DNA of 64,000 nt from Seonamhaeicola sediminis (GTDB lineage: Bacteria; Bacteroidota; Bacteroidia; Flavobacteriales; Flavobacteriaceae). Positions 1 to 64,000 of the stretch are shown piece by piece. The DNA is taken from positions 124,001-188,000 of the forward strand of contig NZ_SMZJ02000005.1 of assembly GCF_004358095.2 (NCBI RefSeq), in the 5' to 3' direction. Numbering within the stretch: the first letter of the stretch is position 1; the number at the start of each line of letters is the position of its first letter. The position numbers were made by a program, and so were the translations under genes. The notes beneath the pieces are model-generated. The model was given only the letters and a program-made list of their open reading frames with translations, was not told the origin of the DNA and did no database searches.

Positions 1-357
1 ACCTACAAACTCAAAAAAAGCAGCTCCTGTTTCAATTGGCAATGAATTCTGTTCAGAATACATACAGTCATCATAACGTTTACCAAGTTGATTTATACCA
101 ACCACAATAGCTTCTGGCATATCCTCCCAATAGGAATAATAATCTACATTACCTGCAACAACTTCAAACATATAATCACCGTCAAAGACTACAAATAATG
201 GATATACTTTTTCTTGACTAGAATCATATCCCCTAGGCAATTGAATTTTTATTTGACGCTCTTCTCCTAATCTTGAAGATTGAAAAGTTTCATATTTAAC
301 TTGAGAAGTTGTGAAATTTACAGTAAAAAAAAATAATACAACAAGTAATTGTTTCAT
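1..357 (-). CDS. Alpha/beta-hydrolase esterase, secreted (partial, C-terminus outside the window)
   Basis: The first 119 codons of a gene that runs off the left edge. The product begins with a Sec signal peptide (MKQLLVVLFFFTVNF, cleavage near TTSQ), followed by a beta-rich start resembling the putative-esterase family (Fes/IroE/esterase D type): residues for binding a backbone strand (IKIQLPRGY), then PLFVVFDGDYMFE and a VVGINQ strand. The catalytic GxSxG serine would lie beyond the edge, so activity cannot be judged. It is likely a periplasmic or surface ester hydrolase of unknown substrate. It is read in the same direction as the pan operon upstream but is separated from it by 86 bp, so it may be a separate unit. 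The start is the ATG at 357; no earlier in-frame candidate has a signal peptide. Confidence 0.75.
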   Translation of the reverse strand, partial: MKQLLVVLFFFTVNFTTSQVKYETFQSSRLGEERQIKIQLPRGYDSSQEKVYPLFVVFDGDYMFEVVAGNVDYYSYWEDMPEAIVVGINQLGKRYDDCMYSEQNSLPIETGAAFFEFVG

Positions 358-443
358 TTTGGCAGAATGATTTGAGATTTATTAAACGGCAAGTTAAGAA
401 ATTAACCAACAGGTTAAAAACACTGTTTTTAATTTATAAGTGT

Positions 444-1403
444 TTATTTCCTTTTTATCCTATTGTAAATTGGTAAATAAACTAACGATAGGCCTCCAAA
501 AATAATAATTAAAAGGGTTTGAGATGCCCACATAATCCAACCAAAAGCTCTACTGGGGTCTTCAGGAATATTAAATAGTAAAAAAGCCAACACAATAGCT
601 TCTGGGTACGACCCCACACCTCCGTTAGTTGCAGCTATACTGAAACTAGCAGCTATAAAACCAATTAATACTGCTGCAAAAGGAATTTGACTAGTTTGCT
701 CCAATGAAAAAGAGGTTACATAAAACATAAGCACATACATAGCCCAAATAAATAGGGTATGGAATATGTATGCCCATTTTTTCTTCATTTTAAAAATACT
801 TAACGCGCCCTCAATTAATCCATTAACAAATGTCTTAATTCTTATAGCAAATCTTAAAGTACTTTTTTTTATAAACCTTATAAAGAAGAAGATTAAAATA
901 ACGAATCCTGATAAAACAATAACAATTTTAATAGGATTGAATTTTTCAACTAAAAAGCCATAAATAAAATCAAATTGCAGAAAAAGTGTAACAGTTATAA
1001 TACCAAGCATAACTATCATATCAGCAACTCGTTCTGCCACTATAGAACCTAGACCTTTTTCAAAAGGCACGTCTTCATAATTAGTTATAATAGATGCTCT
1101 GGCCACTTCTCCAGCTCTTGGAATAGTATAATTAATTAAATAAGCCGCAAAAACAGCCATAATACTATTACCAAGTTTAATGTTATAACCCATTGGTTCT
1201 AATTGAAAACGCCAACGATATGCTCTTGATAAATGACTTAATAGCCCAAAGAAAACACCCAGACCTATCCAAGAGTAGTCTGCTTTCTTAAAATATGAAA
1301 CAAGCTCTTCAATTGAAATCCTAGAAAGTGAATACCAGACCAAAAAAACTCCCAGTAATAATGGGAGTGCAATTTTTAGTATTCGTTTTATTTTAGGTTT
1401 CAA
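444..1403 (-). CDS. YbhN/UPF0104-type membrane protein (lysylphosphatidylglycerol synthase TM region, flippase-like)
   Basis: A 319-residue inner-membrane protein with about eight hydrophobic segments. Two family signatures are visible: PRAGEVARAS near residue 95 and TNGGVGSYPEA near residue 258, both typical of the flippase-like membrane domain family (TIGR00374, related to the membrane half of MprF). Family members are proposed to move or anchor lipids or isoprenoid-linked molecules; the substrate here is unknown. The only possible start is a TTG at 1403, two codons after the panD stop, so it is probably translated by coupling to panD. It is the last gene of a panC-panD-this gene operon, an arrangement I recall from other Flavobacteriaceae. 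There is no sign of a soluble synthase domain. Confidence 0.8.
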   Translation of the reverse strand: MKPKIKRILKIALPLLLGVFLVWYSLSRISIEELVSYFKKADYSWIGLGVFFGLLSHLSRAYRWRFQLEPMGYNIKLGNSIMAVFAAYLINYTIPRAGEVARASIITNYEDVPFEKGLGSIVAERVADMIVMLGIITVTLFLQFDFIYGFLVEKFNPIKIVIVLSGFVILIFFFIRFIKKSTLRFAIRIKTFVNGLIEGALSIFKMKKKWAYIFHTLFIWAMYVLMFYVTSFSLEQTSQIPFAAVLIGFIAASFSIAATNGGVGSYPEAIVLAFLLFNIPEDPSRAFGWIMWASQTLLIIIFGGLSLVYLPIYNRIKRK

Positions 1404-1406
1404 TAT

Positions 1407-1757
1407 TTACTTTAATAAGTTAGTGGCTTCGTCTGGAAACACTAATGAAGGCTTAAACACTTTAGCTTCTTCTATATGCATAATAGCATACGTAATGAGA
1501 ATTAAAGTATCACCTACAGAAACTTTTCTGGCAGCAGCACCGTTTAGTGTTATCTCCCCACTGTTACGTGGACCAGGAATACAATAGGTTTCTAAGCGCT
1601 CACCATTGTCATTATTTACAATCTGAACTTTTTCACCTTGTATAATGTTAGCAGCCTCCATTAAATCTTCATCTATGGTAATACTGCCTATATAGTTAAG
1701 GTCTGCACCTGTGCATTTAACCCTATGAATTTTAGATTTTACTACTTGAATTTGCAT
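1407..1757 (-). CDS. panD: Aspartate 1-decarboxylase
   Basis: This 116-residue enzyme converts L-aspartate to beta-alanine, the amine half of pantothenate. It is made as an inactive proenzyme that cuts itself between Gly24 and Ser25, leaving a pyruvoyl group on the new N-terminus. The cut site is present at exactly that position (YIGSITID), with the conserved LHRVK-like start ([12 protein letters not shown]) and the NGAAAR and GD motifs further on. Length matches the family. It follows panC by 13 bp and precedes the YbhN-like gene by 3 bp, so the three form one operon. No maturation factor (PanZ/PanM) is seen nearby, as expected outside the enterobacteria. Confidence 0.96.
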
Positions 1758-1770
1758 GCTGCAAAGATAA

Positions 1771-2622
1771 TTAATTTAATACGATATTATCAATCAATCT
1801 AATATCGTCAGCATAAGCAGCTATAAACGCTCGATACGCCTTTTTTTTAGATTTTCGTTTTATAGGTTTTAAAGTTTCTGTATCGGCAATAATGAAATAT
1901 TCTAACTCTAATAAATCGTGCTTAGAAAACTGATATTCAACCCATTCTGTAACTTTATTAGCACTTTTTGTGCCAAAAAGCTTTTTAGCTCCTTTTAATG
2001 TTTTATAGATAAAAGGCGAAGCTTCTAAATATTCTGGTTTTAATCTCGTATTTCGTGAGCTCATAGCTAACCCAGATGTTTCCCTGTAAATAGGACAACC
2101 TACTATATTCACAGGAATATGATGCTTTTCAACCAATTTTTTAATTATCTGTAATTGCTGAAAATCTTTTTCACCAAAGTAAGCATTGTTTGGTGTGATT
2201 ATTTCAAAAAGACGTTTTACAATGGTGCCAACACCATCAAAATGTCCATGTCTAAATCTTCCCTCCATTTCAAATTCCAGTCCATCAAAATCAAACGTTT
2301 CTGAAACTGGATTACCTTCGTATACATCATCAACAGTAGGTGCGTACACCATGATGTTATCTTTTGAAAGTGTGCTAAGTAACGCCACATCTTTTTCTAA
2401 AGTCCTAGGGTATTTTTCTAAATCGGTACTATTATCAAACTGGGTAGGGTTTACAAAAATACTAACAACAGCGCAATTGTTATTCTCTAAAGCCCTTTCT
2501 ACCAAGGCTAAATGCCCTTTATGTAGAGCCCCCATAGTAGGCACCAAACCAATTAATTGTTTTTGGGCTCTAAGCGCTGCAATAGCTTCTATGATTTGTT
2601 GTTTTTCTGAGTAAACTTGCAC
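1771..2622 (-). CDS. panC: Pantothenate synthetase (pantoate--beta-alanine ligase)
   Basis: A 283-residue cytosolic enzyme that joins pantoate and beta-alanine with ATP to make pantothenate, precursor of coenzyme A. The nucleotidyltransferase HxGH motif (HKGH, residues 34-37) follows the family start [10 protein letters not shown]. Later motifs [13 protein letters not shown] and AMSSRNTRL (the KMSKS counterpart) are intact. The start is a GTG at 2622; an in-frame TAA lies two codons upstream and no ATG occurs for 29 codons, so no other start is plausible. It heads the panC-panD operon, which supplies both the beta-alanine and the ligation step. A TAAGTTTG box at 2647-2654 on this strand fits a promoter. 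Confidence 0.96.
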
Positions 2623-2646
2623 TTTTTAATAAAAAATTAACGCCTG

Positions 2647-2654
2647 CAAACTTA
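2647..2654 (-). promoter_or_regulatory. Bacteroidota -7 element for the panC operon
   Basis: On the minus strand the bases read TAAGTTTG, a full match to TAnnTTTG, 25 bp before the panC GTG. No TTG lies at the ideal 19-bp distance, so this is a -7 call only. Confidence 0.45.
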
Positions 2655-2685
2655 AGATTTTACAGTCAATTTGCATAAATTTTTG

Positions 2686-2693
2686 TACTTTTG
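2686..2693 (+). promoter_or_regulatory. Bacteroidota -7 element for the glgA-like gene
   Basis: TACTTTTG matches TAnnTTTG. Transcription would start near 2700, giving a leader of about 120 nt. That leader contains a perfect 14-bp palindrome, GGCTTTTAAAAGCC, at 2793-2806 just before the start codon. Confidence 0.45.
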
Positions 2694-2821
2694 CGTGTTT
2701 TTTATTTTGAATTAATGACTTTGAGACTTGTTTGAAAACGAGCTTTTCAAAATTTCTCTTAAAAATAGAAATCGTTAATCGCTAGTTAAAAAGGCTTTTA
2801 AAAGCCCTCAAAAACAAACAT

Positions 2822-3631
2822 ATGAAAGATAAGAGGATATTGTATGTATCATCTGAAGTAGTGCCTTATTTACCTGAAACAGAAATTTCATCCATGTCAT
2901 TCGAAGCTCCAAGACTTGTTAACCAACAAGGTGGACAAATTCGTATTTTTATGCCTAGATATGGAAACATCAATGAGCGCAGACATCAATTACATGAAGT
3001 TATCAGACTTTCTGGAATTAATTTAGTAATTAACGATTTAGACATGCCTTTAATAATTAAAGTGGCATCAATACCAAAAGAGCGTATTCAAGTGTATTTT
3101 ATTGATAACGACGAATATTTTAAAAGAAAGGCAACATTAACAGATGAAGATGGCGAATTATTCTCTGACAATGATGAGCGTGCTATCTTTTTTGCAAAGG
3201 GTGTGATAGAAACTGTAAAAAAATTAAACTGGTCTCCAGATGTAATCCATGTTCATGGTTGGTTAGCCTCTTTGCTTCCAGTCTATTTAAAAGAATACTA
3301 CAAAGACGAACCTCTTTTTACTGATAGCAAAATAGTAACTTCGGTCTACAACCAAAGTTTTAACAATACTTTAAATAAAGACTTGGTTAATAAGATTAAA
3401 TTTGACAGCATTGACGATGATGCTATCAAAGTGCTTGAAAATCCATCATACAATAATTTAATGAAAGTTGCTATTGATTATTCTGATGCCATCATAATAG
3501 GTTCTGAGAATATTCCTGAAGACTTAAACGCATACGCTAAAGCATCTAACAAACCTATTCTAGAATATGTTAGTAGAGATGAATTTGGCGAAGCTTATAC
3601 TACATTCTTTAATGAAAACGTTTTAAGTTAA
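2822..3631 (+). CDS. Glycogen/starch synthase-like protein, N-terminal GT5 domain only
   Basis: A 269-residue protein that matches only the N-terminal Rossmann half of glycogen synthases of family GT5 (full enzymes are about 480 residues). Family strands are clear: ILYVSSEVVPY at the start, IFMPRYG near residue 44, and DVIHVHGWLASLLPVYLK near residue 140. The C-terminal half, which carries most ADP-glucose contacts, is missing, and no remnant of it follows. The lysine loop KTGGL of real synthases, which binds ADP-glucose, is replaced by PETEISS. It is therefore unlikely to make glycogen. It sits between panC and a DUF4270 lipoprotein gene plus glmS, so a role in envelope precursor supply or regulation is possible, but nothing in the sequence proves it. 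Confidence 0.8.
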   Translation: MKDKRILYVSSEVVPYLPETEISSMSFEAPRLVNQQGGQIRIFMPRYGNINERRHQLHEVIRLSGINLVINDLDMPLIIKVASIPKERIQVYFIDNDEYFKRKATLTDEDGELFSDNDERAIFFAKGVIETVKKLNWSPDVIHVHGWLASLLPVYLKEYYKDEPLFTDSKIVTSVYNQSFNNTLNKDLVNKIKFDSIDDDAIKVLENPSYNNLMKVAIDYSDAIIIGSENIPEDLNAYAKASNKPILEYVSRDEFGEAYTTFFNENVLS

Positions 3632-3701
3632 GTTTTACTTCTTTATAAATGTTAATGAAGTAAGTCTATCAAAACACTTGTGTTAAGAATACATATCCCA
3701 G

Positions 3702-5384
3702 ATGAAAAAGAAAATAAAAGTCCTTAAAGTACCTGCCATAATTCTACTCTTTGTTACATCCTTTATTGCTTGTGATAAAGAGTTCTATGTTTTAGACAGT
3801 GATGTACTGGGTAAAGACAATGCTAATTTTGATACAGATGAAAACACGCTTCCTATTCTCTCGTTCAATAAGAAATTAGACTCCGTTCAAATTAATAATT
3901 TACCCTCTAATCTATTAGGCTTTTATGAGGATCCTGAGTTTGGAGCAACTACAGCAAGTGTTATAACACAGATATTACCAACTTCTTTCAATCCAGATTT
4001 TGGAGAAGAGCCCATAATAGACTCTGTAGTTTTAAGTATCCCTTATTTTAGTAGAGTAATTGGTGTTGATGAGATTACGGGTAACTCTAGATATTCCATA
4101 AGTGATTCTTTGTACGGAAATGAAAACGCTCAAATAAAACTATCTATATATCAAAACGAATATTTTTTAAGAGATTTTAACCCAGACAACTTAGGGGAAC
4201 AGCAAAACTATTTTTCATATGCCGGCAGTGGTACAACAGATAATTTTGCAAGAACCGATAACAGCATAATCAATTTTGACAACTTTAAAGGTGCTTTAAT
4301 AAAAGATATCTCTTTCACCCCTAGCAGTGAGGCTATTGAACTTTGGGAAATCTCAGGCACAGATACAACTAAATCAATAACACCTCCAGCACTCAGGATT
4401 ATGTTAGATCCGCTTTTTTGGAAAACAACCATTATTGACAAACAAGGGAGTGCAGACTTAAGTAATGCTAACAACTTTAAGAACTACTTTAGAGGACTTT
4501 ACTTTAAAGCAGAAAATATTGGTGGTGATGGTAATATGGCTCTTCTAAATTTTGGATCGTCTGATGCTCAAATTACTATTTACTATACTAGAAAGAGTGG
4601 TGATAGTAGAATAAAAGCTTCATATGCTTTTAACTTTAATGGCAAAAGGCTTAACACCTTTATTAATAATTTCAATTACCCCATACCTGAAGGAGACAGA
4701 ACCAATGGTGATGAAAAACTTTACCTTAAAGGCGTTGAAGGTGGCATGGCTACAGTGGATTTGTTTCATGGCCTTGTTGAATATACAGATGACAACAATA
4801 ATACTTCTAATATACCAGCTTTAGAAGCTTTTAAAAAGACTTTTAGAGCTTTAGACAACGAAGGTAATTACATAGTTAATAATTCTACAGGAGATTTTGT
4901 TTTAAAAAAACTTATCAATCAAGCACACTTAATAGTCTATGAGGATGAGACCATTAACACAGGGGTAAATGACAGTATACATAAATACGACAGAATTTAC
5001 GCTTATGACCTTGAGAACAATACACCAACTTTTGATTATTTTGTTGACCCTACTGAAAATACTGGAAACCCAAACAGGTCTAAAGTTATTAACTTGGGAT
5101 TAAGACAAAAAGATGACGAAGGTAACTACAGATACAAAATTAGAATTACAGAACATTTAAATAATATTTTACTAAAAGATTCTACAAACACTAAAATAGG
5201 TTTAGTATTATCCAATAATGTAAATATTACCAGTAATTCAGAAATATTACAAAGTGAAGACGTTGTAACCCAAATTCCCGCTGCTAGTGTCATTGCTCCC
5301 AGAGGAACCATTGTTCACGGAACCAATAGCTCAGATCCGGACAAACAAATGAAGTTAAAGTTATTTTTTACAGACCCTAAATAA
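3702..5384 (+). CDS. DUF4270 family lipoprotein
   Basis: A 560-residue exported protein. The N-terminus has a lysine-rich start, a hydrophobic stretch and a lipobox ending at Cys24 (SFIAC), so it should be a lipoprotein. The rest resembles DUF4270, a family of Bacteroidota proteins with no known activity: early motifs include GFYEDPEFG and later IIDSVVLSIPY. It has no recognisable catalytic site. It stands 70 bp after the glgA-like gene and 16 bp before glmS, an association I recall from many flavobacterial genomes, which suggests co-transcription and a possible link to envelope building. Codon use resembles the neighbours. Confidence 0.8.
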   Translation: MKKKIKVLKVPAIILLFVTSFIACDKEFYVLDSDVLGKDNANFDTDENTLPILSFNKKLDSVQINNLPSNLLGFYEDPEFGATTASVITQILPTSFNPDFGEEPIIDSVVLSIPYFSRVIGVDEITGNSRYSISDSLYGNENAQIKLSIYQNEYFLRDFNPDNLGEQQNYFSYAGSGTTDNFARTDNSIINFDNFKGALIKDISFTPSSEAIELWEISGTDTTKSITPPALRIMLDPLFWKTTIIDKQGSADLSNANNFKNYFRGLYFKAENIGGDGNMALLNFGSSDAQITIYYTRKSGDSRIKASYAFNFNGKRLNTFINNFNYPIPEGDRTNGDEKLYLKGVEGGMATVDLFHGLVEYTDDNNNTSNIPALEAFKKTFRALDNEGNYIVNNSTGDFVLKKLINQAHLIVYEDETINTGVNDSIHKYDRIYAYDLENNTPTFDYFVDPTENTGNPNRSKVINLGLRQKDDEGNYRYKIRITEHLNNILLKDSTNTKIGLVLSNNVNITSNSEILQSEDVVTQIPAASVIAPRGTIVHGTNSSDPDKQMKLKLFFTDPK

Positions 5385-5400
5385 GTTAATAAAAAGATTT

Positions 5401-7248
5401 ATGTGTGGCATAGTTGGATATATAGGACACAGAGAAGCTTATCCCATTATAGTTGAAGGTCTTAAACGCCTGGAATACAGGGGTTACGATAGCGCTGGTA
5501 TCGCTCTGTTTGACGGAACTGATTTAAAAGTTTCTAAAACGAAGGGCAAAGTGGCCGATTTAGAAAACCTTTCAGAAAAAGAAATTACCAAACACGGTAA
5601 TGTTGGTATAGGTCACACACGTTGGGCAACTCATGGAGTCCCTAATAATATAAATTCACATCCCCATCTTTCCAATTCAGGAAACTTAGTAATAATTCAC
5701 AACGGAATTATTGAAAATTATGATGCTTTAAAACAAGAGCTCATATCAAGAGGCTACACATTTAAATCTGATACCGATACCGAAGTATTGGTTAATTTAA
5801 TAGAAGATGTACAAAAACAAGAAGGCGTCAAACTAGGAAAAGCGGTTCAGATTGCTTTGAACCAGGTAATTGGCGCTTATGCTATTACTGTTTTTGATAA
5901 AAACAAACCTGAAGAAATTGTGGTAGCTCGTTTAGGTAGCCCACTTGCCATTGGTATTGGAGAAGATGAGTTTTTCATTGCATCAGATGCTTCACCTTTT
6001 ATTGAATATACTAAAGATGCCATTTATTTAGAAGACGAAGAAATGGCTATCATAAGGTTCCATAAAGGAATCAAAATAAGAAAAATTAAAGATGACTCTT
6101 TGGTAGCTCCTTACATTCAAAAACTCCAGTTGAATCTTGAAGAAATTGAAAAAGGTGGTTATGACCATTTCATGCTCAAAGAAATTTATGAGCAACCAAA
6201 AGCCATTACAGATACATACAGAGGAAGGCTTTTAAGAGATCAAGCAATTATAAAAATGTCTGGTGTTGAAGATAACATGAAAAAGTTTCTCAATGCTAAT
6301 AGAATTATTATTGTAGCCTGCGGCACCTCATGGCATGCTGGCTTAGTAGCTGAATATATTTTTGAAGATTTAGCTAGAATTCCAGTAGAGGTTGAATACG
6401 CCTCGGAGTTTAGATACAGAAACCCTGTTATTAGAGAAGATGATGTTTTAATTGCTATTTCTCAATCTGGTGAAACCGCTGATACTTTGGCCGCCATTAA
6501 ATTAGCTAAATCTAAAGGTGCGTTTGTATTTGGTATTTGTAATGTAGTTGGTTCATCTATAGCCAGAGAAACCCATGCAGGTGCATATACTCATGCGGGC
6601 CCAGAAATAGGTGTAGCTTCAACAAAAGCCTTTACAACTCAAATTACAGTATTAACATTAATGGCTCTAAGATTAGCTAGAGCTAAAGGAACAATAACTA
6701 GTTCTGATTATCACCGTCATTTATTGGAATTAGAAATGATTCCTGATAAAGTGAAAAAGGCTCTAAAGTCTGATAATCATATCAAAATTATTGCAGATAT
6801 ATATAAAGATGCTACTAATTGTCTATACTTAGGCAGAGGTTACAATTTTCCTGTTGCTCTAGAAGGAGCCTTAAAACTAAAAGAGATATCTTACATCCAT
6901 GCAGAAGGCTATCCAGCAGCCGAAATGAAACATGGCCCTATTGCCTTGATTGATGAAAATATGCCTGTTATTGTAATTGCTACCAAAAAAGGTCACTACG
7001 AAAAGGTAGTAAGTAATATTCAGGAAATAAAATCAAGGAAGGGAAAGATTATAGGTATTGTAACACAGGGAGATGAGCAGGTTAGAGAATTAGCAGATCA
7101 TGTTATTGAAGTTCCAGAGACTTTAGAATCCCTTTCTCCATTATTAACCACTATTCCGCTTCAGCTTTTATCTTATCATATTGCTGTTATGCTTGGTAAG
7201 AATGTTGATCAACCAAGAAATTTAGCGAAATCGGTCACTGTAGAATAA
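5401..7248 (+). CDS. glmS: Glutamine--fructose-6-phosphate aminotransferase (isomerizing)
   Basis: This 615-residue enzyme makes glucosamine 6-phosphate from fructose 6-phosphate and glutamine, the first step toward UDP-GlcNAc for peptidoglycan and lipopolysaccharide. The N-terminal glutaminase domain starts with the nucleophile Cys2 (MCGIVGYIG) and has HTRWATHG and HNGIIENY. Two sugar-isomerase (SIS) domains follow, with ACGTSWHAG, ISQSGETADT and GVASTKAFTTQ in the first and ALKLKEISY and AEMKHGPIALI in the second. The conserved C-terminal tail NLAKSVTVE is intact. Length is normal (E. coli 609). No glmS ribozyme-like element is evident in the 16-bp gap, so transcription probably comes from upstream. 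Confidence 0.97.
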   Translation: MCGIVGYIGHREAYPIIVEGLKRLEYRGYDSAGIALFDGTDLKVSKTKGKVADLENLSEKEITKHGNVGIGHTRWATHGVPNNINSHPHLSNSGNLVIIHNGIIENYDALKQELISRGYTFKSDTDTEVLVNLIEDVQKQEGVKLGKAVQIALNQVIGAYAITVFDKNKPEEIVVARLGSPLAIGIGEDEFFIASDASPFIEYTKDAIYLEDEEMAIIRFHKGIKIRKIKDDSLVAPYIQKLQLNLEEIEKGGYDHFMLKEIYEQPKAITDTYRGRLLRDQAIIKMSGVEDNMKKFLNANRIIIVACGTSWHAGLVAEYIFEDLARIPVEVEYASEFRYRNPVIREDDVLIAISQSGETADTLAAIKLAKSKGAFVFGICNVVGSSIARETHAGAYTHAGPEIGVASTKAFTTQITVLTLMALRLARAKGTITSSDYHRHLLELEMIPDKVKKALKSDNHIKIIADIYKDATNCLYLGRGYNFPVALEGALKLKEISYIHAEGYPAAEMKHGPIALIDENMPVIVIATKKGHYEKVVSNIQEIKSRKGKIIGIVTQGDEQVRELADHVIEVPETLESLSPLLTTIPLQLLSYHIAVMLGKNVDQPRNLAKSVTVE

Positions 7249-7424
7249 GAAATTAATATTAAAGACATTCTTTAACAAAATCATTTTTTTTATCTATACC
7301 TCAATTTCTGTTCATTTTTTTGTCCGAATTTATATCCTAAAGATAATATCGGATAAATAAATTGGGATTATTTAGAACTTCGAGTAAAAGCAAAAATTCT
7401 AAATAAAAATCACTATGGTTTTGA

Positions 7425-7465
7425 GTGTTAAAAATCAATTTTTATTAATTCTATATTTTTAACAC
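7425..7465. repeat. Perfect 11-bp inverted repeat before the TonB receptor gene
   Basis: GTGTTAAAAAT at 7425-7435 and its exact reverse complement ATTTTTAACAC at 7455-7465, with a 19-bp AT-rich spacer. It could be a split operator or an RNA stem-loop; there is no U-run typical of a terminator after the second arm beyond ACCTTTTTAT. Confidence 0.5.
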
Positions 7466-7485
7466 CTTTTTATTTGGTAATTTTT

Positions 7486-7501
7486 ATTATGCGTGCATAA
7501 T
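7486..7501. promoter_or_regulatory. 16-bp palindrome, possible operator of the TonB receptor gene
   Basis: ATTATGC-GT-GCATAAT has perfect 7-bp arms around a 2-bp centre, 52 bp before the receptor start. Size and symmetry suit a dimeric repressor or activator. The regulator is not identified. Confidence 0.4.
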
Positions 7502-7553
7502 TTTTGTGATTTTATTTTTATATTGCTTAAATAATTAAACTAATTCACTCTAA

Positions 7554-10421
7554 ATGAAAACAATTATTCCCTTTTTGTTGTTGTTATTTTGCAGTTTATC
7601 GTATTCTCAAACTACTGTTACTGGTACTGTAAAAGATAATAGCGGACAGCCTATTCCAGGCGCAAATGTAATTATTGTAGGAACTACTACAGGTACGGTT
7701 ACAGATTTTGATGGTAATTTTACATTAACCTATTCTCAAAACCCTCCTTTTAGTGTTCAAGCAAGTAGTGTTGGGTTTGAAACTTCCACTGAAGAAGTGA
7801 CCTCAAATAATCAAATATTAAATTTTGTTCTAACTGAAGGAACTTCACTAGATGAAGTTGTTATTTCAGCTTCTAGAACCCCAGAGCGTATCTTTGAATC
7901 TCCAGTAACTGTAGAGCGTTTTGGTATTAATGAAATTAAAAACACGGCTTCTGCAGATTTTTACGATGGGTTGGAAAACCTAAAAGGTGTTGATGTAAAT
8001 ATTAACAGTTTGACTTTTAAATCGGTAAATACAAGAGGTTTTGCCACCTTTGCTAACAATCGATTTATGCAGTTAGTAGATGGCATGGATAACTCAACGC
8101 CAGCATTAAACTTTCCTATTGGAAATCTAGTAGGAATGATAGAAACAGACGTTCAAAGCGTGGAAATATTACCTGGAGCTGCATCAGCTCTTTATGGAGC
8201 TAATGCATTTAATGGAATTTTATTTATGCGCAGCAAAAACCCTTTTGACCATCATGGTATAAGCACTTATTACAAGCAAGGAATAACATCACAAGTGTCT
8301 GCCGGTGACAATGACTACAAAGATTTTGGAATTAGAGCAGCACACAAGTTCAGTGATGTTTTTGCGGCAAAGGTAAACTTTGGATATTTACAAGGAACCG
8401 ACTGGATGGCAACTAGTGAAGAAGACAAACTCAATAGAGGGTTTGACAGAACTAACCCTGATTACGATGGTATTAACATTTATGGAGATGATGAAAGTCT
8501 TAATATGACCCTTGTTGCAGACGGACTTGTTGCTGCTGGAATACTACCACAGGCTTTAGCAGATTTGGTACCTTCTCAAAATGTAAGCAGGACCGGATAT
8601 GCCGAAAGTAATTTAACAGATTATAATGCCGAAAGTGTAAAAGCCGATTGGGGTCTCTATTTCAGACCATGGGCTGATGATTTTGAGATTCAGTATGTAG
8701 GAAAGGTAGGTGTAGGTACTACAATTTATCAAGGAGCCAACAGATATAATATAAATGGTTTTTTTCAACAGCAGCATAAATTAGAATTTAGAAATAATAA
8801 TTTCTTTCTTAGAGGCTATGTTGTAACTGATAAGGCAGGTGACTCATATGACATGACCTTCACTGGTAGAAATATTAATAGAGCTTGGAAAGACGATAAT
8901 ACTTGGTATGGTGAGTATGTTGCCAATTATGCTTTAGCATTTGGGGGTCTTATACCCAATATTCCAGGAGGCAATGTTGACGCAGCCCATATTTTTGGAA
9001 GGCAAGTTGCTGATGAAGTATTAGATTTTGACCCAACAAATTTAGCAAACCCTTTTGCTGATGATGGTATTGAACGTTTTTTACCAGGAACCCCTGAGTT
9101 TCAAGAAGCATTTAACAGAAGTATAAATAACCCTGACTTGGCTACAGGATCCAAATTTCAAGACCAATCAAAGTATTACCATGCAGATGCTAATTATAAT
9201 TTTGGCCATTTATGGGAGTTTGCTGAGGTTCAAATTGGTGGATCATATAGAAAATATAGTTTAAATTCATCTGGAACGATTTATACTGATACTAATGGCC
9301 CTATAGACTATTCAGAATACGGATTATATACTCAGATTCAAAAGAATATGGAAATCAATGAATCTATGGATTTAAAACTCACAGGATCTATCCGTTATGA
9401 TAAATCGGAGTTTTTTGACGGTTTCCTTTCTCCAAGATTCTCTGCTGGCTTAACGGTCAATGAAAACCATAACATAAGAGCTTCTGTACAAACAGGATTT
9501 AGAAATCCTACTACCCAAGATTTGTTTATTGGGCTAAATTCTGGTAGAGCTATTTTGATAGGTTCAGCTCCTGACAATTTAGATAGATATACTGCTAATT
9601 ATCCTGTTAGTTTAGCTGGACAAGTAGGATTTGGACAACCATCTAGCATTACTCAAACTGGACGAGTAGCTTACGAAAATTCATATACCGTGACTTCACT
9701 CTTACAATTATTAGAAACAGGAGATCCTTCAGTTTTAGCATCACCCAATGCTATAGCCAATCCTGATGTTGTTAAACCAGAGCAAATTACATCTTATGAA
9801 GTAGGATATCGTGGTAAGTTTAATAATTTTACAGTAGATTTTAGTGCTTATTATAACTCTTATAAAGATTTCTTGACGCAACCTGTTGTTGTATCTCCTT
9901 TTTATGGAACTGTTGGCGATAACTCTTTGTCTGTGGCTGCTATTGCCAATGGAGATTTCCAGATATATAGTACCTACACAAACTCTCCTGCTGATGTTAA
10001 TTCTTATGGAGCCTCTTTAGGTCTGTCTACAAAAATATTTACCAATTTTGATTTAAGTGGTAATTATACCTATGCTAAGTTAGACTTTGATCAAAACGCT
10101 AACCCAAATTTAACAACTAACTTTAACACACCTGAACATAGAGTTAAAGTATCTTTTGGAAACACAGATTTATTTAAAAACTTTGGTTTCAATCTAGCTT
10201 GGCGCTGGAGTGACAACTATTTCTGGGAATCTTCTTTTGGTAATGGTGCAGTACCTGCATATCATGTTATTGATGCCCAGATTAATTTAAAAGTTCCTAG
10301 TTTTAAATCAACATTCAAAGCTGGAGTTACAAACCTATTAGGAGATGAATATACACAAGCCTTTGGAACTGGCTTTATAGGGTCTATGTACTATGTCTCT
10401 TGGATAATTAATAATCTATAA
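7554..10421 (+). CDS. TonB-dependent outer-membrane receptor with carboxypeptidase-like N-domain
   Basis: A 955-residue outer-membrane transporter powered by TonB-ExbB-ExbD. After a signal peptide (to about residue 18, LSYSQ) comes a CarboxypepD_reg-like beta-sandwich (residues about 20-105, VTGTVKDNSGQPIPGANV), then a plug domain (about 115-235, with VEILPGAASALYGANAFNG) and a long 22-strand-type barrel ending in an aromatic strand. The substrate is not readable from sequence: no SusD partner, siderophore gene or metal gene is adjacent, and the plug has no obvious histidine-rich ligand loop. It is a single-gene unit, with inverted repeats upstream that suggest regulation and a strong hairpin after it. 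Confidence 0.9.
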   Translation: MKTIIPFLLLLFCSLSYSQTTVTGTVKDNSGQPIPGANVIIVGTTTGTVTDFDGNFTLTYSQNPPFSVQASSVGFETSTEEVTSNNQILNFVLTEGTSLDEVVISASRTPERIFESPVTVERFGINEIKNTASADFYDGLENLKGVDVNINSLTFKSVNTRGFATFANNRFMQLVDGMDNSTPALNFPIGNLVGMIETDVQSVEILPGAASALYGANAFNGILFMRSKNPFDHHGISTYYKQGITSQVSAGDNDYKDFGIRAAHKFSDVFAAKVNFGYLQGTDWMATSEEDKLNRGFDRTNPDYDGINIYGDDESLNMTLVADGLVAAGILPQALADLVPSQNVSRTGYAESNLTDYNAESVKADWGLYFRPWADDFEIQYVGKVGVGTTIYQGANRYNINGFFQQQHKLEFRNNNFFLRGYVVTDKAGDSYDMTFTGRNINRAWKDDNTWYGEYVANYALAFGGLIPNIPGGNVDAAHIFGRQVADEVLDFDPTNLANPFADDGIERFLPGTPEFQEAFNRSINNPDLATGSKFQDQSKYYHADANYNFGHLWEFAEVQIGGSYRKYSLNSSGTIYTDTNGPIDYSEYGLYTQIQKNMEINESMDLKLTGSIRYDKSEFFDGFLSPRFSAGLTVNENHNIRASVQTGFRNPTTQDLFIGLNSGRAILIGSAPDNLDRYTANYPVSLAGQVGFGQPSSITQTGRVAYENSYTVTSLLQLLETGDPSVLASPNAIANPDVVKPEQITSYEVGYRGKFNNFTVDFSAYYNSYKDFLTQPVVVSPFYGTVGDNSLSVAAIANGDFQIYSTYTNSPADVNSYGASLGLSTKIFTNFDLSGNYTYAKLDFDQNANPNLTTNFNTPEHRVKVSFGNTDLFKNFGFNLAWRWSDNYFWESSFGNGAVPAYHVIDAQINLKVPSFKSTFKAGVTNLLGDEYTQAFGTGFIGSMYYVSWIINNL

Positions 10422-10441
10422 TTAATACTTAAAAATCAAAC

Positions 10442-10470
10442 AAAAACACCTCCAAATTGGAGGTGTTTTT
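10442..10470 (+). terminator. Intrinsic terminator after the TonB receptor gene
   Basis: A 14-bp stem (AAAAACACCTCCAA with TTGGAGGTGTTTTT) around a single base, followed by more T. The A-run on the other side means it could also work on the minus strand. Confidence 0.85.
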
Positions 10471-10521
10471 GTTATTATAAAAAAGCTTAAAAAAACAGCT
10501 TTCTTTTTAAATTAAAACCCA

Positions 10522-10529
10522 TATATTTG
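10522..10529 (+). promoter_or_regulatory. Bacteroidota -7 element for atpD-atpC
   Basis: TATATTTG, a full match to TAnnTTTG, placing the transcript start near 10536 with a leader of about 54 nt. No clear TTG at -33. Confidence 0.5.
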
Positions 10530-10586
10530 CAGCCGAAAACAAAACATGTTTTCCAACAATTAAATCGCATAATATTAAACAGATAA

Positions 10587-12098
<1,512 letters not shown>

Positions 12099-12140
12099 TC
12101 AATTAATAGTTGACAATTATTAATTATTAATTAAAAAATT

Positions 12141-12416
12141 ATGTATTTAGAAATTGTATCACCAGAAGCCACATTATTTAGCGGAGAAGTAGAATCAGTT
12201 GCTGTTCCTGGAATAAATGGAGAGTTTCAAATGCTTAAAGACCATGCTCCTGTTGTATCTTTATTAAAAGAGGGACAAGTTAAGATTTTTGGCAATATCA
12301 CATTAGACGAAGAAGTAGCTTCTAAATTTGCTAAATCTAACAAGGGTTTTACATTAGAAATTAATTCTGGTACTATAGAAATGAAAGATAACAAAGTTAT
12401 TGTTTTAGCAGACTAA
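12141..12416 (+). CDS. atpC: F1Fo ATP synthase subunit epsilon (short form)
   Basis: A 91-residue epsilon subunit, the part of the central stalk that links the c-ring to the F1 head. It starts MYLEIVSPEATLFSGEVESV and contains GEFQMLKDHAPVVSLL, matching the N-terminal beta-sandwich. The protein stops after that domain: the C-terminal two-helix region that inhibits ATP hydrolysis in E. coli (139 residues) is missing. Short epsilons are usual in Bacteroidota, so this is not a truncation event, but it implies that this mode of self-inhibition is absent. It lies 42 bp after atpD and ends at a strong terminator. Confidence 0.93.
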   Translation: MYLEIVSPEATLFSGEVESVAVPGINGEFQMLKDHAPVVSLLKEGQVKIFGNITLDEEVASKFAKSNKGFTLEINSGTIEMKDNKVIVLAD

Positions 12417-12437
12417 GTTTCTTTCTTAAACAGATAT

Positions 12438-12475
12438 AAAAAGAAAAGCGAACCAAATGGTTCGCTTTTCTTTTT
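12438..12475. terminator. Bidirectional intrinsic terminator between atpC and infB
   Basis: An 18-bp perfect stem (AAAAAGAAAAGCGAACCA with its complement) around a two-base loop. A-rich and T-rich ends serve atpC on the plus strand and the rimP-nusA-infB operon on the minus strand. Confidence 0.88.
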
Positions 12476-12544
12476 ATGTTCACTAATTATTTTATACTCC
12501 ATAAGGATTCTGATAATCAAGATCAGTCAGTTGTTAAGATTAAT

Positions 12545-15274
12545 CTACTTCAATGTTTTCTTAACCGCCACTTCTTGGAAGGCTTCAATAATATCACCTT
12601 CTTTAATATCGTTGTAATTTTTCACCTGCATACCACAATCATATCCCTTAGATACTTCTTTAACATCGTCTTTAAATCGTTTCAAAGTTGCCAATTCTCC
12701 AGTAAATATTACAACACCTTCTCTAATAAGTCTTATTCCTGAATTTCTGAATATCTTACCATTAGTTACCATACAACCTGCAATGGTTCCAACTTTAGAA
12801 ATTTTGAACGTTTGTCTTATTTCTGCAGTACCAGTAATCTCTTCTTTAAACTCTGGTGACAACATACCTTCCATAGCATCTTTTAAGTCGTTGATAGCAT
12901 CATAAATGATAGAGTATGTTCTGATATCGATTTCTTCTTTATCTGCAATGGCACGAGCATTACCCATTGGTCTAACATTAAATCCTATGATAATAGCATC
13001 TGATGCCGATGCCAATAACACATCACTTTCAGTAATGGCTCCAACACCTTTATGTAAAATATTAACTTGAATCTCTTCAGTTGAAAGTTTTTGGAACGAA
13101 TCTGTAAGTGCTTCAACAGAACCATCCACATCTCCTTTAAGGATAATGTTTAGCTCTTTAAAGTCACCAAGAGCAATACGTCTTCCTATTTCATCAAGTG
13201 TAATATGACGTTGTGTTCTAACAGACTGCTCACGTTGCAATTGAGAGCGTTTAGTTGCAATAGCTTTGGCTTCGCGCTCATCTTCAAATACATTGAACTT
13301 ATCACCCGCTTGTGGTGCTCCATCTAAACCTAAAATAGATACGGGCGTTGAAGGACCAACTTCTTTTAAATCTTTACCGCGTTCATCATGCATAGCTTTT
13401 ACTTTTCCGCTATGCTGACCTGCTAACACATAATCACCTACACGTAATGTACCAGCCTGAACTAGAATGGTAGACACATATCCACGTCCTTTATCTAAAA
13501 ATGCCTCTACAACAGTACCTACTGCTGGTTTGTCTGGATTTGCTTTTAATTCTAATAACTCTGCTTCTAATAGTACTTTTTCAAGTAATTCTTTTACACC
13601 TGTACCGAATTTAGCAGAAATATCATGTGATTGAATTTTTCCTCCCCAATCTTCAACCAATAAATTCATATTGGCTAGTCCTTCCTTAATTTTGTCAGGA
13701 TTAGCATTTGGCTTATCAATTTTATTTATTGCAAATACAATAGGAACTCCAGCCGCCTGTGCATGCGATATAGCCTCTTTTGTTTGTGGCATAATATCAT
13801 CATCTGCTGCTGCAACAATTATTGCAATATCTGTTACTTGAGCTCCACGGGCACGCATTGCTGTAAACGCTTCGTGACCTGGTGTATCTAAAAAGGCTAT
13901 TTTTTGTCCGCTTTCTAAAGTAACTCCATAGGCCCCAATATGCTGGGTAATACCTCCTGATTCTCCAGCAATTACATTTTCTTCACGAATGTAATCTAAA
14001 AGTGATGTTTTACCGTGATCTACATGTCCCATTACCGTTACGATTGGCGCTCGTGGTTTTAAATCTTCGGGTGTATCTTCTACCTCTTCAATAGATTCCT
14101 CAATATCAGCCGTAACAAACTCCACTTGATAACCAAATTCTTCAGCTACAATAGACAACGTTTCGGCATCTAAACGCTGATTCATGGTTACCATCATTCC
14201 AAGCGACATACATGCAGAGATAATTTCAGTAACACTAACATTCATCATGGTAGCAACCTCGCTTGCTGTAACAAACTCCGTTACTTTAAGTATTTTGCTT
14301 TCAGCTGCTTCTGCTTGTAACTCTCTTTCAGTTTGATCTCTATGTTGTTCTCTTTTTTCTCTACGATACTTAGCTCCTTTACCTTTGGCGCCTTTACCTT
14401 GAAGTTTTTCTAGTGTTTCTCTTACTTGACGTTTTACATCCTCTTCACTAGGCTCTTCTTTAACAACGGTATTTCTTCTCCCTTTACCTTTAAAGCGATC
14501 GTTCCCTCTATTTTGATTTCCTCTTTGATTTCCACTAGGCTGTGCTCCACCAACTTTACTTATTCTTCGACGCTTCTTCTTATTTGAAGCATCACTACCT
14601 GAAGCACCCTCTTTTTTGTCCTCTTTCTTTTTCTTAGGCTTATTAAACTGAGATAAATCAATTTTATCTCCAGCAATTTTTGGTCCCGTAAGTTTTTGAT
14701 ATTGAGTTTTAACTTTCTCTTCTTGAGCAGGAAGTTCCTCTGTTCCTTTAGGATCTTTTTTAATTTCCTGTTGAGGCACTTCTTTTTTGGGAGCTTCCTT
14801 TTTTGGTTTTGGAACTTCTACTTCCTCAGTCTTAACCACTGATTTTTCTTCTGCTGGCTTTTCGACTTCTACAGGAGGTTCTTCTTTTATAGGCGCTTCT
14901 TCTTTTTTAGCCTCAGGTTTTTTAGGAGATAGATCGATCTTCCCTACAGTTTTGGGGCCTGAAACGGTAACAGAGGCTTTTACAACTTCCTCTTTTTTGG
15001 CTGCTTCTTTTTGCTTTGCTTCAAGTTCACGTTCGCGTTGCTCCCTTAACTCGTCTTTCTCTTTTTGCTTTGCTTCACTAACTTCTTTAGAAGCTACTTT
15101 TTTGCTAGCATCTGTTTCAAACTCATCTGAAAGAATTTCATAAACCTCTTCAGAAATTTTTGTAGTTGGGCGCTTTTCTATCTCTACACCTTTAGAATCT
15201 AAAAATTCTACAGCACGATCTAAAGAGATGTTAAGCTCACGTAATACTTTATTTAATCTAATTGTTCCAGCCAT
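12545..15274 (-). CDS. infB: Translation initiation factor IF-2
   Basis: A 909-residue GTPase that brings initiator tRNA to the 30S subunit and promotes subunit joining. An IF2 N-terminal helical domain comes first ([15 protein letters not shown]), then a long charged Lys/Glu/Pro-rich linker (about residues 70-320), a second N-domain ([16 protein letters not shown]), and the G domain with [17 protein letters not shown] and NKIDK. Domains II, III and IV follow, ending in the fMet-tRNA-binding region. The linker is longer than in E. coli and produces long antisense open frames that are not genes. It is the third gene of the rimP-nusA-infB operon, 31 bp after nusA. Confidence 0.97.
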
Positions 15275-15305
15275 AAATTGCCTTTAAAATACTCAAATAT
15301 ATATG

Positions 15306-16538
15306 TTATTCTTCAAATTCTTCCTTTAGAATTCTAATAACGTCGTAAATAGTTTCTTCTTCTAAGTCTGTTCTCTTAACAAGATCATCAATATCTTGTT
15401 CTAGAATACTTTTAGCGGTATCTAAACCTGCTTTACTAAACTCTTGGATGATCCATTCATCTATTTCATCAGAGAACTCACTTAACTCCACATCTTCTTC
15501 AGCGCCTTCTCTAAACACATCAATCTCATAACCAGTTAATTGACCCGCTAAACGAATGTTATGACCTCCTCTACCAATAGCCTTACTTACTTCTTCTGGT
15601 TTTAATATAACCTCAGCGCGTTTATTTTCTTCATCAATTTTAATTGATGTTACTCTTGCAGGGCTTAAGGCCCTTGTAATAAACAATTGTAAGTTATTTG
15701 TGTAGTTAATTACATCGATATTCTCATTACCTAATTCACGTACTATACCGTGAATTCTAGAACCTTTCATACCTACACAAGCACCAACTGGATCTATTCT
15801 ATCATCATAAGAATCTACTGCTACTTTAGCTTTTTCTCCAGGAATTCTAACCACTTTTTTAATGGTAATTAACCCATCAAAAACCTCTGGTATTTCCTGT
15901 TCAAATAACTTCTCTAAAAATACCGGGGAGCTTCTAGACATTAATATGGTAGGCTTTGCTCCTTTAAGTTCAACAGAATCAATAACACCTCTTACATTAT
16001 CTCCTTTTCTGAAAAAATCTGAAGGTATTTGTTTGTCTTTTGGTAACACAATTTCATTACCTTCATCATCTAACAAAATAACTGCTCTATGGCGTATATG
16101 ATGCACCTCTGCTGTGTAAAGCTCACCTACAAGGTCTTTAAATTGCTTGTAAATTATTGTATTGTCATGCTCATGGATTTTAGAAATAAGATTTTGGCGC
16201 AATGCTAAAATAGCTCTTCTTCCTAAATCTGTTAATTTAACTTCTTCAGATACGTCTTCACCAACTTCAAAATCTGGCTCAATTCTTCTGGCTTCAGATA
16301 ATGAAATTTCCTGATTGGGTTCTTCTACTTCACCATCGGCAACCACCACTCTATTTCTCCAAATTTCTAAATCTCCTTTATCTGGATTTACAATAATATC
16401 GAAATTGTCATCATCGCCAAATTTCTTTTTTAAGGCGCTTCTAAACACATCTTCTAAAATGGCCATTAACGTTACTCTGTCAATCAGCTTATCGTCTTTG
16501 AATTCTGAAAAAGATTCAATTAACGCGATATTTTCCAT
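15306..16538 (-). CDS. nusA: Transcription termination/antitermination factor NusA
   Basis: A 410-residue RNA polymerase-binding protein that affects pausing, intrinsic termination and antitermination. The N-terminal polymerase-binding domain (MENIALIESFSEFKDDK) is followed by an S1 domain (residues about 135-205) and two KH domains (GACVGMKGSRI and AIGRGGHNIRLA). It lacks the C-terminal acidic repeats found in E. coli (495 residues), as in most bacteria outside the gamma-proteobacteria, but keeps a short acidic tail. It lies 13 bp after rimP. Because NusA itself helps hairpins stop polymerase, the hairpin in the leader of this operon (17029-17049) is a natural candidate for feedback control. 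Confidence 0.96.
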   Translation of the reverse strand: MENIALIESFSEFKDDKLIDRVTLMAILEDVFRSALKKKFGDDDNFDIIVNPDKGDLEIWRNRVVVADGEVEEPNQEISLSEARRIEPDFEVGEDVSEEVKLTDLGRRAILALRQNLISKIHEHDNTIIYKQFKDLVGELYTAEVHHIRHRAVILLDDEGNEIVLPKDKQIPSDFFRKGDNVRGVIDSVELKGAKPTILMSRSSPVFLEKLFEQEIPEVFDGLITIKKVVRIPGEKAKVAVDSYDDRIDPVGACVGMKGSRIHGIVRELGNENIDVINYTNNLQLFITRALSPARVTSIKIDEENKRAEVILKPEEVSKAIGRGGHNIRLAGQLTGYEIDVFREGAEEDVELSEFSDEIDEWIIQEFSKAGLDTAKSILEQDIDDLVKRTDLEEETIYDVIRILKEEFEE

Positions 16539-16551
16539 AACTCTTACTGAA

Positions 16552-17013
16552 TTAAAATTTAATCACAACTTTTGCTTCTACAATATCTATGTAAGCGATA
16601 TTCGCTTCTTTTGTCACTGTTACTTTTCCTTTACCAACTGGTTTAGGCTCTCTAACTTTCCACTGTAAAGTAATATCATTGTCCGAAGCGTTGGAAAGGA
16701 TACCTTCAAATTTTTCAGACTCGGTTTTTACTTCAAGTGTTCTGTTAATGTTCTTTTTATACTGACGTTGCTTAACCAATGGTGCAGCAGCTCCTGCAGA
16801 CATAACATCCAAAGAAAAATCTTGCTCTTCTCTGTCTAGATTGTGTTCTATAGCTCTACTAATAAAAATACAATCTTCAACCAAAACACCATTATCACCA
16901 TCTATAACCACTTTTATTTGATTATCGCCTTGTACGGAAAAATCGATTAGAAATAAATCAGGTCTTTCCTCTAAAGCATCGTTCAATAAATTTTCAACTG
17001 TGGTTTTAAACAT
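16552..17013 (-). CDS. rimP: Ribosome maturation factor RimP
   Basis: A 153-residue cytoplasmic factor needed for late 30S subunit assembly. The N-terminal alpha/beta domain is visible around KVVIDGDNGVLVEDCIFISRAIE, and the C-terminal SH3-like barrel around EGILSNASDNDITLQW. The conserved LDVMSAGAAAPL segment replaces the EVSSPGLDRPL seen in E. coli but keeps the spacing. It leads the rimP-nusA-infB operon, a gene order kept across most bacteria. Its ATG at 17013 is only about 11 bases after the T-run of a terminator-like hairpin. Confidence 0.93.
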   Translation of the reverse strand: MFKTTVENLLNDALEERPDLFLIDFSVQGDNQIKVVIDGDNGVLVEDCIFISRAIEHNLDREEQDFSLDVMSAGAAAPLVKQRQYKKNINRTLEVKTESEKFEGILSNASDNDITLQWKVREPKPVGKGKVTVTKEANIAYIDIVEAKVVIKF

Positions 17014-17028
17014 TTTTTATTATAAAAA

Positions 17029-17049
17029 GAGGGGACTTTCCGTCCCCTC
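17029..17049 (-). terminator. Terminator-like hairpin in the rimP-nusA-infB leader (possible attenuator)
   Basis: On the minus strand GAGGGGAC-GGAAA-GTCCCCTC is followed at once by TTTTTAT and then the rimP ATG. The 8-bp GC-rich stem plus U-run is a standard intrinsic terminator, but it lies inside the operon leader downstream of a -7 box at 17078-17085. Confidence 0.75.
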
Positions 17050-17077
17050 ATTATCTTTTTTTTATCTAACAACGGTG

Positions 17078-17085
17078 CAAATATA
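17078..17085 (-). promoter_or_regulatory. Bacteroidota -7 element for the rimP operon
   Basis: On the minus strand TATATTTG matches TAnnTTTG. Transcription would start near 17071, giving a leader of about 58 nt that contains the hairpin at 17029-17049. No TTG stands at the ideal -33 place. Confidence 0.45.
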
Positions 17086-17119
17086 TAATTTTTAATTTAA
17101 TTTATAAACCTCAAAAACG

Positions 17120-17151
17120 AAAAAGTCCTTACTATAAAGCAAGGACTTTTA
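17120..17151 (-). terminator. Intrinsic terminator of tRNA-Gln
   Basis: AAAAGTCCTT and AAGGACTTTT form a 10-bp stem with a 10-base loop, followed on the minus strand by T-rich sequence, 10 bp after the tRNA end. Confidence 0.75.
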
Positions 17152-17160
17152 AAATTACTG

Positions 17161-17233
17161 TTGGCCTACTAGGGCTCGAACCTAGACTCTTCTGGACCAA
17201 AACCAGACGTGTTGCCAGTTACACCATAGGCCA
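17161..17233 (-). tRNA. tRNA-Gln (anticodon TTG)
   Basis: The minus strand folds as a full cloverleaf: acceptor TGGCCTA with TAGGCCA, D-arm, anticodon stem TCTGG/CCAGA around the loop TTTTGGT (anticodon TTG, reading CAA), a T-arm with TTCGAGC and a discriminator A. The CCA end is not encoded. A complete promoter stands 18 bp upstream. The gene lies ahead of rimP-nusA-infB, as metY does in E. coli, but with its own terminator between. Confidence 0.95.
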
Positions 17234-17250
17234 TTGTGTAATTGAGGGTG

Positions 17251-17280
17251 CAAATTTAGTACAAAGTTTTTTCTGCACAA
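17251..17280 (-). promoter_or_regulatory. Full Bacteroidota promoter for tRNA-Gln
   Basis: On the minus strand TTG (17278-17280), exactly 19 bases, then TAAATTTG (17251-17258). This is a complete match to the TTG-N19-TAnnTTTG consensus and one of the best promoters in the window. Confidence 0.75.
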
Positions 17281-17331
17281 ACATTTTTTCAAAAAAATAA
17301 TTCTTAAACCTTAACGTTTACTTAAAAAAAT

Positions 17332-17360
17332 TTGAAGTAACGTATTTATTCTTAAATTCG
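17332..17360 (+). promoter_or_regulatory. Probable promoter of the DUF2723 gene
   Basis: TTG at 17332-17334, an 18-base spacer and TAAATTCG at 17353-17360 (one mismatch to TAnnTTTG). The start codon is 26 bp downstream. Confidence 0.5.
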
Positions 17361-17386
17361 CCACAGCAACCAAACACAGATATTTT

Positions 17387-20300
17387 ATGACCAATTTGAA
17401 CTTTAAAAAATGGAATACCATTTTAGGATGGTTCTCTTTTTTAATAGCACTTATAACCTACAGCTTAACTGTTGAACCTACCGTAAGCTTTTGGGATGCC
17501 GGAGAGTATATATTAACTTCGGCTAAATTACAGGTTGGTCACCCTCCAGGGGCGCCATTATTTCAAATGCTCGGGGCCTTTTTCTCAATGTTTGCTTTAG
17601 AGCCTTCTCAAGTTGGTTTTATGATGAATATGATGAGTGCTGTTTCTAGTGCTTTTGCTATTCTATTTATGTTTTGGACCATAACTTTACTTCTTAAAAA
17701 AATAACAGGAGGTACTGAAGATAGTCAATCTAAATCTTTGGCTATTCTTGGTAGTGGTCTTGTAGGTAGTTTGGCATTTACGTTTACAGACTCATTCTGG
17801 TTTAATGCCGTTGAAACTGAAGTGTATGCTATGGCAACCTTAATTATGTCTGTGTTATTTTGGTTAGGGTTGCGTTGGGAACAAGACATGGATAAACCAC
17901 GCGGAAACCGCTGGCTAATTTTAATTGCATTCATCATTGGCTTATCATTTGGTGTGCACTTTATGGGATTATTAACCATTCCTGCTATTGGGCTTATTTA
18001 CTATTTTAAAAACTACAAAACGGTTACTGTTAAAAACTTTATCATCGCTAATGTAGTTTCGGTTGCTGTATTACTGTTTATATTTAAATTATTAGCACCC
18101 AATATTCTAAAAATATTTAGTGTTTCAGAAATCTTTTTCGTAAATAGTGTTGGTCTACCTTTTAACTCAGGCTCTATAATTGCTGCCCTGCTATTGGTAA
18201 CCATAATTTTTTATGGTATAAAGTATACAAGAAAAAAACAATACACACATTTAAATACAGCCATTCTTTGCTTAACTTTTGTCATTATTGGGTTTTCAAC
18301 ATGGTTAATGTTACCCATTAGAGCTAACGCCAATGTGGTTGTTAATGAAAATAACCCTTCTAGCGCGCGCGAGTTGTTAGCCTATTATAACCTAGAACAG
18401 TACCCTGAAACACACTTATTTTACGGCCCTCAGTTTACTGATATTTATGCTCCTTTAGATAAAAATAATCCGTACAAAGACGATAAACCTAAATACGAAA
18501 AAGACGAAGAAAAAGGCAAGTATATCATTGTAAACGATTACAAAAATGCCAGACAGAATTACAACTCAGACCACGCTTCCATTTTACCAAGGATGTGGAG
18601 TAGTGAACATGCTGAAAATTATATGATGTTTACTGGGTTTTTAGAGTTTAAACTGAAACCAGAATACCAAATGCAAAACGAATTGCGCTCTTTGGTTAGT
18701 AATTTTATTAAAGAGGTTAATCAAGGTAATATTGACTATGAAGGTTTTGATAAATTTCTTAAGCAATACGGTAGAGAGTATTTTGATATTGAAAAACCAA
18801 GTTTAGGTGATAATTTAAGGTATTTGTTTGAATACCAATTAGGCTACATGTACTGGCGCTATTTTATGTGGAATTTTGCCGGAAGACAAGATGATATTCA
18901 AGGAAAATACGATAATCATGGTAACTGGCTAAGTGGTATAAAACCACTTGATGAGTGGCACCTTGGTTATTCACAAGATAAACTGCCTAGTGATGTTAAA
19001 AATAATAAAGCCAGAAACTCCTACTATTTACTACCTCTCATTTTAGGGTTAATTGGCTTTTTCTTTTTATTTAATAAAGACAAAAAACTATTTTGGGTGA
19101 TGTTAGTATTTTTTCTTTTTACAGGGGTAGCCATTCAAGTGTATACTAACGTACGTCCGTTTGAGCCTCGTGAACGTGATTACTCTGTAGTAGGCTCTTT
19201 TTATGTATTTGCTCTTTGGATTGGGTTTGGTGTTTATGCCATGTATGATGCATTAAAAAATCAACTTCCAAAAAAAATAGGAGCCCTTGTTATTACAATA
19301 ATTTCTTTAGTTCTAGTTCCTGGAATTTTAGCTGCTAACAATTGGGATGATCATGATCGTTCTGGAAAATATACCGCGCAGGCTATGGCCAGAAAATATT
19401 TAGACTCTTGTGCAGAAAATGCCATACTATTTACCATTGGAGATAATGATACGTTTGCGCTTTGGTATGCTCAAGAAATTGAGGGGTATAGAACTGATGT
19501 TCGTATTGTAAACACCAGTTTATTTCAAACCGATTGGTATATAGACCAAATGAAACGAAAAGCCTATGAGAGCGACCCCATTCCGTCACAATTAACACAT
19601 GAACATTACAGGTGGGGTACCAATGACTATATAACTATCGCTCCAATTTCAAATGATACTATTTCCATAAAAGAAGCTTTAAATTTCATTACTAATGACA
19701 GCCCTAAAACTAGATTTAGATATTATTTAGAAAGTTTCACAGACGCTGATGTAAATAGGTATCCATCACAACAACTTAACGCCAGATACATACCAACCAA
19801 GTTTTTCAGAATACCAGTTAATAAAGAAAATGCCTTAAAACATGGTATTGTAAAAGAAAAAGATGCTGATAAAATAGTTCCTCATATTGATATTGAAGTT
19901 AGTGGAGGTGCTATCTATAAAAACCGGTTATTAATGTTAGATGTTGTTGCTAATAATGATTGGAAGCGTCCTATTTATTTTACTGGTGGAAGTTTTGGTG
20001 ACGATGATTATCTATGGATGAAAGATTACCTTCAGCTTGATGGCATGTGCTACAAATTAGTTCCTATTGAAACTCCTGTTAACAGGGCAAATCCATTCGA
20101 CATGGGGCGTGTAGATGCAGACCTTATGTATGAAAAAGTTAAAACTTGGGACTGGGGTAATAGCGGCAGCCCTAATATTTATCATGATCCAGAAACCCGA
20201 AAAAACGCTATTACTTACAGAGGTAATTTAGCCAGATTAATTGAACAGCTTATTAATGAAGGTAAACTTAAAAAGGCTGAAGAAATTGCAGATATTGCTT

Positions 20301-20701
20301 TAACCAATATGCCAGTAGATTACTTTGGATACTACACGCTTTTAGAACCTTATATTAGTGCTTATTATGAAGTTGGTAATAAAGAGAAAGCGCAACAACT
20401 CTTTAAAGATGTTGTAATTAAATATCAAGAAAACTTAAAATACTATAGTAGCTTAAAAACAAATAGTCAAGAGCGCTTATTTGAAGATATTTATACTGAT
20501 ATTCAACGATATAAAGCTTTAGTTGATGTTTTATTAAAGCACGATATTGAATTTGCAAGAACCGAAGGAGACATCTTTAATGATTACTTAAGGCTATTTA
20601 AATATTTTTACGGCGAAGAAGATGATAGTGATAGTAACGAAGACCTACCTTTGCAAACCGATAGCATCGGAATTGAGGCCACAACAGACTCTATTGAGTA
20701 A
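17387..20701 (+). CDS. DUF2723 membrane protein (GT-C-type glycosyltransferase related to TMEM260)
   Basis: An 1104-residue inner-membrane protein. The N-terminal DUF2723 region has many transmembrane helices and the family motif PTVSFWDAGEYI near residue 30, followed by VGHPPGAPLFQ. These acidic residues and the HPPG loop match GT-C enzymes such as eukaryotic TMEM260, which moves mannose onto proteins; in Bacteroidota the role is probably protein or surface-glycan glycosylation with a lipid-linked sugar donor (inference). A second helix cluster at about 540-650 is followed by a large non-membrane region and helical TPR-like repeats near the C-terminus (about 940-1060). The acidic tail is EEDDSDSNED. 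The next gene, a deacetylase, starts 3 bp after its stop and is probably co-transcribed. Confidence 0.85.
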   Translation: MTNLNFKKWNTILGWFSFLIALITYSLTVEPTVSFWDAGEYILTSAKLQVGHPPGAPLFQMLGAFFSMFALEPSQVGFMMNMMSAVSSAFAILFMFWTITLLLKKITGGTEDSQSKSLAILGSGLVGSLAFTFTDSFWFNAVETEVYAMATLIMSVLFWLGLRWEQDMDKPRGNRWLILIAFIIGLSFGVHFMGLLTIPAIGLIYYFKNYKTVTVKNFIIANVVSVAVLLFIFKLLAPNILKIFSVSEIFFVNSVGLPFNSGSIIAALLLVTIIFYGIKYTRKKQYTHLNTAILCLTFVIIGFSTWLMLPIRANANVVVNENNPSSARELLAYYNLEQYPETHLFYGPQFTDIYAPLDKNNPYKDDKPKYEKDEEKGKYIIVNDYKNARQNYNSDHASILPRMWSSEHAENYMMFTGFLEFKLKPEYQMQNELRSLVSNFIKEVNQGNIDYEGFDKFLKQYGREYFDIEKPSLGDNLRYLFEYQLGYMYWRYFMWNFAGRQDDIQGKYDNHGNWLSGIKPLDEWHLGYSQDKLPSDVKNNKARNSYYLLPLILGLIGFFFLFNKDKKLFWVMLVFFLFTGVAIQVYTNVRPFEPRERDYSVVGSFYVFALWIGFGVYAMYDALKNQLPKKIGALVITIISLVLVPGILAANNWDDHDRSGKYTAQAMARKYLDSCAENAILFTIGDNDTFALWYAQEIEGYRTDVRIVNTSLFQTDWYIDQMKRKAYESDPIPSQLTHEHYRWGTNDYITIAPISNDTISIKEALNFITNDSPKTRFRYYLESFTDADVNRYPSQQLNARYIPTKFFRIPVNKENALKHGIVKEKDADKIVPHIDIEVSGGAIYKNRLLMLDVVANNDWKRPIYFTGGSFGDDDYLWMKDYLQLDGMCYKLVPIETPVNRANPFDMGRVDADLMYEKVKTWDWGNSGSPNIYHDPETRKNAITYRGNLARLIEQLINEGKLKKAEEIADIALTNMPVDYFGYYTLLEPYISAYYEVGNKEKAQQLFKDVVIKYQENLKYYSSLKTNSQERLFEDIYTDIQRYKALVDVLLKHDIEFARTEGDIFNDYLRLFKYFYGEEDDSDSNEDLPLQTDSIGIEATTDSIE

Positions 20702-20704
20702 GGC

Positions 20705-21370
20705 ATGATTTACAAACCAGTAAAAACGCCCTTAATTGCAAAAAGTGTCTTTCCAAATTATATTTGGGATATACCATCTAATGAAAAAACTATATTTCTC
20801 ACTTTTGACGATGGTCCAACACCAAAAATTACCAATTGGGTATTAAACACCTTGAAAGATTACAATGCCAAAGCTACATTTTTTTGTATTGGAAACAATA
20901 TTGAAAAGCATCCTGAAATTTTTCAAAATATTTTGACAGATGGTCATAATATTGGTAACCATACTCAAAACCATATTAAAGGATGGAAAACAAATACAGA
21001 AGACTACCTTAAGGATATAAAAATTTGCAATCAAGTTTTTAAGTCTCAAAATATTAATAATGAATCATCATCCATTAGCTATCAAAACGTCAATCTATTT
21101 CGTCCACCTTATGGACAAATAAAACCCAAACAAGGTAAAAAGCTCATTGAACAAGGGTTTAAAATTATCATGTGGGATGTACTATCTTTTGATTGGGACA
21201 AAAATGTAAGCAAAGAAACTTGCCTAAATAACGTAATTTCAAAAGCTAAATCAGGAAGCATTATTGTATTTCATGATAGTATAAAAGCATCAAAAAATAT
21301 GATGTATACACTCCCAAAAGTATTGGACTTTTTTACTAAAAGAGATTACACTTTTAAAGCGCTAGACTAG
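20705..21370 (+). CDS. Polysaccharide deacetylase (NodB domain)
   Basis: A 221-residue protein made almost entirely of a NodB-homology domain of carbohydrate esterase family 4, which removes acetyl groups from N-acetylglucosamine in glycans with a divalent metal. The motifs are intact: LTFDDGPTP (Asp pair, residues 38-46), the metal ligands in GNHTQNH, FRPPYGQ and a late HDS. There is no signal peptide, so a cytoplasmic or membrane-side substrate is possible, though flavobacterial NodB proteins often lack a clear one. It follows the DUF2723 gene by 3 bp, which points to joint work on a glycan. Its stop overlaps the end of the convergent thioredoxin-like gene by 4 bp. Confidence 0.88.
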   Translation: MIYKPVKTPLIAKSVFPNYIWDIPSNEKTIFLTFDDGPTPKITNWVLNTLKDYNAKATFFCIGNNIEKHPEIFQNILTDGHNIGNHTQNHIKGWKTNTEDYLKDIKICNQVFKSQNINNESSSISYQNVNLFRPPYGQIKPKQGKKLIEQGFKIIMWDVLSFDWDKNVSKETCLNNVISKAKSGSIIVFHDSIKASKNMMYTLPKVLDFFTKRDYTFKALD

Positions 21371-21663
21371 ACGTACTCCTGAATAATTTCAATAAGTGTA
21401 TTTGCATCAAGATCACCACTTTGGCGCCATTTCATTTCACCGTCTTTGTAAATTATTAAAGTAGGTAACGTTTTAACCCTTAAAGCATCGGCTAGTTCTT
21501 CATTCTTATCAACATCTATCTTAATAACCTTAGCCTTGTCTCCAAGCGCCGCTGCAACATCTCTTAAAACCAGATGCATTGCGGTGGATTGTTCATTCCA
21601 GTCTGTGTAGAACTCTAATAATACTGGAATTTCAACATCTATAAGTTCCCCAAATTTCGACAT
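21367..21663 (-). CDS. Thioredoxin-fold protein lacking the CxxC active site
   Basis: A 98-residue cytosolic protein with a complete thioredoxin fold: LLEFYTDWNEQS where thioredoxin has WCGPC, then IKIDVDKNEELADALRV, the cis-proline loop TLPTLIIYKDGE and a final helix. Both active-site cysteines are replaced (Asn and Ser), and the protein has no cysteine at all. It therefore cannot act as a disulfide reductase and more likely binds or chaperones something. The otherwise tight conservation of the fold argues against decay; I recall similar WNEQ variants in other Flavobacteriaceae. It is transcribed alone, with a TAGGTTTG box upstream at 21698-21705. Confidence 0.85.
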   Translation of the reverse strand: MSKFGELIDVEIPVLLEFYTDWNEQSTAMHLVLRDVAAALGDKAKVIKIDVDKNEELADALRVKTLPTLIIYKDGEMKWRQSGDLDANTLIEIIQEYV

Positions 21664-21697
21664 ACTTTTTAGTATTAATTGGTAAAATGCTGTATTA

Positions 21698-21705
21698 CAA
21701 ACCTA
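21698..21705 (-). promoter_or_regulatory. -7 element of the thioredoxin-like gene, inside an inverted repeat
   Basis: TAGGTTTG on the minus strand matches TAnnTTTG. It overlaps one arm of an 8-bp inverted repeat, ATTACAAA (21694-21701) and TTTGTAAT (21715-21722), which could be an operator. Confidence 0.4.
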
Positions 21706-21821
21706 ATCATTTTTTTTGTAATGCGTTCATTGCCTTAAGACCAAGCGTAAAAACAAGGCTCTCTGTATGTCTAATGTATTAAAAAAGACTGAAATAACAC
21801 AATTTTGAACACTTAAATTAA

Positions 21822-23054
21822 CTATACTGACTTTACACCTTTTTTAAGCTCTATAACCGTAATTTCTGGCCATATACCAACACGTCCGGGAAATGCTAAA
21901 TAACCAAAGCCACGGTTCACATTAATAAACTTTCCTAGCTCTTCATAAACACCTGCCCAGTACTTGTAGCGCCATTTAACTGGACTCCATTTAAACCACC
22001 CAGGAATTTCAATACCAAACTGCATACCATGCGTATGTCCGCTTAATGTTAAATGGTAATGATATTCATCTTGAATGACTTCTTTTTCCCAATGGGATGG
22101 ATCATGACTCATCAATATTTTAAAATCATCTTTATCAATTCCTCTAGATGCCTTTTTTAAGTCACCTGCTTTTTTAAAACCCCCAGCGCCCCAATTCTCA
22201 ACGCCTATTAAAGCTAAACGTTCGCCATGTTTTTCAATGAATCGATGTTCGTTTAGCAACAAATCAAACCCAATGTCTTTTTGAATTGTCTTTAAATCCT
22301 CTAAATTTTGTAATTGAGCGTCATCAGATTCCCAACGCACATAATCACCATAATCATGATTTCCTAAAACCGAATACATCCCATCTTTAGCATTTAGCTT
22401 GCTGAATATATCTATGTATGGTTTCATTTCATCGGCTTTATTGTTCACCATATCTCCTGTAAACAAAATCACATCACTTTCCTGTTCATTAATCAAATCA
22501 ACCGCATAACTTACTTTATCTTTATTATCAAAACTTCCTGAGTGAATATCGCTTATTTGGGTAATTTTATAACCATCAAAAGCACTTGGTAAATCTTCAA
22601 AGTGTAACGAATATTTTAAAACTTTAAAGTTGTATTTTCCTTTAATAACACCATACAAGATAGACGTAAATGGAATTGCAGCAATTCCTAGAGCTAATTG
22701 AGAAATAAATTTACGTCTACTATTTAAGGCTACCGTAGCATTGGTTTCACTACTAATCTTTTCAAAGACAAAGGCAAAACCCCTAAATACATCTTCAGCA
22801 AACAATGTTATACCTACAATAATTTTAGGAACATAAAAGAGAACAAACAAAATAAGTGCAAGTGAAAACCGAAAAGGAATACCATTAGACCTATCAAATG
22901 TGAATACTTGAATAAAAAAATTTCCTAAAATTAAAAGAGAAACAAAAACATAGACATAAGTAACCACACTACTTTTAAAAATAGCCTTAAAGGATTGAAG
23001 AGTATAAAAATCCAAAAGCAACAAGATAAGAATGAACAATGTTAAGCGTAGCAT
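21822..23054 (-). CDS. Membrane-anchored metallophosphoesterase
   Basis: A 410-residue protein with three or four hydrophobic segments in the first 150 residues, then a calcineurin-like phosphoesterase domain with the metal-binding series SDIHSG, GDMVNN, GNHDYGD, SHDPSH and SGHTHGMQFG. It resembles the YaeI/YkoQ group, which acts on UDP-diacylglucosamine-like or related phosphoesters, but the substrate here is not known. I chose the ATG at 23054 over a TTG at 23069, because a full TATATTTG promoter box (23067-23074) overlaps that TTG and would place transcription near 23060. This gives an almost leaderless message. Confidence 0.85.
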   Translation of the reverse strand: MLRLTLFILILLLLDFYTLQSFKAIFKSSVVTYVYVFVSLLILGNFFIQVFTFDRSNGIPFRFSLALILFVLFYVPKIIVGITLFAEDVFRGFAFVFEKISSETNATVALNSRRKFISQLALGIAAIPFTSILYGVIKGKYNFKVLKYSLHFEDLPSAFDGYKITQISDIHSGSFDNKDKVSYAVDLINEQESDVILFTGDMVNNKADEMKPYIDIFSKLNAKDGMYSVLGNHDYGDYVRWESDDAQLQNLEDLKTIQKDIGFDLLLNEHRFIEKHGERLALIGVENWGAGGFKKAGDLKKASRGIDKDDFKILMSHDPSHWEKEVIQDEYHYHLTLSGHTHGMQFGIEIPGWFKWSPVKWRYKYWAGVYEELGKFINVNRGFGYLAFPGRVGIWPEITVIELKKGVKSV

Positions 23055-23066
23055 GGCTTTTTTTAA

Positions 23067-23074
23067 CAAATATA
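23067..23074 (-). promoter_or_regulatory. -7 element that decides the metallophosphoesterase start
   Basis: TATATTTG on the minus strand, a full match to TAnnTTTG. Transcription would begin about 6 bases before the ATG at 23054, excluding the upstream TTG. Confidence 0.5.
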
Positions 23075-23256
23075 GTGGTAATCTAAATTACAATTCTGAA
23101 ACGTTAGTTTATTTAACTTATAGTTAAGACTTCCTTTTTTTGGACTTAATGAAAGATGGTACGTTACAATGAATTACTCATAACTTTTCAAACACTTGCT
23201 GTGGTAAAAATTATTTCATTTAATTTTTTATGAATTTTTAAATAAAAAATTTCATG

Positions 23257-23264
23257 TACATTTG
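23257..23264 (+). promoter_or_regulatory. Bacteroidota -7 element for polA
   Basis: TACATTTG matches TAnnTTTG, 23 bp before the start codon. The -33 position reads TTT instead of TTG. Confidence 0.5.
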
Positions 23265-23287
23265 ATTTCCTATCAAAAACAAAATCA

Positions 23288-26140
23288 ATGTCTGAACAAA
23301 AACGTCTTTTTTTAGTAGATGCTTATGCCCTTATTTTTCGTGGATATTACGCCTTTATAAAAAACCCAAGAATAAATTCTAAAGGACAGGATACATCTGC
23401 TATTATGGGATTTATGAACTCTCTTTTAGATGTTATTAAGCGTGAACGCCCAGACCATTTGGCTGTATGTTTTGATAAGGGAGGTAGTGCAGACCGTGTT
23501 GAAATGTACGAAGCATACAAAGCCAATAGAGATGAAACGCCCGAAGGTATCACAACTGCCATACCTCATATTTTTGAAATCTTAAAAGCTATGCACATCC
23601 CCATTATGGTAAAGGAAGGCTATGAAGCAGACGATGTTATTGGCACCTTATCACGTCAAGCCGAAAAAGAAGGCTATAAAACCTACATGGTTACCCCAGA
23701 TAAAGATTTTGCGCAATTGGTAACCGAAAATGTATTTATGTACAGACCAGTTTTTGGAGGCGGTTATGAAACTTGGGGCATTCCTGAAGTTCAGAAAAAA
23801 TTTGAAGTAAAAGATCCGCTTCAGGTAATTGACTTTTTGGGAATGATGGGAGATTCTAGTGATAACATTCCTGGACTTCCTGGTGTTGGCGAAAAAACAG
23901 CCAAAAAATTCATCAAGCAGTTTGGCTCTATGGAAGGGCTTTTGGCAAATACAGATCAGTTGAAAGGTAAAATGAAAGAGAAAATTGAAGCTAATGGTGA
24001 ATTAGGTTTACTTTCAAAACAACTGGCTACTATCATGCTTGATGTTCCAGTAACTTTTGATGCTAAAGATTTTGAACTAGACCATCCAGATGTTGAAAGA
24101 GTAAAACAGATATTTCAGGATTTGGAGTTTAGGAGATTAACAGAAAATTTCTTAAAAACGTTTGCTAATAATGAAGAGACAAGCACTGTTGAGTCTATAA
24201 CTCACACAACCGAGGCAAAAACTACCTCCTCAAAGCTAAAAGCGTCTGCTGGTGCTGGACAATTTTCACTATTTGACTCTGAGGGTTCTAATGCCTCTAA
24301 GACTGAAACAGATTCGGCATTTACAAGAAAAACAGCAGAAACTACATCGCATTTTTATCAATATATAGACACGGTTACTTCAAAAAAGTTATTTATTGAA
24401 AAACTACTGCAGCAAACAAGTGTGTGTTTTGACACAGAAACTACAGGCATTAATCCAATAACAGCAGAACTAGTTGGCATTGCTTTTTCTTGGGAAGCAG
24501 GAAAAGGATTTTATCTACCTTTTCCGGAAGAAAAAAACGAAGCACAAAAACTCATTGAAGAATTAAGACCTTTTTTTGAAAGCGAATCTATTGAGAAAAT
24601 TGGTCAAAATTTAAAATATGATATCAAAGTTTTAGCAAAGTATAATGTAGAAGTAAAAGGTAAATTATTTGATACCATGTTGGCGCACTACCTCATCAAT
24701 CCAGATATGCGCCACAACATGGATGTGCTGGCTGAAACCTATCTAAACTACACGCCAATTTCAATTGAAACCCTAATTGGTAAAAAAGGAAAAAATCAAT
24801 TATCGATGCGTGAAGTTGATTTGAAAGAACAAACAGAATATGCTGTTGAAGATGCTGATATCACCCTTCAGCTCAAAGAACATTTTCAAAATGAATTGGG
24901 CGAAGCCAATACCCAAAAGCTATTTGATGAGATTGAAGTACCTTTGCTTAAAGTTTTAGCCGACATGGAATTAGAAGGCATTAACTTAGATAAAGATTTT
25001 TTATACAGTTTATCGGGCCAGCTAGAAAAAGATATTGCCGAATTGGAATCAAAAATTTATAAAGAAGCTGGAGAAGAATTCAATATAGCTTCACCAAAAC
25101 AACTGGGAGTCATTTTATTTGAAAAACTTAAATTGGTAGACAAACCTAAAAAGACCAAAACTGGGCAATATTCTACTTCTGAAGATGTACTTAGCTACCT
25201 AGCTAAAGATCATAAAATCATTCAAAACATATTAGATTTTAGAGGGCTTTCAAAATTAAAAAGCACTTATGTAGATGCTCTACCAAGCCAAGTTGAGGAA
25301 ACCACTGGACGTGTACATACAGATTATATGCAAACAGTTGCAGCCACAGGGCGTTTAAGTAGTAATAATCCTAACCTTCAAAATATCCCAATTCGAACGG
25401 AGCGTGGCAGACAGGTTAGAAAAGCATTCATTCCACGAAGCAATGATTATACACTTTTAGCTGCCGATTACTCGCAGATAGAATTACGTGTCATAGCTGC
25501 TTTAAGTAAAGAAGAAACCATGATTGAAGCCTTTAACAATGGTGAAGATATCCATGCTTCAACGGCTTCAAAAGTGTTTAATATCCCAATAAACGAAGTG
25601 ACTCGAGAACAACGCAGCAATGCTAAAACCGTAAACTTTGGAATTATTTATGGGGTTTCTGCTTTTGGATTAAGCAACCAAACAAACCTTAATAGAACAG
25701 AGGCTAAAGAGCTCATTGACACCTACTATGCTACCTATCCTAAACTTAGAAATTTTATTAGTGAGCAAGTAGATTTTGCTAGAGATAATGGCTATGTACA
25801 AACTGTTTTAGGCCGTCGTCGTTACTTAAAAGATATTAATTCAAGAAATGCTGTAGTTCGTGGAGCCGCAGAACGAAATGCTGTAAACGCCCCAATTCAA
25901 GGGAGTGCTGCAGATATTATAAAAATTGCCATGATCAATATTCATAACAAATTAAATGAAGGCGATTTTAAGACTAAAATGCTACTACAAGTACACGATG
26001 AATTGGTGTTCGACGTATATAAGCCCGAATTGGAAACCATCAAATCTTTGGTTAAAACCGAAATGGAAAACGCTTATAAACTAGACGTACCTCTAGATGT
26101 GGATTTAGATATTGGTGATAACTGGTTGGAGGCGCATTAA
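23288..26140 (+). CDS. polA: DNA polymerase I
   Basis: A 950-residue enzyme that removes RNA primers and fills gaps in replication and repair. All three activities look intact. The 5'-3' exonuclease domain covers about residues 1-290 (LFLVDAYALIFRGYYAF, TPDKDFAQLV, GDSSDNIPGLPGVGEKTA). A variable Ser/Thr-rich linker follows (295-345). The 3'-5' proofreading domain keeps DTETTG, NLKYDIKVL and YAVEDADITLQL. The polymerase domain has motif A DYSQIELRVIAA, motif B RSNAKTVNFGIIYGVS and motif C VHDELVF. The linker is longer than in E. coli, accounting for the extra length. It is transcribed alone. Confidence 0.97.
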   Translation: MSEQKRLFLVDAYALIFRGYYAFIKNPRINSKGQDTSAIMGFMNSLLDVIKRERPDHLAVCFDKGGSADRVEMYEAYKANRDETPEGITTAIPHIFEILKAMHIPIMVKEGYEADDVIGTLSRQAEKEGYKTYMVTPDKDFAQLVTENVFMYRPVFGGGYETWGIPEVQKKFEVKDPLQVIDFLGMMGDSSDNIPGLPGVGEKTAKKFIKQFGSMEGLLANTDQLKGKMKEKIEANGELGLLSKQLATIMLDVPVTFDAKDFELDHPDVERVKQIFQDLEFRRLTENFLKTFANNEETSTVESITHTTEAKTTSSKLKASAGAGQFSLFDSEGSNASKTETDSAFTRKTAETTSHFYQYIDTVTSKKLFIEKLLQQTSVCFDTETTGINPITAELVGIAFSWEAGKGFYLPFPEEKNEAQKLIEELRPFFESESIEKIGQNLKYDIKVLAKYNVEVKGKLFDTMLAHYLINPDMRHNMDVLAETYLNYTPISIETLIGKKGKNQLSMREVDLKEQTEYAVEDADITLQLKEHFQNELGEANTQKLFDEIEVPLLKVLADMELEGINLDKDFLYSLSGQLEKDIAELESKIYKEAGEEFNIASPKQLGVILFEKLKLVDKPKKTKTGQYSTSEDVLSYLAKDHKIIQNILDFRGLSKLKSTYVDALPSQVEETTGRVHTDYMQTVAATGRLSSNNPNLQNIPIRTERGRQVRKAFIPRSNDYTLLAADYSQIELRVIAALSKEETMIEAFNNGEDIHASTASKVFNIPINEVTREQRSNAKTVNFGIIYGVSAFGLSNQTNLNRTEAKELIDTYYATYPKLRNFISEQVDFARDNGYVQTVLGRRRYLKDINSRNAVVRGAAERNAVNAPIQGSAADIIKIAMINIHNKLNEGDFKTKMLLQVHDELVFDVYKPELETIKSLVKTEMENAYKLDVPLDVDLDIGDNWLEAH

Positions 26141-26161
26141 GAATTGACCAGAACTCATATA

Positions 26162-26228
26162 ACACCCCTATAATCCCCTCGAGGGGATATTGTGTTGGGC
26201 TGTCCCCTTGAGGGGACCACAGGGGTGT
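26162..26228. repeat. Nested GC-rich palindromes upstream of the DUF559 gene
   Basis: ACACCCCT (26162-26169) and AGGGGTGT (26221-26228) enclose two palindromes, TCCCCTCGAGGGGA (26174-26187, perfect) and GTCCCCTTGAGGGGAC (26202-26217, imperfect centre). Base composition is far from the AT-rich surroundings. Repeats of this kind are often seen beside DUF559 genes in flavobacterial genomes (recalled, not checked). Confidence 0.75.
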
Positions 26229-26607
26229 CAGATAAAGAAATGCGGAACAAAATAATCCCATATAACCCTGAACTAAAACAACTGGCTAGACAGTTGCGTA
26301 AAAACAGTACGCTCCCAGAAGTCTTGTTATGGCAAAACATAAAACGACGAGCCCTAGGCGTACAATTCCACAGACAAGTTCCCATGTTAAACTATATTGT
26401 TGATTTTTATTGCCATGAAATTGGTCTAGCAATAGAAATTGATGGTAGAAGTCATGACCACAGCGTTTTATATGATGCTAAAAGACAAGGAGAATTGGAA
26501 GCTTACGGGGTTAAATTCTTAAGATTTTCTAATGAAGAAGTAAAAAAACACATGTTTAGTGTTTTGTTGGTAATTGAAGAAACAGTGAAGGAATTAAAGA
26601 CACCCCT
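26221..26607 (+). mobile_element. Possible mobile cassette: DUF559 gene between 9-bp inverted repeats
   Basis: AGGGGTGTC at 26221-26229 and its exact complement GACACCCCT at 26599-26607 bracket the DUF559 gene almost base to base; the right arm lies within the last codons of the gene. The next GC-rich palindromes lie just outside. A small endonuclease gene framed by short inverted repeats in an AT-rich host suggests a movable or homing-like unit, but no transposase or target duplication is visible. Confidence 0.4.
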
Positions 26608-26611
26608 TTGA
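26240..26611 (+). CDS. DUF559 endonuclease-like protein
   Basis: A 123-residue protein of the DUF559 family, which has the PD-(D/E)XK nuclease fold related to Vsr mismatch endonucleases. It shows the family order: ARQLRKNSTLPEVLLW, FHRQVPMLNYIVDFYC and LAIEIDGRSHD, the last carrying the acidic active-site residues. Function in the cell is unproven. The open frame extends 16 codons upstream, but those codons are made of the GC-rich repeat, so I start at the ATG (MRNKIIPYN) at 26240. The last residues (KTPL) are encoded by the right inverted repeat, so element and gene have evolved together. Confidence 0.8.
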   Translation: MRNKIIPYNPELKQLARQLRKNSTLPEVLLWQNIKRRALGVQFHRQVPMLNYIVDFYCHEIGLAIEIDGRSHDHSVLYDAKRQGELEAYGVKFLRFSNEEVKKHMFSVLLVIEETVKELKTPL

Positions 26612-26787
26612 ACTTCGTTCGGTATCTTCAATGAAAATATATTTTAATTTTGATAATCCTAAGGGGACATCATTCTTACGCCTAAGAAGGAGATCTTTAA
26701 ATCTAATCTTGTCAATACCTCCCAAAAGTTAAAATTAGTAAGGCTTAAACCAAGCAAACGACCTTTTACAGGTTAGAGATTGTTGCT

Positions 26788-27774
26788 ATGGGAGCTGTCA
26801 AAAAGATTTGTTGCATCTTAAGTTTTATGTATGCCATGCATGCCTTGGGACAAACCTGCTGTTCTGGTGGTATTCCCCTATCCAATAACATAGGTTTGCC
26901 TTTATCTGAAAAAGGCACTTTTCAATTCGGACTCAATTACGATTTTAATAATCTAAACACTTTAAATGCTGGCTCCGAACGACTGAATGACGACACACGG
27001 TTAAGAACTACACATTCTGTACTTCTTAACAGTAGCTTTGCCGTTACAAATACTTTGTCTGTTGAAGGATTATTTACATGGGTAAATCAACGTCGTATTA
27101 TTACAAGTCCTTTCGACGGAAGCAGAAATTTAGAAGCCTCTTCTGGCATTGGTGATGCCATTCTATTAGTTAAATATAATTTCCCGAACCTCATATCAAA
27201 AGATAGCGATTTAACCTTGGGATTGGGAACAAAGATCCCTTTAGGCTCATCTACCGAAGCAGATAGGAACGGTATATTACTTATTAACGATTTACAACCT
27301 GGAAGTAATGCTTGGGATATCATCTATTGGTTATCTACTGCGAAACGCTTTAATTTCAGGCCTTCGTTAAACGTCTCTACAAGGTTTGTATACAGAAATA
27401 CGGGTACTGATACAGAATATCTAGGAAACTCTACTTATAAATTCGGTAACGAATTTCAGGCTTTTTTAGGTTTTTCAGATCAATTTACGCTGCTAAAAAC
27501 ACTTGTATCACCAAATATAACCTTCAAGTATCGCAACACAGTAAAAGATAGAATTGAAGGTAGACAGCTTGATAACACTGGTGGTAATTGGATTTTTTTA
27601 ATCCCGAACATTTCCATAAACTTAACTCCTAATCTAACGCTGTCAACCAAGGCAGAATTACCACTTTACAGTAATGTAGACGGTACACAATTAACACCTA
27701 CTTATAGATTAACAACTGGCTTCCTGTATAAGCTATCTCCAAAAGAAAGTCCATTAAATTTTAATTCAAAATAA
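26788..27774 (+). CDS. Outer-membrane beta-barrel protein, transporter-like
   Basis: A 328-residue exported protein with a signal peptide ending near residue 21 (MHALGQ) and a short cysteine-bearing start, TCCSGG. The remainder alternates polar and hydrophobic residues in amphipathic strands with Gly/Asn turns, typical of an outer-membrane barrel, and resembles the MetA-pathway/putative-transporter barrel group. No catalytic motif is seen. The DUF3179 gene starts 1 base after its stop, so the two are translated together, and the GH26 gene follows. The 176 bp upstream hold the tail of the DUF559 repeat region and no clear promoter. Confidence 0.6.
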   Translation: MGAVKKICCILSFMYAMHALGQTCCSGGIPLSNNIGLPLSEKGTFQFGLNYDFNNLNTLNAGSERLNDDTRLRTTHSVLLNSSFAVTNTLSVEGLFTWVNQRRIITSPFDGSRNLEASSGIGDAILLVKYNFPNLISKDSDLTLGLGTKIPLGSSTEADRNGILLINDLQPGSNAWDIIYWLSTAKRFNFRPSLNVSTRFVYRNTGTDTEYLGNSTYKFGNEFQAFLGFSDQFTLLKTLVSPNITFKYRNTVKDRIEGRQLDNTGGNWIFLIPNISINLTPNLTLSTKAELPLYSNVDGTQLTPTYRLTTGFLYKLSPKESPLNFNSK

Positions 27775-27775
27775 A

Positions 27776-28840
27776 ATGAAAAAGTATTTAATTTTCTTGT
27801 TTACCATTACCCTTTTATGGTCTTGTAGCAGTTCTGAAACTATACCATTAGATAACCCGAACCCGTCACCGCAAGCCTTGGAATGGTTAATCCCTATAAA
27901 CGAAGTAAGAGATGGCGGCCCTGGGAAAGATGGGATTCCCTCAATCGATAAACCAAAATTCACCAACGCCAATAATGTCGATTTTTTGAACGATGATGAC
28001 TTGGTCATTGGTATTTTCCAAAACGATATTACTAGAGCTTACCCACACGTGGTCATGGATTGGCACGAAGTTACCAACGATGAAATAAACGGGGCTTTTT
28101 TTACATTAAATTATTGTCCGCTTACAGGCACAGCATTTGCTTGGGAAAGTGTATCGAAAAACGCAAGGACGACTTTTGGTGTTTCAGGACTCCTTTACAA
28201 TGCTAACTTGATAATGTACGATAGAAACACAGACAGCAATTGGTCGCAATTAGGATTAGAGTGTGTAAATGGCGAACTCATTGGAGACAAGCCTAAACTA
28301 TATAATGTGGTAGAAACGAATTGGGCTACTTGGAAAACACTATATCCCGATTCTCAGGTTTTAAATACCAATACAGGTTTTTCAAGATCTTATGGTATTT
28401 CTCCTTATGGCGATTATGCTGTAAACAACGAACGTTTTATCTTTAGGCCAGCCATAACAAACCCATCCCTACCAAACAAACAAAGGGTCTATACTATTAT
28501 TGATGATGACAAGGCAAAAGTTTATCAATTCTCTGACTTTGAAAACGGAAAAGTAATTCGCGATACTTTTAACGGTAATGATTATTTGATTGTTGGAAAT
28601 AGCAATATTATTAATGCCTTTAAATTAGACCCTAATACTTCTAACCACAATTTTAACTATAGTTTTAATAATTCTGAAGTTTTTTTTAGTGATGACAATG
28701 GTAATAGCTATTCTATTTTTGGGAATGTTGTAAGTAATTCTAGAAATGGCATATCTTTTGAGCCAGTAAAATCTGTAATGAGTTATTGGTTTGCTATCGC
28801 TGCATTTTACCCTGATCCAGAAATTTATGAGATTCCTTAA
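27776..28840 (+). CDS. DUF3179 domain lipoprotein
   Basis: A 354-residue exported protein with a lipobox at LLWSCSSS (Cys17) and a following Ser/Pro-rich spacer. It belongs to DUF3179, recognised by IPINEVRDGGPGKDGIPSID near the start and YCPLTGTAFAWE with its conserved cysteine near residue 117. The family is common in marine bacteria and archaea, and its activity is not known. It overlaps operonically with the barrel protein before it (1-bp gap) and precedes the GH26 mannanase by 27 bp, suggesting a three-gene surface unit. It contains no transmembrane helix beyond the signal. Confidence 0.82.
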   Translation: MKKYLIFLFTITLLWSCSSSETIPLDNPNPSPQALEWLIPINEVRDGGPGKDGIPSIDKPKFTNANNVDFLNDDDLVIGIFQNDITRAYPHVVMDWHEVTNDEINGAFFTLNYCPLTGTAFAWESVSKNARTTFGVSGLLYNANLIMYDRNTDSNWSQLGLECVNGELIGDKPKLYNVVETNWATWKTLYPDSQVLNTNTGFSRSYGISPYGDYAVNNERFIFRPAITNPSLPNKQRVYTIIDDDKAKVYQFSDFENGKVIRDTFNGNDYLIVGNSNIINAFKLDPNTSNHNFNYSFNNSEVFFSDDNGNSYSIFGNVVSNSRNGISFEPVKSVMSYWFAIAAFYPDPEIYEIP

Positions 28841-28867
28841 AATAATGCTCTAATACCATAATAATTG

Positions 28868-30007
28868 ATGAAACACATTATCAAAATTCTGGTACTAATT
28901 GTTTTTTTTTGTTTTAGTTGCCAAACTGATGACTTGGATTTATTTGACCCCAATGCGGTTAGAGACCCTATAACTATAGATTCTCAAATTACCTTTGCAG
29001 ACCCCAATTTGGTGCAAGAGGCAAAGGATTTACATGCCAGGTTGCAGCACATTACACAAAAAGGAATTGCCCTTGGCCAACAAGAGGCTGTTTTTGGTGG
29101 TTTGGACTTTTATGAATACAATTCACTCGAAAGCGATTTTAGTTTAGTGGCAGGAGATTACCCAGCCATTATTGGCTTCGATTTAGAGGGTTGGGAGCGT
29201 TGGGACACTTCAATCCCAATTGAGCGTTTTTTTTCTCGATGGGAAAGCGCTATAAAGAACGCCCATAAAAATGGCAGTATAATAACCATAAGTTGGCATG
29301 CCTCGAATCCATTATCAGGGGGCGATGCCTTTGACAGGACAAAAGTTGTAGGTGAAATGCTAGAAGGCGGATCTGTAAGGAGTAGATTTCTTCGCTACTT
29401 AGAAGATATTGCTTTCTTTCTTAACGAGTTAAAAGACGAGAATGGCCGCCCTATACCCGTTCTCTTTCGCCCATGGCATGAAATGAACGGGAATTTCTTC
29501 TATTGGGGCGAAGGCCTTAGAACAAACGAAGAGTTTAAACAGCTCTACAGGGATACCGTAACTATATTGAGCGAAACGTATAATGTTCATAATGCTTTAT
29601 ATGTTTATTCACCAAACATTGTAACCAACGCGGCTGAGTATATGAAGAATTACCCAGGTGACGATTATGTAGATATGCTCGGTATAGACCTTTATGATTT
29701 CAGAAATGGTAATTTTCTCAATGATGCTATTCGGAATTTAGATATCGTTGAAAGTATAGCCCGTGAAAAAAACATGCTTTTTGCACTCACCGAAACTGGA
29801 ATTGAGAATGTACCACAGAGCAATTGGTGGACCGATAATTTATATAGAGCTATACGAAGCAGTTCAATAACTTATGCTATGATTTGGAGGAATGCCAGAA
29901 AAGATCACTTTTTCGGGCCTTATGAAGGGCATCCTTCCGAAGAGGATTTTAGAACCTTTGTATCCAAAGACGTTATCTTATTAAACAGTGATATACAAAC
30001 GGAATAA
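28868..30007 (+). CDS. Glycoside hydrolase family 26 lipoprotein (beta-mannanase-like)
   Basis: A 379-residue exported protein. The signal ends in a lipobox (FFCFSC), so it should be anchored in the outer membrane. The TIM-barrel shows GH26 features: the acid/base Glu in RPWHEMNG near residue 200, a tryptophan/tyrosine-rich cleft (FFYWGE), GIDLYDF, and the nucleophile Glu in ALTETG near residue 307. Members cleave beta-1,4-mannan or related glucans. I use the ATG at 28868 instead of the TTG one codon earlier. There is no SusC/SusD pair nearby, so this is not a standard polysaccharide utilisation locus. Its end meets the convergent ygiQ gene with 3 bp between. Confidence 0.85.
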   Translation: MKHIIKILVLIVFFCFSCQTDDLDLFDPNAVRDPITIDSQITFADPNLVQEAKDLHARLQHITQKGIALGQQEAVFGGLDFYEYNSLESDFSLVAGDYPAIIGFDLEGWERWDTSIPIERFFSRWESAIKNAHKNGSIITISWHASNPLSGGDAFDRTKVVGEMLEGGSVRSRFLRYLEDIAFFLNELKDENGRPIPVLFRPWHEMNGNFFYWGEGLRTNEEFKQLYRDTVTILSETYNVHNALYVYSPNIVTNAAEYMKNYPGDDYVDMLGIDLYDFRNGNFLNDAIRNLDIVESIAREKNMLFALTETGIENVPQSNWWTDNLYRAIRSSSITYAMIWRNARKDHFFGPYEGHPSEEDFRTFVSKDVILLNSDIQTE

Positions 30008-30010
30008 TGC

Positions 30011-31957
30011 TTAGCGCCTCTTCTTCTTAGACCTAAACTTGGCTTTATTTTTTCTTTGATTAAAAGGCACAGCGTCATTAAAGGTATTCTTGGTTTTACC
30101 AGGTTTGTTTTTGCGCCATTTATCATTTTCGGGTAACAGTACCTTCAACAAATCTGTACGCCCAAGTTTGTTTAATGTATTTTTAATCCAAGCTCTATTT
30201 TCATGTCTATACCAAAAGAAAAATCGATGTTGCTCATCCTTCTCCTTTTGGGTTTTAGGTGTTTTTACTTTTTCAAGTGTGTAAGGGTGGTATCCACTAT
30301 AGTAAATCACCGTAGCCACTGTCATAGGCGTTGGTGTAAAACCTTGCACTTGCTCTAACTGAAAGCCCATATCCTTAGTTTCGGCTGCTAAATCTGCCAT
30401 ATCTTCAGCTTCACATGCCGGGTGATTGGATATAAAATAAGGTATAAGTTGAAGTTTTAATTTCTTACTATTATTTATTTTGTCAAAACGTTCCTTAAAC
30501 TTGTGAAAATATTTGAATGATGGTTTACGCATCAATTTTAAAACAGGATCACTAGTATGTTCTGGGGCTACTTTTAAACGTCCCGAAACATGTTTGGTCA
30601 TAACCTCCTCAGTATAATCATCTAGCTCTTTGGCATCGGCATTTTTATTAAATTCTGGCACCAACATATCATGCCGAATACCACTTCCTATAAACGATTT
30701 TTTAACCTTCGGATGGTTATCAACCGCTTGATATAATTGGGTTAAAGGTTTATGTGAGGTATCTAAATTACTACATATAACTGGCGAAATACAAGATGGA
30801 GCTACACACTTATCACATATTTCTTGAACCTTACCTTTCATTTTGTACATATTGGCACTTGGTCCACCAATATCTGAAAGATAGCCTTTAAAGTCTGGCA
30901 TATTTGCAATCGTATCAACTTCCCTTAATACAGATTCTTGACTACGAGACGCAATAAATTTGCCCTGATGTGCTGAAATGGTACAAAAACTACATCCGCC
31001 AAAACAGCCACGGTGTATGTTGATGGAAAATTTAATCATTTCATATGCAGGAATAGGTCCGCGTTTGTTGTATTTGGGGTGTGGTAACCTGGTATATGGC
31101 AATTCAAAAGAAGCATCAATTTCTTCTTCAGTCATTGTAGGATATGGCGGGTTAATCATCAACGTTTTATTGCCTACTTTTTGAAAAATACGTCGTGCAT
31201 ACAACTTATTACTCTCTTGCTCTATCACTTTAAAATTAGAAGCAAAGGTTTTTTTGTCGTTCAAACAATCGTCGTGAGATGCTATTTCTACATCTTCCCA
31301 ATTTTTATTTTTCGGGATATCTTCTTCATTTTCAATTAATAATACCGTTTGCTTTATGGTATTGATACTATGAAAAGGCACACCTTTTTGCAACAACCTT
31401 ACAATTTCTCTAAGAGGTTGCTCTCCCATACCATATACTAACATATCAGCCTTGGAACTTACTAGAATAGAAGGCATCAATTTATCACTCCAATAATCAT
31501 AATGTGTTACACGTCTTAAAGAAGCTTCAATACCACCTATGAGCACTGGAATATCTGGCCACTTTTCCTTTAAAATATTTGAGTAAACAGTTGTTGCGTA
31601 ATCTGGTCTAAAACCAATATCTCCATTAGGTGTGTAGGCGTCTTTTTTACGTTTTCTCTTGTTAGCATTATAATTACTAACCATAGGATCCATACAACCC
31701 CCTGTAACTCCAAAAAACAACTTTGGAGCCCCTAGTTTTACAAAATCCTGAAGATTATCATTGACATTAGGTTGAGGCACAATAGCAACTCTTAAACCAT
31801 AACTTTCTAAAATACGCCCAATAACAGCAGGACCAAAAGAAGGATGATCCACATAAGCATCCCCGCTAAACAAAATAACGTCTAATGCATCCCAACCACG
31901 AATTTTAACCTCTTTGTTTGTGGTGGGCAACCAATTTGATAACCTTAACTCCTCCAT
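30011..31957 (-). CDS. YgiQ family radical SAM protein
   Basis: A 648-residue cytosolic protein of the YgiQ family. An N-terminal region binds cobalamin-like or accessory structures in relatives (WLPTTNKEV, DVILFSGDAYVDHPSFG), followed by the radical SAM core with the iron-sulfur motif CxxxCxxC in HRGCFGGCSFCTISAHQG. A second cysteine set (CDKCVAPSC) lies further on, and the C-terminus is basic (KKNKAKFRSKKKRR), as in other members. The reaction is unknown. A TACTTTTG box at 31965-31972 lies only 8 bases before the ATG, so the message is probably leaderless or nearly so. Confidence 0.9.
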   Translation of the reverse strand: MEELRLSNWLPTTNKEVKIRGWDALDVILFSGDAYVDHPSFGPAVIGRILESYGLRVAIVPQPNVNDNLQDFVKLGAPKLFFGVTGGCMDPMVSNYNANKRKRKKDAYTPNGDIGFRPDYATTVYSNILKEKWPDIPVLIGGIEASLRRVTHYDYWSDKLMPSILVSSKADMLVYGMGEQPLREIVRLLQKGVPFHSINTIKQTVLLIENEEDIPKNKNWEDVEIASHDDCLNDKKTFASNFKVIEQESNKLYARRIFQKVGNKTLMINPPYPTMTEEEIDASFELPYTRLPHPKYNKRGPIPAYEMIKFSINIHRGCFGGCSFCTISAHQGKFIASRSQESVLREVDTIANMPDFKGYLSDIGGPSANMYKMKGKVQEICDKCVAPSCISPVICSNLDTSHKPLTQLYQAVDNHPKVKKSFIGSGIRHDMLVPEFNKNADAKELDDYTEEVMTKHVSGRLKVAPEHTSDPVLKLMRKPSFKYFHKFKERFDKINNSKKLKLQLIPYFISNHPACEAEDMADLAAETKDMGFQLEQVQGFTPTPMTVATVIYYSGYHPYTLEKVKTPKTQKEKDEQHRFFFWYRHENRAWIKNTLNKLGRTDLLKVLLPENDKWRKNKPGKTKNTFNDAVPFNQRKNKAKFRSKKKRR

Positions 31958-31964
31958 AGAACTG

Positions 31965-31972
31965 CAAAAGTA
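31965..31972 (-). promoter_or_regulatory. -7 element of ygiQ, implying a near-leaderless message
   Basis: TACTTTTG on the minus strand matches TAnnTTTG. With a start about 7 bases on, transcription begins at or next to the ATG at 31957. Confidence 0.5.
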
Positions 31973-32060
31973 ATTAAAAAATCATTGGTTGATGTTTTAT
32001 AAAGTATTGATTGAGAAACACATCAAAGTTAAAGAAGTATTAGAAAATAAAAAAAGAGTG

Positions 32061-32068
32061 TATTTTTG
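32061..32068 (+). promoter_or_regulatory. -7 element that decides the Sua5-type gene start
   Basis: TATTTTTG matches TAnnTTTG and puts the transcript start near 32075, past the upstream in-frame codons. This favours the ATG at 32088. Confidence 0.5.
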
Positions 32069-32087
32069 CACCTCGTTTAAAAACTAT

Positions 32088-33050
32088 ATGAGTATCATTT
32101 CAAAAGATATAAAAAAAGCTGCAGCTATTTTAAGCGCTGAAAAACTTGTTGCCATACCAACGGAAACCGTTTACGGGCTTGCAGGAAACATTTATAGCGA
32201 AAAAGCTATTAAAAGTATTTTTGAAATAAAAAAAAGACCATTTTTTAATCCACTCATAGTTCATATTCCGTCAATTGAAAAATTAAAGGATATAGCTAGT
32301 TATGTTCCGCCTAAAGCTCAAAAATTAGCTGAAACCTTCTGGCCAGGATCTATGACACTGGTATTGAAAAAACAACAGGCTATTCCAGATTTAGTAACAG
32401 CTGGCAAAGATACTGTAGCCGTAAGAGTACCTAATCACCCTATTACCTTAAAGCTTTTAAAACAGCTACCTTTCCCTTTAGCCGCTCCCAGCGCCAATCC
32501 TTTTGGAAGTATCAGCCCTACTAAAGCAGAACATGTTGCTGCTTATTTTGAAAATGCTATTGAACAAGTTTTGGATGGTGGCTCTTGTGAAAATGGTATC
32601 GAATCTACTATCATTGGTTTTGAAAATGATGAGCCTGTTATTTATAGACTTGGGGCTTTAGCATTAGAAGACATTGAAAAGGTAGTTGGCCCCGTGACTT
32701 TAAAAAATAAAAAAGAAATAAAGCCTGATGCTCCAGGGATGCTGGCTCGTCATTATGCTCCCAACACAACAACTTATTTATGTGATTCTATATTAGAGGA
32801 AATTGAAAAACATCAAGGAAAACGCATTGGTATCCTATCTTTTAAAACGAGATTTGAAGATGACCGTGTTACATATCAAATCATTCTCTCAGAAAAGGGT
32901 AATTTGGCTGAAGCTATGTCTAAACTTTATGCCTCAATGCACCACCTAGACCATCAAAATTTAGATATAATCATTGCCGAACGGTTTCCTAATTTTGGAC
33001 TTGGAAAATCTATAAACGACCGATTGCAACGAGCTACTTTTAGCAATTAA
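32088..33050 (+). CDS. L-threonylcarbamoyladenylate synthase (Sua5/YrdC/TsaC type)
   Basis: A 320-residue enzyme that makes threonylcarbamoyl-AMP from threonine, bicarbonate and ATP, the first step of t6A37 tRNA modification. The YrdC domain begins at residue 1 with KLVAIPTETVYGLAGN and continues through KKRPFFNPLIVHI, FWPGSMTLVLKK, VAVRVPNHP and APSANPFGSISPT. A C-terminal Sua5 domain follows the linker PDAPGMLARHYAPNT. It is thus the two-domain Sua5 form, not the short TsaC. An upstream in-frame extension of 33 codons is rejected because the promoter box at 32061 lies within it, and family members start at the MSIISKDIKKA equivalent. Confidence 0.93.
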   Translation: MSIISKDIKKAAAILSAEKLVAIPTETVYGLAGNIYSEKAIKSIFEIKKRPFFNPLIVHIPSIEKLKDIASYVPPKAQKLAETFWPGSMTLVLKKQQAIPDLVTAGKDTVAVRVPNHPITLKLLKQLPFPLAAPSANPFGSISPTKAEHVAAYFENAIEQVLDGGSCENGIESTIIGFENDEPVIYRLGALALEDIEKVVGPVTLKNKKEIKPDAPGMLARHYAPNTTTYLCDSILEEIEKHQGKRIGILSFKTRFEDDRVTYQIILSEKGNLAEAMSKLYASMHHLDHQNLDIIIAERFPNFGLGKSINDRLQRATFSN

Positions 33051-33105
33051 ATTTCACCACTTCCAGCTATCTGATTTTCAGCTTCAAAAAATCTCCAAAC
33101 AGGGT

Positions 33106-33135
33106 TTGTTTATCAAATATTTAATCGTAAATTTG
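33106..33135 (+). promoter_or_regulatory. Full Bacteroidota promoter for the rplM-rpsI operon
   Basis: TTG at 33106-33108, exactly 19 bases, then TAAATTTG at 33128-33135. A complete consensus match, as expected for a ribosomal protein operon. Confidence 0.75.
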
Positions 33136-33182
33136 CAAACTCTTTTTTGAAGAGGAATGTTTAATAAATAAAAATAATTAGT

Positions 33183-33638
33183 GTGGACACATTAAGCTAC
33201 AAAACGATTTCAGCAAACAAAGCTACTGTAAATAAGCAGTGGGTTTTAGTTGATGCTGAAGGTCAGGCGCTTGGTCGTTTAGCATCTAAAGTTGCAAAAC
33301 TTTTAAGAGGTAAACACAAGCCAAACTTCACACCACACGTTGATTGCGGAGATAACGTTATTGTTATAAATGCAGAAAAAATCAACTTAACAGGAAACAA
33401 GTGGACAGATAAGTCATATATCCGTCATACAGGTTACCCTGGTGGTCAAAGAAGTTTATCTGCTACAGAATTGTTTGGAAAAGATCCAGCAAGAATAGTA
33501 GAAAAATCAGTAAAAGGAATGTTGCCTAAAAACAAATTAGGGGCAGCTTTATTCCGTAATTTAAATGTTGTTGTAGGTCCTGAGCACAAACATGAAGCTC
33601 AAAAACCTAAAACAATTAACTTAAACGAATTCAATTAA
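33183..33638 (+). CDS. rplM: Ribosomal protein uL13
   Basis: A 151-residue large-subunit protein that binds 23S rRNA early in assembly. It starts with a GTG ([13 protein letters not shown]), a start common for this gene in flavobacteria. Family motifs [33 protein letters not shown] and GMLPKNKLG are present. A perfect promoter is 48 bp upstream, and its stop overlaps the rpsI start by 1 base (TAATG), so translation of the pair is coupled. Confidence 0.97.
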
Positions 33639-34024
33639 TGGACGTAATTCACAAAATTGGCCGTAGAAAGACGGCTGTTGCACGTGTATATGTTGCCTCA
33701 GGAAAGGGAAACATTACGATTAACAAAAAAGACTTAGCGGATTACTTTACTACAGCTACTTTACAGTACAAAGTAAAGCAACCATTAGCTTTGACTAACA
33801 ATGATGGCAACTTTGATATTACAGTAAATGTATATGGAGGTGGCATTACTGGTCAAGCTGAAGCTGTTCGTTTAGCAATTTCTCGTGCTTTATGCGAGGT
33901 GGATGCTGAAAACAGAGCTATCTTAAAACCTGAAGGTTTATTAACTAGAGATCCAAGAATGGTAGAGCGTAAAAAATTCGGTCAGAAAAAAGCGCGTAAG
34001 AAATTCCAGTTCTCTAAACGTTAA
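33638..34024 (+). CDS. rpsI: Ribosomal protein uS9
   Basis: A 128-residue small-subunit protein whose basic C-terminal tail reaches the decoding-centre tRNA. The start HKIGRRKTAVARVYVASGKGNI, the middle GGGITGQAEAVRLAISRAL and the tail RKKFGQKKARKKFQFSKR are all typical. It overlaps rplM by 1 base. The 247 bp downstream before rpsB contain a long hairpin, a repeat palindrome and the rpsB leader. Confidence 0.97.
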   Translation: MDVIHKIGRRKTAVARVYVASGKGNITINKKDLADYFTTATLQYKVKQPLALTNNDGNFDITVNVYGGGITGQAEAVRLAISRALCEVDAENRAILKPEGLLTRDPRMVERKKFGQKKARKKFQFSKR

Positions 34025-34033
34025 TATTATCCT

Positions 34034-34076
34034 CAACTTGATTGGGAATCTCTTTAAGAGTTATCCAATCAAGTTG
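34034..34076 (+). other. Long hairpin after rpsI
   Basis: CAACTTGATTGG (34034-34045) pairs with CCAATCAAGTTG (34065-34076), and the enclosed segment has its own CTCTTTAAGAG palindrome. There is no U-run, so it is not a standard intrinsic terminator; it may protect the rplM-rpsI 3' end. Confidence 0.55.
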
Positions 34077-34108
34077 AAAATTTAAAACTATTAAGTTCCT
34101 GAAACAAA

Positions 34109-34124
34109 CCCGATAGCTATCGGG
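34109..34124. repeat. Palindrome CCCGATAGCTATCGGG between rpsI and rpsB
   Basis: A perfect 16-bp palindrome, GC-rich against AT-rich surroundings, with weaker outer arms TCCTG and CAGGA. I recall the same sequence as a frequent intergenic REP-like repeat in Flavobacteriaceae; only one copy is in this window. Confidence 0.55.
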
Positions 34125-34191
34125 ACAGGATAATTAAAAACAGTTATTGTTGTTCCTAGCTACCAGTAAAAATTTGAGAGCAGGATTTAGT

Positions 34192-34244
34192 TTAGCATCT
34201 AAATGATTAAGGCGATTTGAAAATGACCACTTAATCATTGCTAA
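34192..34244 (+). promoter_or_regulatory. Structured leader of rpsB, candidate autoregulatory element
   Basis: AATGATTAAG (34202-34211) pairs perfectly with CTTAATCATT (34230-34239). Outside it TTAGC (34192-34196) pairs with GCTAA (34240-34244) across a 5-base bulge on the 5' side. The apical loop is 18 bases. The structure ends 27 bp before the rpsB start, a common place for ribosomal protein leaders that bind the encoded protein. Confidence 0.55.
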
Positions 34245-34271
34245 TTCAACAGAACGTAAACTATTACAAAA

Positions 34272-35042
34272 ATGGCAGTAGAAGTAAAAGAATTACTTGA
34301 AGCAGGTGTACACTTTGGTCACCTAACACGTAAGTGGGATCCAAACATGGCTCCTTACGTTTATATGGAACGTAACGGTATCCATATTATTAACCTTTAC
34401 AAAACAGCAGCAAAAATTGATGAAGCAAACGCAGCATTAGCTAAAATTGCAGCTTCTGGAAGAAAAATTTTATTTGTTGCAACCAAAAAACAAGCAAAAG
34501 ATATTGTTGCTGAAAAAGCAGGAGCTATTAACATGCCTTACATCACTGAGAGATGGCCAGGTGGTATGTTAACAAACTTTGTTACTATTAGAAAAGCTGT
34601 TAAAAAAATGGCTTCAATTGATAGAATGAAGAAAGATGGTACCTTTAACACACTTTCTAAAAAAGAACGTTTACAAGTAGACCGCTTAAGAGCTAAATTA
34701 GAGAAAAACTTAGGTTCAATCTCTGATATGACTCGCTTACCAGGCGCTTTATTTGTAGTAGATATTAAGCGTGAGCACATTGCTATCAAAGAAGCTCAAA
34801 AATTAAACATTCCAATTTTTGCTATGGTAGATACAAACTCAGACCCACGTCAGGTTGATTATGTAATACCATCAAATGATGATGCTTCTAAATCAATTGA
34901 TAAAATTTTATCATGTGTAACTGATGCCATTGCAGGTGGTTTAGCAGAACGTAAAGCTGAAAAAGATGCTGCTACAGCTGAAAAAGATGCTCCAAAAGCT
35001 AAAACTTCTAAAAAGGCAGCAATTGCTGAAGAAGAAGAATAA
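34272..35042 (+). CDS. rpsB: Ribosomal protein uS2
   Basis: A 256-residue small-subunit protein that joins late and is needed to bind bS1. Recognisable motifs are LLEAGVHFGHLTRKWDPNM, RWPGGMLTNFVTIR, LPGALFVVDIKREHIA and IPIFAMVDTNSDP. The C-terminus has a Lys/Ala-rich extension (residues about 225-256), typical of Bacteroidota. It is followed by tsf after 94 bp, the usual pairing. A bulged stem-loop just upstream may control its translation. Confidence 0.97.
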   Translation: MAVEVKELLEAGVHFGHLTRKWDPNMAPYVYMERNGIHIINLYKTAAKIDEANAALAKIAASGRKILFVATKKQAKDIVAEKAGAINMPYITERWPGGMLTNFVTIRKAVKKMASIDRMKKDGTFNTLSKKERLQVDRLRAKLEKNLGSISDMTRLPGALFVVDIKREHIAIKEAQKLNIPIFAMVDTNSDPRQVDYVIPSNDDASKSIDKILSCVTDAIAGGLAERKAEKDAATAEKDAPKAKTSKKAAIAEEEE

Positions 35043-35136
35043 ACTTTATATAATAATTAAGTAATATTTGTGAGTCGTTTAATTCTTTTCTTGTAAAATA
35101 AATTAAGCGACTTATTTAATAAAATGCATAGAAATT

Positions 35137-35958
35137 ATGACAAAAATAACAGCCGCAGAGGTAAATAAATTAAGAAAAACTACTGGAGCCGGCATGATGG
35201 ATTGTAAAAAAGCTCTAGTTGAAGCTGAAGGTGATTTTGATAAAGCCATTGAAATCCTACGTAAAAAAGGACAAAAAGTAGCTGCAAAAAGAGCTGATAG
35301 AGAATCTACTGAAGGTGCTGCCATTGCAAAAGTAAATGCAGATAACACTGTTGGTGTATCTATAGTATTAGGTTGTGAAACTGACTTTGTTGGTAAAAAC
35401 GAAAATTTTGTAAACCTTGCTCATGAATTAGCTGAATTAGCTTTAAATTACGCAACTAAAGAAGAGTTTTTAGCTGCAAATTTTAATGGTATTTCTGTTT
35501 CTGAAAAACTAATTGAGCAAACTGGTGTTATTGGTGAAAAACTAGACATTAATGCATTTGTAAGATTAGAAGCTCCTTTTGTTGGATCATACATACACGC
35601 TGGTAACAAAATTGCTACTTTAGTTGGTCTTTCTGCCAAAGTTGATGGTGCTGAGGTAGCAGCAAAAGATGTTGCTATGCAAGCTGCTGCAATGAATCCA
35701 ATTGCTTTAAATGAAGAAGGTGTTGATGCTTCAATTGTTGAAAAAGAAATTGAAATTGCTAAAGATCAGTTACGTGCAGAAGGAAAACCAGAAGCTATGT
35801 TAGATAACATTGCTAAAGGAAAACTTAACCGTTTCTTCAAAGATAACACTTTAGTAAACCAAGCATTTATCAAAGACAGTAAATTAAGCGTTGCCGATTA
35901 TGTGAAAACATACGGAGATGTTACTGTTACTGGATTTGAGCGAGTTGCTTTAGGGTAA
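35137..35958 (+). CDS. tsf: Elongation factor Ts
   Basis: A 273-residue guanine nucleotide exchange factor for EF-Tu. The N-terminal UBA-like domain carries LRKTTGAGMMDCKKALVEAEGD, and the core has GCETDFVGKNENF, where the Asp-Phe pair contacts EF-Tu. Length and order are normal. In related genomes pyrH and frr normally follow directly; here an insertion sequence starts 40 bp after the stop. A short hairpin, TTTCCTT with AAGGAAA (35964-35983), stands in that gap. Confidence 0.97.
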   Translation: MTKITAAEVNKLRKTTGAGMMDCKKALVEAEGDFDKAIEILRKKGQKVAAKRADRESTEGAAIAKVNADNTVGVSIVLGCETDFVGKNENFVNLAHELAELALNYATKEEFLAANFNGISVSEKLIEQTGVIGEKLDINAFVRLEAPFVGSYIHAGNKIATLVGLSAKVDGAEVAAKDVAMQAAAMNPIALNEEGVDASIVEKEIEIAKDQLRAEGKPEAMLDNIAKGKLNRFFKDNTLVNQAFIKDSKLSVADYVKTYGDVTVTGFERVALG

Positions 35959-36003
35959 TCATATTTCCTTTTAATTAAGGAAAACCTAAATATTTATAAG
36001 AGG

Positions 36004-36040
36004 TCGTCTAAAAAGTGATTTTTAGGCGATTTTCTTTTTT
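36004..36040 (+). terminator. Terminator formed by the left end of the insertion sequence
   Basis: TCGTCTAAAAA and TTTTTAGGCGA form an 11-bp stem (one wobble) with a 4-base loop, followed by TTTTCTTTTTT. It lies within the left inverted repeat and would stop tsf transcripts entering the element. Confidence 0.65.
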
Positions 36041-36055
36041 ATAAAAGCATAGGTT

Positions 36056-37639
36056 TTAGAAGCGGTTGGATATATTTGATTGAAAAGTGGCAGTAAAATC
36101 CTGCACCGTTAAACTGTACTTTTTAAGGTTATGTGCCATGGCGATAAGCCCTATTTCCACTCTTACCTTATCGATCCCCCTTAACATAAAGCGTTTAAAA
36201 TTCATATTGTGTTTTATGTTTCCAAAAACAGCTTCCACATCCCAGCATCGTTGCTTTCTTTTGGCGATGCCTTGCTCGCCGGTAAGCAGTGTTCTTGCTT
36301 TTGCCTTGAGCCGCATTAAATTGTAATTGCGTTCTATGATTCGGTCATGCTTTGATTTGTGGCAAAGGCCTCTGAGCGGGCAACCATTACAGTTTTGAGC
36401 CTGATAACGATGTATTTCTTGCTCAAAACCGTTTTTTGTTTTCTTTTTATGGCTACCAATGTTTGTCATGGCCTGTCCCATGGGACAATAATAAGTGTCT
36501 GTTCCTTTGTTATAATGTAATTGCTCTGGATGAAAGGGGTTGTTTTTTCCTTTCTTTTCGTCTTGCTGCTCTTTATGGAAGTAATTGTATTTTACAAAAG
36601 CCGTTATGTTTTTATCTTCTAGATCTGTATAATTTTCTTCACTGCCATAGCCTGCGTCTGCCGTGAGTGTTTCAGGTGTTTCGTTGTAATTTTCAATGTG
36701 GTCGCTAACGTGTTCTTTTAAGGTAGTGGTATCTGCCGTGGTCTGCGCCAGTGTATAATTGGTGAGGTATTGGTTGTTGGTGGAGGCCTGCACGTTGTAG
36801 CCCGGTTTTAGTTGCCCGTTCTGCATATGGTCGTCCTTCATCCGCATAAAAGTGGCATCGGGATCTGTCTTGCTGTAACTGTTCCTTTCTTTTAAAATGG
36901 CTTCCTGCTTTTGGTATTTTGCCATATTTGTCGGCCAGTTTTTCTTAGCGTAATTTAGCTTTTGTCTTACTTTTTTATCGACCTCCCTGCCCTGTAGCGC
37001 ATCATTGATTTGGTTGATGGTTGCTTCAACTTTTTCCGCATCGATAGCTTCAAAGTCGGGCGTATTGGGAATATGCTGTTCATCTTTATAGACCTTTTCT
37101 ACATGGGACCAAAGTTCTTTCAATTGTTTTTTGATGCGCTCCCTGCTCGTCTTTATGGACTTGCCCCATACAAAAGTATAGCGATTGGCATTGGCCTCAA
37201 TCTTGGTGCCGTCTACATAAATATCTTTTAAGCTGATAACACCCTGTTCCACCAAAAGCAAAACGACTTGGTGGAATATTTTCTTTAGATGGCCTTGTAA
37301 ACGTTTGCCCCTAAAATCGTTGATGGTGTTGTGGTCGGGTCTGCTCTGTCCGCTGAGCCACATAAAATGGATGTTCTCATGTAATGCCTGTTCTATTTTT
37401 CGCGAAGAATAAAGGTTGCGCAGATAGGCATAGATAATGACCTTGAGCAACATCCGCGGATGGTAACTTGACGTGCCGCCTCCTTTGTAACTTGCCTCTA
37501 AGGCACTGATGTCGATATGGTCGATGATCTTATTTACAATGCGCACGGGATGGTTGACCGGTACCAGCTCATCATAACTGGGCGGCAAAAGACTCAACTG
37601 ATCTTGGTCGTAAGTCTTAAAAATTATTTTTCTGCTCAT
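36056..37639 (-). CDS. IS1182 family transposase
   Basis: A 527-residue DDE-type transposase. The N-terminal DUF772 region is clear (VPVNHPVRIVNKIID, SSYHPRMLLKVIIYAYLRN, RPDHNTINDFRG). The catalytic acids are expected in IYVDGTKIEANANRY, LTADAGYGSEEN and WDVEAVFGNIKHN, all present, and a cysteine cluster (CPMG, CNGCPLRGLCHKS) is typical of the C-terminal DDE_Tnp_1_6 domain. The frame is uninterrupted, so the element may be active. I start at the ATG (MSRKII) at 37639 instead of a TTG five codons upstream. Its GC content is higher than its surroundings, fitting recent arrival. Confidence 0.92.
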   Translation of the reverse strand: MSRKIIFKTYDQDQLSLLPPSYDELVPVNHPVRIVNKIIDHIDISALEASYKGGGTSSYHPRMLLKVIIYAYLRNLYSSRKIEQALHENIHFMWLSGQSRPDHNTINDFRGKRLQGHLKKIFHQVVLLLVEQGVISLKDIYVDGTKIEANANRYTFVWGKSIKTSRERIKKQLKELWSHVEKVYKDEQHIPNTPDFEAIDAEKVEATINQINDALQGREVDKKVRQKLNYAKKNWPTNMAKYQKQEAILKERNSYSKTDPDATFMRMKDDHMQNGQLKPGYNVQASTNNQYLTNYTLAQTTADTTTLKEHVSDHIENYNETPETLTADAGYGSEENYTDLEDKNITAFVKYNYFHKEQQDEKKGKNNPFHPEQLHYNKGTDTYYCPMGQAMTNIGSHKKKTKNGFEQEIHRYQAQNCNGCPLRGLCHKSKHDRIIERNYNLMRLKAKARTLLTGEQGIAKRKQRCWDVEAVFGNIKHNMNFKRFMLRGIDKVRVEIGLIAMAHNLKKYSLTVQDFTATFQSNISNRF

Positions 37640-37776
37640 TCTTAAATTTAACAACTTATTGGAAAAATGGCAAAAAAAAAGACTGCCTTTTCAGACAGCC
37701 TCTTTTTTGTTTCTTTAACTCAAATCAAAATTAATAATTGCATTCATTTAATCATCATATAAAATAAATTTTTGCG

Positions 37777-37784
37777 TAGTTTTG
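37777..37784 (+). promoter_or_regulatory. Bacteroidota -7 element for pyrH-frr
   Basis: TAGTTTTG matches TAnnTTTG, 23 bp before the pyrH start and outside the insertion sequence. It would let pyrH and frr be transcribed although the element separates them from tsf. Confidence 0.5.
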
Positions 37785-37807
37785 CACAACTTCAGTATTA
37801 ACAGCTA

Positions 37808-38515
37808 ATGAAATATAAAAGAATACTCCTTAAACTATCCGGAGAAGCCCTAATGGGAAATCGCCAATATGGCATAGACCCAGACCGATTATCGGAATAT
37901 GCAAAAGATATAAAAGAAATTACAGACAAAGGTGTTGAAGTTGCCATAGTTATTGGTGGTGGTAACATTTTTAGAGGTGTTGCTGGAGCCAGTAAAGGTA
38001 TGGACAGAGTGCAGGGTGACCATATGGGAATGCTTGCTACTGTAATTAATGGTTTAGCTTTACAAGGAGCTTTAGAAGATGCGAATATTGAAACTAGACT
38101 TCAAACCGCTATTAAAATTAATGAAGTAGCAGAACCTTTTATAAGAAGAAGAGCCATGAGACATCTTGAAAAAGGTCGAGTAGTAATTTTTGGAGGTGGT
38201 ACTGGAAATCCTTACTTTACAACAGATTCAGCAGCTGTATTAAGAGCTATTGAAATTGAAGCTGATGTTATTTTAAAAGGAACACGTGTTGATGGTATTT
38301 ATACAGCAGACCCTGAAAAAGATAAAAAGGCCATTAAGTTTAGTAATATTTCTTTTGATGAAGTTTTAAGTAAAGGACTAAAAGTTATGGACACAACAGC
38401 ATTCACCTTAAGTCAAGAAAATGAATTACCTATTATAGTCTTTGACATGAATAAAAAAGGTAATTTGCTTAAAGTAGTTTCAGGTGAAGAAATTGGAACT
38501 GTAGTTAATATATAA
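37808..38515 (+). CDS. pyrH: UMP kinase
   Basis: A 235-residue amino-acid-kinase-fold enzyme that phosphorylates UMP to UDP, the step shared by all pyrimidine nucleotide synthesis. Visible motifs are [42 protein letters not shown] and [13 protein letters not shown]. The length is normal. It leads pyrH-frr, now cut off from rpsB-tsf by the insertion sequence but with its own promoter box. frr follows after 46 bp. Confidence 0.97.
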
Positions 38516-38561
38516 AATTGGCGTAATTTTTGTTTCTTAATGCCAAGTAAATTTTAATACT

Positions 38562-39119
38562 ATGAAAGAAGACATACAATTTATATTAGACACAGCAAAA
38601 GAAGCCATGGATAATGCTATAAAGCATTTAGAAAAACAGCTTTCTAACATTAGAGCAGGAAAAGCAAGTCCTGCAATGCTAGGGAGTGTAATGGTAGATT
38701 ATTATGGTTCTCAAACACCACTAAACCAAGTTGCTAATGTTAATACTCCTGACGGAAGAACCATTACCATACAGCCATGGGAAAAATCTATGCTTCAAGA
38801 AATTGAACGTGCTATTATGATTGCCAACTTAGGTTTTAACCCTATGAATAATGGTGAAAGTATTATTATTAATGTCCCTCCATTAACAGAAGAACGTAGA
38901 CGCGATCTTTCCAAACAAGCTAAAGCTGAAGGAGAAGATGCTAAAATTGGCATTAGAAATGCCCGTAAAGATGCTATGCATGATATTAAAAAATTAGACG
39001 ATGCTTCTGAAGACCTAAAGGCTAATGCCGAAATAGACATACAAGAAATGACAGATTCTTACGTTAAGAAAGCAGATGATATTTTCCATGTTAAGGAAAA
39101 AGAAATTATGACCGTTTAA
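38562..39119 (+). CDS. frr: Ribosome recycling factor
   Basis: A 185-residue factor that, with EF-G, splits the post-termination ribosome. The two-domain L-shaped protein is recognised by LSNIRAGKASPAMLGSVMVDYYG near residue 26, TIQPWEKSM, and the C-terminal helix region RNARKDAMHDIKKL. The gene ends 9 bp before a strong terminator, closing the operon. Confidence 0.97.
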   Translation: MKEDIQFILDTAKEAMDNAIKHLEKQLSNIRAGKASPAMLGSVMVDYYGSQTPLNQVANVNTPDGRTITIQPWEKSMLQEIERAIMIANLGFNPMNNGESIIINVPPLTEERRRDLSKQAKAEGEDAKIGIRNARKDAMHDIKKLDDASEDLKANAEIDIQEMTDSYVKKADDIFHVKEKEIMTV

Positions 39120-39128
39120 AATGTAACT

Positions 39129-39154
39129 AAAGCGACAATTATGTCGCTTTTTTT
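39129..39154 (+). terminator. Intrinsic terminator after frr
   Basis: AAAGCGACA and TGTCGCTTT form a 9-bp stem around ATTA, followed by TTTT. Confidence 0.88.
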
Positions 39155-39180
39155 ATCAACAATCATTTCTGTTTAATAAT

Positions 39181-40452
39181 ATGCTTAAGCATTGCCTTTT
39201 TTTTGTTATTATCCTTTGTTTTAAACTTTTAAACAGTCAATCTTCTTACAAAGCCTTCAAGGAAAGCATACAAGATTCTGTTAAAAAGGAAACGTTTGTA
39301 AAACATTTAGGCAATGGCTATTTACCTAGCAAATATTTCAATTTCGATTTAAGGTATTTAATAAAATTCAATCAATATGAAGGCATCCGTACTGGTATTG
39401 GTGGCACTACCAATGAAAACTTCTCAAAAAATTTTAAAATAAATGGTTATTCAGTTTATGGGTTTAGAGATGATGAATTCAAATTTAGTATTGGTGGAGC
39501 AATTAGGTTAGCGCCTAAAACCAATACGTGGTTAAGTCTATCTTATACAGACGATTTACAAGAAACCGGAAGCACTAAATTCTTAACAGACGGTCGTTTC
39601 TTTCAATTTTTTGAACCCAGATTATTAAATATTGATTTGTTTCATAGCCATATCACAAAATCTATTGGTATAGAACACCTATTATTTGATAAGTTAAGTA
39701 CTAAAACTGAATTTTCAATTAGTAGTATCAATCCAACTTACCAATATAGTTTCAATACTAATGGCATGCTATTAAATAACTTTAGATTAAGTGTAGCTAA
39801 AATTGCCTTTCAATGGAACCCTTTTAGCGATTTTAATCAAACTGAAAATGGTTTAAAAGAAACTAAACAAGGATATCCCAAATTCACGCTTCAATATTCA
39901 AAAAGCTTTAAAAATGTTTTTAAAAGTGATTTCAATTTTTCTAAAATTGATTTCAGAACCATACATAAAATTATTATTGACAAAGACAACTATTCTGAAT
40001 TAACTTTGGTTTCAGGTTTAGCTAACGGTGATACCCCTATTACACATATGTACCATGCTTATCCTAATAACATTACAAAAGAAACGGTTATGCAGCGGTT
40101 CTCTGTAGCTGGTTTAAATAGTTTTGAAACTATGTATTTTAATGAGTTCTTTTCTGATAAGTTTACTACCATCCAAGCTAAACATTTTTTTAAACCCTTT
40201 AAAATCTCAGAGCGTCTCAACCCGCAATTGGTATTGATTTCTAGATTTGCCATTGGTAACATGGAATTTCCTGAAAAACATGAAAATATTAGTTTTAAAA
40301 CACTAGAAAAAGGTTATACAGAATCTGGATTCGAAATTAATAAACTACTCTTTGGTTTTGGCTTAAGCTTTACCTACCGTTATGGTGGTTATCATTTACC
40401 TGAATTTACAGACAATCTTGCTTTAAAGTTTACATTTAACGTGACTTTATGA
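39181..40452 (+). CDS. DUF5686-type outer-membrane barrel, short form
   Basis: A 423-residue exported protein with a signal peptide (to about residue 20, LLNSQS). The remainder matches the C-terminal barrel part of DUF5686 proteins: FETMYFNEFFSDKF, the KHFFKPF loop, LISRFAIGNME and the last strands FGLSFTYRYGGYHLPEFTDNLALKF. Full DUF5686 proteins are about 800 residues and start with a carboxypeptidase-like domain; that half is absent here, although a signal peptide is kept, so this is a stable shorter version and not a fragment. Function unknown. It lies between the frr terminator and the MMPL transporter gene. Confidence 0.7.
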   Translation: MLKHCLFFVIILCFKLLNSQSSYKAFKESIQDSVKKETFVKHLGNGYLPSKYFNFDLRYLIKFNQYEGIRTGIGGTTNENFSKNFKINGYSVYGFRDDEFKFSIGGAIRLAPKTNTWLSLSYTDDLQETGSTKFLTDGRFFQFFEPRLLNIDLFHSHITKSIGIEHLLFDKLSTKTEFSISSINPTYQYSFNTNGMLLNNFRLSVAKIAFQWNPFSDFNQTENGLKETKQGYPKFTLQYSKSFKNVFKSDFNFSKIDFRTIHKIIIDKDNYSELTLVSGLANGDTPITHMYHAYPNNITKETVMQRFSVAGLNSFETMYFNEFFSDKFTTIQAKHFFKPFKISERLNPQLVLISRFAIGNMEFPEKHENISFKTLEKGYTESGFEINKLLFGFGLSFTYRYGGYHLPEFTDNLALKFTFNVTL

Positions 40453-40472
40453 GGTAATACAAGGGTTTTTTC

Positions 40473-40480
40473 TACCTTTG
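40473..40480 (+). promoter_or_regulatory. Bacteroidota -7 element for the MMPL transporter gene
   Basis: TACCTTTG matches TAnnTTTG, 20 bp before the start codon. No TTG at -33. Confidence 0.45.
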
Positions 40481-40500
40481 CGCTGCTTTCATAAAAAGGT

Positions 40501-42888
40501 ATGTTTAAACTGTTCAGCAAAGACTTTTGGGATGTTACTGCAAGATTGATTTTACGTAATAAAATCATTATTCTTATTGCTATTATTATTACTACATTGT
40601 TTTTTAGCAAGCAGTGGGATAACATGCGCTTTACCTATACTGAAGCCAACTTATTACCAGATGAACACGAGGTTAATATTACATACAATAACTTTTTAAA
40701 AACCTTTGGAGAAGAGGGTAATCTTATTGTTTTAGGAGTAAAAGACAATTCTTTATTTACTATTGAAAAGCTTAATGCCTGGAACAAACTTTCGGATAGT
40801 TTTAAAAATTACAAAGAAGTAGAGACCGTAATTTCTATTACAGACCTTCAAAAACTTGTTAAAGACACAAGGAATGAAAAGTTCAACTTAGAACCTTTTA
40901 TTAAAGACTCCATTACTTCAATTGAACAAATTGAAATACTTCAAAACGAACTGTTTCATAAGTATCCGTTTTATGATAATTTTTTGTTTAATAAGGAAAC
41001 CCAAACAGTCAGGACCGCAATTTATTTAAACAAGGATATAGTAAATACATCGGCAAGAAAAGATTTTGTAATTGATATCTTAATTGATAAAATAGAGACT
41101 TTTGAAAAAGATTATAATCTAGATGTTAGAGTGTCAGGGATGCCTTATATACGTACCCTAAATTCTCAAAACATCATTGATGAAATTAACCTTTTTGTAA
41201 TTGCAGCATTACTGGTTACATCCATTATTTTCTTTTTCTTTTTTAGGTCGTTTAGAGCTACTTTCATTTCACTTATTGTAGTTTGTATTGGGGTAATGTG
41301 GACACTTGGTATTATTGGGTTGTTCAATTACGAAATCACCGTTTTAACAGCTTTAATTCCACCATTAATTATAGTTATAGGAATCCCCAACTGTATCTTT
41401 TTAATTAATAAGTACCAACATGAGGTAAAGCTTCATGGTAATAAAGTAAAATCGTTACAACGTGTTATTACCAAAATTGGTAATGCTACCTTAATGACTA
41501 ATGTAACCACTGCCTCTGGCTTTGCAACTTTTATACTTACTGAAAGTCAACTTTTAAAAGAATTTGGGGTAGTAGCATCCTTAAGTATTTTGGCTATTTT
41601 TATTTTATGTCTGCTTATTATACCAATTATTTATACGTTTTTACCCCATCCAAAAGACCGCCATTTAGAGCATTTAAACAAGCGTTGGATTGGTGGTTTT
41701 GTAAACTGGATGGAGCGTATGGTTAAGCAAAAGCGAATTACCATATATGCCACATCGGTTGTTTTGCTTATAGTAAGTATTATAGGTATATATCAAATTA
41801 AAATCTCTGGTAGTTTAGTTGAAGACATGCCCAAAGAAGCCGAATTTTTTAAAGACATACGCTTTTTTGAGGAAGAGTTTAACGGTATCATGCCTTTAGA
41901 ATTCATGGTAGATACCAAACGTAAAAAAGGGGTTATGAAGCTCGCTACGCTTAAACGCATGGATGAGCTAGAAGATCTCATTATTGAAACCCCTGAACTA
42001 TCAAAGCCTATTTCTGTGGTGAGTTTGGTTAAATATTCAAAACAAGCTTACTATAACGGGAACCCTAAATATTATCAACTACCTACATCACAGGAAAACA
42101 GTTTCATTTTATCATATGCTAGAAATTCTTCTTCTGATGTGGATTTACTCAACAACTTTGTAGATAGTACGGGGCAATATGCTAGAATAACAACTTTTAT
42201 GAAAGATATTGGGACTGATAAAATGGAACGTATTGAAGAAAATCTACAAAATAAAATAGATAAGGTTTTCCCAAAGGAACGATACAATGTTACCATGACA
42301 GGCAAAGCCCTAGTATTTCAGAAAGGCACCAAATATTTGGTTAAAAATTTAGCTATATCGTTATCATTGGCCATACTCTTAATTTCATTATTTATGGCCT
42401 ATATGTTTCGTTCTGGGAGAATGATTATTATTTCATTAATTCCTAACCTACTCCCATTATTGGTTACCGCAGGATTGATGGGTTATCTGGGTGTTCCTAT
42501 TAAACCCTCAACTATTTTAGTGTTTAGTATTGCTTTTGGGATTTCGGTAGATGATACCATTCACTTTTTAGCTAAATACAGACAGGAATTACAGGCAAAT
42601 AACTGGAAAATAAAAGTTTCTGTTTATGGTGCTTTACGCGAAACAGGGGTTAGTATGTTTTACACATCTATTGTGCTCTTCTTTGGATTTTCGGTGTTTA
42701 CCATTTCCAGCTTTGGTGGTACCGTAGCATTGGGTGCGTTAGTTTCGGCTACACTATTGTTTGCCATGTTATCTAATCTTTTATTACTTCCCTCATTATT
42801 ACTTTCTTTAGAACGCAGTATTGCTAATAAAGAAGTTTTAAGAGAACCTGCTATAAATATTATTCCTGATGAGGACGAAGTTGAATAA
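40501..42888 (+). CDS. MMPL/RND family transporter
   Basis: A 795-residue inner-membrane protein with the two-fold layout of RND and MMPL transporters: one helix at the N-terminus, a large periplasmic loop (about residues 45-220), a bundle of five helices with a sterol-sensing-like segment (ALIPPLIIVIGIPNCIFLINKY), then a second helix, loop (about 430-610) and helix bundle (VFSIAFGISVDDTIHFLAKYR). It is half the size of drug-efflux RND pumps, and no membrane-fusion or TolC partner is adjacent, so lipid or hopanoid export is more likely than drug efflux (inference). A small terminator hairpin follows. Confidence 0.85.
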   Translation: MFKLFSKDFWDVTARLILRNKIIILIAIIITTLFFSKQWDNMRFTYTEANLLPDEHEVNITYNNFLKTFGEEGNLIVLGVKDNSLFTIEKLNAWNKLSDSFKNYKEVETVISITDLQKLVKDTRNEKFNLEPFIKDSITSIEQIEILQNELFHKYPFYDNFLFNKETQTVRTAIYLNKDIVNTSARKDFVIDILIDKIETFEKDYNLDVRVSGMPYIRTLNSQNIIDEINLFVIAALLVTSIIFFFFFRSFRATFISLIVVCIGVMWTLGIIGLFNYEITVLTALIPPLIIVIGIPNCIFLINKYQHEVKLHGNKVKSLQRVITKIGNATLMTNVTTASGFATFILTESQLLKEFGVVASLSILAIFILCLLIIPIIYTFLPHPKDRHLEHLNKRWIGGFVNWMERMVKQKRITIYATSVVLLIVSIIGIYQIKISGSLVEDMPKEAEFFKDIRFFEEEFNGIMPLEFMVDTKRKKGVMKLATLKRMDELEDLIIETPELSKPISVVSLVKYSKQAYYNGNPKYYQLPTSQENSFILSYARNSSSDVDLLNNFVDSTGQYARITTFMKDIGTDKMERIEENLQNKIDKVFPKERYNVTMTGKALVFQKGTKYLVKNLAISLSLAILLISLFMAYMFRSGRMIIISLIPNLLPLLVTAGLMGYLGVPIKPSTILVFSIAFGISVDDTIHFLAKYRQELQANNWKIKVSVYGALRETGVSMFYTSIVLFFGFSVFTISSFGGTVALGALVSATLLFAMLSNLLLLPSLLLSLERSIANKEVLREPAINIIPDEDEVE

Positions 42889-42957
42889 CCTTTCAATAAA
42901 TAATATTTTTTATATTTTTACTTATAGAATTATCTTTTTTACTTAAATTAAACTTGG

Positions 42958-42977
42958 AAGCCGAAAGGCTTTTTTTA
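42958..42977 (+). terminator. Small intrinsic terminator before asnS
   Basis: AAGCC-GAAA-GGCTT with a GNRA tetraloop, followed by TTTTTAT. Confidence 0.7.
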
Positions 42978-43002
42978 TATTTACATTCAAAATTAAGATT
43001 TA

Positions 43003-44436
43003 ATGCGTCAGTATAGCGTCTCAGAATTATTAACAGAAGATATTACCTTTCCTGAAGTAGAAATAAAAGGTTGGGTTAGAACTTTTAGAGCAAACCGCTT
43101 TATTGCCTTAAACGATGGGTCAACATTAAATAACATACAGTGCGTAGTAGATTTTGAAAATTTTGATGAGGCTTTATTAAAACGAATTACTACTGGAGCC
43201 GCCATTCATGTAACAGGTGAATTAGTAGAAAGCCAAGGCAAAGGACAAAAAGTAGAAATCAAAGTAAAAACTTTAGAGGTTTTAGGTGATTCTGATCCTG
43301 AAGAATATCCAATTCAGCCCAAAAAACATTCATTTGAGTTTTTACGCGAAAATGCCCACTTACGTACCAGAACCAATACTTTTAGTGCTGTAATGCGCTT
43401 AAGATCTGCTCTTTCTTATGCTATTCATAAATACTTTAATGAGCATGGTTTCTATTATATGCACACTCCAATAATTACTGGTAGTGATGCCGAAGGAGCT
43501 GGAGAAATGTTTAAAGTAACAAGTCTAGATATAAATAATCTACCAAAAAACGGCAATAATAAAGTAGATTATTCCAAGGATTTCTTTGGAAAAGAAACCA
43601 ATTTAACGGTTTCAGGTCAGTTAGAAGCTGAAACATATGCCATGTCACTTGGAAAGGTATATACATTTGGCCCTACTTTTAGAGCCGAGAATTCTAATAC
43701 TTCACGCCATTTAGCAGAGTTTTGGATGATTGAACCAGAAGTGGCCTTTATGGACTTAGCTGGTAATATGGATTTAGCCGAAGACTTCTTAAAATTTGTA
43801 ATTAAATATGTGCTTGAAAATAATAGTGATGACTTAGAATTTCTAGATAAACGTCAACAAGATGAGGATAAGAAAAAACCTCAAGCCGATAGAAGTGACA
43901 TGACGCTCATTGAAAAACTGAAATTTGTAACAGACAACCATTTTAAGCGTGTAAGCTACACCGAAGCTATTGATATTCTCAGAAATAGTAAACCAAATAA
44001 GAAAAAGAAATTCAAATATATTATCAAAGATTGGGGCTGTGATTTACAAAGCGAGCACGAACGTTTTTTGGTAGAAAAGCACTTTAAATGTCCTGTAATT
44101 CTATTTGACTATCCAGCAAATATCAAAGCGTTTTACATGCGTTTAAATGATGACGGCAAAACAGTTCGTGCCATGGATATTTTATTCCCAGGCATAGGCG
44201 AAATTGTGGGAGGTGCTCAACGTGAAGAACGTTTGGAAGTCTTAAAACAAAAAATGGCGGCCTTGAATATACCCGAAGAAGAACTTTGGTGGTATTTAGA
44301 TCTCAGGAAATATGGCACTGCAGTTCATTCTGGCTTTGGTCTAGGGTTTGAGCGTTTAGTAATGTTCGTAACTAGTATGTGTAATATTAGAGATGTTATT
44401 CCTTTCCCAAGAACTCCTCAAAACGCAGAATTTTAG
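43003..44436 (+). CDS. asnS: Asparaginyl-tRNA synthetase
   Basis: A 477-residue class IIb synthetase that charges tRNA-Asn. The N-terminal OB-fold anticodon-binding domain (about 1-110, [21 protein letters not shown]) leads to the catalytic domain with motif 2 [21 protein letters not shown] split around its loop and motif 3 [11 protein letters not shown]. The conserved [16 protein letters not shown] end is present. Having a dedicated enzyme means the cell does not need the GatCAB route for Asn-tRNA. The 74-bp gap to rpoN holds a 9-bp inverted repeat (AGTTAAAAG/CTTTTAACT, 44467-44494). Confidence 0.97.
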
Positions 44437-44510
44437 TCTCAATTTTGGTTGTGGTACAAGTATTGTAGTTAAAAGAAATTTTATACTTTTAACTCAAACC
44501 AAATCAAAAT

Positions 44511-45965
44511 ATGCTCAAGCAACATTTACAGTTTAAATTATCACAAAAACTATCGCCTCAGCAGATTCAATTAATGAAATTGATTCAGTTGCCTACACAA
44601 GCTTTTGAGCAAAGGCTTAAACAAGAATTAGAGGAAAATCCTGCATTAGAAAGCGGTAAAGAAAATAAAGAGGAATATGATTCTGAATTCGATAATAATG
44701 ACGATTATAATGACAACGAAACCATTAATGCTGAAGATATCAATGTTGACGAATATTTAAGTGATGATGAAATTCCAGATTATCGTACACAAGTCAATAA
44801 TTACAGTAGTGACGATGAAGAGAAAACAATGCCTTATGCTGCTGGAACATCGTTTACACAACATTTAATAAATCAACTAAATACTTATAGATTAACTGAT
44901 GAAGAACGAGATATTGCTGAGTTTTTGGTAGGAAGTGTTGACGAAAGTGGGTATATAAGAAGATCTTTATCAGATATAATGGATGATTTGGCATTTACAC
45001 AAAATGTCTATACCGAAGAATCTAACATTAAAAACGTTCTAAAAATAGTACATCAGTTAGACCCGGCTGGAGTGGGTGCAAGAAATTTGCAGGAGTGCCT
45101 CAGCATTCAACTTCATAGAAAAGAAAAGACTCCAGATATAGAATTAGCTATAGACATAATTGATAATGCTTTTGAACAATTCACCAAGAAACACTATCAA
45201 AAGTTAATTCAGAAATTTGATATTTCTGAAATGCAATTAAAAGATGCTATTTCTGAGATTGAACACCTAAATCCAAAACCTGGTGGGTCTTATTCTGGTA
45301 ATAACCGCATTGTTGAGCATATTGTACCAGATTTTGCCATTAAAATAGTTGATAGTGAATTAGAGTTAACTCTTAATGGCAGGAATGCACCAGAACTTCA
45401 TGTTTCAAGGGAGTACAACAATATGCTTAAGGGATACAAAGATTCTAAGGACAAATCTAAATCCCAAAAAGATGCCATTATTTTCATTAAGCAAAAATTA
45501 GATGCTGCCAAATGGTTTATTGAAGCCATTAAACAACGACAACAAACACTTTTTGTGACTATGAGTGCGATTATGCATTACCAAAAAGAATATTTTTTAA
45601 CTGGTGATGAGCGTAATTTGAAGCCTATGATTCTTAAGGATATTGCAGACGAAATCAATATGGATGTGTCTACAGTTTCCAGAGTTGCCAATAGTAAATA
45701 TGTTGATACACCCTACGGAACTAAACTAATTAAGGAATTCTTTTCAGAATCCATGAAAAATGATCAGGGTGAAGATGTCTCTACTAGAGAAATCAAGAAA
45801 ATTTTAGAAACCGTTATTGAAGAAGAAGACAAGAAAAAACCATTAACTGATGAAACTTTGGCGGGTATTTTGAAAGAAAAAGGTTATCCAATTGCTAGAA
45901 GAACAGTTGCCAAATATAGAGAGCAACTAGATATTCCTGTTGCTAGATTACGTAAAAAAATATAA
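44511..45965 (+). CDS. rpoN: RNA polymerase sigma-54 factor
   Basis: A 484-residue alternative sigma factor that needs an AAA+ activator to open promoters. The glutamine-rich activator-interacting region comes first (QFKLSQKLSPQQIQLMKLIQLP), then an acidic stretch (about 45-90), the core-binding domain (QLDPAGVGARNLQECL), the HTH and the C-terminal RpoN box ARRTVAKYRE. No sigma-54 activator gene or obvious -24/-12 promoter is near it. The next gene starts within its stop codon (TAATG). Confidence 0.96.
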   Translation: MLKQHLQFKLSQKLSPQQIQLMKLIQLPTQAFEQRLKQELEENPALESGKENKEEYDSEFDNNDDYNDNETINAEDINVDEYLSDDEIPDYRTQVNNYSSDDEEKTMPYAAGTSFTQHLINQLNTYRLTDEERDIAEFLVGSVDESGYIRRSLSDIMDDLAFTQNVYTEESNIKNVLKIVHQLDPAGVGARNLQECLSIQLHRKEKTPDIELAIDIIDNAFEQFTKKHYQKLIQKFDISEMQLKDAISEIEHLNPKPGGSYSGNNRIVEHIVPDFAIKIVDSELELTLNGRNAPELHVSREYNNMLKGYKDSKDKSKSQKDAIIFIKQKLDAAKWFIEAIKQRQQTLFVTMSAIMHYQKEYFLTGDERNLKPMILKDIADEINMDVSTVSRVANSKYVDTPYGTKLIKEFFSESMKNDQGEDVSTREIKKILETVIEEEDKKKPLTDETLAGILKEKGYPIARRTVAKYREQLDIPVARLRKKI

Positions 45966-46570
45966 TGAATCATCTTTTAAGGAGTATCTCGTTTATTTTT
46001 CATCCATTGTTAATGCCTTTACTGGGTGTTATATTCTACTTTTCTAAATCGCCCAGGTTCATTCCAAAAGAAGTTATAACGGCCAAATTAATATCGCTAT
46101 TCATTCTCACAATAATTCTACCCATTCTTCTGTATTTTTTATTAAAAACATTAGGCAAGGTAAAATCAATCTACCTTGAAACAACATCAGAACGTATTTT
46201 ACCCTTAATTCTTAATTGTATTGTTGTGATTATTGTTATTCAACGTATTTTAACACCAACCCAAATAATTGAGTTGTATTTTTTCTTTGTTGGTATTTTA
46301 ATTTCATCAATGACATGTTTAGTTCTCGCCTTTTTTAAATTTAAAGCTAGTATACATATGATAGCCGTTTCTGGGGTATTTATGTTTTTTATCGCCTTAA
46401 GTATTCATTTTAGTATTAATATAAATGGTACCTTAGCCTTAATGGCTATAATTAGCGGAGCAGTTGCAACCTCAAGACTACATGTAAATGCGCATACATA
46501 CAAAGAGTTACTAATGGGTATTTTTATTGGAGTAATTCCGCAACTCTTGCTGGTCCCATATTGGTTATAA
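45965..46570 (+). CDS. Membrane protein with a PAP2-like C-terminus
   Basis: A 201-residue protein with six or so transmembrane helices and no signal peptide. The last third, AVATSRLHVNAHTYKELLMGIFIG, has the spacing of the final motif of PAP2 lipid phosphatases (SR, then His, then an acidic residue), but the earlier KxxxxxxRP and PSGH motifs are not visible, so phosphatase activity is doubtful. It overlaps rpoN by 1 base and is therefore translated with it, and overlaps the convergent PorT-like gene by 6 bp. Function unknown. Confidence 0.55.
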   Translation: MNHLLRSISFIFHPLLMPLLGVIFYFSKSPRFIPKEVITAKLISLFILTIILPILLYFLLKTLGKVKSIYLETTSERILPLILNCIVVIIVIQRILTPTQIIELYFFFVGILISSMTCLVLAFFKFKASIHMIAVSGVFMFFIALSIHFSININGTLALMAIISGAVATSRLHVNAHTYKELLMGIFIGVIPQLLLVPYWL

Positions 46571-47251
46571 AATGTAAAACATAAGGCCTATTTTTATGGC
46601 ATTCATGTTTAATTGTTCACCATTAAGTATAACATTATCTGAAAATATAGGGTTTAAAGCGTAGTACATATATATGTTCCAAGTATCATAACCCAGACTA
46701 AGGGTAAACCCATATTGAAACTTATTAAAGTCTTCAATATCTCTAAATTTAATGTTTCCTAAATCTCCATTGTGTTTTGTAGTGTGTGCTACAACATAAC
46801 TAACTTTAAAGCCGGTATAAATTCTCCAAAAACTATAGTTTAAAGGTGAAGACGAACGCCATCTAAATTCAAACGGAACTTCTATTAAATGACTTGAAAA
46901 TTTATTTTTTGTAAAAGTTTCCTCAGCTAGAATACTATAGGTTAACTCATTAGATTCTCTATTAATGAGCAAGTTTTGATTAAATGAATTAGCTGAATAC
47001 CCAAGTCCTAATCCAAATGCTAAATTCCTCCTTTTATTAATGGGCATATCTTTTATGAAACCTAACTGAAAACCCAGTGAAAACCCACTTTGCTTTAAAT
47101 TAACCGGTTTTTTTCCTAATAAATTATAAGTGACTCCAGCATAGAATTGGTCTTCTTTATAAAGCGAATCTACTTCTATATCAACATGTTCTTGAGCAAA
47201 TAGTTGTTCTACACTTAAAAAACAAAGTATAATAAGTACAAAATATTTCAT
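46565..47251 (-). CDS. PorT-like outer-membrane beta-barrel protein
   Basis: A 228-residue exported protein with a signal peptide ending near residue 19 (EQLFAQ). It has the strand pattern and length of the PorT family barrel (pfam Outer membrane protein beta-barrel 2), ending in an aromatic strand. PorT itself (SprT in Flavobacterium) is needed for the type IX secretion system, but this gene is next to the exb operon, not next to ubiE where I recall sprT, so it is probably a paralogue and not the T9SS component. No partner is adjacent except exbD downstream of it in the same direction. Confidence 0.6.
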   Translation of the reverse strand: MKYFVLIILCFLSVEQLFAQEHVDIEVDSLYKEDQFYAGVTYNLLGKKPVNLKQSGFSLGFQLGFIKDMPINKRRNLAFGLGLGYSANSFNQNLLINRESNELTYSILAEETFTKNKFSSHLIEVPFEFRWRSSSPLNYSFWRIYTGFKVSYVVAHTTKHNGDLGNIKFRDIEDFNKFQYGFTLSLGYDTWNIYMYYALNPIFSDNVILNGEQLNMNAIKIGLMFYIL

Positions 47252-47305
47252 GTTAATCTATATTAAAAAAAATTTAGCTACAATAAAATTGCTACAATGA
47301 AAAAA

Positions 47306-47331
47306 AGGCGTTTTGAAAATTCAAAACGCCT
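47306..47331 (-). terminator. Terminator of the exb operon
   Basis: GGCGTTTTGAA and TTCAAAACGCC form an 11-bp stem around two bases, followed on the minus strand by a T-run at 47306-47300. It separates the exb operon from the PorT-like gene. Confidence 0.85.
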
Positions 47332-47360
47332 CTATACCTATATAAAATCAAGATTATAAA

Positions 47361-47834
47361 CTATCTTCCAAACACGCTACCTTTTTTGGTAGTATAGTTA
47401 ATTTTAAGCGCATTAACTTTTCTTAGTTCTTGCTTAATATCTCCAATTAACCCCATGTTTGCATCACTATCAACTTTCAAAGCCGTAGTTAAAAAAGGAA
47501 CTAACTCTTCTCTTTTGGCAGCCCTTTCTGCAGCAATAAAAGCTGCAATATCACTTACATCAGCAAGTTTGTCATTTAATTGAATTCTTGCTTCTGTACC
47601 ATATTGCTTAAAATTTTCACTTGGTTTTCCTGCATATATATACATAACCAAGTCTTTCTTGTCAAGCTTTTCAACCTGATCTGCAAACGGCAAATTATTT
47701 TCAATCATTAAGGTATTTTCCCTCATTACGGTAGCCACCATAAAAAAGAATAATAACATAAATACAATATCTGGTAAAGATGCTGTAGATATAGCTGGTA
47801 AAGCGCCGCTCTTTTTCTTTTTAAATTTAGACAT
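47361..47834 (-). CDS. exbD: ExbD/TolR-type biopolymer transport protein (second copy)
   Basis: A 157-residue inner-membrane protein with one N-terminal helix containing the essential membrane Asp (SLPDIVFMLLFFFMVATVM, near residue 26) and a periplasmic domain. With ExbB it forms the proton-driven motor that energises TonB. It lacks the periplasmic insert of the first copy. It lies 16 bp after that copy; two different ExbD proteins in one operon are common in Bacteroidota, where they may form mixed complexes. Confidence 0.92.
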   Translation of the reverse strand: MSKFKKKKSGALPAISTASLPDIVFMLLFFFMVATVMRENTLMIENNLPFADQVEKLDKKDLVMYIYAGKPSENFKQYGTEARIQLNDKLADVSDIAAFIAAERAAKREELVPFLTTALKVDSDANMGLIGDIKQELRKVNALKINYTTKKGSVFGR

Positions 47835-47850
47835 ATTAGTTAATGTTAAA

Positions 47851-48438
47851 TTATTGTACTTCTGAAAGCTTTTGTGGATATTCCAACTTAATTTGGTCTA
47901 TCTTTTCTTTAAGCTTGTCTTTGTTCCCTGGCCAATTAACATCTTTATAATTAGCTTGCATTTCTGTGAAAGATTTACGATACAGTTCTTGAGCTCTTCT
48001 ATCTCTTAACTCATTATAAGCCGCTACCAGTTCATTTTGAACCGCTATGTAGGTTTTATAAGTAGTTTCTCTTTCATTTTTTAACGAAATAATAGCCTTA
48101 TCAGGATTGTCTGATGATTTAGGATCTTTTTTTCCTTTACAATAAGAACAAGATCCGTCGCCACCGTTATCTAAAAACTCTTTTGCTGCTGCTCTTAAGT
48201 CTTTAAGTTCCATTAATTCATCTTCTACAAGTAATTGATCTTTACCATTCAGCAAAACCGTAAAGATGTTCTTTTGCTTAATAACTACATCCTCATCTGA
48301 CTCTTCCATTGGCGGTAACTTACGGTTAATCCCAGAGTCTACCTCAATAGTAGTTGTTACCAAGAAAAATATAAGTAATAAGAACGCAATGTCGGCCATG
48401 GAGCCTGCATTTACTTCTGGTGCTGCTCTTTTTGCCAT
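47851..48438 (-). CDS. exbD: ExbD-type protein with a cysteine-bearing insert (first copy)
   Basis: A 195-residue ExbD-like protein. The helix GSMADIAFLLLIFFLVTT carries the membrane Asp near residue 17. The periplasmic domain is extended by an insert starting at about residue 93 with CSYCKGKKD, a CxxC pair in an oxidising compartment, followed by a long helix (about 110-190, charged, coiled-coil-like). Most ExbD proteins lack both. The pair could form a disulfide or bind metal. It overlaps nothing and lies 5 bp after the small membrane protein gene. Confidence 0.85.
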   Translation of the reverse strand: MAKRAAPEVNAGSMADIAFLLLIFFLVTTTIEVDSGINRKLPPMEESDEDVVIKQKNIFTVLLNGKDQLLVEDELMELKDLRAAAKEFLDNGGDGSCSYCKGKKDPKSSDNPDKAIISLKNERETTYKTYIAVQNELVAAYNELRDRRAQELYRKSFTEMQANYKDVNWPGNKDKLKEKIDQIKLEYPQKLSEVQ

Positions 48439-48443
48439 AATAA

Positions 48444-48875
48444 TTATTTATTAAACATTTTTTTTACTCCAGAGAAAGCCATAGATGCAATAGCTAAAAA
48501 AGCTAATACATAAAAGGTATATAAACCTGCTCCCACTTTCTTAGATGTTGCCTCTGTAATGTCTTGCCCTTTATCAACAAACGGCTGTAAATCTAAATCT
48601 GTTCCTGATGACATGGCATATGAAATAAACACAATTGCTAAAAAAGCACCTACAGTCAACAGAGTCTTCTTGATGTTTCCTGCAAATAATCCTTTAATAA
48701 CAAATATTACAACCAGACCTACAATTAATGCTAGTACTACATATGTAACATACAACATGTTACCTGCAGGACCACCAGCACTTCCTTCATCTCCTGCTAT
48801 TATCATTAGCGCAAAAATTGCGCCAATAATGGCTATAGCAAAAGCTACTATTTTTAATATTTTATGTAAACCCAT
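48444..48875 (-). CDS. Small four-helix membrane protein of the exb operon
   Basis: A 143-residue inner-membrane protein with about four hydrophobic segments (IVAFAIAIIGAIFALMIIAG, then VTYVVLALIVGLVVIFVI, LLTVGAFLAIVFISYAM and FYVLAFLAIASMAF). It is found between exbB and the exbD pair in Bacteroidota. It has no recognised domain. Position and coupling (20 bp from exbB, 5 bp to exbD) suggest a further subunit or assembly factor of the TonB motor. Confidence 0.7.
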   Translation of the reverse strand: MGLHKILKIVAFAIAIIGAIFALMIIAGDEGSAGGPAGNMLYVTYVVLALIVGLVVIFVIKGLFAGNIKKTLLTVGAFLAIVFISYAMSSGTDLDLQPFVDKGQDITEATSKKVGAGLYTFYVLAFLAIASMAFSGVKKMFNK

Positions 48876-48895
48876 AATCTTTTATTCTTTAATTA

Positions 48896-49669
48896 TTACT
48901 TTTTATTTCTAATTAATAAGTCCATTAATGTAATAGAGGCATCCTCCATATCATTAACTATACTATCAATTTTAGCAATAATGTAATTATAAAAAATTTG
49001 AAGAATGATAGCCACAATAAGACCAAATACCGTTGTTAAAAGCGCTATCTTAATACCTCCTGCCACAAGTGATGGTTGCATATCTCCTGCTGCTTCAATT
49101 TTATCGAATGCGTTAATCATACCAATTACAGTACCCATGAAACCAAGCATAGGCGCTAGAGCAATAAATAAAGAAATCCAAGAAACATTCTTCTCTAACT
49201 GTCCCATTTGAACACCTCCGTAAGCAACAACAGCTTTTTCAGCAGCGTCAATACCTTCGTCAGTTCTATCTAAACCTTGATAGAAAATAGAAGCAATAGG
49301 GCCTTTAGTATTTCTACAAACTTCTTTAGCAGCTTCTACACCCCCAGAAGATAAAGCATCTTCTACACTTTGAGTTAATTTTTTTGTATTTGTTGTAGAA
49401 AGATTTAAAAAGATAATTCTCTCAATAGCAATTGCTAAACCTAGAATTAAACATAACAATACAATCCCCATAAATCCAGGACCTCCTTCAATAAATCTCT
49501 TTTTTAATTCTTGGTGAAACCCAAGTGATTCGGCAGGTGCAGCAGCATCGGCATCTTCTTGAATTGTCACAGTAGTTGCTGTAGTTGTTGTGGTTGCAAT
49601 TGTAGTTGCATTAGCAGTTCCAAATACCATCATTCCTGAAATGGCTAGGATAGAAAATAATCTTTTCAT
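48896..49669 (-). CDS. exbB: MotA/TolQ/ExbB proton channel protein
   Basis: A 257-residue inner-membrane protein, the pentameric proton channel partner of ExbD that powers TonB. An unusual cleavable-looking N-terminus (MKRLFSILAISGMMVFGTANA) is followed by a Thr/Ala-rich stretch and an acidic segment, before the first helix GIVLLCLILGLAIAIERI. The second and third helices carry the MotA/ExbB signature (WISLFIALAPMLGFMGTVIGMINAF and LLTTVFGLIVAIILQIFYN). It leads a four-gene operon: exbB, membrane protein, exbD, exbD. Confidence 0.93.
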   Translation of the reverse strand: MKRLFSILAISGMMVFGTANATTIATTTTTATTVTIQEDADAAAPAESLGFHQELKKRFIEGGPGFMGIVLLCLILGLAIAIERIIFLNLSTTNTKKLTQSVEDALSSGGVEAAKEVCRNTKGPIASIFYQGLDRTDEGIDAAEKAVVAYGGVQMGQLEKNVSWISLFIALAPMLGFMGTVIGMINAFDKIEAAGDMQPSLVAGGIKIALLTTVFGLIVAIILQIFYNYIIAKIDSIVNDMEDASITLMDLLIRNKK

Positions 49670-49742
49670 GTCTCGATCTTAATTTTATTAGTTAAAGTGT
49701 TAAAGATAAAAAAAAAATGCAATTAAATAGTAAAAATAACAG

Positions 49743-49830
49743 CAGAGAGGAAGGGATTCGAACCCTCGATACCCTTTTGAGGTATACACACTTTCCAGGC
49801 GTGCGCCTTCGACCACTCGGCCACCTCTCT
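49743..49830 (-). tRNA. tRNA-Ser (anticodon GGA)
   Basis: The minus strand gives an 88-base class II tRNA: acceptor AGAGAGG with CCTCTCT, D-arm GCCGAGTGGTCGAAGGC, anticodon stem CACGC/GTGTG around CTGGAAA (anticodon GGA), the long variable arm expected of serine tRNA, T-arm GGTTCGAATCC and discriminator G. CCA is not encoded. Confidence 0.95.
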
Positions 49831-49910
49831 ATAAATATTTCAATCGTATTAATTACGGGGGATGAAATAACAAAAAATTCTTTAAACCTTAAAATTTTAC
49901 AAGGTTAAAT

Positions 49911-50942
49911 TTAGGTCATTTCTCCTCTTAAAGACATTTCGTAAGTTGATTTAAAATTTTCTGTGGAAATATTCTGTCCTAATAAATACATTACCTTAGT
50001 AACTGCTGCTTCAGTAGTAAGGTCTTTACCTGATATGACGCCAATTTTTTTAAGCCAATTACTGGTTTCATAATGCCCCATCATAACACTTCCTCCCAGA
50101 CATTGGGTGATATTAATAATATGTATCCCACAAGAAATTTTCTCTTTTAACAAATTAATAAACCAACGTTCGGTAGTACAATTTCCTGCTCCATAAGTTT
50201 CCAAAATCACAGCTTTTAAATCTGGTGTCTCAAATACATTTTGAATAACCGCTTTAGTTATACCTGGAAATAACTTGATAAGCGCTATATTATTATCTAG
50301 ATATTTATGAACTTGTAATGGCTTGTCAACATCAGGTTTAAACAAATATTTTTTATTAACTTTTAAATGCACCCCAGATACAGCCAATTCATTATAATTA
50401 GGTGATGCAAAAGCTTCAAAATGTTCAGCATTCATTTTTGTGGTTCTATTGCCTCTATATAATTTGTATTCAAAATACAAACACACCTCTTGGATTATTG
50501 GTTTATTATCTTTTTGTAAAGAAGCTACTTGAATAGATGTTATCAAATTCTCTTTGGCATCGGTTCTTAAATCTCCGATAGGTAATTGAGACCCCGTAAA
50601 CACCACTGGTTTCTTTAAATTCTCTAACATAAAACTTAATGCCGATGCTGTGTAACTCATTGTATCACTACCATGCAACACAACAAAACCATCAAAATCA
50701 TCATAACTATTTTCAATCACCTCTGCTATTTGAACCCAATATTTGGGACTCATGTTACTGGAATCAATTGGTTCTTTAAAAGACACCGTCTCAATATTAC
50801 AATCTAAAAGTTGTAACTCTGGTATTTTATCTAAAAGTGTTTTAAAATCGAATGCTTTTAATGCATTAGTTTTAAAGTCCTTTACCATACCAATGGTTCC
50901 TCCTGTGTAAATTAACAATATGTTAGATTTTGAGTGGATCAT
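49911..50942 (-). CDS. ansA: Type I (cytoplasmic) L-asparaginase
   Basis: A 343-residue enzyme that hydrolyses asparagine to aspartate and ammonia. The nucleophile threonine is in YTGGTIG (residues 12-18), the second threonine and Asp in LHGSDTM near residue 93, and the lysine-bearing region follows. No signal peptide is present, which fits the low-affinity cytoplasmic form. It is co-transcribed with tatD 3 bp upstream. Confidence 0.9.
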   Translation of the reverse strand: MIHSKSNILLIYTGGTIGMVKDFKTNALKAFDFKTLLDKIPELQLLDCNIETVSFKEPIDSSNMSPKYWVQIAEVIENSYDDFDGFVVLHGSDTMSYTASALSFMLENLKKPVVFTGSQLPIGDLRTDAKENLITSIQVASLQKDNKPIIQEVCLYFEYKLYRGNRTTKMNAEHFEAFASPNYNELAVSGVHLKVNKKYLFKPDVDKPLQVHKYLDNNIALIKLFPGITKAVIQNVFETPDLKAVILETYGAGNCTTERWFINLLKEKISCGIHIINITQCLGGSVMMGHYETSNWLKKIGVISGKDLTTEAAVTKVMYLLGQNISTENFKSTYEMSLRGEMT

Positions 50943-50945
50943 GAA

Positions 50946-51713
50946 TTAAACGCCAAATACGTCTTTAGAGTTTTGAGTTGTAATGCTTGCTATTTCTTCA
51001 ATTGGTAAATTATAAATTTCTGAAAGCTTATCCAACACCTTTAATATATACAAACTTTCATTTCGTTTTCCTCTGTATGGAACAGGTGCCAGATAAGGTG
51101 CATCAGTTTCTAATACAATATGTTGTAAATCAATTTTGTTTAAAAATTTATCAATTTTTCCATTTTTAAAAGTTACTACACCGCCAATGCCTAACTTCAT
51201 ATTATAGGACATGGCTTGATGCGCTTGTTCTAAATTACCCGTAAAACAGTGAAAAATTCCAAAAAGTTTATCGTCATTCACATCTTCTAAAACTTCAAAT
51301 ATCTCATCAAAGGCTTCTCTGCAATGAATGACAATAGGTAAACCATATTGCTTAGCTAGTTCAATTTGATATTTAAAAGCTTCTTGTTGAATACCAAGGG
51401 TAGTTTTATCCCAATAAAGGTCTATTCCAATTTCGCCTACGGCATAAAAAAGTCTTTTAGTCAACATCTCTTCTACGTGTTGAAGCTCTTCTTTATAATT
51501 CTCCTTGACATGGGTTGGATGTAATCCCATCATTAAAAACACATTATCTGAAAAATCCTTTTCTAATTGCAACATAGATGCTGTATACGTTGAATCGATA
51601 GCAGGAATAAAGAATCTAGATATATTATGATCAACAGCACGCTTAATCATGTCATGTCTGTCTTCATCAAAAGCTTCACTATATAAATGAGTGTGGGTAT
51701 CTGTAATAATCAA
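50946..51713 (-). CDS. TatD family metal-dependent hydrolase
   Basis: A 255-residue TIM-barrel protein of the TatD DNase family. Metal ligands are placed as usual: THTHLYSEAFDEDR at residues 6-19, GLHPTHVK, AVGEIGIDLYWD, VIHCREAF, GIFHCFTG and LETDAPYL. Relatives degrade DNA 3'-5' or deaminate/hydrolyse other substrates. The start is a TTG at 51713 (MIITDTHTH); no ATG precedes it in frame before a stop, and family members start here. It is the first gene of the tatD-ansA pair. Confidence 0.9.
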   Translation of the reverse strand: MIITDTHTHLYSEAFDEDRHDMIKRAVDHNISRFFIPAIDSTYTASMLQLEKDFSDNVFLMMGLHPTHVKENYKEELQHVEEMLTKRLFYAVGEIGIDLYWDKTTLGIQQEAFKYQIELAKQYGLPIVIHCREAFDEIFEVLEDVNDDKLFGIFHCFTGNLEQAHQAMSYNMKLGIGGVVTFKNGKIDKFLNKIDLQHIVLETDAPYLAPVPYRGKRNESLYILKVLDKLSEIYNLPIEEIASITTQNSKDVFGV

Positions 51714-51772
51714 GTATAAGGGTCTTTATGTTTTTGTAAAAATAGTATACTTTTACCTAAAATTAAGGTTTA

Positions 51773-52213
51773 ATGGAGACGCTTCAAGAATTTTTACTTA
51801 AAAAAGGATATACCAAAATAAAATTACACCTTACCAAAACAAATCACTTTGAAATTAAAGCTACCATAAATGGGAAACGAGGGTTGTTTATTTTAGACAC
51901 GGGTGCGTCAAGTTCTTGTGTTGGGTTTGAAAGTGTAGAGACTTTTAAGCTTACTGCCGAAGATTCATCTATTAAAGCAGCAGGTGCAGGTGCCATAGAC
52001 ATGGAGACCAAAATGTCAAAAAAAAATAAAGTTAAAATTGGAAAATGGCGCTATAATAAAATGGTTTTGGTACTGTTTAACTTAACACATGTAAATACGG
52101 CTTTGATTAATCATAATTCTAAACCAGTTGATGGGATTATAGGTGCTGACATATTAAAAAAAGGAAAAGCCATCATAGATTATCAGAAGAAATATTTATA
52201 TTTAAAAGTATAA
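51773..52213 (+). CDS. Retropepsin-like aspartic protease domain protein
   Basis: A 146-residue protein that is almost entirely a single aspartic protease domain of clan AA. The active motif LDTGASSS is at residues 41-48 and the second conserved stretch VDGIIGADIL near residue 122. One copy of the motif means it must work as a homodimer, as in retroviral proteases. There is no signal peptide, so it acts in the cytoplasm or on the inner face. It precedes the response regulator gene by 32 bp and may share its transcript. Confidence 0.82.
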   Translation: METLQEFLLKKGYTKIKLHLTKTNHFEIKATINGKRGLFILDTGASSSCVGFESVETFKLTAEDSSIKAAGAGAIDMETKMSKKNKVKIGKWRYNKMVLVLFNLTHVNTALINHNSKPVDGIIGADILKKGKAIIDYQKKYLYLKV

Positions 52214-52245
52214 CTTAACTACAATTTTCTATCTTTCTGAAACAA

Positions 52246-52887
52246 ATGAATACTTCTATTGTTATTGCAGATGATCATCCATTGATGTTAAGAGGGTTAA
52301 CAGATTTTTTAACTTCAAAAGGATTTAATATATTAGAAAGTACTACCGACGGAAATACCGCTTACAATTTAATTGTTAAATTGAAGCCAGATATTGCTAT
52401 TCTTGATATTAGAATGCCGCATAAGACAGGTTTGGAAATTGCTGAAGATTGCCAAAAAAACAACATACCCACAAAAATTATTTTAATCACTTTTGATAAA
52501 GAAAAAGACATATTTAATCAAGCCAAAAAATTCAATGTATATGGTTATATTCTAAAAGAATTTGCTGTTGAAGAAATTGAAATCTGTATTGAAAACGCAG
52601 TGCTGGGCAAACCTTATTTTAGTGACGAAATTGCTAAATTCTTAAACTACAGCCCTAATGGTAGCCATTTAGAATCTATTAAACTTTTGACGAAATCTGA
52701 ATTAAAAATTGTTAAGCTTATTTCTGAAAATAAAACCAGTAATGATATAGCTCAAGAACTATCAATTTCTGTAAGAACAGTTGATAAACACAGAAGTAAT
52801 ATTGTTGCTAAACTAAGATTAGATAACAAACCAACCTCTCTTTCAATTTGGGCAAATCTTAATAAGTCTAATATAAAAAATACGTAG
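52246..52887 (+). CDS. Orphan NarL/FixJ-type response regulator
   Basis: A 213-residue two-domain regulator. The receiver domain has the acidic pair D9/D10, the phosphorylated D54 (AILDIRMPHK), T82 and K104 (YILKEF), so it should be switched by phosphorylation. The C-terminal LuxR-type helix-turn-helix spans about residues 144-195 (LTKSELKIVKLISENKTSNDIAQELSISVRTVDKHRSN split here by domain, with the recognition helix at TVDKHRSN). No histidine kinase is adjacent. Its stop codon TAG (52885-52887) lies inside a 22-bp palindrome that is repeated 145 bp downstream, each followed by a small-RNA-like unit. This regulator is the natural candidate to bind those palindromes. Confidence 0.93.
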   Translation: MNTSIVIADDHPLMLRGLTDFLTSKGFNILESTTDGNTAYNLIVKLKPDIAILDIRMPHKTGLEIAEDCQKNNIPTKIILITFDKEKDIFNQAKKFNVYGYILKEFAVEEIEICIENAVLGKPYFSDEIAKFLNYSPNGSHLESIKLLTKSELKIVKLISENKTSNDIAQELSISVRTVDKHRSNIVAKLRLDNKPTSLSIWANLNKSNIKNT

Positions 52888-52899
52888 AAGTGCGTATTT
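52878..52899. promoter_or_regulatory. Palindrome 1, candidate response-regulator site
   Basis: AAATACGTA-GAAG-TGCGTATTT: 9-bp arms (one G-T type mismatch to perfect symmetry) around four bases, overlapping the stop codon of the response regulator. It ends exactly 20 bases before the TAnnTTTA box of unit 1, the same as palindrome 2. Confidence 0.6.
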
Positions 52900-52919
52900 C
52901 CTGAACAGGTCTTTTAAAT

Positions 52920-53000
52920 TACCTTTACAATGCTATTAATTAGTTCTTAGGGAGAATTAAGAAAGCTCTGGTATCGTTTTGGCCCAGAGCTTTCGCTTTT
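52920..53000 (+). ncRNA. Candidate small RNA, unit 1
   Basis: TACCTTTA (52920-52927) would be the -7 box, and TGCTATTAA (52931-52939) the start region, giving an RNA of about 65 nt from near 52935. It has a first hairpin (TTAGTTCT 52940-52947 with AGAATTAA 52953-52960) and a terminator hairpin (GAAAGCTCTGG 52961-52971 with CCAGAGCTTTC 52984-52994) followed by GCTTTT. The only open frame is six codons long. Every part recurs in unit 2. Confidence 0.5.
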
Positions 53001-53022
53001 AAAACACACCTCTTAATTTAAA

Positions 53023-53044
53023 AAATACGTACAAGTGCTTATTT
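53023..53044. promoter_or_regulatory. Palindrome 2, second copy of the response-regulator site candidate
   Basis: AAATACGTA-CAAG-TGCTTATTT, differing from palindrome 1 at two positions only. It stands 145 bp downstream of the first and 20 bases before the TAATTTTA box of unit 2. Confidence 0.6.
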
Positions 53045-53064
53045 TATTTCTTATCACTCTATAT

Positions 53065-53155
53065 TAATTTTATACCTGCTATTAAGCTATATAATTCTTT
53101 TTTGAGAGATAGAATTATAATCCAAACTCTGCATATTTTATGTGCAGAGTTTTTC
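53065..53155 (+). ncRNA. Candidate small RNA, unit 2
   Basis: TAATTTTA (53065-53072) is the -7 counterpart and TGCTATTAA (53077-53085) the start region, giving about 75 nt. The first hairpin is TATAATTCT (53090-53098) with AGAATTATA (53111-53119), perfect over 9 bp. The terminator is AAACTCTGCA (53124-53133) with TGCAGAGTTT (53143-53152) plus TTT. No ATG-started frame is present. Compared with unit 1 the stems keep their pairing while bases change, which is the pattern of a conserved RNA structure. Confidence 0.5.
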
Positions 53156-53187
53156 CTAAAACTTAAACTATAAATCAATCTTTTATA

Positions 53188-53289
53188 ATGGAGCAAGACA
53201 ATAGAATTTTGGATAAATGTTGTATAGTGGGATTATCGATAATTGTAGCTATCATTATTACTGTAAATCTTATTACTTGTTTTAGTTAG
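53188..53289 (+). CDS. Possible 33-residue single-helix membrane peptide
   Basis: A short frame, ATG to TAG, encoding a polar start (MEQDNRILDKCC) and one hydrophobic stretch (IVGLSIIVAIIITVNLITCF), like many small membrane proteins. It sits between small-RNA unit 2 and a terminator (53305-53339), so it would be a separate short transcript with no other gene. No Shine-Dalgarno is expected in this group. The coding claim rests only on its start, hydrophobic pattern and position. Confidence 0.45.
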   Translation: MEQDNRILDKCCIVGLSIIVAIIITVNLITCFS

Positions 53290-53304
53290 TTAAATAAAGA
53301 GACG

Positions 53305-53339
53305 AAAAAAGGGATGCTCTAATTGAACATCCCTTTTTT
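53305..53339. terminator. Bidirectional terminator between the small peptide and sucB
   Basis: AAAAAAGGGATG and CATCCCTTTTTT form a stem with an 11-base loop. It serves sucB on the minus strand and the short frame on the plus strand. Confidence 0.82.
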
Positions 53340-53361
53340 CTTAATTAAAAAGTGATTCTTT

Positions 53362-54576
53362 TTATAATTCTAAAGCCTTTTTTACATCATTATTCATTAA
53401 AATCTCTGTTGGGTTTTCCAGCGCTTCTTTAACAGCTACCAAAAACCCAACACTTTCTTTACCATCAATAATTCTATGGTCATAAGACAATGCTACATAC
53501 ATTATTGGTCTAATTTCTACTTTACCATCAACAGCTACAGGGCGTTCAACAATGTTATGCATTCCTAAAATACCACTTTGAGGAGGATTAATAATTGGTG
53601 TAGACAACATACTTCCAAATACACCTCCGTTGGTAATTGTAAAGGTGCCACCGGTCATTTCATCAACGGTAATTTGCCCATCTCTTGCACGAAGTGCTAA
53701 ACGTTTTACTTCAGACTCTACGCCTCTAAAACTTAAGTTTTCAGCATTTCTAATTACCGGCACCATTAATCCTTTTGGTCCTGAAACCGCAATACTAATG
53801 TCACAGAAATCATAAGTTAGCATTTCCTTACCGTCAATCATTGAGTTTACTGCTGGATACATTTCTAAAGCCCGTACTACCGCTAGAGTAAAGAAACTCA
53901 TAAACCCTAGGCTTACACCATGCTTAGCTTTAAATGTTTCTTTGTATTCGCTTCTTAATGCGAAAATTGGAGACATGTCAACTTCATTAAAAGTAGTTAA
54001 CATAGCTGTTGTATTTTTAGCCTCAACCAAACGCTCTGCTACTTTACGACGTAACATAGACATTTTACTTCTGGAAGTACTACGATTACCACCTGTTGGT
54101 GTTCCCATAGAAGGCACTGCTTTAATAGCATCCTCTTTAGTAACACGGCCGTCTTTACCAGTTCCACTTACAGAAGCTGCCTCAATGCCTTTTTCAGCTA
54201 AAATCTTTTTAGCTGCTGGACTTGCTGTTCCTGTAGCATACGTAGATTCTTGTTGACTTGATACACTAGCAACTGTCTCTGCTTTTGGAGTTTCTTCCTT
54301 AACTTCTGCCTTGGCTACCTTTCCTCCTTCGGGTTTATCAGCAGCAGTATCTATATGACAAACTACAGCTCCAACAGCAACAGCATCACCTTCTTCAGCT
54401 TTTAAGGTTATAGTACCACTAGCCTCTGCAGGAAGCTCAAGAGTAGCCTTATCACTATCTACCTCTGCAATAGCTTGGTCTTTTTCTACATAATCGCCAT
54501 CTTCAACTAACCATGTAGCTATTTCTACCTCGGTAATAGACTCTCCTGGTGATGGTACCTTCATTTCTAAAATCAT
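53362..54576 (-). CDS. sucB: Dihydrolipoyllysine-residue succinyltransferase (2-oxoglutarate dehydrogenase E2)
   Basis: A 404-residue core subunit of 2-oxoglutarate dehydrogenase, which passes the succinyl group from E1 to CoA. A single N-terminal lipoyl domain carries the modified lysine in [10 protein letters not shown] (near residue 44). An Ala/Pro/Glu-rich linker follows, then the E3/E1-binding domain ([14 protein letters not shown]), a second linker, and the catalytic domain ending in [11 protein letters not shown] with the active His. It follows sucA by 12 bp. E3 (lpd) is not in the window. Confidence 0.96.
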
Positions 54577-54588
54577 CTCTAAATAATT

Positions 54589-57351
54589 TTAATTATATTC
54601 TAAATTGTTCTTATTTATGTCGAAAACGTCTTCAATAACGCGACGTTGTCTTGCTCTATCTCTTGTACTAGAACCTGGTGCCGGCACAGAGTTGTAAGGT
54701 CTTGAGCAAACCTCTAATTTAACTATATCTAATCGTTGCGTCATAAAGCCCCAGGCTCCCATATTTTTAGGTTCCTCTTGAGCCCAAATGTACTTCTCAA
54801 CATTTGAATATTTGTTAATCACTTCTTGAATTTTATCAAAATGTAGTGGGAACAGCTGTTCAATTCTTACAATTGCCACATCCTCCCTGTTTAGCTTTTC
54901 TCGCTCTTCCAACAACTCATAATAAAACTTGCCAGTACAGAACACCAATTTCTTAACCTTATCAGGATGGATAGTGTCATCAATTATTTCTTGAAATTCA
55001 CCGTTAGCTAATTCCTTTATAGAAGACACGGCTTTTGGATGTCTCAATAAACTTTTAGGTGTAAATACAATAAGTGGTTTTCTGAAATCGCGCTTCATTT
55101 GGCGACGCAACAAATGGAAAAAGTTTGCTGGTGTAGTACAATCTGCAACAATCATGTTATCATTAGCACAAAGCTGTAAATAACGTTCCATTCTTGCTGA
55201 TGAATGTTCTGAACCCTGCCCCTCGTAACCATGAGGTAATAATACTACAAGACCGTTTTGTGATTTCCATTTATCTTCGGCAGCTGAGAGGTATTGGTCA
55301 AAAATAATTTGAGCTCCGTTGCTGAAATCTCCAAACTGTGCTTCCCAAATAGTTAATGTATTTGGATTTGCCATAGCATAGCCATAATCAAATCCCAACA
55401 CACCATATTCTGATAAAAACGAATTATAAATATACATTTCGCCTTTATTATTCGGGTTTGTATTTAATAAGTTGATTCTTTCTTCTGAAATCTCATCACG
55501 TAAAATAGCATGACGATGACTAAAGGTACCACGTTCCACATCCTGACCTGAAATTCTAACATTAAAGCCTTCTTCCAACAAACTTCCGTATGCTAGAGTT
55601 TCTCCCATTCCCCAATCAAGAGTATCGGTTTCAAAAACCATTTTTTCACGTCCTTGTAAAATACGCTCTGCTTTACGTAAAAACTTAACACCATCTGGAA
55701 CCGTTGATACAACTTTGGAAATATTCTTTAAATTATCTTCAGGATATTTTGTGTCAATAGTTTCAAGCATTGCATCTAATCCCCTTCTTTGAAAATTTGT
55801 CCAGCGTTCCTGCATGAACTCTCTAACTTTTGATGCTTCTGCTTCTTTAGCCTTAGTATATTCACTCTCTAGAGTGTTTTTAAACTCTGCAACTATGGCA
55901 TCAGAATAAGCTTTGTCAATGGTACCTTCAGAAATTAACTTATCAGAATAAATTTTATATGGATTAGGATGTTTTGCAATGTATTTATAAAGCTTAGGTT
56001 GGGTAAACCTTGGTTCATCTCCTTCATTATGACCATACTTTCTATATCCTAACAAATCAATGTACACATCCTTTTTAAAACGCATTCTGTAATCTAAAGC
56101 CATTTCTATGGCATGTACTACAGCTTCGGCATCATCAGCATTTACATGCATTACTGGAGACAAAGTAACCTTAGCAACATCTGTACAATACGTACTTGAA
56201 CGTGCATCTAGGTAGTTGGTAGTAAAACCTATTTGGTTATTGACTACAATATGGATGGTACCACCTGTTTTATAACCATTTAACATACTCATTTGAGCTA
56301 CTTCATAGACAATTCCCTGACCTGCAATTGCAGCATCGCCATGTACTATAATAGGCAAGATTTTAGAATCATCACCATTATAATCATCATCAATTTTAGC
56401 CCTTGTAATACCCTCAACAACAGGCCCTACAGTTTCTAAATGAGATGGATTTGGCACCAAATTCATTTTTATAGATTTACCATTCTGATAGGTTTTATCT
56501 AGCGTTAAACCTAAATGATATTTCACATCGCCATCAATATTTTCATCTTCAAAATCCTTACCTTCAAACTCACTAAAAAGTTCATGTAGTGGTTTTCTAA
56601 AAATATTAACCAGCGTACTTAAACGGCCACGGTGCGCCATACCTAAAACACATTCCTTAACTCCAAATTTTTCAACGGCATTGTATAATGTGTTACTAAT
56701 GGCTGGTATCAAAGACTCCCCGCCTTCCAAGGAAAAACGCTTTTGACCAACATATTTAGTCTGAAGAAAGTTCTCAAAAGTAAATGCTTGATTTAATTTT
56801 GAAAGTATATATTTTTTAGTTTCTAAGGAAAACACAGGGTGATTATCATTCACATTTAGTTTATCCTGCCACCATTTTATAACGTCTGGATTTCTCAAAT
56901 ACATGTATTCTACACCAATAGAATCACAGTAAATCTGTTCTAAGTGCTTAATAATCTCACGTAAAGTCTGCGCTTGTAAACCTAAAATCTCACCAGCATT
57001 GAAAACCGTATCTAAATCGGCTTCTGATAGTTCAAAATTCTCTAAATCTAAAGTTGGAAAATAAGTTCTTCTACCTCTAACTGGATTTGTTTTTGTAAAC
57101 AAATGTCCCCGCATTCTATACCCATCAATAAGCTTCACAACCTGAAACTCTTTGTGTAGATGTTCAGGCACTTGAGTAGAAACGCCCTCTATAATCTCTC
57201 CGTTTAATCCATAGTTTTCACTTCCAAAATCATATCCTTGAAAAAAAGCTCTCCAACTTGGTTCAACACTATCTGGGTTTTGTAAATATTGCTCGTATAA
57301 ATCAGCAAAATATGCTGTATGCGCTGCATTTAAAAAGGAAAATTTATCCAT
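54589..57351 (-). CDS. sucA: 2-oxoglutarate dehydrogenase E1 component
   Basis: A 920-residue thiamine-dependent enzyme that decarboxylates 2-oxoglutarate and reductively succinylates E2, a control point of the citric acid cycle. The N-terminal helical region (MDKFSFLNAAHTAYFADLY) is that of the actinobacterial/proteobacterial E1o family. The thiamine and active-site motifs are visible: GMAHRGRLSTL, HGDAAIAGQG, NNQIGFTT, and in the last third ERGTFSHRHA. It heads the sucA-sucB operon, with a TATTTTTG box upstream at 57389-57396. Confidence 0.96.
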   Translation of the reverse strand: MDKFSFLNAAHTAYFADLYEQYLQNPDSVEPSWRAFFQGYDFGSENYGLNGEIIEGVSTQVPEHLHKEFQVVKLIDGYRMRGHLFTKTNPVRGRRTYFPTLDLENFELSEADLDTVFNAGEILGLQAQTLREIIKHLEQIYCDSIGVEYMYLRNPDVIKWWQDKLNVNDNHPVFSLETKKYILSKLNQAFTFENFLQTKYVGQKRFSLEGGESLIPAISNTLYNAVEKFGVKECVLGMAHRGRLSTLVNIFRKPLHELFSEFEGKDFEDENIDGDVKYHLGLTLDKTYQNGKSIKMNLVPNPSHLETVGPVVEGITRAKIDDDYNGDDSKILPIIVHGDAAIAGQGIVYEVAQMSMLNGYKTGGTIHIVVNNQIGFTTNYLDARSSTYCTDVAKVTLSPVMHVNADDAEAVVHAIEMALDYRMRFKKDVYIDLLGYRKYGHNEGDEPRFTQPKLYKYIAKHPNPYKIYSDKLISEGTIDKAYSDAIVAEFKNTLESEYTKAKEAEASKVREFMQERWTNFQRRGLDAMLETIDTKYPEDNLKNISKVVSTVPDGVKFLRKAERILQGREKMVFETDTLDWGMGETLAYGSLLEEGFNVRISGQDVERGTFSHRHAILRDEISEERINLLNTNPNNKGEMYIYNSFLSEYGVLGFDYGYAMANPNTLTIWEAQFGDFSNGAQIIFDQYLSAAEDKWKSQNGLVVLLPHGYEGQGSEHSSARMERYLQLCANDNMIVADCTTPANFFHLLRRQMKRDFRKPLIVFTPKSLLRHPKAVSSIKELANGEFQEIIDDTIHPDKVKKLVFCTGKFYYELLEEREKLNREDVAIVRIEQLFPLHFDKIQEVINKYSNVEKYIWAQEEPKNMGAWGFMTQRLDIVKLEVCSRPYNSVPAPGSSTRDRARQRRVIEDVFDINKNNLEYN

Positions 57352-57388
57352 TTTTTCTTATCCTAACTCTTCTTAAAAAAACATCTTC

Positions 57389-57396
57389 CAAAAATA
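57389..57396 (-). promoter_or_regulatory. Bacteroidota -7 element for sucA-sucB
   Basis: TATTTTTG on the minus strand matches TAnnTTTG, 37 bp before the sucA start. Confidence 0.45.
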
Positions 57397-57608
57397 CAAC
57401 TTTTATAAACATTAGGTTATCTAAGCTAAAGAATTATGTATGCAGCCAACACTTTTAGCAAATATTATTGATTGAATGTTAATTTTTTGATGATTACTAA
57501 ATTTTTGTTTAGTTTTTTTAAAATCGTTAAAAACAAGCGTACTTTTTTGTAATAGTTTGATTAATTTTTAATTAAGCCCTTAATATTGAAGATAATTAAA
57601 AGGATGTA

Positions 57609-58037
57609 TTAAAGAGGTAAAAAGGCATTGCCTTTTTCAACAGCTAACGCAAGCTCTTTAATGGTTCTATTCTCAAGATTATTTAAAATATTCTTTCTTG
57701 AAACGACTAGCATATTATGTAACGGGCAAGGTTTTTCTTCATTACATTTTTCTAAACTCAACATACAAGAATTAAGTTTTTCTTCGCCATCAATAACACG
57801 AATAATATCTATTACTGAATGATTCAAGTTTTCTTCGTTTAAATAAAACCCACCTTTAGGCCCTCTAACAGAGGACACCAATTCTTCCTTAACCAAAGGC
57901 TGTAGCAACTTTGCCAAATACGCTTGAGGCACATTTATAGGATCAGAAATATCCTTAACCATCACTCTCTTATTATTAGAATGAATAGCTAAAAACAGAA
58001 CGGCTTTAATAGCATATTTAGATGAATTTGAGAGCAT
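57609..58037 (-). CDS. Rrf2 family iron-sulfur regulator (NsrR/IscR-like)
   Basis: A 142-residue winged-helix regulator. The DNA-binding helices are at about residues 27-60 (VKDISDPINVPQAYLAKLLQPLVKEELVSSVRGPKGG, read in two parts). Three cysteines, C91, C98 and C104 (SCMLSLEKC and EKPCPLH), match the cluster-binding spacing of Rrf2 proteins, so it should carry an iron-sulfur cluster that senses nitric oxide, oxygen or iron state. It is transcribed away from the nitrous oxide reductase cluster with 120 bp between, which makes control of that cluster the most likely role. Confidence 0.88.
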   Translation of the reverse strand: MLSNSSKYAIKAVLFLAIHSNNKRVMVKDISDPINVPQAYLAKLLQPLVKEELVSSVRGPKGGFYLNEENLNHSVIDIIRVIDGEEKLNSCMLSLEKCNEEKPCPLHNMLVVSRKNILNNLENRTIKELALAVEKGNAFLPL

Positions 58038-58059
58038 ATCTCACGTCAAAATTAAATTA

Positions 58060-58067
58060 CAAATATA
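58060..58067 (-). promoter_or_regulatory. Bacteroidota -7 element for the Rrf2 gene
   Basis: TATATTTG on the minus strand matches TAnnTTTG. The palindrome at 58087-58108 covers the -33 position of this promoter, so it could also affect the regulator's own transcription. Confidence 0.5.
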
Positions 58068-58086
58068 AAAAAGACGAATACATCTT

Positions 58087-58108
58087 AAATATGATTTTTA
58101 TCATATTT
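58087..58108. promoter_or_regulatory. FNR/CRP-type palindrome in the rrf2-nos intergenic region
   Basis: AAATATGAT-TTTT-ATCATATTT: perfect 9-bp arms around four bases, with the TGAT-N4-ATCA core of FNR/CRP family sites. Its centre is about 43 bp before the start predicted from the TAGTTTTG box at 58127-58134, the usual distance for an activator that touches RNA polymerase. Confidence 0.65.
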
Positions 58109-58126
58109 TTTACTTCTTTTACTAGC

Positions 58127-58134
58127 TAGTTTTG
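58127..58134 (+). promoter_or_regulatory. Bacteroidota -7 element of the nos cluster
   Basis: TAGTTTTG matches TAnnTTTG, 23 bp before the cytochrome c start. The -33 region has no TTG; the FNR-type palindrome lies just upstream instead, as at activated promoters. Confidence 0.6.
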
Positions 58135-58157
58135 TTATTCGTATAAAATCCACACTT

Positions 58158-58661
58158 ATGAGAACTACACTAAAACTAATGACCATCTTATTTACTGCAA
58201 TATTAATGAATTGTGGTGGCAAAGAAGAAAAAAAGAAGGAAGGTTTTAGCTATGAAAAACAAGAAACTAGCACTAAAAAAGAAGTAAAGAAAGAGACGTC
58301 TGAACCTCCTTCACAACAAATAGACCTTACTAATAAGGGCATTGGCCCTATTACATCGTTAACCTTAAATGATGCGGTTGATGAAAAAATGGCTGCCCAT
58401 GGTGCCGAAGTTTTTAAAAAACTATGTACCGCTTGTCATAGAGCCGATAAAAAATTCATAGGACCATCTCCAAAAGGCATTACAGAACGTCGTACTCCAG
58501 AGTGGATAATGAATATGATTTTAAATCCTGTTGAAATGACTCAGAAAGACCCATTAGCCAAAGCATTATTAATGGAATTTAATGGTGCTCCAATGGCCAA
58601 CCAGAGCTTATCTGAAGAAGATGCCAGAGCTGTATTAGAATACTTTAGAACCTTAAAATAA
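58158..58661 (+). CDS. c-type cytochrome lipoprotein of the nos cluster
   Basis: A 167-residue exported lipoprotein with a lipobox at Cys19 (ILMNC), a long Lys/Glu-rich spacer (about 20-55) and a class I cytochrome c domain. One haem is bound at C90-C93-H94 (CTACH), and Met146 in APM is the likely second ligand. It probably brings electrons from the membrane to nitrous oxide reductase. It is the first gene of the cluster, directly under the palindrome-linked promoter. Confidence 0.9.
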   Translation: MRTTLKLMTILFTAILMNCGGKEEKKKEGFSYEKQETSTKKEVKKETSEPPSQQIDLTNKGIGPITSLTLNDAVDEKMAAHGAEVFKKLCTACHRADKKFIGPSPKGITERRTPEWIMNMILNPVEMTQKDPLAKALLMEFNGAPMANQSLSEEDARAVLEYFRTLK

Positions 58662-58670
58662 CACCAAAAA

Positions 58671-59243
58671 ATGAAAACCATTAAACAGATTCTTTTATCT
58701 GCACTTTGCCTAATTGCATTTGCAGCTTGTAAGAATGAAAACAAAGAAGCCTCAACGACCTCTACTGTTTCAGATACAGAAACTTCCACCACGCAAACTG
58801 GTCAAGCATTCATTCAAGATGATGAAGCTACTCCAAATTGTTTACAAATAGCTATTGGTTCTCCAGACCACAAAACACTTGTAGCAGCAGTTCAAGCTGC
58901 TCAAGTAGAAAACGCTTTGGTAAATGTTGGCCCTTTAACTGTTTTCGCCCCTACCGATGCCGCTTTTGATGCACTGCCTGAGGGTACTGTTGAAAATTTG
59001 GTTAAACCAGAAAACAAAGCAACACTTGCCAATATTTTAAAATACCACGTTACACCTGGTAACTTAAGTACAACCATATTAACAAAACTTCCAAAATTAG
59101 GACAAGCAAACAATCAATATGTTCAAGTTGAAGTAGTTGACGGTAAACCTGTAATTGGTGGCGCTAACATTATTGCAAGTGTTAAAGCAGGTAACGGTAT
59201 TGTACATGTAATAGACAAGGTGCTTTTACCTCCAAGCGAATAA
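58671..59243 (+). CDS. Fasciclin-domain lipoprotein
   Basis: A 190-residue exported protein with a lipobox at Cys20 (IAFAAC) and one fasciclin domain (about residues 55-188), recognised by the H1 box GPLTVFAPTDAAFDALP and the H2 box NGIVHVIDKVLLPP. Fasciclin domains mediate adhesion or protein contacts. It stands between the cytochrome gene and nosZ with gaps of 9 and 25 bp, a position I recall from other flavobacterial nos clusters, so it may hold the electron-transfer proteins together at the membrane (inference). Confidence 0.88.
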   Translation: MKTIKQILLSALCLIAFAACKNENKEASTTSTVSDTETSTTQTGQAFIQDDEATPNCLQIAIGSPDHKTLVAAVQAAQVENALVNVGPLTVFAPTDAAFDALPEGTVENLVKPENKATLANILKYHVTPGNLSTTILTKLPKLGQANNQYVQVEVVDGKPVIGGANIIASVKAGNGIVHVIDKVLLPPSE

Positions 59244-59268
59244 AAATTCTAACTAAATCTAAATAATT

Positions 59269-61233
59269 ATGAAAAATATATTAAAATCAATGGTTGCTCT
59301 TTTGAGTATTCTTGTAGCGTTTACCAGCTGTAATAATACATCAAACCAAAATGCGGGAGCATTATCTGGAAGCGCAGCCGAAAAAGTGTACGTTAACCCT
59401 GGTGAGCACGATGAGTTTTACGCCTTTATCTCTGGCGGTTTTAGCGGACAATTATCTGTTTATGGATTACCATCTGGACGTTTATTTAAAGTAATTCCTG
59501 TATTCTCTCAAGATGCAGAAAAAGCCTATGGGTATAACGAAGAAACTAAACCCATGTTAAACACATCTCACGGTTTTGTTCCTTGGGATGATTCTCACCA
59601 CCCTGACATTTCTCAAACTAATGGAGTAATAGATGGCCGTTGGGTATTTATAAATGGTAACAACACACCACGTATTGCCAAGATTGATTTATCAACTTTT
59701 GAAACTACTGAAATAATAGAGGTACCTAATAGTGCAGGTAACCATAGTTCTTCTTTCGTTACCGAAAACACAGAGTATGTAGTAGCAGGAACACGTTTCT
59801 CTGTTCCTATTCCTCAAAAAGATATGCCAATAAAAGATTATAAAGGAAACTTTAAAGGTGCTTTATCTTTCATTTCTGTTGATCCAGAGCATGGACATAT
59901 GGATATTAAATTCCAATTAATCATGCCTGGTTTTGATTATGATTTATCACACCCTGGTAGAGGAAAATCTCATGGATGGTTCTTCTTTAGTACTTATAAT
60001 ACAGAAGAAGCTAGTACACTCATGGAGGTTAATGCTTCTCAAAATGACAAAGACTTTATTGCAGCTGTTAATTGGAAAAAAATTGAAGAATACGTAAATA
60101 ATGGTGGCGGTACCATGATGGCGGCCAACTATGCTCATAACGTATATGATGAGTCTACTCACACTGCTACTTCAACAATGAAAAAAGAGGTACTTACTGT
60201 AAATCCTTTAGACGTTCCTGGTGCTGTATATTTAATGCCAACTCCTAAATCACCTCACGGTTGTGATGTAGATCCAACTGGAGAATATATTGTTGGTAGT
60301 GGTAAATTATCTGCAAACTTAACAGTACATTCATTTACAAAAATGCTTGCTGCCATTGAAAACGAAAGTTTTGCTGGAGATGCTTATGGCATTCCAATTA
60401 TAGATTTTGAAGCTTCATTAGCTGGTGTTGTTGAGCAACCAGGTTTAGGCCCTTTACATACCGAGTTTGACGGAAAAGGAAACGCTTATACTACATTCTT
60501 TATTTCTTCTGAAGTTGTAAAATGGAAATTAGGTACTTGGGAAGTTGTTGATAGACAACCTTGTTATTACTCTGTGGGACACTTAATGATTCCTGGTGGT
60601 AACTCTCAGAAGCCTTTTGGCAAGTATGTTGTAGCCATGAATAAAATTACTAAAGACCGCTATTTACCAACAGGTCCAGAGGTAACACAATCGGCACAAT
60701 TATATGATATTTCGGGAGACAAAATGGAGTTATTATTAGATTTCCCAACAGTTGGTGAGCCTCACTATGCTGCTGGATGTCCTGCCGATTTAATCAAGCC
60801 TCGTTCTAAAAAATTATTCAAATTAGAAGAAAACAACCACCCATATGCTACAAAAAATGAAGCAGACACAAAAGTTGTTCGCGAAGGTAAAGATGTTCAT
60901 GTTTATATGACCACTATACGTAGTCACTTCTCTCCTGATAATATTGAAGGTATTAAAGTTGGTGACAAAGTATATTTCCATATAACAAATTTAGAACAAG
61001 ATTATGATGTACCACATGGTGTAAGTATGATTGGAGCCAATACTTCAGAATTACTAATCATGCCAGGGCAAACAGAAACTTTTGTTTGGGAGCCTAAGCA
61101 AGTTGGTGTATGGCCATTCTATTGTACAGATTTCTGTTCTGCATTACATCAAGAAATGCAAGGTTATGTTCGTGTCTCTGCCGCCAATTCTAGTACACCA
61201 CTAAGATGGTCTTTAGGTGAAGACATAGAGTAA
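59269..61233 (+). CDS. nosZ: Nitrous-oxide reductase, clade II
   Basis: A 654-residue copper enzyme that reduces nitrous oxide to dinitrogen in the periplasm. The N-terminus is a Sec-type signal ending in a lipobox-like AFTSC (Cys21), not the twin-arginine signal of clade I, which places it in clade II. The seven-bladed propeller with CuZ ligands includes SPHGCDVDPTGEY. The C-terminal cupredoxin domain has the CuA ligands in CTDFCSALHQEM. No stop or frameshift is seen. No nirS/nirK or nor genes appear in the window, so whether the cell makes N2O itself is not known. Confidence 0.96.
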   Translation: MKNILKSMVALLSILVAFTSCNNTSNQNAGALSGSAAEKVYVNPGEHDEFYAFISGGFSGQLSVYGLPSGRLFKVIPVFSQDAEKAYGYNEETKPMLNTSHGFVPWDDSHHPDISQTNGVIDGRWVFINGNNTPRIAKIDLSTFETTEIIEVPNSAGNHSSSFVTENTEYVVAGTRFSVPIPQKDMPIKDYKGNFKGALSFISVDPEHGHMDIKFQLIMPGFDYDLSHPGRGKSHGWFFFSTYNTEEASTLMEVNASQNDKDFIAAVNWKKIEEYVNNGGGTMMAANYAHNVYDESTHTATSTMKKEVLTVNPLDVPGAVYLMPTPKSPHGCDVDPTGEYIVGSGKLSANLTVHSFTKMLAAIENESFAGDAYGIPIIDFEASLAGVVEQPGLGPLHTEFDGKGNAYTTFFISSEVVKWKLGTWEVVDRQPCYYSVGHLMIPGGNSQKPFGKYVVAMNKITKDRYLPTGPEVTQSAQLYDISGDKMELLLDFPTVGEPHYAAGCPADLIKPRSKKLFKLEENNHPYATKNEADTKVVREGKDVHVYMTTIRSHFSPDNIEGIKVGDKVYFHITNLEQDYDVPHGVSMIGANTSELLIMPGQTETFVWEPKQVGVWPFYCTDFCSALHQEMQGYVRVSAANSSTPLRWSLGEDIE

Positions 61234-61284
61234 ACTACCTTAGTGTGAGCACACGAGGCATTTATAGAAACCTAATTTTGATTT

Positions 61285-61401
61285 CGAGGCAAACCTCGGA
61301 GCATTTATATCTCGATTATCGAGTAAAATAACTTAGGGAAATTTTGTTTTAGTGTTTATTTCCCTTAATAAGGCGAGAGTTATTCATTTCGCTCTCGCCT
61401 T
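61285..61401 (+). terminator. Hairpins and terminator after nosZ
   Basis: Three stems follow each other: CGAGG-CAAA-CCTCG (61285-61298), CTCGA-TTA-TCGAG (61311-61323) and a strong terminator, AAGGCGAGAG (61370-61379) with CTCTCGCCTT (61392-61401), followed by TCTTTTT. The last would limit transcription into the downstream maturation genes, keeping nosZ levels above theirs. Confidence 0.8.
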
Positions 61402-61438
61402 TCTTTTTAAAACACTTTAACCCCCTCAATTTAGAATT

Positions 61439-62038
61439 ATGAAACGCTCAAATATTATCATGCTTATTGCGGTTTTATTGCCACTGGGTTTATTCTTATT
61501 TCCGCTTTGGAAAATAACCTTAGAAGCTCCGCAATACCCTACACCATTAGGAATGTACATTCATATTAATGATTTTACTGATGCTAACCCGCACGACATT
61601 AAAAACATTAATATTATGAATCATTATGTTGGCATGAAATATATTCCAGAAGCTATTCCAGAATTCAAAATATTCCCTATAGGCATCATTATTACAACCG
61701 TAATAGGTTTGATTATTGCCTTTAAAGGAAACTATAAATGGTTTCTGTTTTGGTTTATTTTAATGATGGTTTTAAGTGCTGCCGGACTTTATGATTTCTA
61801 CCTTTGGGAACATGATTATGGTCATGACTTAGACCCTAAGGCTATCATGAAATTTACAAATCCTGATGGCTCTATTATGGGCTTCCAGCCACCATTATTT
61901 GGTAGTAAAGACATTTTGAATTTTACAGCACATTCATACCCACAACTAGGGTCATTATTCCTAGGCTTAGGAATTGCAGGATCATTTGTTGCTCATTTAA
62001 TAGGAAAGAAAAATCACAAAAAAGCATTACGTATGTAA
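61439..62038 (+). CDS. Membrane protein of the nos cluster, function unknown
   Basis: A 199-residue inner-membrane protein with four hydrophobic segments (IIMLIAVLLPLGLFLFPLW, a second near residue 80, a third near 105, and LGSLFLGLGIAGSFVAHLIG) and a large outer segment rich in His and Asp (YLWEHDYGHDLDPKAI). I recall similar unnamed genes between nosZ and nosL in Bacteroidota clusters. The His/Asp residues could bind copper. It starts 38 bp after the post-nosZ terminator. Confidence 0.65.
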   Translation: MKRSNIIMLIAVLLPLGLFLFPLWKITLEAPQYPTPLGMYIHINDFTDANPHDIKNINIMNHYVGMKYIPEAIPEFKIFPIGIIITTVIGLIIAFKGNYKWFLFWFILMMVLSAAGLYDFYLWEHDYGHDLDPKAIMKFTNPDGSIMGFQPPLFGSKDILNFTAHSYPQLGSLFLGLGIAGSFVAHLIGKKNHKKALRM

Positions 62039-62071
62039 AAATTACGTATTACCTGAAAAACACTAAAAATC

Positions 62072-62509
62072 ATGCAAACCCTAAAAAACTTTTCAATAAT
62101 TTTATTATTGCTGACGGTTGTTGGCTGTAATACCTCACTAAAACCCATTGATTATGGAAATGATGGTTGTCATTTCTGTAAAATGACCATTGTAGACAAA
62201 ATTCATGCTGCAGAAGTAGTCACAAAAAAAGGAAAGGTTTATAAATTTGATGCTACAGAGTGCATGATTAATTTCATGGATGAATTTGATACTTCTACAA
62301 TCAAACTATATTTATCAAACAACTATTTAGAACCAGAAGCACTTATTGATGCCACAGAATCTACTTTTTTAATAAGTGAGAATATTCCAAGTCCAATGGG
62401 AGCTTTCCTTTCTGCCTTTAAAACCAAAGCCGAAGCCGAAACCAAACAATCTGAAAAAGGTGGTACATTGTATTCCTGGGAAGAATTACTAGCCCATTTT
62501 AAAGACTAG
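62072..62509 (+). CDS. nosL: NosL copper-binding lipoprotein
   Basis: A 145-residue outer lipoprotein with a lipobox at VVGC and the NosL metal motif DGCHFCKM near residue 32, followed by the family segment DATECMINFMDEF. NosL binds Cu(I) and delivers it for CuZ site assembly in NosZ. It is followed by nosD after 5 bp. Confidence 0.92.
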   Translation: MQTLKNFSIILLLLTVVGCNTSLKPIDYGNDGCHFCKMTIVDKIHAAEVVTKKGKVYKFDATECMINFMDEFDTSTIKLYLSNNYLEPEALIDATESTFLISENIPSPMGAFLSAFKTKAEAETKQSEKGGTLYSWEELLAHFKD

Positions 62510-62514
62510 CAATT

Positions 62515-63750
62515 ATGAAAAAACAGTTTGTTTTTTTACTAGCCATATTTATGGCATACCTTAATAATGCTCAAAATATTGAGGTATGTAACACTTGCCC
62601 TATTCACACCTTAAAAACAGCTATTGAAAAAGCAAAAGATTTTGATACTATTACTGTAAAAAAAGGCACCTATAAAGAACATGATATAGTAATAAACAAA
62701 CCACTTACTATCATAGGAGAAAACTACCCAATTATAGATGGCGAACTTAAAGGTGAAATCATTACCATCACATCAGGCAATGTTACTGTGGATGGACTCT
62801 TTATTATGAATGTTGGCACCAGTTACACCGAAGATTATGCCGCTATTAGAGTGAGAAAAAGCAAATATTTTGAGATTAAGAATTTAGTTTTAGAAAAGCT
62901 TTTTTTTGGTATTTACATTGAAAAATCCAACTACGGAAAAATTTTCCACAACAAGGTTATTGGTGATGCCGTAGAAGAATACAACTCTGGAAACGGGATA
63001 CAATTGTGGTACAGCAACCATATTGAAGTTGAACACAATCATGTACAAAATGTAAGAGATGGCATATATTTAGAGTTTGCAGATAATTGTTCAATTAAAA
63101 ACAATGTAAGTACAAATAATTTACGTTATGGATTGCATTTCATGTTTTCTAATGATGATATTTATCAAGATAACACCTTTGAAAATAACGGTGCAGGAGT
63201 GGCTGTTATGTTTTCGAAAAAAATAAAAATGTATAACAATATTTTTAGGAAAAATTGGGGAACAGCCTCTTACGGAATGCTTCTAAAGGAAATAAATGAC
63301 GCCGAAATTATTGGTAATGTTTTTAATGAAAACACCATTGGAATTAATATAGAAGGTTCCAATCGTATTGTTTATAAAAACAATGATTTTGAAAACAATG
63401 GTTGGGCTATAAAAGTAAGAGGGGCCTGCTATACCAATACCTTTACTGAAAACAACTTTCTATATAACTCATTTGATATAGCCTATAATAGTAAAGTAAA
63501 TGACAACGTTTTTGATAAAAATTTCTGGAGCAATTACACTGGCTACGATTTAAATAAAGATGGTATTGGAGATGTGCCTTACAGACCCGTAAAACTGTTT
63601 TCATATATTGTTAACCGTACACCCGAAACCATCATATTATTACGTAGTTTATTTATAGACATTATCGATTTTTCAGAAAAAGTATCACCCGTTTTCACAC
63701 CAGACAACCTTTTAGACAACAACCCTTTAACAAAAAGAATTATATGGTAA
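62515..63750 (+). CDS. nosD: NosD, copper-site maturation protein
   Basis: A 411-residue exported protein. After a signal peptide (to about residue 19, NNAQN) comes a right-handed beta-helix of repeating CASH/pectate-lyase-like turns (many N-N and G-I/V steps such as GIYIEKSNYGKI, GIYLEFADNCSI and GINIEGSNRIV). NosD works with the NosF-NosY ABC transporter in assembly of the CuZ centre. It overlaps nosF by 7 bp. A CxxC pair (CNTCP) near residue 25 is at the mature start. Confidence 0.93.
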   Translation: MKKQFVFLLAIFMAYLNNAQNIEVCNTCPIHTLKTAIEKAKDFDTITVKKGTYKEHDIVINKPLTIIGENYPIIDGELKGEIITITSGNVTVDGLFIMNVGTSYTEDYAAIRVRKSKYFEIKNLVLEKLFFGIYIEKSNYGKIFHNKVIGDAVEEYNSGNGIQLWYSNHIEVEHNHVQNVRDGIYLEFADNCSIKNNVSTNNLRYGLHFMFSNDDIYQDNTFENNGAGVAVMFSKKIKMYNNIFRKNWGTASYGMLLKEINDAEIIGNVFNENTIGINIEGSNRIVYKNNDFENNGWAIKVRGACYTNTFTENNFLYNSFDIAYNSKVNDNVFDKNFWSNYTGYDLNKDGIGDVPYRPVKLFSYIVNRTPETIILLRSLFIDIIDFSEKVSPVFTPDNLLDNNPLTKRIIW

Positions 63751-64000
63751 ACATTGAAAATCTACATAAAAAATTTAACAAAAATGTGGTATTAAGCGGT
63801 GTTGATTTAACCATTAATGAAGGTGGTATTTTTGCTGTTTTAGGACCAAATGGTTCTGGTAAAACAACATTAATTAAGTCCATTTTATGTATGGTTATAC
63901 CAAACAAAGGAAACATTTCTGTATTAGGAGAAAACATAAAAAATAATGCAGCATACAGACATAAAATTGACTATTTACCGCAAATTGCTAATTTTCCAAA
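63744..64000 (+). CDS. nosF: NosF, ABC transporter ATP-binding protein (partial, runs off the right edge)
   Basis: The first 85 codons of an ABC ATPase. It starts MVNIENLHKKFNKNVVL, has an intact Walker A loop GPNGSGKTT near residue 37 and a Q-loop (DYLPQIA) near residue 79. With NosY, expected next outside the window, it forms the transporter needed for NosZ copper loading. It overlaps the nosD end by 7 bp. Confidence 0.9.
   Translation, partial: MVNIENLHKKFNKNVVLSGVDLTINEGGIFAVLGPNGSGKTTLIKSILCMVIPNKGNISVLGENIKNNAAYRHKIDYLPQIANFP

Follow-up and report, generated by a model that had tools for sequence, protein, structure and literature searches.

Putative tandem small RNAs behind an orphan response regulator of Flavobacteriaceae: a conserved family with a predicted feedback loop and sister copies beside other regulators

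Behind a response regulator gene of Seonamhaeicola sediminis, two short units follow each other, each headed by a palindrome and closed by a terminator-like hairpin, which raises the question of what these units are, which protein controls them and on which mRNA they might act. The window analysed here is the surrounding stretch of 64,000 nt. The regulator P0001 (52246..52887, + strand; 213 aa in the list of open reading frames) is of the NarL/FixJ type, as it combines a receiver domain with a GerE/LuxR-type helix-turn-helix (Pfam, 8.1e-23 for PF00072, Response_reg, and 1.9e-12 for PF00196, GerE). No kinase was found beside it in the window, in agreement with the preliminary description, which had reported an orphan response regulator with two tandem small-RNA-like units behind it. 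Upstream of the regulator lies a gene for a retropepsin-like aspartyl protease (51773..52213, +; Pfam PF13650), a neighbour that recurs in the loci L193, L194, L196, L227 and L228. Behind the RNA array, a small ORF (53188..53289, +) encodes a 33-aa hydrophobic peptide that has no Pfam match, and a gene for a 2-oxoacid dehydrogenase E2 component (assigned by Pfam, here called odhB) follows as the convergent neighbour.

Both units are arranged in the same order: the palindrome is followed after 20 bases by TAnnTTTA and, past a short gap, by TGCTATTAA, a hairpin and a terminator. The operator-like palindromes are located on the + strand at 52878..52899, where the first overlaps the stop codon of the regulator gene, and at 53023..53044; their arms contain one and two mismatches, respectively, and the pattern that they share matches twice in the window against 0.01 matches expected. 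The 31-nt copies around them are 90% identical and spaced by 145 nt. Exactly 20 bases past each palindrome, the TAnnTTTA element appears as TACCTTTA (52920..52927, +) and TAATTTTA (53065..53072, +), which we take to be -7 boxes of the Bacteroidota promoter type, and the shared TGCTATTAA is found at 52931-52939 and 53077-53085, 31 and 32 bases past the palindromes. All these elements had been described beforehand at the same positions and spacings. Measured to the G of GCTATTA, the coordinates put the palindrome centres 43.5 and 44.5 nt upstream. For an RNA whose 5' end is the T of TGCTATTAA or a base close to it, the palindrome would be centred at about -42, a position that is typical of activators.

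The first putative sRNA (type A, about 70 nt with predicted ends at 52931..53000, +) is delimited by sequence, fold and alignment, and the covariance model R1 matches it at 52930-53001. It consists of a 5' tail TGCTATTAAT, a stem 1 with the loop TTAGGGAG (52940-52960), a terminator (52961-52994) and a T-run (52997-53000). In the second (type B with a GAGAGA loop, about 80 nt, predicted ends 53077..53156, +; sequence and fold, with an R1 match only at E 1.34), stem 1 spans 53090-53119, the terminator 53124-53152 and the T-run 53150-53154. The stems of both units are located where they had originally been placed. The folds are more stable than expected, with z-scores of -3.6 (52930-53005) and -5.3 (53070-53160) and none of 200 shuffled sequences as stable in either case; for a longer stretch of unit 1 (52915-53005) the z-score is -2.2, and 7 of 200 shuffles are as stable.

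This arrangement is not a peculiarity of one species. A scan of species genomes gave 241 stretches with relatives of the regulator, from which the best 80 (63-84% identity) were kept; these belong to flavobacterial genera or uncultured flavobacteria, with one placed only as 'Bacteroidia bacterium'. Units were picked as TAnnTTT[AG] plus GCTATTA within 1300 nt behind the regulator gene, a pattern that misses variants such as the first unit of L038. By this definition, all 80 of these best relatives carry between one and seven units behind the regulator. Including the window, the 81 loci hold 181 units (two in 56 loci, three in 11, one in 9, and four to seven in 5). Within about 440 nt of the last unit, 76 of the 81 loci have a small hydrophobic ORF. 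Among 76 small ORFs picked, six were judged by eye to be chance, which leaves a similar ORF in about 70 of the 80 relatives. In the locus L217 of genome G005, the regulator is cut down to a C-terminal remnant (residues 160-213, 48% identity), and palindrome and first RNA unit are kept. Two regulator orthologues in G033 and G018 (55% and 49% identity) adjoin a TPR histidine kinase (Pfam) and have the palindrome directly before a small hydrophobic ORF, and R1 has no match in these two genomes; in the window, by comparison, no kinase stands beside the regulator and RNA units lie between operator and ORF.

The -7 box belonged to the pattern by which units were picked. The palindrome did not, and it is found with no more than 3 mismatches over 16 positions in 180 of the 181 units of the 80 relatives and the window, as against 3 of 1600 control windows. 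Compared with AATACGTANNNNTACGTATT, 56 units have no mismatch, 77 have one, 40 have two, 7 have three and a single one has five. From its centre to the G of GCTATTA, 162 of these 180 units have a distance of 43.5 nt and the remaining 18 one of 42.5 to 45.5 nt, so the activator-like distance proposed for the window turns out to be conserved. In sequence and geometry, the LuxR-type regulator with an upstream palindrome would fit a response-regulator-driven transcription like that of Csr/Rsm RNAs, and we infer that the regulator at 52246-52887 switches on both units.

With one mismatch allowed, the palindrome occurs at 29 sites in 17 of 36 genomes, compared with one site for the reversed pattern (summed by hand). 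In the S. sediminis genome, a near-perfect copy together with a TAnnTTTA-type box stands before a gene for aconitase B (L201, C48:88738; Pfam); aconitase B was not retained as a member of the regulon, as congeners conserve this copy only in part and no more than 2 of 8 other leaders examined have a recognisable palindrome. A copy with two mismatches is found in the same genome just before another response regulator gene (L033/L203, C34:254325). A second type of response regulator (43% identical) has a large ORF directly upstream and a AATACGTA palindrome right behind its own gene in L224 and L225, and in L225 an RNA-like unit with GCTATTAAT comes after this palindrome.

To judge the units as RNAs, the 181 copies can be divided by their loop into type A (TTAGGGAG, 97 units), type B (GAGAGA, 37 units) and type C (other loops, 47 units). 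In type A, of which 67 of the 97 units were aligned, tail and stem 1 are nearly frozen and the first 28 nt are almost invariant. Covariation had been suggested as a check on the stems, and its outcome is divided. For the terminator it is clear, as 12 of 13 pairs show changes on both sides and 94% of the cells are paired. In stem 1 of type A, there are pairing-keeping changes along with 3 unpaired cells at the outermost pair, and double changes are seen in 1 of 8 pairs; this little covariation is due to the nearly frozen sequence. For the whole type A structure, the covariation is 0.367 compared with 0.223 for shuffled alignments and at most 0.146 when the structure is slid. Folded as single units, stem 1 is among the best 5% of shuffles in 81 of 97 type A units, 3 of 37 type B units and 9 of 47 type C units; for types B and C such folds thus give no clear excess of stability over shuffles, and RNAalifold did not recover stem 1 from the type B alignment. 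The frozen front beside a freely changing terminator points to the first 28 nt as the functional part of the RNA. A conserved seed followed by an intrinsic terminator is also what sibling sRNAs have, with the accessibility of the seed here predicted from folds.

A search of Rfam, to which the preliminary description had pointed with Flavo-1 in mind, gave no family at gathering score in this region. Within the window only two tRNAs elsewhere reach that score, and the 10 matches obtained between 52800 and 53200 at E up to 10 are all far below gathering scores and do not include Flavo-1. The model R1 itself matches 106 of 299 genomes of the family at E 0.01, and 74 of these at 1e-6 or better (hand count). 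Across the phylum, 8 of 296 sampled genomes have a match at 0.001, six of them within the family. The matches L197 and L198 outside the family, as well as L195 and L199 inside it, were set aside as chance terminators beside unrelated genes, and thus no credible copy outside the family was seen in the 296-genome sample; both R1 searches used stricter filters, which lose weak matches.

When scored against four gene starts of the locus, the RNA module is predicted to pair with the leaders of the regulator genes at a mean duplex energy of -16.62 kcal/mol, compared with -12.22 kcal/mol for shuffled sequences (n=80). No such excess is seen at the other starts of the locus, where the corresponding values are -10.14 and -11.67 for odhB (n=55), -11.08 and -11.69 for the protease (n=61) and -11.10 and -11.20 for the small ORF (n=76), and the mean duplex energy along the locus has its minimum at the regulator start. 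The leaders carry ATTAATAGCA-like runs, mostly from -33 to -23, and TCTCCCTAA-like runs, mostly from -14 to -11, which are complementary to tail and loop. A tail complement of at least 8 nt is present in 48 of 81 regulator leaders, compared with 23 of 3879 control tiles taken from these loci. Loop matches of at least 6 nt occur in 34 leaders and 99 tiles, and a tail match of 7 together with a loop match of 6 in 28 leaders and 8 tiles; 22 of the 81 leaders have neither strict element. Leaders with a tail match come from 13 of 21 named genera, and as many of the loci are related, these counts do not represent independent events. Six further regulator orthologues (49-64% identity) likewise give -17.2 compared with -11.68 kcal/mol for shuffled sequences, some of them with the elements in reverse order. 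Among 13 distant regulator loci (L009-L021; 11 leaders), TCCCT or TAATAGC occurs in 8 of the 9 leaders with a downstream GCTATTA and in neither of the two without it (L011, L021). The leaders of PAS-LuxR genes, in turn, give no signal (-11.25 compared with -11.02 kcal/mol, n=24), nor do those of the 221-aa protein and the kinase-regulator pair described below show any duplex signal over shuffled sequences.

The two elements are not arranged as in a plain antisense duplex. When both strict elements are present, the tail complement comes first in 27 of 28 leaders, so that a single continuous duplex would not be formed and pairing at both elements would require either two RNAs or a looped arrangement. 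Loop type and leader also go together, as CTCTC is found in 16 of 37 leaders of GAGAGA-loop loci compared with 3 of 44 elsewhere, and CCCT in 7 of 37 compared with 24 of 44. Since 10 of the 19 CTCTC leaders are from Algibacter, this association may reflect one or few events. Overall, the complementarity in relatives makes the regulator's own mRNA the best-supported candidate target of the RNA tail and loop.

In S. sediminis itself the leader site is degenerate. The element ATCTTTCTGA (52231..52240, +) is a weak, G-U-containing form of the loop-complementary TCTCCCTAA of relatives, its duplex of -11.0 kcal/mol is not above background, and the leader ranks 143rd among 312 sampled gene starts, so feedback may be weak or lost in this species; in the congener G004, the regulator leader ranks 3rd of 312. 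In these rankings some of the 312 starts are counted twice, owing to a stretch that overlaps the window, and each gene is represented by the best of up to three starts. Of the 312 starts in the S. sediminis genome, that of clpX (L302, L329; assigned by Pfam for L302) gives the best duplex with the module, and in G004 it comes second. Genome-wide, the loop antisense TTCTCCCTAA shows no excess over a reversed control in 7 genomes. The tail antisense ATTAATAGCA occurs 57 times in the S. sediminis genome, compared with 9 times for the control, but GCT, ATT and AAT are common codons and the control was not matched in composition, for which reasons this excess was set aside. Among 30 such loci that were inspected, 17 fall within an ORF and 13 between genes, two of the latter near a listed ORF start, as judged by position only.

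The RNA is not confined to the regulator locus. Five R1 matches below 1e-4 exist in the S. sediminis genome, namely the window unit, C12:224548, C48:14105, C48:12839 and C1:731812, so the RNA constitutes a sibling family with several closely related genes in one genome. Two of these sister copies stand behind other LuxR-type regulators and have different palindromes. One regulator is a 256-aa PAS-LuxR protein (GerE, with PAS_3 just over the cut-off), accompanied by AATACTCAAATTGAGTATT, and the other belongs to a kinase-regulator pair (HisKA_3 and HATPase; Response_reg and GerE), accompanied by AATACCCAGAAATGGGTATT. A third sister copy has the palindrome AATACCTAATATTAGGTATT. The copy at C12:224548 (L145/L191) is a full sister RNA without a recognisable palindrome.

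For a wider sample, 40 stretches around R1 hits, mostly away from the regulator locus, were picked by hand; 31 of them hold 35 units of the strict pattern. A PAS-LuxR gene precedes 24 of these units, a regulator of the window type 4, a 221-aa protein 2 and a kinase-regulator pair 1, and the other 4 have none of these before them. Among the 24 PAS-LuxR units, an automatic pick places the palindrome centre at 43.0 in 21 and at 51.5, 51.5 and 47 in the others; for the kinase-regulator unit it gives 43.5, and for the two units of the 221-aa protein 41.5 and 45.0. This protein, in G011, was considered as a further LuxR-type response regulator and rejected, as Pfam gives only a sub-threshold receiver and DUF5932 for it, and no GerE. 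From the operator types found with each regulator and the near-constant centres, it follows that the operator sequence tracks the type of regulator, with RNA module and distance staying constant.

As the regulator mRNA is the best-supported target, we propose a negative feedback loop, in which transcription of the units, binding of the regulator and the direction of regulation are predicted steps, whereas the array, its operator geometry and conservation, the sibling loci and the complementarity in relatives can be read from the sequences. The phosphorylated regulator would bind the two palindromes of the type AAATACGTA-N4-TACGTATTT about 42 nt before the start and thereby activate two promoters, which would yield sRNAs of about 70 and 80 nt. 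Each of these would begin with a single-stranded 5' tail (UGCUAUUAAU), continue with a short hairpin whose loop is rich in purines (UUAGGGAG or GAGAGA) and end in a terminator of its own, and would pair by tail and loop at translation start regions. With the regulator's own mRNA among the targets the loop would be closed, and its strength could grow as the tandem copies (1-7) increase in number. Other regulators, mainly of the LuxR type, have sister copies that contain the same 28-nt module, which would let other signals feed the same RNA output. We consider it likely that the sRNAs activated by the regulator repress this regulator and that other signal systems make the same RNA as well.

Three other explanations have to be weighed against this circuit. 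The sRNAs could act as a decoy for an RNA-binding protein, as RsmY and RsmZ do for CsrA, with the protein bound by the GGGA loop and tandem copies adding capacity. ANGGA is the CsrA motif. It is contained in the frozen hairpin loop UUAGGGAG of type A, and up to seven tandem copies would suit such a role. However, none of 39 genomes gave a CsrA match over the cut-off, with one weak sub-cut-off match in a 300-kb genome, whereas the control matched in 3 of 14. Hfq, the other RNA-binding protein that was looked for, was found in none of 36 genomes, with the control matched in 5 of 14. This is therefore not an Rsm system, and from the parallel drawn in the preliminary description the layout of LuxR-type regulator, palindromes and sister RNAs can be kept, but not the mechanism. 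Moreover, each unit has one hairpin and a terminator instead of the several GGA hairpins expected of titrating Csr/Rsm RNAs, single sister copies exist at other loci, and a decoy would predict no complementarity to the regulator leader. We therefore regard a decoy function as unlikely and have set aside the Rsm type of it.

It is even less probable, in our view, that the units are merely 5' leaders whose terminators govern the gene for the small membrane peptide (53188-53289), without any action in trans. The small hydrophobic ORF behind most arrays would fit such attenuation, and the distant loci L011 and L017 have the palindrome immediately in front of the small ORF, with no RNA in between. 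Several full terminators in series, however, and a promoter-like box for each unit speak against this reading, and the nearly invariant first 28 nt recur at the loci of other regulators, where an ORF follows only 8 of 35 units and by eye looks peptide-like only in L182 and L192, both loci of the window type. We give as little credit to the idea that a repressor or some other LuxR-type regulator recognises the palindromes and that the adjacent regulator does not control the units. The truncated locus of G005 would fit it, since palindrome and RNA persist there with a remnant of the regulator only, and a palindrome of this kind directly follows the gene of the second regulator type as well; yet the operator type goes with the type of the neighbouring regulator, and the position at about -42 is that of an activator.

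Returning to activation by the adjacent regulator and feedback on its mRNA, we lean towards a wider scheme in which different regulators, namely the orphan LuxR-type response regulator, the PAS-LuxR protein, the kinase-regulator pair and perhaps the 221-aa receiver-like protein, would each carry a separate copy of the RNA and, about 43 nt upstream of its shared 28-nt module, a private operator. In these Flavobacteriaceae, apparently without Hfq and CsrA, the RNA would then be a common output line that silences the same mRNAs, including that of the orphan regulator, so that other signals could turn the latter off. Post-transcriptional control is little studied in Flavobacteriaceae, a family described as understudied in the abstract of PMC9723704, and the genomes searched gave no Hfq and no CsrA. 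Here, a widespread and strongly conserved sRNA family without Rfam match comes with a predicted activator, operator, seed and target, which makes it directly testable, and one RNA module under several regulators would, if true, show with unusual clarity how signals converge at the level of RNA. In open-licence PMC text, no paper was recognised as dealing with this sRNA family, and exact sequence strings gave 0 matches.

Several known systems resemble parts of this picture. RsmX, RsmY and RsmZ with GacA combine a LuxR-type response regulator, an upstream palindrome and sister RNAs with GGA-type loops, and this is the likeness to the present units; the difference is that CsrA/RsmA was not found here, that each unit has one short hairpin and a terminator, and that the evidence for a target points to base pairing. 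Vibrio Qrr RNAs stand under a response regulator, and both Qrr and csRNA siblings answer to one regulator. The units described here share with them several siblings per genome and a putative control by a response regulator, but differ in that the operator changes with the regulator beside each copy. The Csr/Rsm siblings are named in the review PMC4211561, whose sibling table also has the streptococcal csRNAs of CiaR and Qrr as sibling sRNAs within one genome, and that siblings may serve different signals was already suggested in this 2014 review. Within the same phylum, passages of PMC11697453 describe FopS of Bacteroides thetaiotaomicron as multicopy paralogous sRNAs with a single-stranded 5' seed and a terminator that pair near start codons, repress susC-type mRNAs and are made from canonical promoters, possibly under an unknown regulator. 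The conserved seed and the terminator are common to FopS and the present family, for which pairing near start codons is likewise predicted, whereas canonical promoters and susC-type targets are given for FopS in these passages and the window matches no Rfam family. Rfp18 of Flavobacterium psychrophilum, compared by its description in PMC9723704 only, is likewise a flavobacterial sRNA with strong predicted structure; its predicted pairing involves a third stem-loop, whereas the units here have two stems each.

A further close parallel is provided by OmrA and OmrB with EnvZ/OmpR in Enterobacterales, which, according to passages of PMC12692685 and PMC4211561, are tandem sisters with a common 5' end that are activated by the response regulator and repress its mRNA. 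The same features are predicted here, and sister sRNAs with feedback on their activator are thus already known. In contrast to OmrA/OmrB, the present system has a NarL/LuxR-type regulator, no Hfq found in the 36 genomes, the array directly behind the regulator gene, up to seven copies and further sister copies beside other regulators. What seems to be new is the family itself, its setting in genomes in which no Hfq or CsrA was found, and a single module that is common to several regulators with private operators at a near-fixed distance.
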